Assembly (NCBI GenBank): GCA_021793675.1
Contig: JAJYSG010000014.1
Coordinates: forward strand, 1-42,833
Reading direction: 5' to 3'
Source of the DNA: Actinomycetes bacterium
GTDB lineage: Bacteria > Actinomycetota > Actinomycetes > Actinomycetales > Cellulomonadaceae
Length of the DNA: 42,833 nt
The notes beneath the pieces were generated by a model. The model was not told the origin of the DNA. It saw only the letters and a program-made list of their open reading frames with translations, and made no database searches. Below, one piece after another: positions 1 through 42,833 of this stretch (position 1 is its first letter; each line of letters begins with the position of its first letter). A program made the position numbers and the translations under genes.

Positions 1-39
1 CAGCCGACGGATCTCAGCCCAGTCCTCCACGGTGATCAC
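1..39 (-). CDS. istA: IstA transposase, N-terminal 13 codons only (partial)
   Basis: A GTG at 39-37 opens a frame reading (M)ITVEDWAEIRRL, the characteristic opening of actinobacterial IS21-family IstA, the DDE transposase that works with the IstB ATPase. GAGGGAG lies just upstream as a ribosome site. The gene runs off the left edge. The start of the protein is recognised from the family pattern; nothing can be said about whether the remainder is intact. Confidence 0.7.
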   Translation of the reverse strand, partial: MITVEDWAEIRRL

Positions 40-112
40 TCCCTCACTCTTCAGCGAAGGGGGGTCAACTTTCGCCCGGCGCCAGGGGGTCAGTGTTCAC
101 GCGGCATCGACA
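1..112 (-). mobile_element. Terminal end of an IS21-family insertion sequence (cut by window edge)
   Basis: Read on the minus strand, the element begins with TGTCGATGCC at 112 and carries two related internal repeats. In plus-strand terms they are GGGGGGTCAACTTTC at 59-73 and GGGGGTCAGTGTTC at 85-98, with the shared GGGGGTCA core 25 bp apart. Multiple short terminal repeats of this kind are the IstA binding sites of IS21 elements. The start of istA follows directly. The rest of the element lies outside the window, so completeness and target duplication cannot be judged. The exact outer base (112) is inferred from the TG...CA rule. Confidence 0.75.
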
Positions 113-424
113 ACCGACGCCGTTGGTCTGCCGCTCTGTCGTCCTGGTCCCATCCGCTCCAGTAGGCGTTCATGTCGCGCCGGCGAGCCGGCGAACACCT
201 GGCCCGCGGCCAGGAGCACTACCTGATGGCACAAGGCGGCGAGCCTGCCGGGGCCGATACCTGCCTGGCCGACGACCGCTGCGGCGCCGCCGCCTTGGTA
301 GCAGTTCTGGCAGCAGTTCTTCTCCAGTCGCCACCATCCTCGGGTGTCCCGCGGCGTCACAGAGCGACGTTGACCTGCAAGGACATCACCGCCACCGACC
401 GCCACTGACCATCGAGGGCCACGT
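113..424. other. Unassigned stretch between IS21 end and tRNA-Ser fragment
   Basis: About 310 bp with no gene I can recognise. A minus-strand frame (405 to 97) runs into the IS end and encodes a peptide containing NCCQNCYQ. Nothing familiar is visible in it, and it lacks a good ribosome site. It may be a gene fragment interrupted by the IS. By its position it belongs to the integrated element side of the tRNA scar. Confidence 0.4.
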
Positions 425-475
425 GGAAGGCGTGTTGGGGTAACACCCTCGGGGGTTCGAATCCCCCATCCTCCG
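425..475 (+). other. 3' half of tRNA-Ser(GGA): probable integration (att) scar
   Basis: From 425 the sequence reads as the 3' part of a tRNA-Ser. It has a long variable arm (GTGTTGGGGTAACACCC), a perfect T arm (GGGGG at 451-455, TTCGAAT loop, CCCCC at 463-467), the acceptor strand ATCCTCC at 468-474 and discriminator G at 475. The 5' half is absent: bases upstream of about 425 do not fold into D and anticodon arms, and no GGAGGAT acceptor strand is present. Integrases that use tRNA 3' ends leave exactly such a fragment at one end of the element, with the intact tRNA at the other. By that logic the element lies to the left and older chromosome to the right. Confidence 0.75.
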
Positions 476-518
476 CGTTGGGGAGGGCCTGTGACCTGCG
501 GTTGCGCGGGGCGCGGGC

Positions 519-543
519 CCTTCGGCCTCGAGGCCTCTGAAGG
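519..543 (+). terminator. Possible tRNA-Ser terminator hairpin
   Basis: CCTTC at 519-523 can pair with GAAGG at 539-543, enclosing the palindrome GGCCTCGAGGCC (524-535) with a 3-nt bulge. It lies 44 bp past the tRNA fragment and may be the original tRNA terminator. There is no clear T run, so support is weak. Confidence 0.3.
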
Positions 544-593
544 CTTGGACGTCCCTTCGGCGCAGACCGAGTGCAGGCCGTGTCAACGCCGCC

Positions 594-1049
594 CTAGGAG
601 CCGGCGATCGTGGTGAGCAGCGCGCAGGCGCGGGCGATCGCATGCTGATCCTCGGGGCTGAGCGCTTGCAGCTGTCCGTCGAGCCAGGTGTTCCGTTGGG
701 CGCGGGTGGCGATGGCGAGCTCGGCGCCTTCGGGAGTGGTGCTGATCAGCACCTTCCGGCGGTCGTTCGGATCGGGAGTGCGATTCGCGTAGCCGGCTGA
801 GGTGAGCCGGTTCACGCTCTGACTCATCGAGGCGGGCGCGACGTGGGCATCCTCACTCAGCTGGGTCAGCGTCCGCGGGCCCTGCTTGTGCAGCCAGGTC
901 AGGACGTCGAGCGCCGTGTCTCCGAGGGTGCCTTCGGGCCGTTCGCTGCGGAACCGGCGGTACAGCAGCCCGACCGCTGATCGCACGTGGCTGCCGAGGC
1001 TGGCCTCGTCCGTCGTTCCGAGGGGTTCGCGGCTTGTCTCCGTCTCCAC
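594..1049 (-). CDS. MarR-family transcriptional regulator
   Basis: 151-residue winged-helix regulator. The central part (LTQLSEDAHVAPASMSQSVNRLTSAGY...DPNDRRKVLISTTPEG) is the MarR recognition helix and beta-wing, with the conserved DxRRK(V/L) signature. Members bind short palindromes and release them on ligand binding. The gene is divergent from the efflux gene at 1136, and the 86-bp gap holds two near-identical pseudo-palindromes. The GTG start at 1049 lies 8 nt after TACACT (1063-1058), giving an almost leaderless transcript whose -10 sits inside operator 1. Autorepression together with control of the efflux gene is therefore likely. The ligand is unknown. Confidence 0.9.
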   Translation of the reverse strand: METETSREPLGTTDEASLGSHVRSAVGLLYRRFRSERPEGTLGDTALDVLTWLHKQGPRTLTQLSEDAHVAPASMSQSVNRLTSAGYANRTPDPNDRRKVLISTTPEGAELAIATRAQRNTWLDGQLQALSPEDQHAIARACALLTTIAGS

Positions 1050-1055
1050 GGTTAG

Positions 1056-1091
1056 TTAGTGTACCTAAAGGCCAGTCCTTAGTATACCTAA
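1056..1091. promoter_or_regulatory. Twin MarR operators in the divergent promoter
   Basis: TTAGTGTACCTAA (1056-1068) and TTAGTATACCTAA (1079-1091) are near-palindromes differing at one base and set 23 bp apart. Site 1 overlaps the -10 of the regulator. Site 2 overlaps a TAGTAT -10 candidate (1080-1085) for the MFS gene, with TTAGTG as a weak -35. Positions and symmetry are read from sequence. Binding by the adjacent MarR protein is inferred. Confidence 0.7.
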
Positions 1092-1135
1092 CCACTGAGG
1101 AAGCCGGATCGCTGACTCGCCTTCATCGGAGCCCC

Positions 1136-2554
1136 ATGACGTCCTCTCGCACCGCTGTCCCCTCGACCGTCAAGGCCAAGCCGTTCTCGTGGCGGTTCAC
1201 GACCCCGCTGTTCATCGGGTCAGCCTTGAACCCGATCAACAGCTCCATGATCGCCACCGCGCTCGTGCCGATCGCGGCCGGTCTGCACGTCTCGATCGGG
1301 CAGACCGCCTCCCTGGTCACCGCTCTGTACCTGGCGAGCGCGATCGCCCAGCCCACCGCAGGCAAGGTCGCCGAGGTCTTCGGCGCCCGCCGTGTCTTCC
1401 TCGCCGGGATCGTCCTCGTCCTGCTCGGCGGGGTCTTCGGCGGAATGGCGCACGGCCTCACCATGCTGCTGATCGCCCGGGTGCTCATCGGGTTGGGCAC
1501 CTCGTGTGCTTATCCGACGGCGATGATGCTCATCCAGCGCCGCGCCACGGCAGCCGGGATGGAGAAGCCGCCCGGCGGCGTGCTCGGCGGTCTGCAGATC
1601 GCCGGCATCGCCACCGCGGCTCTCGGCCTGCCGATCGGCGGAGTCCTCGTCGACGCTGCCGGATGGCACTGGGTGTTCCTCGTCAACATCCCCGTGGCAC
1701 TGATCGCCCTGGCCGCGGCACTGATCTGGATCCCGCGCGACCCCCCGCAACGGGCACCGAGGAATGCTCGCGAGGTCATCTCCCGCATCGACCTGACCGG
1801 CATCATCGGCTTCGCCCTGGCGATGACCGCACTTCTCGCATTCCTCTTCTCGATCTCGCGACCGAGGTGGACCCTGTTGGCCGCAGCCCTGGTCATGTTC
1901 GTCGCCCTGACCGGGTGGGAGCTGCGTGCCGCGTACCCGTTCCTCGACGTGCGGCTGATCGTTCGCGACGGGGCGTTGACCCGGACGTATCTGCGCTTCG
2001 CCCTGGTCGGCCTGTGCGTGTACGTCGTCCTCTACGGCATCACCCAATGGCTGGAGGCAAGTCGGGAGATGTCCGCGCTCGGCGCCGGACTGCTCCTGCT
2101 GCCGATGAGCGTGATCTCCGGCGTCGTCGTCGCCCCGCTCTCCAGACGCAACCTTGTCCGTGGGCCCGTCATCGCCGCCGCCCTGGCCAGCCTCGCGGGG
2201 TCCGTCGGCGTCCTGCTCCTCACCTCGCACACGAGCATCGTCTGGATCTTGGCGATGACCCTGGTCTTCGGCGTCGCGCTCGGCACCGCGGCCAGCGGGA
2301 ACCAGATCGCCCTGTACATCCAAGCCCCGCCCGAGCAGCTCGGCGTCGCATCCGGACTGTTCCGCACCTTCGGCTACGTCGGGTCCATCGCCTCCTCTGC
2401 CATCACCGGCATCGTCTTCCACACCAGCGTCGGCGACGGCGGCCTGCACCTCATCGCCCTGATCATGATCGGCGTCAGCGTCAGCGCCGTGACTCTCTCA
2501 GTCCTCGACCGCACACTCCGCAACCCCGGCCGCCCCACCCCGTCATCGAGGTAA
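1136..2554 (+). CDS. MFS multidrug efflux transporter (DHA2-like)
   Basis: 472 residues from ATG 1136, preceded by CGGAGCCCC. An in-frame upstream start at 1034 would overlap the MarR gene and its operators, so it was not chosen. The protein is hydrophobic throughout. The first half carries the loop 2-3 signature (GKVAEVFGARRVFLAGIVL) and the drug/H+ antiporter motif C region (GLQIAGIATAALGLPIGGVL). Such proteins export drugs or toxic metabolites across the inner membrane using the proton gradient. It is followed 12 bp later by the PEBP gene and is likely repressed by the divergent MarR. A sampled line of the gene (1201-1260) is 62 percent GC against 75 percent at 8641-8700, hinting at foreign origin. 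Confidence 0.87.
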   Translation: MTSSRTAVPSTVKAKPFSWRFTTPLFIGSALNPINSSMIATALVPIAAGLHVSIGQTASLVTALYLASAIAQPTAGKVAEVFGARRVFLAGIVLVLLGGVFGGMAHGLTMLLIARVLIGLGTSCAYPTAMMLIQRRATAAGMEKPPGGVLGGLQIAGIATAALGLPIGGVLVDAAGWHWVFLVNIPVALIALAAALIWIPRDPPQRAPRNAREVISRIDLTGIIGFALAMTALLAFLFSISRPRWTLLAAALVMFVALTGWELRAAYPFLDVRLIVRDGALTRTYLRFALVGLCVYVVLYGITQWLEASREMSALGAGLLLLPMSVISGVVVAPLSRRNLVRGPVIAAALASLAGSVGVLLLTSHTSIVWILAMTLVFGVALGTAASGNQIALYIQAPPEQLGVASGLFRTFGYVGSIASSAITGIVFHTSVGDGGLHLIALIMIGVSVSAVTLSVLDRTLRNPGRPTPSSR

Positions 2555-2566
2555 GGAACCACGACC

Positions 2567-3133
2567 ATGCCCGTCAACCCTCTCGGTCACGCGTTGCGCA
2601 ACCGACACGCTGGACACCACACGCTCGTCTGGGCCCGCCCTGACCTGCAAGCACCCGAGACGTTCACCCTCACGAGTCCCGCCTTCGACCACGGCGCCCC
2701 CATCCCCGAACGCCACCGCGGCCGAGTCTTCGGCGCCAACATCTCGCCCGCCCTCGCCTGGACACCACCACCGGCCCGCACCGCGGAGCTCGTCCTGATC
2801 GTGCAAGATCCCGACGTCCCCTTCAGCAGACCCGCCACCCACGCACTCACGCTCGGCATCGACCCATCACTGAGCGGCATTCCCGAGAACGGCCTCGCCA
2901 ACCCCAGCCCGATCCGCGGGCTCACACACGGCAAGGGCGGCCTCGGCCGACGCGGCTGGGCCGGGCCCATGCCCCCGCGCTCGCACGGACCGCACTCCTA
3001 CGTCTTCCAGCTCTTCGCCCTGGACCACCGGCCCGAGCTGCCCGACGCGTTCACGCTGGCCGACGTCCTGCACGCGATGTCCGAACGCGTCATCGCACGC
3101 GCCCGGCTCGACGGCACCTACGAGATCCGGTAG
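2567..3133 (+). CDS. YbhB/YbcL family (PEBP, Raf-kinase-inhibitor-like) protein
   Basis: 188 residues. It matches the bacterial phosphatidylethanolamine-binding-protein fold: NISPALAWTPPPARTAELVLIVQDPDVP is the conserved NxSPxLxW...DPDAP signature, and GPMPPRSHGPHSYVFQLFALD is the GPxPPxGxHRYxFxLyAlD block that forms the anion pocket. The His-Arg of that block is replaced by SHGPHSY here. The function of bacterial members is poorly defined. The gene follows the MFS gene by 12 bp with AAGGA before the ATG, so both are probably one transcript under MarR control. The 3' end lies 8 bp from a truncated gene, possibly a rearrangement junction. Confidence 0.85.
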   Translation: MPVNPLGHALRNRHAGHHTLVWARPDLQAPETFTLTSPAFDHGAPIPERHRGRVFGANISPALAWTPPPARTAELVLIVQDPDVPFSRPATHALTLGIDPSLSGIPENGLANPSPIRGLTHGKGGLGRRGWAGPMPPRSHGPHSYVFQLFALDHRPELPDAFTLADVLHAMSERVIARARLDGTYEIR

Positions 3134-3140
3134 CCCCTGA

Positions 3141-3697
3141 CCAGAGAGCGTCCGCGTCGACCACGCAGTCCTGCGTCTGGGCGCAGACGGGATGTCCGGG
3201 CACGGCGGCTCGGTGACCGCGGGCTACGCGTTGTCGTAGTCGCTGACGCGACGGTCGGGTGGGTGACGCGCACGCTCGCGGTCGCGGTGCACGACGACGG
3301 CTGGATGCGGTCACTGCTGCTCTCCCGGACGGACGAGGGCACGTGGGTCGCCGACACCACGACGCGGGGCGACGTGGGCCTTCCTCTGCCGGGCCTCGTC
3401 GACCCCGAAGCGGTCCGCGCGGCGCTCGACTGCGACCTCGGGTTGTGCCCGGCGACGAACACGATGCCGATCCGTCGCCTGAGGCTGCTCGACGGCGACG
3501 TGCCGGACACGCCGCTCGTCATGGCCTGGGTGGAGGTGCCGGCGCTGCGCGCGATCCGCAGCGATCAGGCCTACGGGTCGGCGGGTCCGGGCCGTGTCCG
3601 GTACCGCAGCTACAGCCGCGACTTCCACGCCGAGCTGATGGTCGACGAGCACGGCGCGGTCGTCGACCATCCGGGCCTGGGACACCGCATCCCCTGA
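3141..3697 (+). pseudogene. Putative glycolipid-binding domain protein (DUF1089/PA1994-like), frameshifted and lacking a start
   Basis: The open part from GTG 3263 encodes 144 residues with the family core DLGLCPATNTMPIRRLRL, then MAWVEVPALRAIRSDQAY and the C-terminal VDHPGLGHRIP. The upstream frame (from 3141) reads ESVRVDHAVLRLGADGMSG, which looks like the missing N-terminal strand of the same family, but it ends at TAG 3237. The other frame continues it as LRVVVVADATVGWVTRT from 3224. One lost base near 3225-3231 explains the break. No start codon exists for the upstream part: TGA lies at 3138, immediately after the PEBP gene. I read this as a decayed gene cut at its 5' end. A sequencing error plus a short functional form from GTG 3263 is possible. 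Confidence 0.6.
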
Positions 3698-3716
3698 CCT
3701 CACGCCCGCACGATGT

Positions 3717-3722
3717 TACGTT
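3717..3722 (+). promoter_or_regulatory. -10 box of a leaderless lysE-like transcript
   Basis: TACGTT ends 6 nt before GTG 3729, and no Shine-Dalgarno is present. The arrangement fits actinobacterial leaderless promoters. Confidence 0.5.
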
Positions 3723-3728
3723 CGTCGC

Positions 3729-4376
3729 GTGCTGATCTCGGCGGGCGCTGCGCTCGGGATGGCCCTGACCGCTCTCGGGATGGTGCTGACCCCGGGCCCG
3801 AACATGATGTATCTCGTCTCGCGCAGCATCAGCCAGGGCCGCATCGCGGGCCTCATCTCCCTGGGCGGCACCTTCGTGGGCTTCGTCGTCTACATGACGA
3901 TGGCCAACCTGGGGCTCGCCGCCGTCTTCCTCCTGGTGCCGTGGCTGTACGTCGCCTTCAAAGCCGCCGGCGCCGGGTACCTGGCCTACCTGGCATGGCA
4001 GGCCCTCAAGCCGGGCGGGCGCGGGCTCTTCGAACCACGGGACCTGCCGCGGGACCCTGGACTTCGGCTCTTTCGGATGGGGCTGGTCACCAACCTGCTC
4101 AACCCGAAGGCCGCGATCATGTACCTGTCCTTGATCCCGCAGTTCATCAACCCGGCCCGCGGGCACCAGGTGCTGCAGGGATTCACGCTCGGTGGCATCC
4201 AGATCGCGGTGAGCATGACGGTCAACGCCGCGATCGTCCTCGCCGCCGGGACCGTCGCCGGCTTCATCAGTCACCGGCCGGCATGGGCGACGTGGCAGCG
4301 ACGCATCACGGGCACCATGCTCGGCGCTATCAGCGTGATGCTCGCCCGCGAGGTGCCGGTTCGCGCCCGCGTGTAG
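3729..4376 (+). CDS. LysE/RhtB-family amino acid exporter
   Basis: 215 residues, about six membrane segments. The first helix ends in LGMVLTPGPNMMYLVSRSISQGRIAG, the diagnostic TPGPN motif of the LysE/RhtB exporters. The middle cytoplasmic part FRMGLVTNLLNPKAAIMYLSLIPQFI is the second family signature (NLxNPK). These proteins export amino acids or related metabolites from the cytoplasm. The substrate cannot be told from sequence. It starts leaderless at GTG 3729. No regulator is adjacent, and it converges with the MFS gene that ends at 4462. Confidence 0.88.
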   Translation: MLISAGAALGMALTALGMVLTPGPNMMYLVSRSISQGRIAGLISLGGTFVGFVVYMTMANLGLAAVFLLVPWLYVAFKAAGAGYLAYLAWQALKPGGRGLFEPRDLPRDPGLRLFRMGLVTNLLNPKAAIMYLSLIPQFINPARGHQVLQGFTLGGIQIAVSMTVNAAIVLAAGTVAGFISHRPAWATWQRRITGTMLGAISVMLAREVPVRARV

Positions 4377-4461
4377 CCGACCACCTCGAGCCCTCGTGGT
4401 TCGTCCGCTGGCACGTCGACGAGATCCCGGTCGGCCCGGCGCCAGGGCGGACCCCACAGCG

Positions 4462-5712
4462 CTACTCGACGCGCGCGGGCAGCTGCCATCGGCGCAGCCG
4501 CGGGGTCGCAGAGGCGATCACCGTTGCGCCGACCACGCAGGCCAGTCCGCCCAGGGCGCAGCTCACGGCTCCTGAGGTGGCGCCGGCGACGAGGCCTGCG
4601 CGCAGGTCGCCGAGCTTCGGCGCGCCCGCGCCGACGAGGTAGTCGAGGGCGTTCACGCGTCCGCGCAGCGTATCCGGGGTGTCGGACTGCACGATGGTGC
4701 CGCGGCTGACGACGGTGCACGTGTCGGCGGCACCCGCGACGGCGAGGGCGGCGAGGGCGAGCGGCAGGGTGCCGCTGGCCCCGAACGCGGTGGTGGCGAG
4801 CCCCCATGCGGCGCACGAGATCAGCATGAGGCGGCCCTGGTGGCGGTGGGTGGTGAGGCGACCCGAGAGCAGCCCCGCGACCACCCCGCCGAGGCCGACC
4901 GCGGGCAGCATCAACCCGAGCGTGATCGGGGAGCCGCCGAACCGCTCGGCGTTGATGACGGGGAACAGTGCCGCGGGCAGCGCCAGCACCGTCGCGCAGA
5001 TGTCGACCAGGAACGCGCCCAGAATCACCGGCGTCCGCAGCACCAGGCGCACACCCTCGACGGCGTCCGACAGGGCGCGCCGCCTCGGCCTGTCGTCACC
5101 GAGCGGCCGCGCCGCACGCTCGGGCACCCGCGAGACCCCCCACAGCGCGGCCACGAAGCTGAGAGCGTCCATCACCAGGCACGTCCCGACGCCGGTCGAG
5201 GCCACGAGCGCGCCGCCGACGGCGGGCCCGACCAGCGTCGCGAGCTGGCCGCCGAGCCTGGTCAGCGCGAGGCCGGCCGGCAGGCTGGTGCCGGTCAGCA
5301 GGCGCGCGGGGATGCTCTGCGCCACGGGCGCGCCGAGCGACGACAGGGCGGCGCCCGCGCCGAGGACGCCGAACAGCACCGGCACGCTGCGGACCCCCGC
5401 CAGCACGACGACGGCGGCACCGCTGCTGACCGCGAGCTGCGCCGCGCGGGTGCACATCAGCACGGTGCGACGGTTCACGGTGTCGGCGAGGTGTCCGCCC
5501 AGCGGCGCGAAGGCCACCATCGGTACGCCCTGGACCACGCCGACGAGCCCCAGCACCACGGCGGACTGGGTCACGCGCCACACGTAGTAGGTGAGGGCGA
5601 ACGCGGCCATCTGGCTGCCGAGCGTGGAGATCGCCGACCCGGCCCAGAACGCGCGGAACGGGTGGTTCTCGCGCAGGGGCCCGACGTCGACGAGGTGATC
5701 GTGCAGGCTCAC
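4462..5712 (-). CDS. MFS transporter (macrolide-efflux / enterobactin-exporter type)
   Basis: 416 residues from GTG 5712, which overlaps the stop of the MarR gene (GTGTGA). The N-terminus ENHPFRAFWAGSAISTLGSQMAAFALTYYVWRVTQSAVVLGL is typical of the MFS_3 / MefA-like group (FRxLWxGxxxSxLGsxm). The loop signature GGHLADTVNRRTVLM follows TM2-3. Twelve membrane segments are plausible. The frame stays open upstream into the MarR gene, but the stop-start coupling decides the start. Role: export of an unknown compound, probably co-transcribed with and controlled by the MarR regulator. Confidence 0.85.
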   Translation of the reverse strand: MSLHDHLVDVGPLRENHPFRAFWAGSAISTLGSQMAAFALTYYVWRVTQSAVVLGLVGVVQGVPMVAFAPLGGHLADTVNRRTVLMCTRAAQLAVSSGAAVVVLAGVRSVPVLFGVLGAGAALSSLGAPVAQSIPARLLTGTSLPAGLALTRLGGQLATLVGPAVGGALVASTGVGTCLVMDALSFVAALWGVSRVPERAARPLGDDRPRRRALSDAVEGVRLVLRTPVILGAFLVDICATVLALPAALFPVINAERFGGSPITLGLMLPAVGLGGVVAGLLSGRLTTHRHQGRLMLISCAAWGLATTAFGASGTLPLALAALAVAGAADTCTVVSRGTIVQSDTPDTLRGRVNALDYLVGAGAPKLGDLRAGLVAGATSGAVSCALGGLACVVGATVIASATPRLRRWQLPARVE

Positions 5713-6203
5713 ACGCCGAGGTGCCGTCGCACTCGTTCGGTGAACGACTCGCGATCGAGCGCCGCGTCGAGCTCGCCGGCGAGGCTGGCCAGCGACCGGG
5801 TGAGCTCTGCGTCCAGCTCGGCCACCGCGGCCTCGGTCGCGTACCACTCCCGCCACAGCAGCGGGGCGAGCTCGCGCCCCGCGGCCGTCAGGGTCACGAC
5901 CCGCGAGCGCGCGTCCTCGCCGGGTTCGGAGGTGACCAGGCCGGCCGTGCGCATCGCGGCGACCGACTGGCTCATCGCGGAGTGGGTCACGCCGCACCGC
6001 TCCGCGAGCTCGCGGATCGCCAGCGGCCCCTCCTCGAGGAACATGATCGCCATGCTGAACCGGGTGGTGACCCCGGTGATCCCCAGCTCGGCGTAGAGCT
6101 GGCCGAGCTGCTCGTCCATCCGCCGGTACGCCCGTCGCCACGGTCGCCACACGCTGGGCAACTCGTCGACCGACCGGGGACGCGGATCCGGAGCAGATGT
6201 CAC
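5709..6203 (-). CDS. MarR-family transcriptional regulator
   Basis: 164 residues from GTG 6203. ATG 6230 would add nine residues and is an alternative, as neither start has a good ribosome site. The winged helix spans roughly 45-110 (GPLAIRELAERCGVTHSAMSQSVAAMRTAGLVTSEPGEDARSRVVTLTAAGREL), with the D(A)RSR wing motif. It is coupled to the downstream MFS gene by a GTGTGA overlap, the usual layout of an efflux gene with its repressor. An imperfect palindrome around AGGCCT (about 6218-6227, TAT...ATA flanks) just upstream may be the operator. AT-rich TTATATTA at 6216-6209 lies between this and the GTG. Confidence 0.87.
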   Translation of the reverse strand: MTSAPDPRPRSVDELPSVWRPWRRAYRRMDEQLGQLYAELGITGVTTRFSMAIMFLEEGPLAIRELAERCGVTHSAMSQSVAAMRTAGLVTSEPGEDARSRVVTLTAAGRELAPLLWREWYATEAAVAELDAELTRSLASLAGELDAALDRESFTERVRRHLGV

Positions 6204-6261
6204 AGCACTAATATAACAGGCCTCATACATCTGGACGGCGGCCCGCCCGCCGCCCCCGCCA

Positions 6262-7008
6262 CTACCAGGGCGCGACCGTGCCGTCGTAGGAGAACAAGGC
6301 CCCGGTGGGCCCGTCCGACGGCAGGTCGAGCAGGGCGACGACACCCGCCGCCCCCTCGGTCGGCTCGCCCCCTCGGCCCGCGGTGAGGCCCACACCCTGC
6401 ATGCCCGGGTTGAGGTTGGTGCGGCGAGCACCCGGAGCCAGGGCGTTGACCAGGAAGCCTTCCAGCGCGAGGGCCTGCGCGTAGTACATCGTCAGGGCGT
6501 TGAGCGCCGCCTTCGAGGAGCGGTAGACGGCGAACCGGCCACCGCTGGCGGCGGCGGCTTCGTGGTCGAACTGGGGATTGGGGCCCGTGCTCCACCCGAA
6601 GGACGCGGTACCGCTCGAGACGTTGACGATCCGCGGTGACGACGAGCGGCGCAGCGCCGGCAGCAACGCGTTCGTCACCGCGACGATGCCGAAGACGTTG
6701 GTCTCGTAGGACGTCCGGAAGAGCTCCGGATCGGCGTCCAGCAGACCCACGCCGTAGTCGGGCCGGATGCCGGCGTTGTTGACGAGCGCGTCGAGGCGGT
6801 CGACCGCCGCGGCGGCCGCGGCGACGCTCGCGCCGTCGGTGACGTCGAGCGCGAGGGCTCGCCCGCCCACCTCGGCAGCCACCTGGGTCGCGCGCTCCAG
6901 GCTCCGCCCGGTGACCCACACGTCCCAGCCGGCCTCGACCAGCTGGGCGGCGGCACTGCGGCCGATCCCCGACGTCGCTCCCGTGATCAGAACGCTGCGT
7001 CCGACCAT
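6262..7008 (-). CDS. Short-chain dehydrogenase/reductase (SDR)
   Basis: 248 residues from ATG 7008, chosen because GGAGG ends six bases before it. The in-frame ATG at 7014 abuts the GGAGG. The Rossmann start VLITGATSGIG gives the TGxxxGIG cofactor motif (about 7-14). NNAG lies near 77-80, the catalytic Ser in VNVSSGTASFG near 130, and YRSSK is the YxxxK pair near 162-166. The usual length is 250. The enzyme is an NAD(P)-dependent oxidoreductase of unknown substrate. It is transcribed away from the GAF regulator at 7142. The upstream region holds a strong palindrome and an imperfect copy, so a repressor is expected, but no TetR-type gene lies next to it. Confidence 0.9.
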   Translation of the reverse strand: MVGRSVLITGATSGIGRSAAAQLVEAGWDVWVTGRSLERATQVAAEVGGRALALDVTDGASVAAAAAAVDRLDALVNNAGIRPDYGVGLLDADPELFRTSYETNVFGIVAVTNALLPALRRSSSPRIVNVSSGTASFGWSTGPNPQFDHEAAAASGGRFAVYRSSKAALNALTMYYAQALALEGFLVNALAPGARRTNLNPGMQGVGLTAGRGGEPTEGAAGVVALLDLPSDGPTGALFSYDGTVAPW

Positions 7009-7033
7009 GTCCATCCTCCGTCTCGGCAACGAT

Positions 7034-7086
7034 GCGGAGGAACCTCCGCTTCGTTCAGGCCACACCCAAAGCGGAGGACCCTCTGG
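7034..7086. promoter_or_regulatory. Paired palindromic operators upstream of the SDR gene
   Basis: GCGGAGG AA CCTCCGC (7034-7049) is a perfect 7-bp inverted repeat with a 2-bp centre. GCGGAGG AC CCTCTGG (7071-7086) is a degenerate copy, starting 37 bp away. The first overlaps a plausible minus-strand -10. The pattern resembles operators bound by TetR-type dimers, but the regulator is not in the window. Confidence 0.55.
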
Positions 7087-7141
7087 TACGGGCAGGGTTC
7101 ACAGGGTCGAGCGTTGGTGACGCCAGTCCGGCGGGGTTCTA

Positions 7142-8392
7142 ATGGACGGCGTGCCTCCGGAGCCGCAGGTGCGCGCCCAGGTGGCCGAGTCGTGGTTCCG
7201 CTCGGCCGCCGCCGGCGTTCGTGTGGAGTCCGTTGACGCGCCGATCACCCTGCCGACCGGCGCGCTGCGCGACTACCGCGAGGCCCACCCGCTGGCCCAG
7301 GTGTTCCCCTTGCTCGACGACGTCCTCGGACAGGCCGCGCGGGACTCCGACGCGATCATGGCCGTCGCCGACGCGGCCGGACAGCTGCTGTGGGTCTGCG
7401 GCTCGCCGAGCACCCTGCGCCAGGCGGAGGCCATGGGCTTCGTCGAGGGCAGCAACTGGGACGAGCGGATGGCCGGCACCAACGCTCCGGGCCTTGCCCT
7501 GGCCCTGGACTCCTCGACCCAGGTCATCGGTGCCGAGCACTTCCGTCAAGTGGCGCAACGGTGGAGCTGTGCGGCGACGCCCATCCACGACCCCGTGACC
7601 CAGGCGTTGCTCGGCGTGCTCGACATCACTGGAGGCGCCGACGTCGTCGGCCCGCAGACCAGTGCCCTGGTCCGCGCCGCGGCCCGGCTCGCCGAGTCCG
7701 AGCTTGCGCGCGAGGGACTGACCCGCAGCGCGCAGGACATCGAGTCGTCGCCCGGCCACCTGCGGGTGCACCTGGAATCCCTCGGGAGATCGCACTCGCT
7801 GCTGACGATCGTGGACGAGCGCGGCCGGCCGCACCGGATCAGCCTCAGCCCCCGGCACAGCGAGATCATGCTGCTGCTGGCATCGGCCCCGCACGGGCTG
7901 TCCGGGGACGAGCTCGCGGTGCTGCTGTACCCCGAGGACAGCACCACCTCGACCCTGCGAGCCGAGATGAACCGGCTCCGGCACCTGCTCGGTGACGAGC
8001 TGCTCGCGTCGCGCCCCTACCGGCTGTCGGCCGAGATCTCGGCCGACTGGATGGAGGTCGACGCCCGGCTCGCCCTGGGCGACGATGCGGCTGCGCTGCG
8101 CCGGTACCGCGGACCGCTGCTCCCGGCGTCGGTCGCGCCCGGGGTCGTGCGGCTGCGGGAGAACCTGGACGCGTCGCTCCGGCAGGCCGTGCTCAGCTCC
8201 CGCGAGCCGGACCTGATGTCCACCTGGACGCGTTCGGCGTGGGGCGCGGACGACTACGAGATGTGGCAAACCCAGCTCTGTGCGCTCGGCCCGTCCTCTC
8301 CGCTGCGGCCGCTCGCGGCGGGGCAGCTGGCGCGGCTCGACCGCCAGCTCGGCCTCGCCGCATCGGCCGGGGGTCGTCGCCAACGCGCCTGA
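7142..8392 (+). CDS. GAF-domain transcriptional regulator with SARP-like winged helix
   Basis: 416 residues. The N-terminus (VAESWFRSAAAGV) is like AcoR-type activators. A GAF sensor follows at about 65-180, including EGSNWDERMAGTNAPGLALALDSSTQVIGAEHF. Instead of the sigma-54 AAA domain of AcoR, residues 230-310 (ISLSPRHSEIMLLLASAPHGLSGDELAVLLYP...LRAEMNRLRHLLG) look like the OmpR/SARP winged helix. The C-terminal 100 residues are helical. It lies 81 bp upstream of an aldehyde dehydrogenase and DUF779, in the same direction, and probably activates them in response to an aldehyde or alcohol-derived signal. The start at ATG 7142 has GGGG 7 nt upstream. Confidence 0.8.
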   Translation: MDGVPPEPQVRAQVAESWFRSAAAGVRVESVDAPITLPTGALRDYREAHPLAQVFPLLDDVLGQAARDSDAIMAVADAAGQLLWVCGSPSTLRQAEAMGFVEGSNWDERMAGTNAPGLALALDSSTQVIGAEHFRQVAQRWSCAATPIHDPVTQALLGVLDITGGADVVGPQTSALVRAAARLAESELAREGLTRSAQDIESSPGHLRVHLESLGRSHSLLTIVDERGRPHRISLSPRHSEIMLLLASAPHGLSGDELAVLLYPEDSTTSTLRAEMNRLRHLLGDELLASRPYRLSAEISADWMEVDARLALGDDAAALRRYRGPLLPASVAPGVVRLRENLDASLRQAVLSSREPDLMSTWTRSAWGADDYEMWQTQLCALGPSSPLRPLAAGQLARLDRQLGLAASAGGRRQRA

Positions 8393-8400
8393 CCTGGTGC

Positions 8401-8413
8401 GCAACGTCGTTGC
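8401..8413. promoter_or_regulatory. Palindrome upstream of the aldehyde dehydrogenase gene
   Basis: GCAACG T CGTTGC is a perfect 6-bp inverted repeat, 61 bp before the ATG of the dehydrogenase. It is a candidate site for the GAF regulator encoded immediately upstream. Confidence 0.5.
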
Positions 8414-8473
8414 AACAAAGGCGGACCTAACCTCGAGCCCGCAAGCGACAACGACGTCCTAGGGAGCACCACC

Positions 8474-9994
8474 ATGAAGTACGTCCCTCCGGGCCAGCCC
8501 GGCAGCATCGTCTCCGTCGAACCCCGCTACGAGAACTTCATCGGCGGCAAGTGGATCGCCCCCACCCACGGCAAGTACCGGGTCGACCTCACCCCCGCGA
8601 CCGCCCGTCCGATCACCGAGGTGGCCGACTCCACCCCCGAGGACGTCGAGCTCGCCCTGGACGCCGCGCACGCCGCCAAGGACTCGTGGGGCGAGACCAC
8701 CGGTGCTCAGCGCGCCGCGGTGCTCAACGCGATCGCCGACCTCGTCGAGGCGAGCAAGGAGATGCTCGCCGTCGCCGAGAGCTGGGAGAACGGCAAGCCC
8801 GTGCGGGAGACGCTCAACGCGGACATCCCGCTGGTCATCGACCACTTCCGCTACTTCGCCGCGGCGGCGCGTGCGGAGGAGGGCACCACGACCGAGATCG
8901 ACAAGGACACCGTCGCGTACCACTTCCGCGAGCCGCTGGGCGTCGTCGGCCAGATCATCCCGTTCAACTTCCCGCTGCTGATGGCGGCCTGGAAGCTCGC
9001 GCCCGCGCTCGCGGCCGGCAACTGCGTCGTCCTCAAGCCCGCCTCGCCGACCCCGTGGTCGATCCTCAAGCTGATGGAGGTCATCTCCGACGCCGTCCCG
9101 GCCGGCGTCATCAACGTCGTCACCGGGCCCGGCGCCGAGATCGGCAAGGCGCTGGCGACCAACCCGCGGATCGCCAAGATCGCGTTCACCGGCGAGACGG
9201 TCACCGGCCGGCTGATCATGCAGTACGCGGCCCAGAGCCTGATCCCGTCCACCACGGAGCTGGGCGGCAAGTCGCCCAACATCTTCTTCGCGGACGTCAT
9301 GGACCACGACGACGACTTCCTCGACAAGGCGGTCGAGGGCCTCGTGCTCTACGCCTTCAACAAGGGCGAGGTGTGCACCTGCCCGTCGCGGGCCCTGATC
9401 CACGAGAGCATCTACGACGCGTTCATGGCACGCTGCCTCGCGCGGATCGCCGCGATCAAGCAGGGCGACCCGCTGGACACCGAGACGATGATCGGCCCGC
9501 AGGTCTCCAAGCAGCAGATCGAGAAGATCGCCTCGTACGTCGAGATCGGCCGCGGCGAGGGGTGCGAGGTGCTCATCGGCGGCCACCGGGCCACCGTGGA
9601 CGACGAGCACGCCGACGGCTACTACTTCGAGCCGACGGTCCTCAAGGGCGACAACAAGATGCGGGTGTTCCAGGAGGAGATCTTCGGCCCCGTGCTCGCG
9701 GTCACCACGTTCAAGACCGACGAGGAGGCGCTGGAGATCGCCAACGACACCCTGTACGGGCTGGGCGCCGGCGTCTGGACGCGGGACGGCAACCGCGCCT
9801 ACACGATGGGCCGGAAGATCAAGGCCGGCCGCGTCTGGACCAACTGCTACCACGCCTACCCGGCCGGAGCCGCGTTCGGTGGCTACAAGATCTCCGGCGT
9901 CGGCCGCGAGAACCACCGGATGATGCTCGACCACTACAGCCAGACGAAGAACCTCCTCGTCAGCTACTCCGACCAGCCGCTCGGCTTCTTCTAG
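8474..9994 (+). CDS. Aldehyde dehydrogenase (acetaldehyde dehydrogenase, ExaC/AcoD type)
   Basis: 506 residues, full length for NAD-dependent ALDH. Visible motifs are IPFNFP with Asn165, [11 protein letters not shown] with the general base Glu262, and the nucleophile Cys301 in [13 protein letters not shown], a form typical of bacterial acetaldehyde/chloroacetaldehyde dehydrogenases. EIFGPVLAV and the C-terminal [13 protein letters not shown] complete the fold. Reaction: aldehyde + NAD+ to carboxylate + NADH in the cytoplasm. AGGGAGCACCACC precedes the ATG. The DUF779 gene follows after 3 bp, an arrangement known for this ALDH type, and the GAF regulator is upstream. Together they suggest alcohol or aldehyde oxidation. 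No alcohol dehydrogenase is adjacent. Confidence 0.93.
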
Positions 9995-9997
9995 GCC

Positions 9998-10348
9998 ATG
10001 CCCGAGTCGGCCGCGTCACGCATCACGGCCACCCCGGCGGCGCGCGAGGCGATCGCTCGCCTCCGCGCCGCCCGCGGGGAGCCGGTGATGTTCGTCCAGT
10101 CCGGGGGCTGCTGCGCCGGCAGCGTCCCCATGTGCTTCCCGTTGGGGGAGCTCATCGTCGGCAGCCTCGACGTGCTGCTCGGCGAGGTCGACGGCTGCCC
10201 GTTCTACATCGACAGGCGGCTGGACGAGGCCTGGCACCAGGACGTCTTCGTGCTCGACGTCGCGGAGGGCGAGCCGGAGGACTTCTCGCTGGGAGCCGGG
10301 CCCGACCTGCACTTCGTCACGGTGTCCGACGCCTGCCGGATGCCGTAG
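9998..10348 (+). CDS. DUF779 family protein
   Basis: 116 residues. MFVQSGGCCAGSVPMCFPLGE carries the family signature (SGGCCdGSxPmC) with three cysteines that could bind metal or sit near an active thiol. The C-terminal part FSLGAGPDLHFVTVSDAC matches the family's closing GxexxFxxxs block. DUF779 genes regularly follow acetaldehyde-type ALDH genes. Here only 3 bp separate the two, so they are co-translated. The biochemical role is not established; a helper of the dehydrogenase or a metal/thiol chaperone is inference. Confidence 0.85.
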   Translation: MPESAASRITATPAAREAIARLRAARGEPVMFVQSGGCCAGSVPMCFPLGELIVGSLDVLLGEVDGCPFYIDRRLDEAWHQDVFVLDVAEGEPEDFSLGAGPDLHFVTVSDACRMP

Positions 10349-10387
10349 CGGTCCCGGCCCTCGGACCCCGGTCGCTCGCCTGCGACG

Positions 10388-11680
10388 TCAGGCCAGCGAC
10401 CGGATCCGCACCACCAGCACCGACCCGAGCACGCTGACGACGGCCGCCAGGATGTACAGCCCGCGGTACCCGAGGCCGACGGCCAGCACGCCCGCCGCGA
10501 AGGCCGGCGCGAGCACCTGCGGCATCGCGTTGGCGATGTTGATGACGCCGAGGTCCTTGCCGCGGTCGCGCGCCGCGGGCAGCACCTGGGTGATCATCGC
10601 GAAGTCGACCGCCTGGTAGGCGCCGAACCCGATGCCGAGGACCACGGCGGCCGCGTAGGCGGCGGCCGTGGTCGGGACCAGCGCGAACAGCAGCAGCGCC
10701 GCGGCGGTGATCATCCCGGACCAGATGACGAACACCTTGCGCCGGCCCACCCGGTCGGACCACCGGCCGCCGACGATCGCGGTGACCACCGTGACCGCGC
10801 CGTACACGGCGGTGAGCCGGAACACGCCGGTCGCGGCCTCGTCCTCGGACAGGCCGACCGCGTCCGTCAGGTAGTACAGGAGGTAGAGGATGAGGAACGC
10901 GTTACCGAGGTTCATGAGGAACCGCGTGATCCAGGCCCACCCGTAGTCCGGGTAGCGCCGCGGCGAGACCCAGAAGCCGCGCCAGAACCGGCCCCAGTCG
11001 AACGGTGGGCGCAGCTCGACAGGCAGGGCGATGTCGTGCGAGCGCAGCGAGTACGGCACCGTAGTCACGACGAGGACCGCGGCGATCGTGAGGTAGCCGA
11101 CGGCGATGCTGCCCGTCGCCGCGGCGATCCCGGAGCCGACGACGACCCCGGCGGTCTGCGCGATCGAGACCACGCCCCCGACCGTGGCGCGCTCCCGCGT
11201 CGGGACCTGGTCGGGGACCGAGGCGGTGATCGCGGCCAGCATCGCGTTGAGCGCGGCCTGCGCGAGTGCCCAGCCGACCACCATCAGCCAGATGCTGTGC
11301 GCCACCGAGAGCACGAGCATCGCGACTGCGCCGCCGGCCGCGCCGCCGACGACCCAGGGCAGCCGGCGGCCGACGCGCAGCGTCGTGCGGTCGGAGAACG
11401 CGCCCCAGATGGGGTTCGACGCCATCGAGACGGCTGCGCCGATGCCCGTGACCAGCGACAGCACCGCCGCTTTGTGGTCCGGCGAGATCGCCGCCGCCTG
11501 TTCGGCGAGCAGCACCTGGATCGGGCCGAAGAAGCCCGACCACAGGCCGATGCTGGCGAGGACGACCCACGCCACCCAGAGCTTCGACGTCCGCTCCGTG
11601 GGCTCCGCGAGGGCGCGGTGGAGCGGGGCGCCGGGCGGGGTGACCGGCGGGATGATCGGCGGAACGAGCGGCGTGGTCAC
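10388..11680 (-). CDS. MFS transporter, probably sugar/glycoside uptake (GPH-like)
   Basis: 430 residues from GTG 11680, overlapping the stop of the beta-glucosidase gene by GTGA. The N-terminus is a short Pro-rich cytoplasmic stretch. It then has 12 hydrophobic segments with NPIWGAFSDRTTLRVGRRLPWV (loop 2-3) and GGRWSDRVGRRKVFV (loop 8-9). The GRRLPW motif and the overall layout resemble sugar:cation symporters and related MFS proteins. Coupling to a GH1 enzyme points to uptake of a beta-glucoside such as cellobiose, or efflux of the product. The frame is open far upstream, but the coupled GTG is the sensible start. Confidence 0.85.
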   Translation of the reverse strand: MTTPLVPPIIPPVTPPGAPLHRALAEPTERTSKLWVAWVVLASIGLWSGFFGPIQVLLAEQAAAISPDHKAAVLSLVTGIGAAVSMASNPIWGAFSDRTTLRVGRRLPWVVGGAAGGAVAMLVLSVAHSIWLMVVGWALAQAALNAMLAAITASVPDQVPTRERATVGGVVSIAQTAGVVVGSGIAAATGSIAVGYLTIAAVLVVTTVPYSLRSHDIALPVELRPPFDWGRFWRGFWVSPRRYPDYGWAWITRFLMNLGNAFLILYLLYYLTDAVGLSEDEAATGVFRLTAVYGAVTVVTAIVGGRWSDRVGRRKVFVIWSGMITAAALLLFALVPTTAAAYAAAVVLGIGFGAYQAVDFAMITQVLPAARDRGKDLGVINIANAMPQVLAPAFAAGVLAVGLGYRGLYILAAVVSVLGSVLVVRIRSLA

Positions 11681-13029
11681 GGCCGGACCGCGTGGTGCTG
11701 GCGGACGAGGTCCGCGTACCAGTCGAACGACCGCTTCGGCGTGCGGACCAGCGTGTCGAAGTCCACGTGGACGAGCCCGAACCGCTGCGTGTAGCCGTGG
11801 GCCCACTCGAAGTTGTCCATGAGCGACCAGCAGTAGTACCCGCGCACGTCGACGCCACGGGCCACCGCGTCCGCGACGGCCCGCACGTGGGCGTCGAGGT
11901 AGTCGATGCGCGCCTGGTCGTCGACCACGCCGTGCTCGTCGGGCCCGTCGTTGAACGAGCAACCACCCTCGGTGATGACGATCGGCGGCATCCCCGGGTA
12001 CCGCTCGCGGAAGTCCACGAGCAGGTCGGTGAGGCCCGACGGGACGATCGGCCAGCCGAAGCCCGTCGTCGGGAAGCCGGTGAGGTCGGCGTACTCGAAC
12101 GGGATCGGCGAACCGGCGGGGGCGGCCCGCACGCCCATCGGGTTGTAGTAGTTGAGGCCGTAGAAGTCGAGCGGCTGCGAGATCAGCGCGAGGTCGTCGG
12201 CGACCGGGCCCGGCATGGCGTCGAGGAAGGCGTCGGGGTAGCGCCCCAGCAGGATCGGGTCGGCGAAGAGCCGGTTCCACAGCAGGTCGAGGTAGCCCGC
12301 GGCGGTGGTGTCCGCCTCGTCGTCGGCCAGCGGCCAGACCGGCATGTGGTTGGTCGCGGTGCCGACCTGGCCGGAGGCGTGGGCGCGCAGGGCCTGGACC
12401 GCCAGGCCGTGGCCGAGGAGCAGGTGGTGCGCGGCCGGGAGCGCGCCGAACAGCAGGCCGCGCGCCGGGGCGAGCTCCGTCAGCGCGTAGCCGCTCATCG
12501 TCACGACGTTCGGCTCGTTGACCGGGCACCAGTGGGCGACGCGGTCGCCGAGCCGCTCGGCGACCACGCCGGCGTAGTCGCCGAACCGCAGCGCGGTGTC
12601 GCGGTTGAGCCAGCCGCCGGCATCCTCCAGCGCCTGCAGCAGGTCCCAGTGGTAGAGCGTCGCCATCGGCTGCACCCCGGCCCCGAGGAGGGCGTCGACG
12701 AGCCGGTCGTAGAACGCCAGCCCGGCCTCGTTGACGGCGCCGGACCCGGTCGGCTGGATCCGTGGCCACGCGATGGAGAACCGGTAGCCGTCCGCACCCA
12801 GCCGACGCAGCAGCTCCACGTCCTCGCGCCACCGGTGGTAGTGGTCGCACGCGACGTCGCCGGTGCTGCCGTCGACGATCCGGCCGGGCTGCGCGGTGAA
12901 CGTGTCCCAGATGCTCCGGCCCTTGCCGTCCTCGACCGCGGCGCCCTCGATCTGGTAGGACGCGGTGCTCGTGCCGAAGCGGAAGTCCGGCGGGAGGCCG
13001 GCGGCTGCGGACGAAGGTGCGCTGGTCAC
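11677..13029 (-). CDS. GH1 beta-glucosidase
   Basis: 450 residues from GTG 13029, preceded by GGAG at 8 nt. GTG 13047 would add six residues. N-terminal FRFGTSTASYQIEGA is the GH1 substrate-site signature. The acid/base is Glu172 in CPVNEPN and the nucleophile is Glu354 in VITEGG (usually TENG; Gly replaces Asn). HWD at 127-129 and WSLMDNFEWAHGY near the C-terminus are also conserved. There is no signal peptide, so it acts in the cytoplasm, hydrolysing imported cello-oligosaccharides or aryl beta-glucosides. Its gene is coupled to the MFS gene. A strong inverted repeat 22 bp before the start is the likely control site. Confidence 0.94.
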   Translation of the reverse strand: MTSAPSSAAAGLPPDFRFGTSTASYQIEGAAVEDGKGRSIWDTFTAQPGRIVDGSTGDVACDHYHRWREDVELLRRLGADGYRFSIAWPRIQPTGSGAVNEAGLAFYDRLVDALLGAGVQPMATLYHWDLLQALEDAGGWLNRDTALRFGDYAGVVAERLGDRVAHWCPVNEPNVVTMSGYALTELAPARGLLFGALPAAHHLLLGHGLAVQALRAHASGQVGTATNHMPVWPLADDEADTTAAGYLDLLWNRLFADPILLGRYPDAFLDAMPGPVADDLALISQPLDFYGLNYYNPMGVRAAPAGSPIPFEYADLTGFPTTGFGWPIVPSGLTDLLVDFRERYPGMPPIVITEGGCSFNDGPDEHGVVDDQARIDYLDAHVRAVADAVARGVDVRGYYCWSLMDNFEWAHGYTQRFGLVHVDFDTLVRTPKRSFDWYADLVRQHHAVRP

Positions 13030-13050
13030 GGGCTCAGCTCCTGTCACTCG

Positions 13051-13074
13051 TCGACCGTCACCGTTGACGGTCGA
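13051..13074. promoter_or_regulatory. Perfect 10-bp inverted repeat upstream of the beta-glucosidase operon
   Basis: TCGACCGTCA (13051-13060) and TGACGGTCGA (13065-13074) are exact complements around CCGT. The site lies 22 bp before the GTG. It could be an operator (no LacI gene is nearby) or, if transcribed, a 5' leader hairpin. It does not resemble the usual TGGGAGCGCTCCCA cellobiose-repressor site. Confidence 0.6.
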
Positions 13075-13174
13075 GGCGAGCGTAGGGCGACGGCACCCGG
13101 CGGACCAGTGCCGCCGCGGTGACGGCCCGGAGGGGACGAGCGTGCCGTCCGGGAGGACGTGCCGGGCGCCGACC

Positions 13175-14128
13175 TCACACGGGAGGGCGCGCCGGGCGCC
13201 CCCCGGACCGGGGCGGTCGGCCGTTCCACCCCGGCTCGGCGCCCGACCCCACCGAACGGCGCCGGCGGGACTCCACCGCCACCATCACCAGGACGCCGAC
13301 CGCGAACAGCAGGCTCATCACGCCGTCGCCATACCCGAGACCGCCGACGCCGGACGGCTTGCCCGTCCAGTCCGCCACCGACGCGCCGAGCGGGCGGGTC
13401 AGCACGTAGGCGATCCAGAAGCTCGCCACCGGGCCCCAGTGCCACCACCGGTAGCCGGCGGCAGGCACGCAGATCGCGATCGCGAAGGCGGCGACCGAGC
13501 CGGCGTAGCCCAGGTGCCACGTGATCGCCGACAGGTCGCCGACCGCGGTGCCGGTCGCGAACGTCGCACTGACGGCTGCCCAGTAGAACAGCTCGCGGCG
13601 CCACGTCGTCACGCCGTGCATCGCGAGCGTGCCCTCCACCCGCCACCAGGTCCAGAAGACCGCTGCCAGGAGCAACGCGTAGCCGATGCTGGAGTACAGG
13701 TAGGGCACCTTGAGCACGACGTGCACCACGTCGGCCGCCATGGTGCCGAAGACACCGACCATCACCACGGCGAACCAGTACGCCCAGGGGCGGTACCGGC
13801 CCTGGCGCAGCTGCACGGCCAGTGCGACGACGAACACGACGAAGGCACCGAGCACGGCAAGCACCGGGTCGACGGCCTGCACCAGGTAGTCGGACGTCGA
13901 CTCGCCGAGCGCGGTCGACAGACCCTTGATCACCCAGAAGGTCGCGGTGATCTCCGCGACGCGGACCGCGGTCGATGACGTGGCGGGCAGCAGGCGCAGG
14001 CTCGACGGCACCCGCGCATGGTCCGCCCACAGCCTGGGCAGATCCTGTGAGGCCTGCGTCGAGGTGGCGCACGTCCGCCGCCCGGCGCGGGAGGCGTCGG
14101 GGCGTCGTGCCGGAAAGAGGGTGTGCAT
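13175..14128 (-). CDS. COG4705-type integral membrane protein
   Basis: 317 residues with about eight hydrophobic segments. The segment RVAEITATFWVIKGLSTALGESTSDYL matches the repeated motif of COG4705 membrane proteins (kvpEvTxxFWvIKilxTtlGEt.sDfl). A related half is seen in GTAVGDLSAITWHLGYAGSVAAFAIAI and GASVADWTGKP. Family function is unknown. The N-terminal 50 residues are polar and the C-terminus is basic. A TAGGTT -10 candidate (14146-14141) lies 12 nt before the ATG, giving a very short leader. It is divergent from the ABC exporter operon, 110 bp between starts. Confidence 0.75.
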   Translation of the reverse strand: MHTLFPARRPDASRAGRRTCATSTQASQDLPRLWADHARVPSSLRLLPATSSTAVRVAEITATFWVIKGLSTALGESTSDYLVQAVDPVLAVLGAFVVFVVALAVQLRQGRYRPWAYWFAVVMVGVFGTMAADVVHVVLKVPYLYSSIGYALLLAAVFWTWWRVEGTLAMHGVTTWRRELFYWAAVSATFATGTAVGDLSAITWHLGYAGSVAAFAIAICVPAAGYRWWHWGPVASFWIAYVLTRPLGASVADWTGKPSGVGGLGYGDGVMSLLFAVGVLVMVAVESRRRRSVGSGAEPGWNGRPPRSGGRPARPPV

Positions 14129-14238
14129 TGTCGGTGGGGGAACCTAGCCTGGCAGCGACTCGTTCAAGCCCCGGCCTGTGAGCCGGCTGTGCCGCTCGAC
14201 CACAACCTCACACCAGCCCACTTCCGGGGGAGACCTGC

Positions 14239-15972
14239 GTGCTGCGACGACTGCTCTGGCGCTACCTGCGCCCCTACCGATGGCTGCTGGTCGGGGTGCT
14301 GGTGTTCCAGTTCGCCTCCGCCATGGCGATGCTCTACCTGCCCAGCCTGAACGCGGACATCATCGACAAGGGCGTGTCCCGCGGCGACACCGGCTACATC
14401 TGGCGCACCGGCGGCTTCATGCTGGCGGTCTCGCTCGGCCAGATCGTCGCCGCGATCGTCGCCACCTACCTGGCCGCCCGGGCGGCGATGCAGGCCGGGC
14501 GGGACATCCGCGACGAGGTCTACGACCGTGTCAGCGGGTTCTCCGAGCGGGAGATCTCCCAGTTCGGGGCCGGTTCCCTCATCACGCGGAACACCAACGA
14601 CGTCCAGCAGGTGCAGATGCTGGCGATGATGGGCTCGACGATGCTGGTCAGCGCGCCGCTGCTGGCCATCGGCGGCATCATCATGGCGCTGCGCCAGGAC
14701 GTCGGGCTGTCGTGGATCATCGGGGTGTCGGTCCCGGCGCTGCTCGTCATCGCCGGCCTGGTGATCGGCCGGATGGTGCCGCTGTTCCGGTCCTACCAGG
14801 TCAAGCTCGACGCGGTGAACCGCGTGATGCGCGAGCAGCTGACCGGCGTGCGAGTGGTCCGCGCGTTCGTCCGCGAGGTGATCGAGGCCGAGCGGTTCCG
14901 GGTCGCGAACACCGACATCATGGTCGTCGGGCGCAAGGTCGGCTCGCTCTTCGTCGCCCTGTTCCCCCTGGTCATGCTGGTGCTCAACGTCACGATCATC
15001 GGCGTGATCTGGTTCGGCGCCATCGAGGTCGACGCCGGCGCGGTGCAGATCGGCACCCTGCTGGCCTTCATGCAGTACGTCGGCCAGATCCTCATGGGCG
15101 TCCTCATGGCGTCGTTCATGACCGTGATGATCCCGAGGGCCGCCGTCTCCGCCGAGCGGATCTCCGAGGTGCTGGCGAGCCGGTCGACCCTCGTCGAGGC
15201 CACCCATCCGGTGGCCGAGCAGCCGCGTCCGGGAGAGATCGTCTTCGACGACGTGACGTTCTCCTACCCCGAGGCGGAGCACCCGGTGCTGGCGGGCATC
15301 AGCTTCACGGTCGAGCCCGGGCAGACGATCGCGCTCATCGGCTCCACCGGTGCGGGCAAGACGACCCTGGTCTCACTCATCCCCCGCCTCGTCGACACCA
15401 CCGGCGGGACCGTCCGCGTCGGCGGCGTCGACGTGCGCGACCTGGACATGGAGCGGCTGTGGTCCGGCATCGGACTGGTGCCGCAACGTCCGTTCCTGTT
15501 CGCCGGCACGGTCGCGTCGAACCTGCGGCTCGGCCGGGAGGACGCCGACGACGGCGAGCTGTGGGAGGCGCTGGCGATCGCCCAGGCAAGCGACTTCGTC
15601 TCCCAGATGGAGGGCGGCCTCGACGCCCGCATCGCCCAGGGCGGCACCAACGTCTCCGGTGGGCAGCGGCAGCGCCTGGCGATCGCGCGCGCGGTGCTGC
15701 GCCGCCCGGCCGTGCTGATCTTCGACGACTCGTTCTCCGCGCTCGACCTCGTCACCGACGCCCGGCTGCGGCAGGCGCTGTGGCGTGAGCTGCCCGAGGT
15801 CACCAAGGTGGTCGTCGCCCAACGCGTCTCGACCGTCACGGACGCGGACGTCATCCTCGTCCTCGAGGACGGCCGCATCGCCGGCCTCGGCACGCACGCC
15901 GAGCTGCTGGCGACCAACGAGACCTACCGCGAGATCGCGGAGTCCCAGCTCGCCGTGGAGGCCGGCTCATGA
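14239..15972 (+). CDS. ABC exporter half-transporter with degenerate ATP site
   Basis: 577 residues: six-helix membrane domain (about 1-310) then an ATPase domain. Walker A is GSTGAGKTT at 368-376, signature VSGGQ at 472-476 and Walker B VLIFDD at 492-497. The catalytic Glu after Walker B is Asp497 and the switch His is Gln528 (VVVAQRVST). Those two changes mark the non-catalytic half of a heterodimeric exporter. GTG 14239 has GGGGGAG upstream. The partner gene overlaps by ATGA. Together they form one exporter in the cell membrane. The cargo (drug, peptide or lipid) cannot be told from sequence. An antisense frame covering both genes was dismissed. Confidence 0.92.
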   Translation: MLRRLLWRYLRPYRWLLVGVLVFQFASAMAMLYLPSLNADIIDKGVSRGDTGYIWRTGGFMLAVSLGQIVAAIVATYLAARAAMQAGRDIRDEVYDRVSGFSEREISQFGAGSLITRNTNDVQQVQMLAMMGSTMLVSAPLLAIGGIIMALRQDVGLSWIIGVSVPALLVIAGLVIGRMVPLFRSYQVKLDAVNRVMREQLTGVRVVRAFVREVIEAERFRVANTDIMVVGRKVGSLFVALFPLVMLVLNVTIIGVIWFGAIEVDAGAVQIGTLLAFMQYVGQILMGVLMASFMTVMIPRAAVSAERISEVLASRSTLVEATHPVAEQPRPGEIVFDDVTFSYPEAEHPVLAGISFTVEPGQTIALIGSTGAGKTTLVSLIPRLVDTTGGTVRVGGVDVRDLDMERLWSGIGLVPQRPFLFAGTVASNLRLGREDADDGELWEALAIAQASDFVSQMEGGLDARIAQGGTNVSGGQRQRLAIARAVLRRPAVLIFDDSFSALDLVTDARLRQALWRELPEVTKVVVAQRVSTVTDADVILVLEDGRIAGLGTHAELLATNETYREIAESQLAVEAGS

Positions 15973-17957
15973 GCGACCCGACACTGACGGACGACGAGAA
16001 GCTCGAGGCGGAGCTCGGCGAGCAGGCGCGCATCGCCTCCGACACCTGGGGCAGCGTCGCACCCGGCAAGGCCGACAACTTCAAGCAGTCGTTCGGGCGG
16101 CTGCTCGGGCTGCTCGGCCCCTACAAGCTGGCGCTCGTCGTCGTGACCCTCATGGGGACGGCGGGCGTGGCGCTCACGGTCGTCGCCCCGAAGATCCTCG
16201 GCAAGGCGACCGACGTGGTGTTCGCCGGATTCGTCTCCCGCCTGCCGGTGTGGCACGGCGCCACGTCGCAGGCGCAAGCGGTCGCCGGGCTGCGTGCGGC
16301 GGGCCAGGGCCAGCTCGCGGACGTGGTCGCGGCGCTCGACCACTTCGTGCCCGGGGCGGGCGTCGACTTCAACCGGCTGGGCCGGCTGCTGCTCGTCGTG
16401 CTGGCCCTCTACGTCGCGGGCGCGCTGCTGACCTGGGGACAGGGCTTCATCATCAACATCGTCATGGTCAAGGCCATGTGGCGGCTGCGCGAGCAGGTCG
16501 AGGCCAAGATCAACCGGCTGCCGCTGGCGTACTTCGACCGGGTGCAGCGTGGCGAGCTCATCTCCCGGGTGACCAACGACATCGACAACATCACGCAGAC
16601 CATGCAGCAGTCGCTGTCGGGGGCGCTGACCGCGGTCCTCACGGTGCTGGGCGTGCTGGTGATGATGTTCTCGATCTCCTGGAAGCTGGCGCTGGTCGCG
16701 CTCGTCTCGCTGCCGCTGATGGGCGTGATCTTCGGGATCATCGGGCCGAAGTCGCAGCAGGCGTTCGGCATCCAGTGGCGCAAGGTCGGCCGGCTCAACG
16801 CCCGGGTCGAGGAGTCCTTCTCGGGGCACGCCCTGGTCAAGGTGTTCGGCCGGCGGCGCGACTTCCACGCCCGGTTCCGGGCCGACAACCAGGAGCTGTA
16901 CCAGGCGTCGTTCCGGGCGCAGTTCCTGTCCGGGATCATCTGGCCGGGCATGTCCTTCGTCGGCAACCTCACGTACGTCGGCATCGCGGTGCTCGGCGGC
17001 CTCATGGTGGCGAACGGGACCATGCGGCTGGGCAGCATCCAGGCGTTCATCCAGTACGCCCAGATGTTCTCCCAGCCGCTGTCGCAGCTCGGCGGGATGG
17101 CCGCGGTGGTGCAGTCCGGGACGGCGTCCGCCGAGCGGGTGTTCCAGCTGCTGGACGAGGTCGAGCAGAGCTCCGACCCGGCCGACGCACCCGCCCCGGC
17201 GCAGGGCGACGGCACCATCGAGTTCGAGCACGTCGCGTTCTCGTACTCACCGGACAAGCCGCTCATCACCGACCTGTCGTTCACGGTCCGGCCGGGCGAG
17301 ACCGTCGCGATCGTCGGGCCGACGGGCGCGGGCAAGACGACCCTGGTCAACCTGCTCATGAGGTTCTACGAGCTGGACGGCGGCCGCATCCTCGTCGACG
17401 GCCAGGACATCGCGACGCTGAGCCGTCACGACGCCCGGGCCCGCACCGGGATGGTGCTGCAGGACACGTGGCTGTTCGCCGGCACCATCCGGGAGAACAT
17501 CCGCTACGGCCGCCAGTCCGCGACCGACGAGGAGGTGCTGGCGGCCGCCCGTGCCACCTACGTCGACCGCTTCGTCCACTCGCTGCCGCACGGCTACGAC
17601 ACCGTCCTCGAGGAGGACGCCGCGAACCTGTCCGCCGGCGAGCGTCAGCTCGTCACCATCGCGCGCGCGTTCGTCGCGCAGCCGTCGGTGCTGATCCTCG
17701 ACGAGGCCACCTCGTCGGTGGACACCCGCACGGAGCGGCTGCTGCAGCACGCCATGGCGACGCTGCGACGGGGACGGACGTCGTTCGTCATCGCCCACCG
17801 GTTGTCCACGATCCGCGACGCGCACCTCATCCTCGTCATGGAGCACGGCGCGATCGTCGAGCAGGGCACCCACGCCGAGCTCATCGAGGCCCGCGGCGCC
17901 TACTACCGGCTGTACCAGTCCCAGTTCGCCGGAGCACTGGTCGGCGACGAGGCATGA
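15969..17957 (+). CDS. ABC exporter half-transporter with catalytic ATP site
   Basis: 662 residues; ATG 15969 overlaps the previous stop (ATGA). The N-terminal 45 residues are polar. The membrane domain carries an extra segment of about 70 residues between TM1 and TM2 (around 75-145), likely outside the cell. The ATPase domain has Walker A GPTGAGKTT at 450-458, Walker B VLILDE with Glu579 and switch His610 (VIAHRLST), so it is catalytic. Its own signature reads LSAGERQ (554-560) rather than LSGGQ. That weakened signature faces the degenerate Walker motifs of the partner, as expected for a heterodimer with one active site. Confidence 0.93.
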   Translation: MSDPTLTDDEKLEAELGEQARIASDTWGSVAPGKADNFKQSFGRLLGLLGPYKLALVVVTLMGTAGVALTVVAPKILGKATDVVFAGFVSRLPVWHGATSQAQAVAGLRAAGQGQLADVVAALDHFVPGAGVDFNRLGRLLLVVLALYVAGALLTWGQGFIINIVMVKAMWRLREQVEAKINRLPLAYFDRVQRGELISRVTNDIDNITQTMQQSLSGALTAVLTVLGVLVMMFSISWKLALVALVSLPLMGVIFGIIGPKSQQAFGIQWRKVGRLNARVEESFSGHALVKVFGRRRDFHARFRADNQELYQASFRAQFLSGIIWPGMSFVGNLTYVGIAVLGGLMVANGTMRLGSIQAFIQYAQMFSQPLSQLGGMAAVVQSGTASAERVFQLLDEVEQSSDPADAPAPAQGDGTIEFEHVAFSYSPDKPLITDLSFTVRPGETVAIVGPTGAGKTTLVNLLMRFYELDGGRILVDGQDIATLSRHDARARTGMVLQDTWLFAGTIRENIRYGRQSATDEEVLAAARATYVDRFVHSLPHGYDTVLEEDAANLSAGERQLVTIARAFVAQPSVLILDEATSSVDTRTERLLQHAMATLRRGRTSFVIAHRLSTIRDAHLILVMEHGAIVEQGTHAELIEARGAYYRLYQSQFAGALVGDEA

Positions 17958-17982
17958 CGCGCGTGGCGCGCGCCGCCCCGGC

Positions 17983-18034
17983 CGGGTGGTGCGCGCCGAG
18001 CCGCGCCACGGTCGGGTGGTGCGCGCCGAGCCGC
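17983..18034 (+). repeat. 22-bp direct repeat, two copies
   Basis: An identical 22-bp unit beginning CGGGTGGTGCGCGCC occurs at 17983-18004 and 18013-18034 (period 30). It fills the gap between the converging ABC and LLM genes. It looks like a small local duplication; no function is evident. Confidence 0.8.
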
Positions 18035-18040
18035 CCGGCG

Positions 18041-19000
18041 TCAGGAGTCGAGCAGCGCGAGGACGGGCGCGAGCGCCTGGATCGACTCGGCGGTGATCGG
18101 GTCCAGCACCAGCTGGACCTCCGTGATGCCGGCGGCCGCGTAGCCGCGCAGCCCGGCCGCGATCTGCTCCGCGGAACCGGTGAGCGGCGCGACGTGCTGC
18201 GACTCTGCGGTGTCGCCCATCGTCCGGCCGCTGCCGCCGGGCAGCTGCACGAGCACGGCGACCGTGCGCGCCACCTCGTCGGCCGGCCGGGCCGCGGCCT
18301 GCAGCGCCGCGTCCAACGAGGTGCCCGCCGCCACGGCACCGGCGACCGTGTTGCCGGTGTCCGCGTACCAGGCGTTCCACGCGTCGACATGAGGCACGGT
18401 GGCGGCCAGCATGCGCGGCCCGATCGACCCGACCATCAGGGGCGGCCCGCCAGGCGTCGGACCGCGCGGCACCAGCTCGGCGTCCCGCGCCGTGTAGTAG
18501 CGCCCGACGAGGTCCACGCGGCCGTCGCGCAACAGTGTGCGGATGATGGTGAACGCCTCCTCGAACCGCGCGATCCGGTGGTCGAACGGCGCCCCGAGCG
18601 CGGCGAACTCGACGGGGTTCCACCCGGCGCCGAGAGCGAGCACGAACCGCCCGTCGCTGATCTCGTCGAGGGTCGACGCCTGCTTGGCCAGCAGGAACGG
18701 GCTGCGGAACGCCGTCGCGGCGACGAGCGGCCCGAGCGTCACCCGCGACGTGACGCCGGCGAGCGCGGCCAGCAGGGTCCATGCCTCCCACGGGCCACGC
18801 GTCGAGCCGTCGTCGAACCGGTAGAGCAGGTGGTCACCCACCCACAGCGAGTCGAGGCCGACGTCCTCGGCACGGCGCGCCATGTCGAGCAGCGCCGGCC
18901 AGCGCACGTCGCGCTCGACCTCCGGCAGCTGGACGCCCACGCGCAGCGGCCGGTGCGGGGACGCGGTGGACCGGTGCGGGTAACCAGGCTCGTGCGGCAC
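18041..19000 (-). CDS. LLM-class (luciferase-like) F420/FMN-dependent oxidoreductase
   Basis: 319 residues. The N-terminal strand RVGVQLPEVERDVRWPALLDMARRAEDVGLDSLWVGDHLLYR is the bacterial luciferase TIM-barrel opening. VTLGPLVAATAFRSPFLLAKQASTLDEISDGRFVLALGAGWNPVEFAALG is the conserved LG(p/t)xV...R.P.l.AK..atLDxlS.GR..lG.GaGW block. PPLMVGSIGPRML is the third motif. The deazaflavin F420 is the usual cofactor in actinobacterial members; FMN is possible. The substrate is unknown. GTG 19000 follows TAGGTT by 6 nt, so the message is probably leaderless. It stands alone. Confidence 0.88.
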   Translation of the reverse strand: MPHEPGYPHRSTASPHRPLRVGVQLPEVERDVRWPALLDMARRAEDVGLDSLWVGDHLLYRFDDGSTRGPWEAWTLLAALAGVTSRVTLGPLVAATAFRSPFLLAKQASTLDEISDGRFVLALGAGWNPVEFAALGAPFDHRIARFEEAFTIIRTLLRDGRVDLVGRYYTARDAELVPRGPTPGGPPLMVGSIGPRMLAATVPHVDAWNAWYADTGNTVAGAVAAGTSLDAALQAAARPADEVARTVAVLVQLPGGSGRTMGDTAESQHVAPLTGSAEQIAAGLRGYAAAGITEVQLVLDPITAESIQALAPVLALLDS

Positions 19001-19006
19001 ACCCCG

Positions 19007-19012
19007 AACCTA
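19007..19012 (-). promoter_or_regulatory. -10 box of leaderless LLM oxidoreductase gene
   Basis: TAGGTT on the minus strand (19012-19007), then six bases, then GTG 19000. No Shine-Dalgarno is visible. Confidence 0.5.
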
Positions 19013-19134
19013 ACCGCTGGCCAGGTGGCCGGCCGACCCACCCCGCGCGGCACCATCTCCTGGCGGCGACGAGACCAGCGGCCCGTGCCTCACCGGCGTT
19101 GGTCTCGCCGGGCCGCCCGATCTCCCAACGCCGG

Positions 19135-19180
19135 CGTCCTGCGAGCGCCGCCGTCCTGCGAGCACTGCCGTCCTGCGAGC
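19135..19180 (+). repeat. Three copies of a 12-bp unit, period 17
   Basis: CGTCCTGCGAGC occurs at 19135-19146, 19152-19163 and 19169-19180. The copies lie in a 245-bp stretch (19001-19245) between the LLM gene and the SRPBCC gene that holds no gene I can support. Possible protein-binding iterons or a slippage product. Confidence 0.7.
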
Positions 19181-19245
19181 ACATCGCCACCGGCCGGGAC
19201 GTTGTACCTGGTGCGGGACGCGGCCGCAGGTGGTCCACTTCGGAC

Positions 19246-19965
19246 ATGGCCCGCCTGCCTCGTCCGTCGGACCTGCTCCCTCGTCCGAACGAGCTCCTCC
19301 CGCCGCCGCCGCCCAGGCCGCCGCGGCGCACGGTGGTGGCGGCGCTCGCCTTCACCGCCGGTGCGAGCCTGCCCCTGCTGCGGACCTGGATGCTGACGTT
19401 CGGCTCCACCGAGGACGAGCTGGACGCCACGCTGCCGGGCGACGCCCTGCTCGCCAAGGTCGATCTCGTCGCCACCCGCACGGTCGGCATCGCCGCCCCG
19501 CCGGTCGCGGTGTGGCCGTGGATCGCCCAGATCGGCCAGGGCCGGGGCGGCTTCTACTCGTACGACGAGCTGGAGAACCTCGTCGGCTGCGACATCCACT
19601 CTGCGGACCGCATCGTCGCCGAGCTGCAGGGCCTCGCCGCCGGGGACGAGGTCCGCCTCGCCCCGCAGGTCGCCCTGACCGCCGCCGTGGTGGAACCGGG
19701 CCGGGCCCTCGTGCTGCGCGGTGCCGCCGCCCCCGGGCAGGCGCCGCCGCCGTACGACTTCACGTGGGCCTTCGTGCTGCGCCCCGGTCGTGACGGCGGG
19801 ACGCGTCTCGTGGTCCGCGAGCGCTACCGGTACACGGCGGGCTGGGCACGCCTGATGGTGGAACCGGTGAGCCTCATCAGCTGGGTGATGAGCCAGAAGA
19901 TGCTGCGCGGCATCCGCGACCGCGCTGAGGCCGCCTACCGGTGGTCGCCCCCTCCGGAGGGCTGA
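19246..19965 (+). CDS. SRPBCC-like protein with N-terminal membrane segment
   Basis: 239 residues from ATG 19246. The first 30 residues are Pro-rich (PNELLPPPPPRPPRRTVV), followed by a short hydrophobic segment ALAFTAGASLPLLR. The body reads like a START/SRPBCC ligand-binding fold: RTVGIAAPPVAVWPWIAQIGQGRGGFYSYDELENLVGCDIHSADRI, then DEVRLAP, and DFTWAFVLRP...GTRLVVRERYRY with the typical closing helix. The (W)PWIxQxGxGRGGFYSYdwLEn block recurs in actinobacterial proteins of unknown role. A longer frame opens upstream but has no ribosome site and covers the repeat. The ligand is unknown. Confidence 0.7.
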   Translation: MARLPRPSDLLPRPNELLPPPPPRPPRRTVVAALAFTAGASLPLLRTWMLTFGSTEDELDATLPGDALLAKVDLVATRTVGIAAPPVAVWPWIAQIGQGRGGFYSYDELENLVGCDIHSADRIVAELQGLAAGDEVRLAPQVALTAAVVEPGRALVLRGAAAPGQAPPPYDFTWAFVLRPGRDGGTRLVVRERYRYTAGWARLMVEPVSLISWVMSQKMLRGIRDRAEAAYRWSPPPEG

Positions 19966-19986
19966 ACCTGGCGCACGGTCCGGTGG

Positions 19987-20355
19987 TCACCACCGCCGGA
20001 GGGCCGCGTCCAGCGCGCGGTGCGCCGCCTCGTCGGCCAGGCCCAGCTGGCGCACGACGAGCGCGAGGGCGTCCGCCGCGTCGGCCAGGTCGGAGTGGCC
20101 CAGGCCGACGCGCCGCGCCGCCTGCTGCACCACCGTGCCGTGCCGCCCCGCCGTGCGCACCAGCCCGTCCCGGGCCAGCTGCTCGTAGACCTTGTTGACG
20201 GTGCCGCGGGCGATGCCGAGGTCGGTGGCCAGGTGCCGGATCGGCGGCAGCGTCGCGCCGGGCGCCAGCTGGCCGGACACGATGAGCCGCTCGATCTGAG
20301 CGCGCAGCTGCTCGAAGACCGGGACGGGCGAGGCCGCGTCGACGTGGACGATCAC
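19987..20355 (-). CDS. GntR-family regulator, YtrA subfamily
   Basis: 122 residues from GTG 20355, overlapping the stop of the upstream membrane-protein gene (GTGA). The winged helix is clear: SPVPVFEQLRAQIERLIVSGQLAPGATLPPIRHLATDLGIARGTVNKVYEQLARDGLVRTAGRHGTVV, the GntR signature. Only a short helical tail follows, as in the YtrA group, whose members are about 120-130 residues and sit in operons with membrane or ABC proteins. It probably represses its own operon through the 7-bp inverted repeat at 21182-21205. Confidence 0.9.
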   Translation of the reverse strand: MIVHVDAASPVPVFEQLRAQIERLIVSGQLAPGATLPPIRHLATDLGIARGTVNKVYEQLARDGLVRTAGRHGTVVQQAARRVGLGHSDLADAADALALVVRQLGLADEAAHRALDAALRRW

Positions 20356-21155
20356 GTGGGCCGGCGCCAGGAGTACGGCGGCCGCGGCGCCGCGCGGTGC
20401 GTGTAGACCCAGGCGGCGACGAACCCCGCCAGCCAGACGAGCCACCGCAGGGCCGCGGGCAGGCCGCCCGGCACGGGCACCGATGCCACGACGCCCGTGA
20501 TCACCAGGAGCGCCGCCGCCAGCTGCAGGTTCGCCACGCTCCGGCCGGCGAACGCCCGGATCCTCGCGTCGAGCTCGCGAGCGCGGAAGGACAGCACCGG
20601 GCGCCGCCGGCCGACGATCCGTGCGCGCGTCGCCTCGGCCAGACCCGTGACGAGCGCGCCGCCCGCGACGAGCAGCAGGGTCGCCGAGTCCTGGACCTGC
20701 AGGCTGATCGCCGTGGCGCCGAGCGCCGCCGCCAGGAGCAGCCCGCGCGCCGTCCACACGACCCCGGGCAGCGGCGCCGGGTCGCGGGGCTCGAGCGAGG
20801 CGACGGCCGCGCCCGCGCGGGGGCCCAACCGGTAGGACTCTGCGACCAGGGCGCCGACGAGCACGCCCGCGATGCCGCCGAACAGCAGCGCGGAGAAGCT
20901 GACGGACCCCTGGTAGCGGAAGGCGGCGACGGCGGTGGCGACGACGCCGACCAGGCCGCCCGCCGTCCGGTGGCGCCGGTGGCGGGCGAGATACCGGCGG
21001 ACGACCTCGGCCTCGTCGTCCGGCACCGTCCCCGAGCCGGCGAGCCAGGCGATGTCGCGCTCCCGCGGTGTCGTGCCGCCACGCCACACCGCGACGACGA
21101 GGACGACGAGGACGAGCAGGGTGAGCACCAGGAGCACCCTCGCGAACAGCAGCAC
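20352..21155 (-). CDS. Six-TM membrane protein of unknown function
   Basis: 267 residues from GTG 21155, with GGGAG 7 nt upstream. TM segments are at about 4-27, 68-82, 88-106, 139-160, 163-175 and 214-250. A soluble Arg-rich loop (33-65: RERDIAWLAGSGTVPDDEAEVVRRYLARHRRHR) follows the first TM. No family recognised. It is coupled to the YtrA-type regulator downstream, and such regulators usually control membrane-stress or export operons. The promoter TTGCCT-N17-TACTAT reads into it. Confidence 0.65.
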   Translation of the reverse strand: MLLFARVLLVLTLLVLVVLVVAVWRGGTTPRERDIAWLAGSGTVPDDEAEVVRRYLARHRRHRTAGGLVGVVATAVAAFRYQGSVSFSALLFGGIAGVLVGALVAESYRLGPRAGAAVASLEPRDPAPLPGVVWTARGLLLAAALGATAISLQVQDSATLLLVAGGALVTGLAEATRARIVGRRRPVLSFRARELDARIRAFAGRSVANLQLAAALLVITGVVASVPVPGGLPAALRWLVWLAGFVAAWVYTHRAAPRPPYSWRRPT

Positions 21156-21181
21156 CTCAAGGCTCCCTTCCCGTTTGACCC

Positions 21182-21216
21182 ATTGGCATAGTACGTTGTG
21201 CCAATGAGTCAGGCAA
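21182..21216. promoter_or_regulatory. Overlapping divergent promoters with a GntR-type operator
   Basis: Minus strand: -35 TTGCCT (21216-21211), 17-bp spacer, -10 TACTAT (21193-21188), driving the membrane protein/GntR operon. Plus strand: TACGTT (21192-21197), then 6 nt before ATG 21204, a leaderless start. The inverted repeat ATTGGCA (21182-21188) / TGCCAAT (21199-21205) covers both -10 regions, so one bound dimer could block both directions. Binding by the GntR protein is inferred. Confidence 0.65.
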
Positions 21217-21791
21217 CGGCGGATCCGACCCTCGAGGCTCTGGTGCCCCGAGGGTCCCGCTGGCGGGGCGTGGCCTTCGTCGTGCTCGCGCTCGCCGTCC
21301 TCGGAGGGGCCTGGGTGGTCCCCGCGCTGGTGCGGCCGACGATCGTCGGCAACGGCTCGGCGGCGGGCACCGAGTTCCCCGCCGAGCACCGCGAGCTCGT
21401 GCTGGCCAACATCGCCCCGCACGGGTGGGGCGGTGTCACCGTGGTCCGGATCGACGACGTGCCCGGCGCGCACGTCGTCGGCGCGTGGGCCGTCGAAGGC
21501 GACGCGCTCGGCAACGTGCCGGTCGCCGATGTCGCCTCAGCCGACTACCTCACGAAGCGGCTCGGATTGACCGATGCCGACCGGCTGCCGCGCGCGCTGG
21601 CGTCGGGCGGGCCCGCGACGCTCGTCGTGCTGTGGCAGATCGACAGCTGCCAGACGGCCGCACGGGGCGGCGCGGACAGCACCCCGGTCCACCTGCGGGG
21701 CCCGCTCGCCACGGCCCGCGTCGAGACCGTCCCGGCCTCGCCGATGCTCTCGTCCGGCGGCTGGAGCGACGGGACGCCGTGCCAGCCATAG
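21204..21791 (+). CDS. Membrane-anchored hypothetical protein
   Basis: 195 residues from ATG 21204 (GTG 21198 is an alternative two codons earlier). There is one TM segment at about 23-42 (VAFVVLALAVLGGAWVVPALV), then a probable extracytoplasmic domain of about 150 residues containing two cysteines (in IDSCQTAARGG and near the C-terminal GTPCQP) that could form a disulfide. No family recognised. It shares the bidirectional operator with the YtrA-type regulator operon, so a joint membrane or envelope role is possible. Confidence 0.6.
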   Translation: MSQATADPTLEALVPRGSRWRGVAFVVLALAVLGGAWVVPALVRPTIVGNGSAAGTEFPAEHRELVLANIAPHGWGGVTVVRIDDVPGAHVVGAWAVEGDALGNVPVADVASADYLTKRLGLTDADRLPRALASGGPATLVVLWQIDSCQTAARGGADSTPVHLRGPLATARVETVPASPMLSSGGWSDGTPCQP

Positions 21792-21869
21792 CCCGCCCCG
21801 CCACCTCTCCGCCTTCGGGCGGCGCGGCAGTCATCCCGTCGTCGGAAGCAGCCGGCCGGAGCTTCGCCC

Positions 21870-21875
21870 TAGACT
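21870..21875 (+). promoter_or_regulatory. -10 box of a leaderless transcript
   Basis: TAGACT followed by seven bases and GTG 21883. No ribosome site precedes the GTG. Confidence 0.55.
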
Positions 21876-21882
21876 CCCCTCC

Positions 21883-22179
21883 GTGATCTTCAAGGCTGTG
21901 GGGGACGGCCGGCCCTATCCGGACCACGGGCTGACGACGGCCAAGCAGTGGGCCGACGTGCCGCCGCGGCAGGTCAGGCTGGACGAGCTGGTGACCACGA
22001 AGCGAACGCTGGACCTCGACGCGTTGCTCGCCGACGACTCGACGTTCTACGGCGACCTCTTCGCCCACGTGGTGCAGTATCGGGGAGTGCTGTACCTCGA
22101 GGACGGCCTGCACCGTGCCGTTCGTGCCGCCCTCCAGCAGCGCCCGACCCTCCACGCGCGAGTGCTGGTGATCGAGTGA
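21883..22179 (+). CDS. Small conserved actinobacterial protein with ParB-like DGxHR motif
   Basis: 98 residues, leaderless from GTG 21883. The sequence (IFKAVGDGRPYPDHG...PRQVRLDELVTTKRTLDL...DDSTFYGDLFAHVVQYRGVLYLEDGLHRAVRAALQQRPTLHARVLVIE) is a type widely conserved in actinobacteria. Databases sometimes label it a VapB-like antitoxin, but no toxin gene is beside it. LYLEDGLHRAVRAALQQ followed by a short strand resembles the DGxHR turn of ParB-like folds. The stop overlaps the GTG of the LytR_C gene (GTGA), so the two proteins are made together. Function unknown. Confidence 0.75.
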   Translation: MIFKAVGDGRPYPDHGLTTAKQWADVPPRQVRLDELVTTKRTLDLDALLADDSTFYGDLFAHVVQYRGVLYLEDGLHRAVRAALQQRPTLHARVLVIE

Positions 22180-22805
22180 GCGAAGCGGAGCGCGCCCGGA
22201 AGCTGCGCCGGCGCCACATGCACGAGCGCCAGGCCGTCATCTTCGGTGTGCTCCTGTCGTTCCTCGCGCTCTCCTTCGTCACCGCCGCCGCGATCTACAC
22301 CGGCAACCTCAACATCCCGCTCTTCAGCAGGGCGTTCACGGTCAAGCCCTCGCCGACCGCGACCCACGACCCGCAGCCGTGCCCGCCCGCCGGTGCGCTG
22401 CCGGTCCCCGCGGGGAACATCACGGTGAACGTCTACAACGGCACCAACGCCACGGGCCTGGCGAAGTCGACGGGAGACGCGCTGACGCAGCTCGGCTTCA
22501 AGGTGAAGGGCGAGGCGAACGCGATCGCCTCCTACACCGGCACGGCGCGCATCTCGTTCGGCATCCAGGGCATCGCGCAGGCGTACACGCTGGCGGCGCA
22601 CGTGGACAACCCCGAGTTCCAGCTCGACACGCGGCAGGACACGTCCGTCGACATCACGCTCGGCGACAAGTTCCTCTCGCTCAAGGCGACGGACAAGGTC
22701 AAGCTCGACCCCAAGACGCCGTTCGCGCCACCGCCCGGGTGCATCCCGTACAACCAGCTGGTGACGGCCCCGCCGGCGAGCTCCGCGCCGACCCCGACGT
22801 CCTGA
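22176..22805 (+). CDS. LytR C-terminal-domain (LytR_C) membrane protein
   Basis: 209 residues from GTG 22176, overlapping the previous stop. A basic N-terminus (RARKLRRRHMHERQ) leads into TM 20-42, then a Pro/Thr-rich spacer. Residues 85-180 (ITVNVYNGTNATGLAKSTGDALTQLGFKVKGEANA...ARISFGIQGIAQAYTLAAHV...VDITLGDKF) are the LytR/CpsA/Psr C-terminal domain, including the vxVlNGt...gLA motif. The domain sits outside the membrane and is linked to cell-wall polymer attachment enzymes, but the catalytic LCP domain is absent. The conserved coupling with the 98-residue protein suggests a shared envelope role. Confidence 0.85.
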   Translation: MSEAERARKLRRRHMHERQAVIFGVLLSFLALSFVTAAAIYTGNLNIPLFSRAFTVKPSPTATHDPQPCPPAGALPVPAGNITVNVYNGTNATGLAKSTGDALTQLGFKVKGEANAIASYTGTARISFGIQGIAQAYTLAAHVDNPEFQLDTRQDTSVDITLGDKFLSLKATDKVKLDPKTPFAPPPGCIPYNQLVTAPPASSAPTPTS

Positions 22806-23004
22806 CCTCGGCCAACGACCTCGTGCCGACCGCCGGCACGCCGCCGACCTCGTCCCGACCGCCGGCACGGCCGACCTCGACCAGCCCCCGGCGCGTCCAC
22901 CTCGTTCTTCCCCGAACGGCGCCAGGGTGCCCTGCGGCGCCGGCGTCGCGCACGGTGCCTTGCGCCCACCGACGCACCGTCGCCGCCTCCACCCCCCGAC
23001 GACA

Positions 23005-23040
23005 GCGGCCGGCCGCGCCCCGGAGGGCCCGACCGGCCGC
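23005..23040 (-). terminator. Possible terminator after the NCS2 permease gene
   Basis: GCGGCCGG (23005-23012) and CCGGCCGC (23033-23040) are exact complements, placed 25 bp past the permease stop. There is no T run. The surrounding 22806-23064 has no gene I can support; it also contains two copies of CCGACCGCCGGCAC-like sequence near 22828 and 22856. Confidence 0.4.
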
Positions 23041-23064
23041 GCGCCGTGCGGGGTGCGGGGTGCG

Positions 23065-24390
23065 TCAGTGGTGCACGACCGCCGGCTCCTCGCCACCCGG
23101 CACCGAGGCCGGCGTCGCGGGCTCCTGACCGGTGCCGCGCCACGCGGCGATGGCCCGCATCACGTGGTAGATGACGATCGCGGCGGCGGTGCCGAGCGCG
23201 ATCCCGGTGAACGAGAGGTTGCCCGAGGTCCACGTGTAGTTCGCGATGCCGACGACGAGCGGGATCGCGGCCGTGGTGAGGTTGACCGGGTTGGAGAAGT
23301 CCACCTTGTTCTGGAGCCAGATCCGGGCGCCGAGCAGGCCGATCATGCCGTAGAGCATGGTCGCCGCCCCGCCGAGCACCCCGGCCGGGACGGTGGCCAC
23401 CGCGGCGCCGAACTTGGGGCACATCGACAGCACGAGGGCGCCGACGCCGGCCACCCAGTACGCCGCGGTCGAGTAGACGCGGGTCGCCGCCATGACGCCG
23501 ATGTTCTCCGCGTAGGTCGTCGTGCCGGAGCCGCCGCCCAGGCCGGCGAGCGTGGTGGCCAGGCCGTCCGAGAACAGCGCGCGGCCCATGACGGGGTTGA
23601 GGTCGTGGCCGGTCATGGCGGACACGGACTTCACGTGCCCGATGTTCTCGGCGATGAGGACGATGACGACGGGGAGGAACACGGCCCACACGGAGGGCTT
23701 GATGGACGGCGCGACGAAGTTCGGCAGCCCCACCCAGGCGGCCTTGGAGATCGCCGAGTAGTCCACCTCGCCCTGGACCGCGGCCACGACGTAGCCGACG
23801 ACCACGCCGAGGAGGATCGACAGACGCCCGAGGATCCCCCGGAACAGCACGGTGATGAGGATGATCGAGCCCAGCGTGACGACGGCGGTGACCGGCGCGG
23901 TCTTGAAGTTGTTCCAGGCCGAGGGTGCGAGGTTCAGGCCGATGAGCGCGACGATCGTGCCGGTGACCACGGGCGGCATGACGACGTCGATCCAGTGCGC
24001 GCCCGCGACGTGCACCACGACGCCGACCACCATGAGCAGCACGCCGGTGACGAGGATGCCGCCGACGGCCGCCGACTGACCGCCCTGCTGCACCGCCACC
24101 CCGATCGGGGCGATGAACGCGAACGACGAGCCCAGGTAGCTGGGCAGCCGGTTCCCGGTGATGACGAGGAAGAGGATCGTGCCGACGGCCGAGAAGAACA
24201 GGGTGGTCGACGGCGAGAAGTGCGTGATGAGCGGGACGAGGAACGTCGCGCCGAACATCGCGACGATGTGCTGCAGGCCGATGCCGACCGTGCGTGGCCA
24301 GGTCAGTCGTTCGTCGGGCGCGACCACGTCGCCGGGGGGCACCGAGCGCCCCGTCCCGTGCAGCCGCCAGCCCCATCGGAACCCCGCCAT
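23065..24390 (-). CDS. NCS2 uracil (uracil-xanthine) permease
   Basis: 441 residues, about 14 hydrophobic segments. RTVGIGLQHIVAMFGATFLVPLIT is the start signature of UraA-like permeases (QHxxaMFgATvLVPlltG). SAMTGHDLNPVMGRALFSDGLATTLAGLGGGSGTTTYAENIGVMAATRVYST is the NCS2 transport core with GGxxxTTYxENxGvma and a conserved Glu. PAGVLGGAATMLYGMIGLLGARIW follows. It imports uracil by proton symport across the cell membrane. GAGGAGGACTC precedes ATG 24390. Upp (uracil phosphoribosyltransferase) at 28709 would use the product, although the genes are not adjacent. A small hairpin lies in the leader. Confidence 0.93.
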   Translation of the reverse strand: MAGFRWGWRLHGTGRSVPPGDVVAPDERLTWPRTVGIGLQHIVAMFGATFLVPLITHFSPSTTLFFSAVGTILFLVITGNRLPSYLGSSFAFIAPIGVAVQQGGQSAAVGGILVTGVLLMVVGVVVHVAGAHWIDVVMPPVVTGTIVALIGLNLAPSAWNNFKTAPVTAVVTLGSIILITVLFRGILGRLSILLGVVVGYVVAAVQGEVDYSAISKAAWVGLPNFVAPSIKPSVWAVFLPVVIVLIAENIGHVKSVSAMTGHDLNPVMGRALFSDGLATTLAGLGGGSGTTTYAENIGVMAATRVYSTAAYWVAGVGALVLSMCPKFGAAVATVPAGVLGGAATMLYGMIGLLGARIWLQNKVDFSNPVNLTTAAIPLVVGIANYTWTSGNLSFTGIALGTAAAIVIYHVMRAIAAWRGTGQEPATPASVPGGEEPAVVHH

Positions 24391-24418
24391 GAGTCCTCCT
24401 CGCGCCCGTCTTCACAAT

Positions 24419-24431
24419 CCCCGCACCGGGG
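24419..24431 (-). promoter_or_regulatory. Leader hairpin upstream of the uracil permease
   Basis: CCCCG CAC CGGGG is a 5-bp stem with a three-base loop, ending 28 nt before the permease ATG. A TAAGGT -10 candidate lies further upstream. It could affect translation or be incidental; a PyrR site was not recognised. Confidence 0.3.
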
Positions 24432-24520
24432 CTGCACGAACCTTACTGATCCTGTGTTTCGCGGAGTCGTCTCCACCCAGGAATCTCTCAACGTCCTCCT
24501 CTACCCTGGTGAGGTTCTCC

Positions 24521-25819
24521 ATGCCGACGCCCCGGGAGGCTGCCCTGTCACGCGCCCTGCTCCGCAGCCGGAACGCCGCCTGGGCCGCCTTCCTGGCGGT
24601 CCACGCCTGGCTGGCGTTCCTCGGCGTCGTCGTCATGCCGAACCAGGCGTTCTGGGACCTGCAGCTGTACCGGTACTGGATGTGGCTCGGCGTGCACGTC
24701 GGGCAGTGGCCGGGCCTGGAGGCGGCGTGGGTGTACCCGGCGGGTGCGACGATCCCCATGCTCGTCGCCGGCGCGGGCGGGCTGGGCTACGGCAGCGGCT
24801 ACGCGATCGTCTGGTCGTTGATGATCACGGCGCTCGACGCGGCTGCGCTGGCGGTGCTCATACGGCGGCGCAACGGCCTCGCCGCCGCCTGGTGGTGGAG
24901 CGCGTTCCTCCTGCTGCTGGGCCCGGTCGCGATGGGCCGGCTGGACGCGGTGATCGCGCCGCTCGTCGTCGTCGGTCTGCTGTGGGGGCTGGACCGGCCC
25001 GCGGTCGCCTCGTTCCTGCTGACGTTCGGCGCCTGGATCAAGGTGGCGCCCGGCGTGCTGCTCGCGCCGCTGTTCCTCGTCGTGCGCCGACCCTGGCGCG
25101 ACATCGTGGTCCCGGCCGCGGCCTTCTCGGCGGTCGTCGTCGGCACGGTCATCGGGCTCGGCGGCCGTGACAACGTGTTCTCGTTCCTCTTCGAGCAGGG
25201 CTCGCGAGGGCTGCAGATCGAGTCGGTCGGCGCCACCCCCTGGTTGCTGGTGGGCCTGTTCTCGACGAGCATCACGCGCTGGATGAACCAGGAGATCAAC
25301 ACCTGGGAGGTGGCCGGTCCGGGGACCTCGCAGATGGCCGGGCTGCTCGGCGTGCTCTTCGACCTGGCGCTCGTCGCCGTCGTGGTGCTGCTGTGGCGGC
25401 GCCGCCAGGCGCTGGGCGAACGCCTCTGGACGGACGATGCCCAGCGGTACGAGCTCCTGGTGCGTGGGGCGCTCGTCCTGACGCTCGCGATGCTCGTCGT
25501 CAACAAGGTCCTGTCGCCGCAGTACATCGGCTGGCTCGCAGGCCCGGTCGTCGTCGCCGTGGCGCTCGGGCTGCCGGGCTGGGACCGCACCCGGCGGACC
25601 GTGCTGGCCGTCGCCGGCGCGACGCAGGTGATCTTCCCGTTCCTGTACGGCCAGATCACCTACGGCGGCGCGGGCACCACGTTCCTGCTCGCGGCGCGCA
25701 ACGTCACGCTCGTCGTGCTGCTCGCCTGGTCGGTCAAGGCGCTGCTGGTCACGCGGGACGACGAGGCGGCCCAGCTCGAGCGTTCCGGCGCGCGCGTCGC
25801 CGCGTCCGCGACCTCCTGA
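24521..25819 (+). CDS. GT87-like (DUF2029) membrane mannosyltransferase
   Basis: 432 residues from ATG 24521, with GAGG 7 nt upstream. There are about ten TM segments. FWDLQLYRYWMWLG near the N-terminus resembles the DxxxY motif in the first outer loop of GT-C glycosyltransferases. RRNGLAAAWWWSAFLLLLGPVAMGRLDAVIAPLVVVGLLW and FGAWIKVAPGVLLAPLFLVVRRPWRD match the GT87 (PimE-like) pattern (rxdxxxxll...a..iKv.P). NKVLSPQYIGWLAGPV is the late conserved block. It would use polyprenyl-phosphate mannose at the outer membrane face. The acceptor (lipid, glycan or protein) is unknown. It stands alone, divergent from the permease. Confidence 0.75.
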   Translation: MPTPREAALSRALLRSRNAAWAAFLAVHAWLAFLGVVVMPNQAFWDLQLYRYWMWLGVHVGQWPGLEAAWVYPAGATIPMLVAGAGGLGYGSGYAIVWSLMITALDAAALAVLIRRRNGLAAAWWWSAFLLLLGPVAMGRLDAVIAPLVVVGLLWGLDRPAVASFLLTFGAWIKVAPGVLLAPLFLVVRRPWRDIVVPAAAFSAVVVGTVIGLGGRDNVFSFLFEQGSRGLQIESVGATPWLLVGLFSTSITRWMNQEINTWEVAGPGTSQMAGLLGVLFDLALVAVVVLLWRRRQALGERLWTDDAQRYELLVRGALVLTLAMLVVNKVLSPQYIGWLAGPVVVAVALGLPGWDRTRRTVLAVAGATQVIFPFLYGQITYGGAGTTFLLAARNVTLVVLLAWSVKALLVTRDDEAAQLERSGARVAASATS

Positions 25820-25988
25820 CGAGACGCGACCCCACCGCGCGGCGCGAACCCACCAGGCACCTGGTTCAGTGCGTGTCACACAGAGCAGAGGTCGCAGCCC
25901 GGCGGCAGGTCGAGGCTGATGCCGCGCGGCCAAGGAGCGCGACATAGCCTCGGTTCGTAAGCACCGTGAACCGAGGGAGATCACCACC

Positions 25989-26966
25989 ATGCGTGCCGTC
26001 GTCCACCACCGCTTCGGCGACCCTGCCGAGGTCCTCGTCGTCGAGACCGTGCCCACCCCGGAGCCCGGCCCCGGGCAGGTGCGCGTACGCGTGCTCGCCT
26101 CGCCCATCCACAACCACGACCTGTGGACCATCCGGGGGACCTACGGCTACCAGCCCGAGCTGCCGGCGCGGGCCGGCACCGAGGCCGCCGGCGTCGTCGA
26201 CGCGCTCGGGGAGGGCGTCGAGAGCCTCCAGGTCGGCCAGCGGGTGGCCACCGGCGGCACCTTCGGGGCGTGGGCGGAGTACGTCATCGCCCCGGCCGCC
26301 GGGATGGTGCCGGTGCCCGACGGTCTGCCCGACGAGGTCGCCGCCCAGGTGGTCGCGATGCCTTTCAGCGCGATCAGCCTCATCGACTTCCTCGACCTGC
26401 GTGACGGTGACTGGCTGGTGCAGAACGCCGCCAACGGCGCGGTCGGGCGCCTCGTCGCCCAGCTCGCGGCCGGCCGCGGCCTGCACGTGCTCGGCCTGGT
26501 GCGCCGCCCCGGCGCGGTCGAGGAGCTGGCCGCCCAGGGCATCACGAACGTGGTCGCCACGGACGCTGCCGACTGGCGTGAGCGCGTGCGCGAGGTCACG
26601 GGCGGGGCACCCCTCGTCGCCGGCGTCGACTCGGTCGGCGGCCAAGCCGCCGGCGACGTCGCCTCGCTGCTCGCGGAGGGCGGCACGCTGGCGGTCTTCG
26701 GCGCCATGGCCGCCCCGACGCTGCAGATCGCCTCGGGCGACGTCATCTTCAAGCAGCTCGTCGTGCGGGGCTTCTGGGGCAGCAGGGTGAGCGCCGCCAT
26801 GGCGCCCGCCAAGCGAGCCGCGCTCATGGGCGAGGTGTTCCGCAGCCTGGTCGCCGGCACGCTGACCTTGCCCGTCGCGGCGACGTACGGCCTCGACGAC
26901 GTCGCGCAGGCCGCGGCCGCCAGCCTCGACGCCGGGCGCGTCGGGAAGGTCCTCCTGCGGCCCTAG
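25989..26966 (+). CDS. MDR-superfamily oxidoreductase (quinone / enoyl reductase type)
   Basis: 325 residues. The GroES-like N-terminus includes PGPGQVRVRVLASPIHNHDLWTIRGTYGYQPELPARAGTEAAGVV. The nucleotide-binding motif QNAANGAVGRLVAQLAAGRGLHVLGLVRR resembles the NAAnSavGq motif of 2-enoyl thioester reductases (MECR/ETR) and zinc-free quinone reductases. No zinc ligands are present. It is an NADPH-dependent reductase of unknown substrate. GAGGGAGATCACCACC precedes ATG 25989. It stands alone; the 169-bp region upstream (25820-25988) holds no other gene. Confidence 0.87.
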   Translation: MRAVVHHRFGDPAEVLVVETVPTPEPGPGQVRVRVLASPIHNHDLWTIRGTYGYQPELPARAGTEAAGVVDALGEGVESLQVGQRVATGGTFGAWAEYVIAPAAGMVPVPDGLPDEVAAQVVAMPFSAISLIDFLDLRDGDWLVQNAANGAVGRLVAQLAAGRGLHVLGLVRRPGAVEELAAQGITNVVATDAADWRERVREVTGGAPLVAGVDSVGGQAAGDVASLLAEGGTLAVFGAMAAPTLQIASGDVIFKQLVVRGFWGSRVSAAMAPAKRAALMGEVFRSLVAGTLTLPVAATYGLDDVAQAAAASLDAGRVGKVLLRP

Positions 26967-27092
26967 CGACACGGACCCGCGCGCAGCCGGCACGGCAGCG
27001 CGGCGCCCACCCGACGGCGATCCCGACGCCGACGGGCGAGGATGAGAACGGCCCCGGCGCATGGGAGCCCGGGGCCGTTCTGCTGCGCTGCG

Positions 27093-27179
27093 CGGTGGCG
27101 GTGGGATTCGAACCCACGGTGGACTTTCACCCACACACGCTTTCGAGGCGTGCTCCTTTGGCCGCTCGGACACACCACC
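27093..27179 (-). tRNA. tRNA-Ser(CGA)
   Basis: On the minus strand the acceptor GGTGGTG (27179-27173) pairs with CGCCACC (27100-27094), followed by discriminator G at 27093. The anticodon loop CTCGAAA gives CGA. There is a long variable arm, and the T arm carries GTGGGTTCGAATCCCAC. CCA is not encoded. It is intact, and it differs from the tRNA-Ser(GGA) remnant at 425-475. Confidence 0.95.
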
Positions 27180-27226
27180 TGGCGGGACGAGGGTACCTGA
27201 GCGTCGGCCCTGGCACCGAATCCGCT

Positions 27227-27232
27227 TACCGT
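27227..27232 (+). promoter_or_regulatory. -10 box of leaderless sirtuin gene
   Basis: TACCGT, then six bases, then GTG 27239. No ribosome site is visible. Confidence 0.45.
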
Positions 27233-27238
27233 GGTGCG

Positions 27239-28096
27239 GTGGGCACCCTGGACGACCTCGTCGCCGTGCTGTCGGGGCACCGGCTGGCGGTGCTGACCGG
27301 TGCCGGCGTCTCGACGGACTCCGGCATCCCCGACTACCGCGGGCCGGACTCTCCCCGGCGCACGCCGATGACCTTCCAGCAGTTCGTCGGCGACGAGCGG
27401 TTCCGGCGCCACTACTGGGCGCGCAACCAGGTGGGCTGGCGGCACGTCGCCACCCGCCGCCCGAACGCCGGGCACCGGGCGCTCGCCGCGCTGGAGCGAC
27501 GCGGCCTCGTCACCGGCGTGATCACGCAGAACGTCGACCTGCTGCACGAGGCTGCCGGCAGCCGGCGCGTCATCGACCTGCACGGCCGGTACGACGAGGT
27601 GCGCTGCCTGCGGTGCGGCGCCCGGTACCTGCGCGACGAGGTCGCCGACCGGCTCGACGAGCTCAACCCTGGGTTCGTCGAACGGGTCGGCGAGGTGGGT
27701 GACGTCGAGATCGCCCCGGACGCGGACGCCGTCATCGAGCAGACCGCGGACTTCGTCGTCGCGGAGTGCTGGGCGCCGGACCCGGACGGTCGCCAGGCCC
27801 GCTGCGGCGGCATCCTCAAGCCCGACATCGTCTACTTCGGCGAGACCGTGCCGGCGACGCGCGTGGCGGCCGGATATGCGCTGGTCGACGACGCCGACGC
27901 GCTGCTCGTCGCCGGATCGTCGCTCGCGGTGCAGTCGGGACTGCGGTTCGTCCGGCATGCCGCCGCGGCCGGCAAGCCGGTGGCGATCGTCAACCGCGGC
28001 GCCACGCGCGGCGACCGGTACGCCAAGGTCACGCTGCACGCCGGCACGTCCGAGGTGCTCGCCGCGCTCGTCTGGCTGCTGCCCGAGCACACCTAG
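27239..28096 (+). CDS. Sir2-family NAD-dependent protein deacylase (class II-like)
   Basis: 285 residues from GTG 27239. NAD site: LTGAGVSTDSGIPDYRG (19-35) and TQNVD (96-100), with catalytic His115 in LHG. The zinc module has C123-x2-C126, then a second pair of cysteines in ECWAPDPDGRQARCGG. A longer insertion between them, with LNPGFVERV and PDADAVIE, is as in SIRT4-like class II enzymes. It removes acyl groups from lysine, consuming NAD+. It starts just after tRNA-Ser on the opposite strand. Its TAG shares bases with the stop of the convergent tadA (CTAG, 28093-28096). Confidence 0.92.
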   Translation: MGTLDDLVAVLSGHRLAVLTGAGVSTDSGIPDYRGPDSPRRTPMTFQQFVGDERFRRHYWARNQVGWRHVATRRPNAGHRALAALERRGLVTGVITQNVDLLHEAAGSRRVIDLHGRYDEVRCLRCGARYLRDEVADRLDELNPGFVERVGEVGDVEIAPDADAVIEQTADFVVAECWAPDPDGRQARCGGILKPDIVYFGETVPATRVAAGYALVDDADALLVAGSSLAVQSGLRFVRHAAAAGKPVAIVNRGATRGDRYAKVTLHAGTSEVLAALVWLLPEHT

Positions 28097-28578
28097 TCGA
28101 CGAGCCGGTGCTGCTCGAAGAAGTGCTGGAGCAGCTGGGCGGACTCCTCGGCCCGCACACCACCGACCACCTCGACACGCGCCTGCGAGCGACGGTCCCG
28201 CAGCACGTCCCACTGCGAGCCGACCGCGCCTGCCTTGGGGTCCCAGGCGCCGAACACCACGCGCTGCACGTGGGACAGGAGCGCGGCCCCGGCGCACATC
28301 AGGCACGGCTCCAGGGTCACGACGAGCGTGCACTCGTCGAGGTGCCAGCGGCCGAGGTTCTTCGCGGCGTCGCGCAGCGCGACGACCTCGGCGTGGGCCG
28401 TCGGGTCCGCCTCGTCCTCGCGCGCGTTGTGGCCCCAGCCGACGACGTGCGCACCGGGTGCCACCACCACGGCGCCCACCGGCACGTCCCCGGTGAGCAG
28501 GGCGCGGCGCGCCTCGTCGAGCGCGATCCCCATCGCCCACGCGTCGACCGGCTGCACCGGCCTGCCCGCCTCACCCAT
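28093..28578 (-). CDS. tadA: tRNA-specific adenosine deaminase
   Basis: 161 residues from ATG 28578. Zinc and catalytic residues are His62 and Glu64 in TAHAEVVAL, and Cys92 and Cys95 in EPCLMCAGA. The body [33 protein letters not shown] is the standard cytidine-deaminase fold of TadA. It converts A34 of tRNA-Arg(ACG) to inosine. An upstream extension into 28710 would overlap the upp promoter and was not used. Its stop overlaps the sirtuin stop. It is back to back with upp. Confidence 0.93.
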
Positions 28579-28695
28579 GCCGTCATCTTGTCGGATCGTG
28601 GCGCGCGCGACGGACGCGACGTGCGTGGCGCGTCCGCGCCGGCCACGCGCCGGCAGCACCCGCGACCGGCGGACCGGCGGCCCGGAAGCCGCCAC

Positions 28696-28701
28696 TAGGC
28701 T
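28696..28701 (+). promoter_or_regulatory. -10 box of leaderless upp
   Basis: TAGGCT, then seven bases, then ATG 28709. The gap lacks a ribosome site. Confidence 0.5.
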
Positions 28702-28708
28702 GGCGGCC

Positions 28709-29344
28709 ATGCGCCTGCACGTCGCGGATCACCCCCTGGTCACCCACAAGCTCACCATCCTGCGCGACACGAAGACGCCGTCGCCGACGTTCCGCCAGCT
28801 CGTCGACGAGCTGGTGACGCTGCTGGCCTACGAGGCCACGCGCGACGTCGCCACCCACCCGGTGGAGATCGAGACGCCGGTCGCCAGGACCACCGGCCGC
28901 AAGCTGGCCGACCCGGCGCCGATCGTCATCCCGATCCTGCGCGCCGGCCTCGGCATGCTCGAGGGCATGACCCGCCTGCTGCCCACCGCGGAGGTCGGCT
29001 TCCTCGGGCTGAAGCGTGACGAGGAGACCCTCGAGGCCGTCACCTACGCCAACCGGCTCCCGGACGACCTCACCGGCCGGCAGGTGTTCATCCTCGACCC
29101 GATGCTCGCCACCGGCGGAACCCTCGTCGCGGCCATGCAGTACGTCTTCGAACGCGGCGCCCGGGACGTCACCGCGGTGTGCCTCATCGCGGCCCCCGAG
29201 GGCCTGAAGACCGTCGAGGCGTACGTGGGCGAGCGCGCCGACGTCCAGGTGGTGGTCGCGGCGCTCGACGAGCGGCTCAACGAGAAGGCGTACATCGTGC
29301 CGGGCCTCGGCGACGCGGGCGACCGCCTCTACGGCATCGTCTGA
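28709..29344 (+). CDS. upp: Uracil phosphoribosyltransferase
   Basis: 211 residues, the usual length. N-terminal [42 protein letters not shown] is the UPRT opening. [14 protein letters not shown] is the flexible-loop region, [15 protein letters not shown] the PRPP loop, and [26 protein letters not shown] the uracil-binding C-terminus. Reaction: uracil + PRPP to UMP + PPi, in the cytoplasm. It works with the uracil permease at 23065-24390. The transcript is probably leaderless. Confidence 0.97.
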
Positions 29345-29408
29345 CCGTCCGGCTCCACGGCCGTCCGATCGCTCGACCCAGGCCATCGTCGGACCCGTCC
29401 AGCCGAAC

Positions 29409-29425
29409 CGGGCCGACCTGGCCCG
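29409..29425. terminator. Weak hairpin between converging upp and sigma gene
   Basis: CGGGCC (29409-29414) and GGCCCG (29420-29425) are exact complements with a five-base loop, in the 91-bp gap between the two stops. There is no T run. Confidence 0.35.
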
Positions 29426-29435
29426 CCTGGCGCCT

Positions 29436-31463
29436 TCAGCCTTGCCGGGCTGCCGCCGGGTCGCCGTGCGGCCAGCACGCCCGGTCCCACCGCGGGATCC
29501 CGTCCCACCAGTGCCACCCGTCGCACCCGGCGGTCGGGGTCGGCGTGGGGGTCGGGGTCACCGTGGGCGTGGGCGTGGGGGTCGGCGTGGGCTTCACCGT
29601 CGGCGTCGACGTGGGTTCCGGGCTCGGCGTCGCGGTGGGCGTCGAGGTCGCCGTCGCGGTGGCCGTGGCCGTGGCCGTGGCGGGCGGCGTAGCGGTGGGC
29701 GTGGCGGCCGGCGTCGAGGACGGGACGGTGGTCGCGGGCGTGGTGTCCGCCGACCACGGCAGGATCGTCACCCGACCGGGGTGGCTGATCGCGTGACGCA
29801 GACCGTCCGCACTGACCTGCCACGTCACGCCACCGGTCGCGAACTCCTGCGCCACGCCGACCTGGACGCCCACGTGCGTCACCTGCCCCACGTCCAGCAC
29901 GGGGAGCGTGCACCGCACGCCGGTGCCGGCCGCGACGCAGCTCCACGCCCCGCCGAGGTGCACCGCGTAGTGGCCCGTCACCTGCTCGGCGACCTGTTCG
30001 GGGGTCACCCCGGCGGGCAGGTCGAGCTGGACGACGAGGTTCGTCACCGGGGCGGCGCCGGCGTTGGTCAGGTCGATGCCGAGGTCCTGCCCCGTACGGC
30101 CCGCGGTCAGCACCACGCCCGGGTCGCCGACGACGAGGTTGGGGGTCGCGGCCGCCGGGTCCGTGGTGGACGAGCTGGACGTGCCGCCGCCCGCGACGGT
30201 CGCCGACACGTCACCGGCACCACCGGTCGGTACGTCCGCGCCTCCCGTGGCCACCCCGCTCGGCGTCGCGGCGGGCATCGGGGCCAGCGGCAGGCCGACG
30301 ACGTCGTCGGCCGCGGCGACCGGCAGGGCGGCCGGGCTGGGCGTGCTGCCCGTGCCGGCCGACAAGGGGGAGCCGTGGCCGCCGCTCAGTGCGACGGCGC
30401 CGACGGTGATGCCCGCGACGACGACGATGCCGGCCACGCCCGCGACCAGAGCCGCCGGCACCGTCCCGAGGAAGGCGCCGATCGCGGCCAGCACGCCGCT
30501 GGTGGTCGTCCCGCCCGCCGCCACCACGCCCGCCGCACCGGCGGCGCCTGCAGCGCCGGCACCCGTGCCGCCAGCCGCGGTACCCACGGCAGCGCCTCCG
30601 GCAGCCGTGCCGCCGGACGTCAGCGTCGCGGCGCCGGCTGCCAGTCCCCCGCTCGTCGGCAGCCCGAGCCCGAGCGCCCCGAGCCCGGCCGCGCCGAGCA
30701 CGAGCGGCGCGATGATCGCCCGCAGGCCGTGGTTGACGTCACGCAGCTCCAGCACCAGGGCCCGGCAGTCGCCACAGGTCTCCAGGTGCCCCTCGACCAG
30801 GGCGGTGTCCCGCGCGCCGAGGCCGGCGCGCACGTATCCGCCCAGCTTGCCGGCGACCGAGCGACACGCGTCCGGCAGCTGGTCGGACAGGTGCATCTGC
30901 AGGTATGCCTGCCGCAGCCCTTCCCGCGCGCGGTAGGCCAGCGCGGCGGTGCTGTTGGCGGTCAGGCCCAGCAGCGGTCCGATCTCGGCGGGCGAGCGCC
31001 CTTCGATCTCGCTGTGCCACAGCACCGCCTGCCACCGCTCGGGCAGGCTCGCGAACGCGCGCGCGACGAGGGAGCGCTCGAACCCCGCAAGCGCCGGCTC
31101 CTCGGCCGCGGCGACCGGGATGGCGCCGGACTCCAGCACCGCGACGTCGTCGGTCGGATCTGCCCGGCGACCGCGCTCCCGCTGGACGGCGGCGGTGCGG
31201 CGCACCACGGTGAACAGGTAGGCGCGGAACGCGTCCGTGGGGCCGGAGCCGCCGCGCAGCGCCCCCCACACGGCCGCGAACGCGTCGGAGACCGCGTCCT
31301 CGGCCTCGGCAGTCCCGGACGTGTACCGCCGGGCGACGATCAGCGCCGCGCCGGCATGCCGTTCGTACAGCGCTCCGAAGGCCGTCGCGTCACCGGAACG
31401 CGCCGCACTGATGAGGTCGGCATCGGACCGCAACTCGGTGCCTGTGCCACGACTGGGTTCCAC
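29436..31463 (-). CDS. ECF sigma factor fused to zinc anti-sigma, membrane and extracellular parts
   Basis: 675 residues from GTG 31463 (GGAGG 5 nt upstream); the frame is open further upstream, without a ribosome site. Order: sigma region 2 (about 14-95), region 4 (128-190, SLPERWQAVLWHSEIEGRSPAEIG), then the anti-sigma zinc motif H226-x3-C230-x2-C233. An Ala/Gly-rich stretch with one weak (250-268) and one strong TM (328-360) follows. The extracellular part has a beta-rich domain (440-570, PGVVLTAGRTGQDLGIDLTNAGAAPVTNLVVQLDLP). Then comes a Pro-Thr linker (576-645) and a Trp-rich tail with two Cys. Fused ECF/anti-sigma proteins of this plan are known (ECF52/53-like groups), some with carbohydrate-binding ends. 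It probably senses an external, perhaps glycan, signal and releases the sigma part. Confidence 0.85.
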   Translation of the reverse strand: MEPSRGTGTELRSDADLISAARSGDATAFGALYERHAGAALIVARRYTSGTAEAEDAVSDAFAAVWGALRGGSGPTDAFRAYLFTVVRRTAAVQRERGRRADPTDDVAVLESGAIPVAAAEEPALAGFERSLVARAFASLPERWQAVLWHSEIEGRSPAEIGPLLGLTANSTAALAYRAREGLRQAYLQMHLSDQLPDACRSVAGKLGGYVRAGLGARDTALVEGHLETCGDCRALVLELRDVNHGLRAIIAPLVLGAAGLGALGLGLPTSGGLAAGAATLTSGGTAAGGAAVGTAAGGTGAGAAGAAGAAGVVAAGGTTTSGVLAAIGAFLGTVPAALVAGVAGIVVVAGITVGAVALSGGHGSPLSAGTGSTPSPAALPVAAADDVVGLPLAPMPAATPSGVATGGADVPTGGAGDVSATVAGGGTSSSSTTDPAAATPNLVVGDPGVVLTAGRTGQDLGIDLTNAGAAPVTNLVVQLDLPAGVTPEQVAEQVTGHYAVHLGGAWSCVAAGTGVRCTLPVLDVGQVTHVGVQVGVAQEFATGGVTWQVSADGLRHAISHPGRVTILPWSADTTPATTVPSSTPAATPTATPPATATATATATATSTPTATPSPEPTSTPTVKPTPTPTPTPTVTPTPTPTPTAGCDGWHWWDGIPRWDRACWPHGDPAAARQG
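29531..29740 (-). repeat. Pro-Thr / Ala-Thr codon repeat inside the sigma-fusion gene
   Basis: Short 6-nt units (GGCGTG, GGGGTC, GCCGTG types on the plus strand) alternate for about 210 bp. They encode TPTPTP and ATATAT runs, the extracellular linker. It is coding sequence, prone to slippage. Confidence 0.85.
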
Positions 31464-31496
31464 ACCGCCCTCCGATTCGTCCGGATTGTCGTAGAC

Positions 31497-31511
31497 GAGT
31501 GTTTCACACTC
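31497..31511. promoter_or_regulatory. Inverted repeat between the sigma fusion and GGDEF-like genes
   Basis: GAGTGT TTC ACACTC, a perfect 6-bp inverted repeat, sits in the 94-bp divergent gap. Candidate operator. I did not find a convincing ECF-type GGAAC...CGTC promoter here. Confidence 0.4.
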
Positions 31512-31557
31512 CTCCGCAAGGGTGAATCGGCGAGAACCGGCGTCACCCTGAGTCCGA

Positions 31558-32337
31558 ATGCCGCTCTCATTCCACGTGACGACCGACATGCGCCCCGGGT
31601 CCCCGCTGCCCGAGGGCCTGCGCGACCGGTGGCGGGCCAGCAGCGTCGAGTCCATCTGGCTACGGCCGTCGGACTGGTACCACCCTGCGGTGGACGTCCT
31701 GGTCGAGGCCGTGCTGCGGGACGCCGACCCGTGCGCCGCGGCGGAGGACCTCGGCCGCGCCCGCGGCCACGACGGCGTCGGGATCATGGAGACGCTCGAC
31801 GACCTCGCCTGCCTGTACCGCACGGCCGGAGTGGTCACCCCGCCGCTCGACGCGATCCGCGCCCTGTCCGGCGGCTGGGCCGACGGCTCGTCGGCCGGTG
31901 TCGGCTCCTCGGCGGCGTTCGACCCGGAGACCGGGCTGCCGACCCGCTCCTACCTGGAGCTGCGGCTGCGGGAGAGCTACGACGCGCACGAGGACGCGAC
32001 GCACCGGCTCGTCGTGGTCGACGTCGCCGCCGGCGAGGTGTCGGGGTTCCTGCGGGCCGCCCGCTCGGCCGCCACCGGCGCGGCGCTGGCCGGCGCGTTC
32101 GGCGCCGGGCACCCGATGGCCACGCTCGGCGGCGGGATGTTCGCGGCGCTGATCCGCCCCGGAGACGACCTCGAGCGGGGGCTCGCGCTGCTGCGGGCCG
32201 AGCTCGCGGCGCGGTGCGCGGACGTCGAGGTGCGCGCCACCACCCGCCAGCCGGTGCGCGCGTGGGCGGAGCCGCTGCCGGCGACGTACGACGGCGCGCT
32301 GCGGCTGCTGGCGCGGCTGGCCCGCGTCGACCGCTGA
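31558..32337 (+). CDS. Degenerate GGDEF-like protein
   Basis: 259 residues from ATG 31558; ATG 31588 is an alternative start. Residues 1-105 are helical and unrecognised. FDPETGLPTRSYLELRL (121-137) is the DxLTGLpNR motif that opens diguanylate cyclase domains, and TLGGGMFAALI (189-199) falls where GGDEF should be. The acidic catalytic residues are missing, and the domain is short. It cannot be expected to make cyclic di-GMP; a binding or structural role is more likely. It is divergent from the sigma fusion, and the kinase-like gene follows 127 bp downstream. Confidence 0.65.
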   Translation: MPLSFHVTTDMRPGSPLPEGLRDRWRASSVESIWLRPSDWYHPAVDVLVEAVLRDADPCAAAEDLGRARGHDGVGIMETLDDLACLYRTAGVVTPPLDAIRALSGGWADGSSAGVGSSAAFDPETGLPTRSYLELRLRESYDAHEDATHRLVVVDVAAGEVSGFLRAARSAATGAALAGAFGAGHPMATLGGGMFAALIRPGDDLERGLALLRAELAARCADVEVRATTRQPVRAWAEPLPATYDGALRLLARLARVDR

Positions 32338-32428
32338 GGGACCAGCGGGGGGCCGCTGGGTCAAGAGTTCGTCACGGCTTCACCGACGGTTGCTCCCGCG
32401 CTGGTCAGAAAGAAGTTTCGGCAAAAGG

Positions 32429-32457
32429 TTGGCGAAGCGCCGCCGGACGCCTAACGT
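32429..32457 (+). promoter_or_regulatory. Promoter of the APH-like kinase gene (leaderless)
   Basis: -35 TTGGCG (32429-32434), 17-bp spacer, -10 TAACGT (32452-32457), then seven bases to GTG 32465. An A-rich patch (32407-32428) lies upstream, resembling an UP element. Confidence 0.65.
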
Positions 32458-32464
32458 CAAGAGC

Positions 32465-33217
32465 GTGACTCCCTATGGACTGGCTCCGACGGACCCGGAC
32501 GTGCCGCACGCGACACATCCGCTGCTGCCGCCGCAGGGGCACGCCGGGCCGGACGCGCCCGGCCCGCTGCTGACCGCCGGCGAGGCCGCCGACGTCTACG
32601 CGCTGTCGGAGCACCACGTGCTGCGCCGGTACCGCCGCGGCGAGGACGCGTCCCGCGAGTTCGCGCTCATGCGGCACGTCGCCGCGCACGGGTTCCCCGT
32701 CCCCGCCGTGCAGCACCTCGGTGGCCCCGACCTGCTCATGGAGCGGCTGCACGGGCCGACGCTGCTGCAGGCGCTGGCTGCCGGCGAGCTGAGCCTCCAC
32801 CAGGGCGCTGCCCTGCTGGCGGACCTCCACCGTCGGCTGCACGCCATCGCGGCCCCCACCGGCGGCGTCGTCATCCACCTCGACCTGCACCCGGGCAACG
32901 TCATCCTGTCCGAGCCCCGTGGCCCGGTGCTCATCGACTGGGCGAACGCCCGCGGCGGTGCGGCACCCCTCGACGTCGCGGTCACCGCGCTGATCCTGGC
33001 CGAGGTCGCGGTCGACGCCGGCGGCGACTACTCGCAGGCGGCCCGGGCCCTGCTCGCGGCCTTCGTCGGGGCGGTCGACGAGCCACTGCTCCCCTCCCTC
33101 GACGAGGCGATGGACATGCGCTGCCACGACCCGGCCCTGGTCGCGGGCGAGTGCGACCTGGTCGCGCCGGCCGGCGCCCTGGTCCGCGCGTTCGCCGAGC
33201 TGGCCGCGCACCGCTGA
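32465..33217 (+). CDS. Small APH/ChoK-like phosphotransferase
   Basis: 250 residues from GTG 32465. Catalytic loop: VIHLDLHPGNVIL with His138, Asp140 and Asn145, the HxDxxxxN pattern of aminoglycoside/choline kinase folds. Metal-binding Asp158 is in VLIDWANA. The N-lobe is short (about 35-100: AADVYALSEHHVLRRYRRGEDASREFALMRHVAAHGFPVPAVQHL), with Arg-rich VLRRY where the ATP lysine region would be. The substrate may be a small metabolite or sugar. It has its own strong promoter and lies beside the sigma and GGDEF-like genes. It converges with apbE, 18 bp between stops. Confidence 0.8.
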   Translation: MTPYGLAPTDPDVPHATHPLLPPQGHAGPDAPGPLLTAGEAADVYALSEHHVLRRYRRGEDASREFALMRHVAAHGFPVPAVQHLGGPDLLMERLHGPTLLQALAAGELSLHQGAALLADLHRRLHAIAAPTGGVVIHLDLHPGNVILSEPRGPVLIDWANARGGAAPLDVAVTALILAEVAVDAGGDYSQAARALLAAFVGAVDEPLLPSLDEAMDMRCHDPALVAGECDLVAPAGALVRAFAELAAHR

Positions 33218-33235
33218 GCCACCGCCGCACCCCGG

Positions 33236-33958
33236 TCAGCCCGCGGCGGGCAGATCCTCCGGGGGAACGGCGAGCACGGCCGTCGCGCCGTGCGCCATCG
33301 CCCAGGGCGCCCCGTCCGGGCCCATCGCCAGCACGGTGGTCGCCAGCACGTCCGCCACGGTGAGGTCCGGTGCCACCACGGTCGCGGAGACCAGCGGCAC
33401 GTCACGCGAACCCGTCCGGCCGTCCCACACGTGGGCACCCCGCTCGTAGGTGCCGGACGTCGCGACCGCGCCGTCCCGGACCTCGAGCACCGCCAGCACG
33501 GCCATCGGGTCCCCGGGGTGCCGCACGGCCACCTGCCACGCCTGCCCCGGCTCCGGCTCGCCGCGCGCCACGACGTCGCCACCGGCGTTGAGGAGGAAGT
33601 CCACCATGCCGGCGGCGACCAGACCGTCGGCCGCACGCTGCGCGGCCCAGCCCTTGACGACGCCGTTGGTGTCGATCCGGCCCTCGGGCGTGCGCACGTC
33701 GAAGACGCCGTCGGAGTCTGCGCGGGCCCGCTCCGCGACGGCGAGGACCGTACGCATGTCCTCGCTCAGCTCGTCGTCCGACAGCTCACCGCGGTCCAGC
33801 CGGGACAGCTCGCTGTCCGGGCGGAACGGGCTGAACCGCTCGTCGGCCGCCCGGAGCACGGCGAACGCCGCGTCGAGGGCCGCGGACGCCGCGACCGGGT
33901 CGGCGTGCCGCACGTCGATCGACACGACCGTCCCCATGACCTCCTCGACTCGCCGCAC
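33236..33958 (-). CDS. apbE: FAD:protein FMN transferase
   Basis: 240 residues from GTG 33958, one base after the stop of the FMN_bind gene. An internal ATG at 33937 has a stronger AGGAGG, but the family normally includes the preceding (H/R)VEEVMGT. Motifs: EVMGTVVSIDVRH, RFSPFRPDSELSRLDRG, the FDVRTPEG stretch, IDTNGVVKGWAAQRA, LLNAGGDVVARG and ATSGTYERG. It covalently attaches FMN to a Thr of its target. Shorter than the usual 300 or more residues, as in other actinobacterial forms. It should modify the FMN_bind protein encoded immediately upstream. Confidence 0.93.
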   Translation of the reverse strand: MRRVEEVMGTVVSIDVRHADPVAASAALDAAFAVLRAADERFSPFRPDSELSRLDRGELSDDELSEDMRTVLAVAERARADSDGVFDVRTPEGRIDTNGVVKGWAAQRAADGLVAAGMVDFLLNAGGDVVARGEPEPGQAWQVAVRHPGDPMAVLAVLEVRDGAVATSGTYERGAHVWDGRTGSRDVPLVSATVVAPDLTVADVLATTVLAMGPDGAPWAMAHGATAVLAVPPEDLPAAG

Positions 33959-33959
33959 G

Positions 33960-34511
33960 TCAGCCGTGCTGGTCGATCGCGGACTGCAGGGACTGCGCGT
34001 ACGCCTGCGAGGTGAACGTCGCGCCCGAGACGCCGTTGATGTTCGCCGAGCTCGCGGCCACCGCCTCCTGGTTGAGCTGCGGGATCGCGTACTGGTTGAG
34101 CTGCACGGAGTAGCCGTGCCAGTTGGGGTACTGCAGCGCCTGGACGTTCGAGATCTTCGAGCCGTTGAACGTCACGGACAACTGCACCGGGCCGTAGGGG
34201 GTCTGCGCCGTGCTGCCGACGACCGTCACCGTGCCGGTCTTCGCGGCGGGCTTGCCGGCCGGCGTCGCGGCGGGGCTCGACGAGCCGGTCGACGACGCGG
34301 ACGACGAGGACGACGTGCCGGTGCTCGTCGAGGAGCCCGCGCCGGTCGAGCCCGTGCCCGAGGTCGAGGTGTTCGCCGCGGCGGCGCCCGAGCCGGCGAG
34401 GGCGGGGGCGACCGCCCCCTCGACACCGGCGAACCGGGTGGCCGCGGTGGCGGCAATGGCGGCAATGCCGCCGACGAAGATGATCGTGCCGCGCCAGGGT
34501 GTGGTGCTCAT
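33960..34511 (-). CDS. FMN-binding (FMN_bind) extracytoplasmic protein
   Basis: 183 residues from ATG 34511, which overlaps the stop of the reductase gene (ATGA). One N-terminal TM or signal anchor (8-25, GTIIFVGGIAAIAATAAT) is followed by a flexible Ser/Thr/Gly/Ala linker (about 40-95). The FMN_bind domain comes next (TVTVVGSTAQTPYGPVQLSVTFNGSKISNVQALQYPN), ending in GVSGATFTSQAY. Thr165 in SGAT is the expected FMN attachment site for ApbE. It probably carries electrons outside the membrane between the reductase and an unknown acceptor. Confidence 0.9.
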   Translation of the reverse strand: MSTTPWRGTIIFVGGIAAIAATAATRFAGVEGAVAPALAGSGAAAANTSTSGTGSTGAGSSTSTGTSSSSSASSTGSSSPAATPAGKPAAKTGTVTVVGSTAQTPYGPVQLSVTFNGSKISNVQALQYPNWHGYSVQLNQYAIPQLNQEAVAASSANINGVSGATFTSQAYAQSLQSAIDQHG

Positions 34512-35902
34512 ACGAGGCTCAGCTCCTCGGTGTGGATGGCGGACCGGGGCACGCCCAGTGCCCGGACGGACGAGACGACCGTGTCGATCATGGCGGACGG
34601 CCCGCAGACGAAGACGTCGCGCGAGCGCACGTCGGGGACCAGGCTGGCGAGGGACGACGGGACGAGCGGGTCGTAGCCCAGCTCGCGGCGCCGGCCGGTG
34701 ACCGGCACGTAGCGCAGCCGGGGGGCTGCGGGGAACTCGGAGGCCAGCGCCAGGCCGTCGGTGGAGTGCGCACGGTGCACCACCACCACGTCGCGGCCGG
34801 CGTTGACCAGGTCCTCGGCCAGGGCCCGGATCGGGCCGATGCCGGCGCCGCCGGCGACGAGCAGCACCCGCCGCGAGCGCGCCCGGTCCGCCGTCATGCG
34901 GCCGAACGGGCCCTCCAGCAGCACGGGCGTGCCGACCTTGAGGTGGCGCACCGACGAGGAGTGGTCGCCGAGGGCCCCCACCGTGAACCGCAGGTGGTCG
35001 CCGGTGGGGACGAGCGACAGCGAGTACGGGTGGGCCGTCAGCAGGTGGCCGGGGACCAGGAAGCGCACGAGGAAGAACTGCCCGGCGCGCGGCGCCAGCC
35101 GGTCCATGCGCTTGCCGCGCAGCCACACGCTCGTGTGGCCGCCGCCCTCCTCGACTATCGCGGCGACGTGCACGCCCAGCGTGACGTGCCGGGCGATCAG
35201 CTGGATGACGCGGTACCAGAGGATGGTCCAGGCGGTGGCGCCGTAGAGGAACAGCCAGGCCGCCCGCGCCACGGGGTTGCCGACGAAGTGCACGCCCGCG
35301 TTGATCTGGTGGACGAACGTGAGCGCGACGGCGCCGTAGACCGTGAAGTGGATGCCGTACCACCACTCGTAGGACAGGCGGCGGCGCAGCAGCCGCGCGC
35401 TCGACAGGCCCACGGCCATGAACACGGCGGTGCCGATGAGCGCCCACCACAGGTCGGCGAACGAGTGGAGCAGCGTCAGGAGAGACCCCCACGGGGTCTT
35501 CCCCTGGATGAGCTGGTAGCCGACGATCATGCCGGCCACGTGGCCGACGATGAGCAGGAGGACCGTGGTGCCGAGCGAGCGGTGCCACGACACGAGCCGG
35601 TCCATGCCGACCGACCGCTCGAACCACGGCACCCGCGCGACGAGCAGCAGCTGGGCCAGCACGAGGATCGAGGCCACGAGGCCCATGAGCTCCGCGATCG
35701 CGACGAGCGCGCCGCCCGGGGTCGACCCCGCGGCGGGCGGCGTGCCGAACCACCAGAACGCCGTCACGGCGAGCGTGGCGGCGACGATGGCCGACCGGAC
35801 GGGGAACCGCCGTGCCGGCTCCGGGCGGGTGGTGCCGCGCGGAGCGGGCCGGCTGGTTCGTCGTGCGTCCGCGGTCTGGCGCGGCGCCGTCAGGCTGGTC
35901 AT
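34508..35902 (-). CDS. Ferric-reductase-like transmembrane FAD/NAD oxidoreductase
   Basis: 464 residues. The N-terminus has an Arg-rich tail and a TM at about 40, then a ferric-reductase-like membrane domain with haem-ligand candidates in SWHRSLGTTVLLLIVGHVAG, LLHSFADL, YGIHFTVYGAVALTFVHQ. The cytoplasmic ferredoxin-reductase-like domain includes HPYSLSLVPTGDHLRFTVG (FAD), LLVAGGAGIGPIRALAEDL (NAD(P)) and DVFVCGPSAMID. It should move electrons from NAD(P)H across the membrane to the coupled FMN_bind protein. First gene of the three-gene unit, beginning 68 bp after nrdF on the same strand. Confidence 0.9.
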   Translation of the reverse strand: MTSLTAPRQTADARRTSRPAPRGTTRPEPARRFPVRSAIVAATLAVTAFWWFGTPPAAGSTPGGALVAIAELMGLVASILVLAQLLLVARVPWFERSVGMDRLVSWHRSLGTTVLLLIVGHVAGMIVGYQLIQGKTPWGSLLTLLHSFADLWWALIGTAVFMAVGLSSARLLRRRLSYEWWYGIHFTVYGAVALTFVHQINAGVHFVGNPVARAAWLFLYGATAWTILWYRVIQLIARHVTLGVHVAAIVEEGGGHTSVWLRGKRMDRLAPRAGQFFLVRFLVPGHLLTAHPYSLSLVPTGDHLRFTVGALGDHSSSVRHLKVGTPVLLEGPFGRMTADRARSRRVLLVAGGAGIGPIRALAEDLVNAGRDVVVVHRAHSTDGLALASEFPAAPRLRYVPVTGRRRELGYDPLVPSSLASLVPDVRSRDVFVCGPSAMIDTVVSSVRALGVPRSAIHTEELSLV

Positions 35903-35970
35903 GGGACTACAGTGCCCGGCCCGCCTCGGTGCCGGCTTCGCGCTTTCTGTCAGCCGGCTGTGAGCCTAGG

Positions 35971-39120
<3,150 letters not shown>

Positions 39121-39124
<4 letters not shown>

Positions 39125-39180
39125 CGCCACATCCGTTCCCATCCAGTGCGGACGCGCTGCGCGTCCTCGCGTGTGCTCAT
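39121..39180 (-). CDS. Tiny ORF coupling to nrdE (19 codons)
   Basis: ATG 39180 overlaps the stop of the preceding 30-codon ORF (ATGA), and its own TGA overlaps the nrdE ATG (ATGA). It would encode [19 protein letters not shown], basic, with two Trp. No family is known to me. Translation could act only to carry ribosomes into nrdE. If nrdE really starts at 39142, this frame would be accidental. Confidence 0.4.
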
Positions 39181-39269
39181 GAGCTCGTCGAGAGGCCCGA
39201 CGAGCCTGCCGTCCCACCGACGTGACGACGGCTGCCGGTGGCCGAGGAGCGCAGCACGTTGGTGGCCAC
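39177..39269 (-). CDS. Small ORF between nrdH and nrdE (30 codons)
   Basis: GTG 39269 has the best ribosome site of the cluster (GGAAGGAGG, 4 nt away). It would encode 30 residues rich in Ser, Gly, Thr and Arg (starting [19 protein letters not shown]) with no recognised domain. It begins 42 nt after the strong hairpin and ends in an ATGA overlap with a second small ORF, which in turn overlaps nrdE. This suggests a translated leader, or a small protein, in the gap where nrdI is normally found. ATG 39287 is in frame upstream, but the ribosome site lies inside that extension. Confidence 0.5.
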
Positions 39270-39310
39270 GCGTCCTCCTTCCGTCATCGCGCACTGGGCC
39301 GAAAGTCCTA

Positions 39311-39341
39311 GGTCCCGGGACAGAGACCTCTGCCCGGGACC
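39311..39341 (-). terminator. Strong hairpin between nrdH and nrdE
   Basis: GGTCCCGGG (39311-39319) pairs with CCCGGGACC (39333-39341). After a bulged A, CAGAG (39321-39325) pairs with CTCTG (39328-39332), 14 pairs in all. No T run follows on the minus strand, only GGACTTTC. It could be an attenuator, a processing site or a partial terminator setting the NrdH:NrdEF ratio. Confidence 0.6.
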
Positions 39342-39484
39342 TCCTTGCTGCGAGTTGTGCCCCGGTCGATCGGGGTTCGGTGGCGAGTGCTGAGCGTCAG
39401 CCCCGCCGGCTGCCCGCCGGGCCGGCGTGGCCTCGCCCGACGCCGGCCCGGGGAGTGCGGTGCGCCCCGTACGGGGCAGGCGCG

Positions 39485-39730
39485 TCAGGCGACCGAGGTC
39501 GCCACGCGCTCCGCGAGCGCCTTGATCTTGTCCGGCCGGAAGCCGGACCAGTGGTCGCCGCCGGCCATGACGACCGGGGCCTGGAGGTGGCCCAGCGACA
39601 TCACGTAGTCGCGCGCGTCGGCGTCCTCCGTGATGTCGACGACCTCGTACTCGAAGCCGAGCTTGTCGAGGGCGCGGTACGTCGCACTGCACTGCACGCA
39701 GGAGGGCTTGCTGTAGACCGTGATCGTCAT
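39485..39730 (-). CDS. nrdH: NrdH glutaredoxin-like electron donor
   Basis: 81 residues. The redox motif is Cys11-Val-Gln-Cys14 in YSKPSCVQCSATYRALDKLG, and the C-terminus has the SGFRPDKI helix typical of NrdH. It reduces the active-site disulfide of NrdE and is itself reduced by thioredoxin reductase. GGGAG lies 7 nt before the ATG. First gene of the nrd cluster. The 360 bp to nrdE hold a hairpin and two tiny ORFs, and no nrdI. Confidence 0.95.
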   Translation of the reverse strand: MTITVYSKPSCVQCSATYRALDKLGFEYEVVDITEDADARDYVMSLGHLQAPVVMAGGDHWSGFRPDKIKALAERVATSVA

Positions 39731-39812
39731 CGTGGGCTCCCTGGGGCTGCTGCCGTGCTACGTCTGTGCCACTTCTCGCGACGCGCTCCGCTTCGTCGTG
39801 CGTCGGGAATCG

Positions 39813-39860
39813 ACACTAGACCTTGTGGTCGCGGTTGCCAACTACCACTAGGGCTTGTGT
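39813..39860 (-). promoter_or_regulatory. nrdH promoter with two tandem NrdR-like boxes
   Basis: Promoter on the minus strand: -35 TTGGCA (39841-39836), 17-bp spacer, -10 TAGTGT (39818-39813). Box 1 ACACTAGACCTTGTGG (39813-39828) covers the -10. Box 2 CCACTAGGGCTTGTGT (39845-39860) lies just upstream of the -35. Starts are 32 bp apart, three helical turns, the known geometry for NrdR repressor pairs. NrdR itself is not in the window. Confidence 0.75.
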
Positions 39861-40156
39861 TACACCGATGTGGTTTTTCACCCTGTGCACATGCGGCCGA
39901 CGCTACCGCCGACCACCCACGCAGCCCGCTGCGCTGCAGGTTCGCGGGAGCCGACGAGGCCCCACCCACAGGCCGTCACCAGCCGGCGCGGCGCCGTCCA
40001 CAGCTCCGTGCACCGGTCCGCGACCATCCGTCCACAGCCCTAAGAACGTCGACGCGAGACGCCGGACGAGCTCGTCGCGCCGCCACGGCCCAGCGCCCCG
40101 GGGAGCTGCGCGCGGGCGTCCCCGCACGCGCGGCCACCGCCTCACCGGCCGGCCCG
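39861..40156. other. Intergenic stretch between nrd promoter and hspR end
   Basis: About 300 bp without a gene I can support. It contains CCACAGC or CCACAGG three times (near 39965, 39996 and 40031) and no perfect DnaA box. Several frames are open on both strands but lack ribosome sites or familiar sequence. Confidence 0.5.
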
Positions 40157-40588
40157 TCAGGACTGGCGCGAGCTCGGCCCCGGCAGCAGGCGGCGGATCC
40201 GAAGGGTGGCGGTCCGGGTGGTGTCCGTGGCGGGACGCCGGCGGTCGGCGACGACCGTGCCGGCCGGGTCGGCCGTGAACACCCGCCGGCCCGGGTCGAG
40301 CATGTCCCGCAGGAACTCGACCTGGCGGCGGGCGAGCGCCACCTCCTCCTCCAGCTCGAGGATCCGCTTCACCCCGGCCAGGTTGACACCCTCGTCCTGC
40401 GACAGCCGCTGCACCTCACGCAGCAGCGCGATGTCGCGCAACGAGTAGCGGCGGCCCCGGCCGCGGGTGCGGCCGGGGCTCACCAGGCCGAGGCGGTCGT
40501 ACTGCCGCAGCGTCTGCGGGTGCATGCCCGCCAGCTCCGCCGCGACCGAGATGACGAACACGCGGGCGTCCTCGTCCACCGCCCTCAC
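40157..40588 (-). CDS. hspR: HspR, MerR-family repressor of the dnaK operon
   Basis: 143 residues from GTG 40588, overlapping the dnaJ stop (GTGA). The MerR-type helix-turn-helix is VFVISVAAELAGMHPQTLRQYDRLGLVSPGRTRGRGRRYSLRDIALLREVQRLSQDEGVNLAGVKRILELE, the HspR pattern. It binds HAIR sites upstream of dnaK, which lies beyond the right edge, with DnaK as co-repressor. The C-terminal tail is basic and variable. Last gene of dnaK-grpE-dnaJ-hspR. Confidence 0.96.
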   Translation of the reverse strand: MRAVDEDARVFVISVAAELAGMHPQTLRQYDRLGLVSPGRTRGRGRRYSLRDIALLREVQRLSQDEGVNLAGVKRILELEEEVALARRQVEFLRDMLDPGRRVFTADPAGTVVADRRRPATDTTRTATLRIRRLLPGPSSRQS

Positions 40589-41556
40589 ACCCGCGCCCTC
40601 GCCATCAGCGCGGCGCGGGGATCGTCCCCGGACGTCGCGATGCCGAACGCCTGGACCGCCTCGCGAGCGGCCGGCGACAGCTTCTGCGGCACGACGACCT
40701 GCACCGTGACCAGCAGGTCCCCGGTGGAGCGCGGGGTCACGACGCCCTTGCCCTTGACGCGCAGCGTCCGGCCGGACGGGGTGCCCGCCGGCACCTTGAC
40801 CTTGACCGGGGTGCCGTCGAGCGTCGGCACCTCGATGGTCGCGCCCAGCGCGGCCTCGTCGAACGCCACCGGGACCGTGACCTTGAGGTTGGTGCCGTCC
40901 GCGGTGAACACCGGGTGCTGCTCCACCGTCACCGTGATGACCAGGTCGCCGGGCTCGGCGCCCGCGTCGCCGGGCCGGCCCTTGCCGCGCAGCCGGATCT
41001 TCTGCCCGTCGCGCACGCCGGCCGGGATCCGGGCGTTGACGGTGCGGCCCTCGACGGACAGCGAGACCGTCGACCCTTCGGCCGCCGTGCGGAACGGCAG
41101 GGTGGTCGAGGCGGTGAGGTCGACGCCGCGCCGGGGACCGCGCTGCTGACCGAAGCCGCCGCCACCGAACAGACCGCCCAGCACGTCCTCGAACCCGCCG
41201 CCGCCGGTGGAGTACCGCGCGCGCGAGCCACCACCACCGCCGAACAGGCCGCCGAAGAGGTCCTCGAAGCCGGCGCCGCCCGCCCCGCCGGGCCGGCTGC
41301 CCGCGGTGAACCGGGCGCCGCCCGCCATGGCGCGCAGCTGGTCGTACTGCTGACGCTGCTCGGTGTCGGACAGCACGGAGTACGCCTCGCCGATGTCCTT
41401 GAACCTCGCCTCGGCCTTGGCGTCACCCGGGTTGTGGTCCGGGTGCAGCTGGCGTGCGAGCTTGCGGTAGGCCTTCTTGATGGTCGGCTGGTCGGCATCC
41501 TTGGGGACGCCGAGCACCGCGTAGAAGTCCTTCTCCAGCCAGTCTTGGCCGGTCAC
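40585..41556 (-). CDS. dnaJ: DnaJ/CbpA-type co-chaperone without zinc finger
   Basis: 323 residues from GTG 41556 (GGGAGG upstream). J-domain 10-75 with HPD at 38-40. The Gly/Phe-rich segment (85-140) has two FEDxLGGLF blocks (GFEDLFGGLFGGGGG and GFEDVLGGLFGGGG), then two C-terminal substrate-binding domains. The CxxCxGxG zinc repeats are absent; the G/F region runs directly into RRGVDLTASTTLPF. It stimulates DnaK ATPase. Such zinc-less forms are common in the actinobacterial dnaK operon; a zinc-bearing DnaJ is usually encoded elsewhere. Confidence 0.95.
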   Translation of the reverse strand: MTGQDWLEKDFYAVLGVPKDADQPTIKKAYRKLARQLHPDHNPGDAKAEARFKDIGEAYSVLSDTEQRQQYDQLRAMAGGARFTAGSRPGGAGGAGFEDLFGGLFGGGGGSRARYSTGGGGFEDVLGGLFGGGGFGQQRGPRRGVDLTASTTLPFRTAAEGSTVSLSVEGRTVNARIPAGVRDGQKIRLRGKGRPGDAGAEPGDLVITVTVEQHPVFTADGTNLKVTVPVAFDEAALGATIEVPTLDGTPVKVKVPAGTPSGRTLRVKGKGVVTPRSTGDLLVTVQVVVPQKLSPAAREAVQAFGIATSGDDPRAALMARARV

Positions 41557-41587
41557 GGCGCCTCCCTCGTCGTCGCCCTGCTACCTG

Positions 41588-42223
41588 TCAGCTCTGCGGC
41601 CCCTCCGGGTCGACCACCGCGACGCGCGCGGGCCGCAGCACGCGGTCCGCCGTGCGGTAGCCGGGCTGCAGCACCTCGCGCACGGTGGTGGTCTCGACCT
41701 CGGACGAGTGCCCGTGCATGAGCGCCTCGTGCACCGCCGGGTCGAACTCCTCGCCGGCGGCGCCGTACCGTTCCACCCCGAACCGTGCCAGCGTCGCCTC
41801 GAGCCGCTCCGCCACGGACTGGAACGGGCCGACGAGCTCGCCGTGCCTGCGCGCGAGCTCGATGTCGTCGAGCACCGGGACGAGGGCCTCCGCCAGCGCG
41901 GCCGCACCACGGTCCGCCGCCTGGGCGAGCTCGCCGCGCGTGCGCTTGACGTAGGCGTTGTACCGCTGGTCGAGGTTGTACAGGTCGGCCTGGGCACGCT
42001 GCAGCTGGTCCAGCCGCTCGGCGGCCAGGACCTGCGCCGCGGTCACCGCGTCGTCCGCCGCCTCCGACGAGGAGACGGACGCAGCGGCGGCGTCGCCGGC
42101 CTCACCGGGGTCACGCACCTCGAACGTCGTCGGGTCGATCCGGCGCTTGTCGACCACGTGCGGCGCCCCCTCGTCGGGGCCGACCGAAGCCGACCCCGAC
42201 CGGGGCTCGTCGTATCCCGCCAT
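41588..42223 (-). CDS. grpE: GrpE nucleotide-exchange factor
   Basis: 211 residues from ATG 42223, sharing TGATG with the dnaK stop; GTG 42226 is an alternative. The long acidic N-terminus (1-70) is followed by the coiled-coil helix LDQLQRAQADLYNLDQRYNAYVKRTRGELAQ and the conserved LVPVLDDIELARRHGEL...GVERYGAAGEEFDPAVHEALMHGHSSEVE...VLQPGYRTADRVLRPARVAVVD, the GrpE beta domain. It releases ADP from DnaK. Translationally coupled to dnaK, with 31 bp to dnaJ. Confidence 0.96.
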   Translation of the reverse strand: MAGYDEPRSGSASVGPDEGAPHVVDKRRIDPTTFEVRDPGEAGDAAAASVSSSEAADDAVTAAQVLAAERLDQLQRAQADLYNLDQRYNAYVKRTRGELAQAADRGAAALAEALVPVLDDIELARRHGELVGPFQSVAERLEATLARFGVERYGAAGEEFDPAVHEALMHGHSSEVETTTVREVLQPGYRTADRVLRPARVAVVDPEGPQS

Positions 42224-42833
42224 CACTTGCCGGCGTCCTCGTCGTCGACGATCTCGGCGTCCACGACGTCGTCCTCGGACGACGCGGGGTGCGGCCCGTC
42301 ACCCGCGGCACCGGCGGGCGAGCCGCCCTCGTCGGCCGCCGGCTGGGCGTAGACCGCCTCGCCGATCTTCTGCGCCGCGCTGACCAGCGCCTCGTGCGCC
42401 GACTTCACGCGCGCGACGTCGTCGCCCTCCAGGGCCGAACGGACGTCCGCGATCTTGGCCGTGACGTCCACCTTCACGGAGTCGGGCAGCTTGTCGCCGT
42501 TGTCCTTGAGGATCTTCTCCGTCGAGTAGGCGAACTGCTCCGCGGAGTTGCGGGTGTCGGCGTCCTCGCGGCGCTTCTTGTCGTCGTTCGCGTGCGCCTC
42601 GGCGTCCTTGACCATGCGGTCGATGTCCTCCTTGGGGAGGGCGGACCCGCCGGTGATCGTCATCGACTGCTCCTTGCCCGTGCCGCGGTCCTTGGCGGAC
42701 ACGTGCACGATGCCGTTCGCGTCGATGTCGAACGTCACCTCGATCTGCGGCACGCCGCGCGGCGCGGGCGCGATGCCGGTGAGCTCGAACGTGCCGAGCG
42801 GCTTGTTGTCCCGCGCGAACTCGCGCTCGCCCT
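42223..42833 (-). CDS. dnaK: DnaK chaperone, C-terminal part (cut by window edge)
   Basis: About 202 residues are visible. [48 protein letters not shown] is the end of the Hsp70 substrate-binding beta domain, followed by the helical lid and a disordered acidic tail ([16 protein letters not shown]) ending in the usual VxDAEVVDDE-like motif. The promoter and N-terminal ATPase lie past the right edge. First gene of the heat-shock operon. Confidence 0.97.

Follow-up and report, generated by a model that had tools for sequence, protein, structure and literature searches.

In a 42,833-nucleotide stretch of a Cellulomonadaceae contig (GenBank JAJYSG010000014.1, hereafter the window), we identified a gene encoding a sigma factor, an anti-sigma domain and a putative surface sensor in a single chain, a type of fusion that is already known, which terminates here in an unusual, lineage-specific and minimal Trp/Cys tip. 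With a probability of roughly 60%, we consider this protein to be a one-component envelope sensor, in which the tip would bind a ligand outside the cell and the sigma domain would be freed by regulated proteolysis. This reading builds on the anatomy of the protein, its homology, the conservation of the tip in two species and the lineage-specific ends of its relatives. The tip represents a minimal candidate sensing part, deletable or swappable, and, if such tips set specificity, they would offer a simple way of retargeting a one-component transcription sensor. The gene divergent from the fusion encodes a predicted catalytically dead GGDEF-fold protein that we judged at least as interesting as the tip. 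This gene is a candidate second component, and both tip and gene are testable in culturable Cellulomonas or Amycolatopsis relatives.

Architecture of the fused protein

The contig carrying the window comes from a genome bin of 1.87 Mb that is 62% complete, and the best homologues of the fusion among species-level records are Cellulomonas proteins, from which its genus is taken to be Cellulomonas. An earlier note on this DNA had described a single 675-residue frame with sigma regions, a zinc motif, a transmembrane segment, an outer domain and a Pro-Thr linker, and this anatomy was borne out by Pfam, by invariant zinc ligands and by hydropathy. The strand of the frame (minus) was absent from that note. 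The parts of the protein are the following:

29436..31463, minus strand: the complete fusion (sigma, anti-sigma and sensor in one protein), 675 aa, beginning at a GTG, with its stop codon at the end of the interval
31188..31370, minus strand: Sigma-70 region 2, residues 32-92 (Pfam PF04542, Sigma70_r2, E 1.7e-10)
30921..31067, minus strand: Sigma-70 region 4, residues 133-181 (PF08281, Sigma70_r4_2, E 3.4e-5; its 23.8 bits fall slightly short of the 25.7 cut-off)
30762..30866, minus strand: zinc anti-sigma domain (ZAS, zf-HC2), residues 200-234, C200-x25-H226-x3-C230-x2-C233 (PF13490, E 5e-6, above cut-off)
30660..30728, minus strand: first hydrophobic stretch, residues about 246-268 (hydropathy 1.4-1.9), prolonging the last anti-sigma helix (helix 231-267 of the model)
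30384..30455, minus strand: main predicted transmembrane segment, about residues 337-360 (hydropathy up to 2.5)
29796..30161, minus strand: outer domain, Ig-like (DUF11-type), spanning residues 435-556 and containing Cys509 and Cys518 (own HMM, sub-threshold Pfam DUF11, model, Foldseek)
29529..29747, minus strand: Pro-Thr stalk, residues about 573-645 (sequence; pLDDT under 50)
29463..29525, minus strand: Trp/Cys tip, residues 647-667, Cys647...Cys663, core WW-x-G-x-PRWDR-x-CWPHG, kept in the related genome G049

The sigma part is also covered by TIGR02937, which spans residues 28-186 of the fusion (E 1.2e-17). In an alignment of 59 sequences, made up of the window protein and 58 homologues picked because they carry the Ig domain, no substitution affects the zinc ligands (C200, H226, C230 and C233), and the outer-domain cysteines C509 and C518 are likewise invariant; the 16 of the 74 closed homologues without this domain were left out of the alignment, and hence out of the input of the structure model. 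Confidence in the AlphaFold model of the fusion (mean pLDDT 66.1, pTM 0.34) is high in the sigma and ZAS helices and across most of the Ig domain, and low in the Gly/Ala region, the stalk and the tip. Foldseek matched this model with chains from the sigma/anti-sigma complexes SigW-RsiW, sigmaE-RseA and BldN-RsbN.

A custom Ig HMM, in whose build the window protein was included, matched this protein and 58 of the 74 homologues, with one to four copies in each. Pfam DUF11 covered residues 463-539 at 0.063 in the whole protein and reached 0.0036 with the outer domain alone, still below the cut-off, and NPCBM_assoc, a family distinct from NPCBM, also remained sub-threshold (0.0081). The Ig domain was modelled with a pLDDT of about 89-96, a loop near residues 492-502 excepted, and its Foldseek matches include Ig-like domains of integrins, an adhesin, a cohesin and a CBM2 of Cellulomonas fimi (6qfs, E 2.3e-4). 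As judged from the model, the resemblance with CBM2 is a likeness of fold and not a family match, and Pfam gave no match to a carbohydrate-binding module in the tail, the stalk or the Ig domain. The Pro-Thr stalk, previously given as 70 residues long, is indeed present, its length being adjusted to about 73 residues (573-645).

Two hydrophobic stretches were detected (about residues 246-268 and 320-365), of which the second is the stronger. Insertion of the first into the membrane is uncertain, fused ECF sigma/anti-sigma proteins being described as having one to two membrane helices (PMC8999054). With two membrane crossings, the tip would lie in the cytoplasm, where a disulfide would not be expected.

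Conservation and distribution of the Trp/Cys tip

The make-up reported for the last 31 residues, with five Trp and two Cys, was confirmed, and the compact conserved part corresponds to residues 652-667. Against a background of 75 pooled family proteins, the Trp content of the tail has a Poisson P of 5e-5 and its Cys content a P of 0.04, both values being post hoc as the tail was chosen for its make-up. Its G+C content at codon positions 1/2/3 (0.74/0.74/0.94) is coding-like.

The closest relative found, G049, is a separate assembly with 88% identity over residues 2-270. Its homologue (L153), of 653 residues from the matched start, has the same order of parts and the end CSAASTSTPWWAGTPRWDRTCWPHG... 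Between the window and G049, 13 of the 16 positions of the tip core are identical and four Trp and both Cys are retained; the spacing of the Cys differs (C-x15-C versus C-x19-C), and the length of the stalk and the final residues have diverged. Nei-Gojobori dN/dS ratios for this pair reached 0.15 in the sigma part, 0.20 in the ZAS, 0.51 in the Ig domain, 0.48 in the stalk and 0.19 in residues 652-668, the value for the tip being 0.82 once the variable residues before the core were added (646-668). Selection on the tail core is only probable, because the Fisher test (p = 0.038) rests on 17 codons from a single species pair.

The same stalk and tip core in G049 argue against a frame break or a chimera in the Pro-Thr repeat and, with the fitting codon-position G+C, a frame break was rejected; nor is the tail absent or random in this closest relative, which keeps its core. 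For the window, a PDZ-type C-terminal signal was rejected on the ground that the sequence beyond the core is not shared by the two species.

Pfam confirmed that the tail matches none of its families: apart from one chance-level match (8.7), searches with an E limit of 10 were empty both for the stalk plus tail and for the tail on its own. A CBM1/CBM10-like module or a CBM2 remnant, considered as an identity for the tip, received no support from Pfam. The possibility that the tail recurs on cellulases or other proteins was not supported either: when a profile of the two tails was run over 221 family genomes, with no more than 33 candidates scored in each, the strong matches were confined to the window genome (G000) and G049. 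Another six profile matches (L214-L219, E 0.002-0.01) lacked both the stalk and the two-Cys core and, when the window tail alone was searched in 81 genus genomes, the next match after the window and G049 had an E of 0.011. On the evidence of these searches, the tip is restricted to one small clade. As a side observation, the weak match L218 reads RWQRTCWP inside a 34-residue frame.

Ends of the related proteins

The N-terminal 271 residues have matches at E <= 1e-40 in 66 of the 81 genus genomes (window genome counted), 62 of which have a strong match (E <= 2.9e-100). Five weaker genus rows, at 43-46% identity, represent paralogues; in four genomes such a paralogue is the sole match. In the class sample, 103 of 296 genomes matched at E <= 1e-25, the window genome again counted. 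Several related loci have upp, tadA and sir2 adjoining the homologue, the first of these being located in the window as follows:

28709..29344, plus strand: upp (uracil phosphoribosyltransferase), convergent with the tip-bearing gene, whose stop codon lies 91 bp away

The upp next to the tip-bearing gene of G049 is 98% identical to that of the window; this gene is a synteny marker, outside the sensor system.

Among the genus orthologues, 54 loci were fetched and 52 were complete, the tally of ends excluding L154 (open end), L196 (N run) and seven genus orthologues located on contig ends. These 52 loci show a DUF3344-like pattern in 41 cases and, by eye, in four more (L170, L185, L187 and L188), the tip in one (L153) and another end in six (L155, L156, L180, L191, L201 and L205). 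The Pfam match to DUF3344 in L006 is sub-threshold (4.4e-4). Six complete Cellulomonas proteins having the Ig domain each carry four repeats of it. From the comparison of these ends, the tip is seen to occupy the place of the larger DUF3344-like end of most other Cellulomonas orthologues. Elsewhere, the Isoptericola, Oerskovia and Luteimicrobium proteins are long, with a weak CBM5/12 match in L018 (0.0038, below cut-off), and relatives from another group of the tree end in an NPCBM domain (L237, from G238, 1.1e-28) or in a ricin-B lectin (L242, 3.6e-11).

In a sigma/ZAS tree, the window and G049 group together (support 100) inside a 13-row group (97) that also contains DUF3344-type proteins; the short tip is therefore probably derived, the tree itself not giving the direction of change. 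This was a quick tree, with warnings of some long branches meeting, from which L073 and 45 of the 59 genus loci were left out. In a sister clade (L155/L156), the proteins end after the second Ig domain, with neither the tip nor a recognisable DUF3344-like end, and a short end is thus tolerated.

This sister clade would suit the view of the tip as a remnant in decay, or as an open tail arisen by chance, following the loss of a larger end domain, as would the residues outside the core, which differ between the window and G049. We nevertheless consider this very unlikely, given a core with 13 of 16 identical positions, a dN/dS of 0.19 and both Cys and four Trp kept despite the change in stalk length, and given the density of Trp in the tail (five in 31 residues, P about 5e-5, post hoc). 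Moreover, tblastn with the DUF3344-type end of L157 revealed no significant trace in or beside the window gene (best E 0.09), on which ground a tail descending from a DUF3344-like end was rejected. The same search gave no significant trace beside the G049 gene; in L155/L156, the matches better than E 1 (0.005-0.008) were all inside their own coding frame, with none in downstream frames.

Short ends in other lineages and probable pairing of the cysteines

To survey the tips, 6 of 80 loci with open ends and then 7 of 76 proteins under 500 aa were dropped, leaving 69 proteins of at least 500 residues. A Pro/Thr/Ser stalk reaches the last 45 residues in 32 of them (the window protein, G049, one Demequina and 29 Pseudonocardiaceae), and the number of terminal Cys among these is exactly two in 12 (window, G049 and ten Pseudonocardiaceae), zero in 20 and one in none. 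With five alternative thresholds, the proteins with two Cys were always 12 and those with one Cys 0-2. The 37 proteins outside the stalk rule have one Cys in nine cases and two in two cases within their last 45 residues. This two-or-none parity is the best evidence for a pairing of the two Cys of the window, the 12 two-Cys proteins representing about six lineages and so not being independent. A Cys647-Cys663 disulfide probably closes the tip; by the same count (20 of 32 without Cys), a disulfide tip is not general among homologues with a stalk and a short end.

Within lineages, the tips are recognisable, as illustrated by [VI]ERLLAVLTG[RQ]C in L026/L032/L057 and by CL[EQ]IG...C, shared by the Actinokineospora proteins L042, L044, L045 and L048. 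Between lineages, the short tips bear no recognisable likeness, some of them being aromatic (GFGWLTG, WDWVPWLG, RWLLGG). Such wholly different ends would suit co-evolving protein partners as well as glycans, and no convincing copy of the tip was found on other proteins of the 221 family genomes, both of which are consistent with a tip that serves for docking or anchoring instead of binding a ligand, its partner being for example a protease, a protein linked to the wall or the protein's own Ig domain, and the signal then being mechanical or envelope damage. We regard this as possible but rather unlikely: the corresponding end of some relatives carries lectin-type domains, and the presence of several conserved Trp is in keeping with binding to sugars.

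Proposed mode of action

In the one-component sensor that we favour, the ECF sigma (about residues 14-190) would be kept inactive by the ZAS of the same chain (about residues 200-250), itself anchored at the membrane. On the outer side, a single Ig-like domain and the ~73-residue stalk would hold the Trp-rich, probably disulfide-closed tip, whose ligand beyond the membrane may be a glycan of the cell wall or the environment, or else a protein at the surface. Binding to glycan or cell wall is a putative property, with indirect support from the NPCBM, ricin-B or, weakly, CBM5/12 ends of some relatives. Contact through the tip (or the Ig domain) would lead to regulated proteolysis near and in the membrane, the cytoplasmic part would be freed, the ZAS would be removed or opened, and the sigma domain would direct transcription. 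In this scheme, we infer the disulfide, the topology, the ligand binding, the proteolysis and the regulon.

Comparison with known systems

The kinship with ECF52/53-type fusions proposed in the earlier note is supported by the sigma regions and by the zinc anti-sigma domain downstream in the same chain. The window protein is one of the actinobacterial sigma/anti-sigma fusions already described (ECF52/53-like) and falls outside the group with ends of the NPCBM type seen in the characterised ECF52 protein.

Like the window protein, ECF52 (SCO4117 of Streptomyces coelicolor) comprises an ECF sigma, a zinc-finger anti-sigma, a membrane segment and a proline-rich arm in one chain; this group is reported from Actinobacteria only, and its carbohydrate-binding end has been proposed as the sensor (PMC5826349). 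Whereas the SCO4117 type ends in NPCBM (smart00776) after a proline-rich region, the window protein ends in an Ig-like domain, a Pro-Thr stalk and the Trp/Cys tip, and scanning its full length with an E limit of 1 revealed no NPCBM. Eight NPCBM-type rows, assembled by their similar ends with a Pfam scan on one of them (L237), form one group of the tree (99), which sits in a 16-row group (95); the window falls in a separate group of 44 rows (97). In this comparison, the f25/g54 genomes with NPCBM-type ends are stand-ins for SCO4117. The neighbourhoods also differ, SCO4117 being described next to atrA, in contrast with the divergent GGDEF-fold gene, predicted to be dead, in the window. For SCO4117, a sigma-domain-only strain was reported to be less affected than a full deletion, and release of the sigma by a protease was proposed (PMC5826349, PMC8999054).

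Compared by description, ECF53 and ECF48 share with the window protein a C-terminal anti-sigma fusion, a zinc finger and one to two membrane helices, and some of these fusions have predicted glycosyl hydrolase or carbohydrate-binding domains (PMC8999054, PMC10766802). Activation by regulated proteolysis is expected for ECF48, ECF52 and ECF53 (PMC8999054). The window protein differs from ECF53 and ECF48 in having no recognised catalytic or carbohydrate-binding domain.

SigI and RsgI are two separate proteins, whereas the window protein is one chain, so its sigma domain must survive the final degradation. The mode of action proposed here would otherwise resemble that of SigI/RsgI in Clostridium thermocellum, with a substrate-sensing membrane anti-sigma cut in its membrane helix by RseP and then processed by ClpXP (PMC12203970). 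As the freed anti-sigma fragment of RsgI is described as degraded by ClpXP (PMC12203970), degradation of the fusion would therefore have to stop before the sigma domain. IutY (ECF243) would also work in a similar way, being a sigma fused to a membrane anti-sigma and activated by Prc and RseP; unlike the window protein, it is a Pseudomonas cell-surface signalling protein answering aerobactin (PMC8999054). According to this 2022 review, IutY is the only experimentally characterised case of the switching-on of a sigma covalently joined to its inhibitor (PMC8999054).

A divergent GGDEF-fold neighbour

Outside the subject of the earlier note, a second gene is transcribed divergently from the fusion:

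31558..32337, plus strand: GGDEF-fold protein with a degenerate active site, 259 aa, divergent from the fusion; the true start is perhaps the ATG at 31588
31541..31581, no strand: inverted repeat CGTCAC-N29-GTGACG, between the two divergent genes

Pfam GGDEF matched this protein at only 0.23; its model has a pLDDT of 89.8, and GGDEF structures were the only Foldseek matches at E <= 0.001 (four, best 8.5e-5). The GGDEF/GGEEF signature of active diguanylate cyclases is absent, the window reading LGGGMFA, and no conserved GGDEF signature was found in 74 aligned rows (window included, a few rows cut short) nor in a set of 48 sequences. This protein is thus predicted to be a catalytically dead GGDEF-fold protein.

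A divergent counterpart adjoins the fusion in 73 of 80 loci, spanning Cellulomonadaceae, Demequinaceae, Promicromonosporaceae, Pseudonocardiaceae, Nocardiopsidaceae and Kribbella, and is missing in seven (L059, L065, L067, L069, L072, L073 and L076). In the class sample, it was found in 3 of 20 loci (L246, L247 and L249); tblastn with the window protein at 1e-5, a search that distant copies may escape, gave no match beside the eight NPCBM-type and both ricin-type proteins, nor beside L241, L244, L245, L248 and L250-L252. Many genus loci have too little upstream DNA for the absence of this neighbour to carry meaning.

This association across several families, together with a degenerate motif on a GGDEF-like fold, suggests that the neighbour could bind the sigma or the ZAS in the role of a dedicated anti-anti-sigma (or of a second lock), in which case release would not be (only) proteolytic and cytoplasmic and outside inputs would be combined. 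A precedent exists in Streptomyces, where the GGDEF domain of RmdB is reported to bind sigma-WhiG and to keep the anti-sigma RsiG off (PMC13232838). We hold this role to be unlikely, yet a serious rival or complement to proteolytic release, as it is argued from the neighbourhood: the partner may be a target gene or stay in place through a shared promoter region, and it is missing in the seven loci above and detected in only a small part of the class sample, where distant copies may have been missed. A two-gene switch merging this idea with the proposed sensor, in which swapped stalk tips would set what is sensed outside while the dead GGDEF-fold protein would bind the sigma or ZAS inside and free or hold the sigma without destroying it, is speculative and distinctly unlikely. 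No report of this Trp/Cys tip or of a dead-GGDEF partner of fused ECF sigmas was found among the literature matches listed.

The 79 upstream regions revealed no clear autoregulation motif, GGAAC occurring in 17 of them. The inverted repeat located between the two genes was recovered, with a spacing of 28-29 bases, in nine Cellulomonas-type upstream regions including those of the window and G049, making 11 of these 79 regions in all (shuffled mean 0.17); some of them belong to near-identical species.

Genomic neighbourhood of the fused sigma gene

The fused sigma gene is adjoined by a divergently oriented, degenerate GGDEF-fold gene in 73 of the 80 homologous loci; the product of this neighbour is a candidate functional partner of the fused sigma protein. 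The corresponding features of the window are:

31541-31581, inverted repeat CGTCAC-N29-GTGACG, in the region between the two divergent genes
31558-32337, + strand, GGDEF-fold gene, catalytically degenerate

The CGTCAC/GTGACG repeat, with a spacing of 28-29 bases, is retained in nine Cellulomonas-type upstream regions and possibly represents a shared operator or a paired promoter element. Searching with the window protein (tblastn, 1e-5, a threshold at which distant copies may escape) returned no match for the GGDEF-fold gene adjoining eight NPCBM-type and two ricin-type fusions.

On the downstream side, an unassigned opposite-strand open frame was observed in the ~600 bases between the fusion gene and upp in L155 and L156, the sister clade lacking the tip. 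This frame is similar between both species, and occurs where the DUF3344-like C-terminal end is not seen.

Variants among homologues

In the Cellulomonas marina homologue (L012), Ala/Gly/Thr repeats spanning some hundreds of residues separate the membrane segment from the anti-sigma part, within a Gly/Ala region much longer than in the other relatives whose sequences were compared. In the Cellulomonas timonensis homologue (L017, 5001-6335), the Pro-rich arm passes into the peptide SYTHLTLPTI..., which is typical of sequencing-adapter read-through; this peptide is probably an assembly artefact and no natural end. Some Cellulomonas-genus genomes also carry shorter fused sigma/anti-sigma paralogues with a different outer part (L207-L211; 42-43% identity), of which L207 and L210 were included in the tree and branch outside the orthologue clade.
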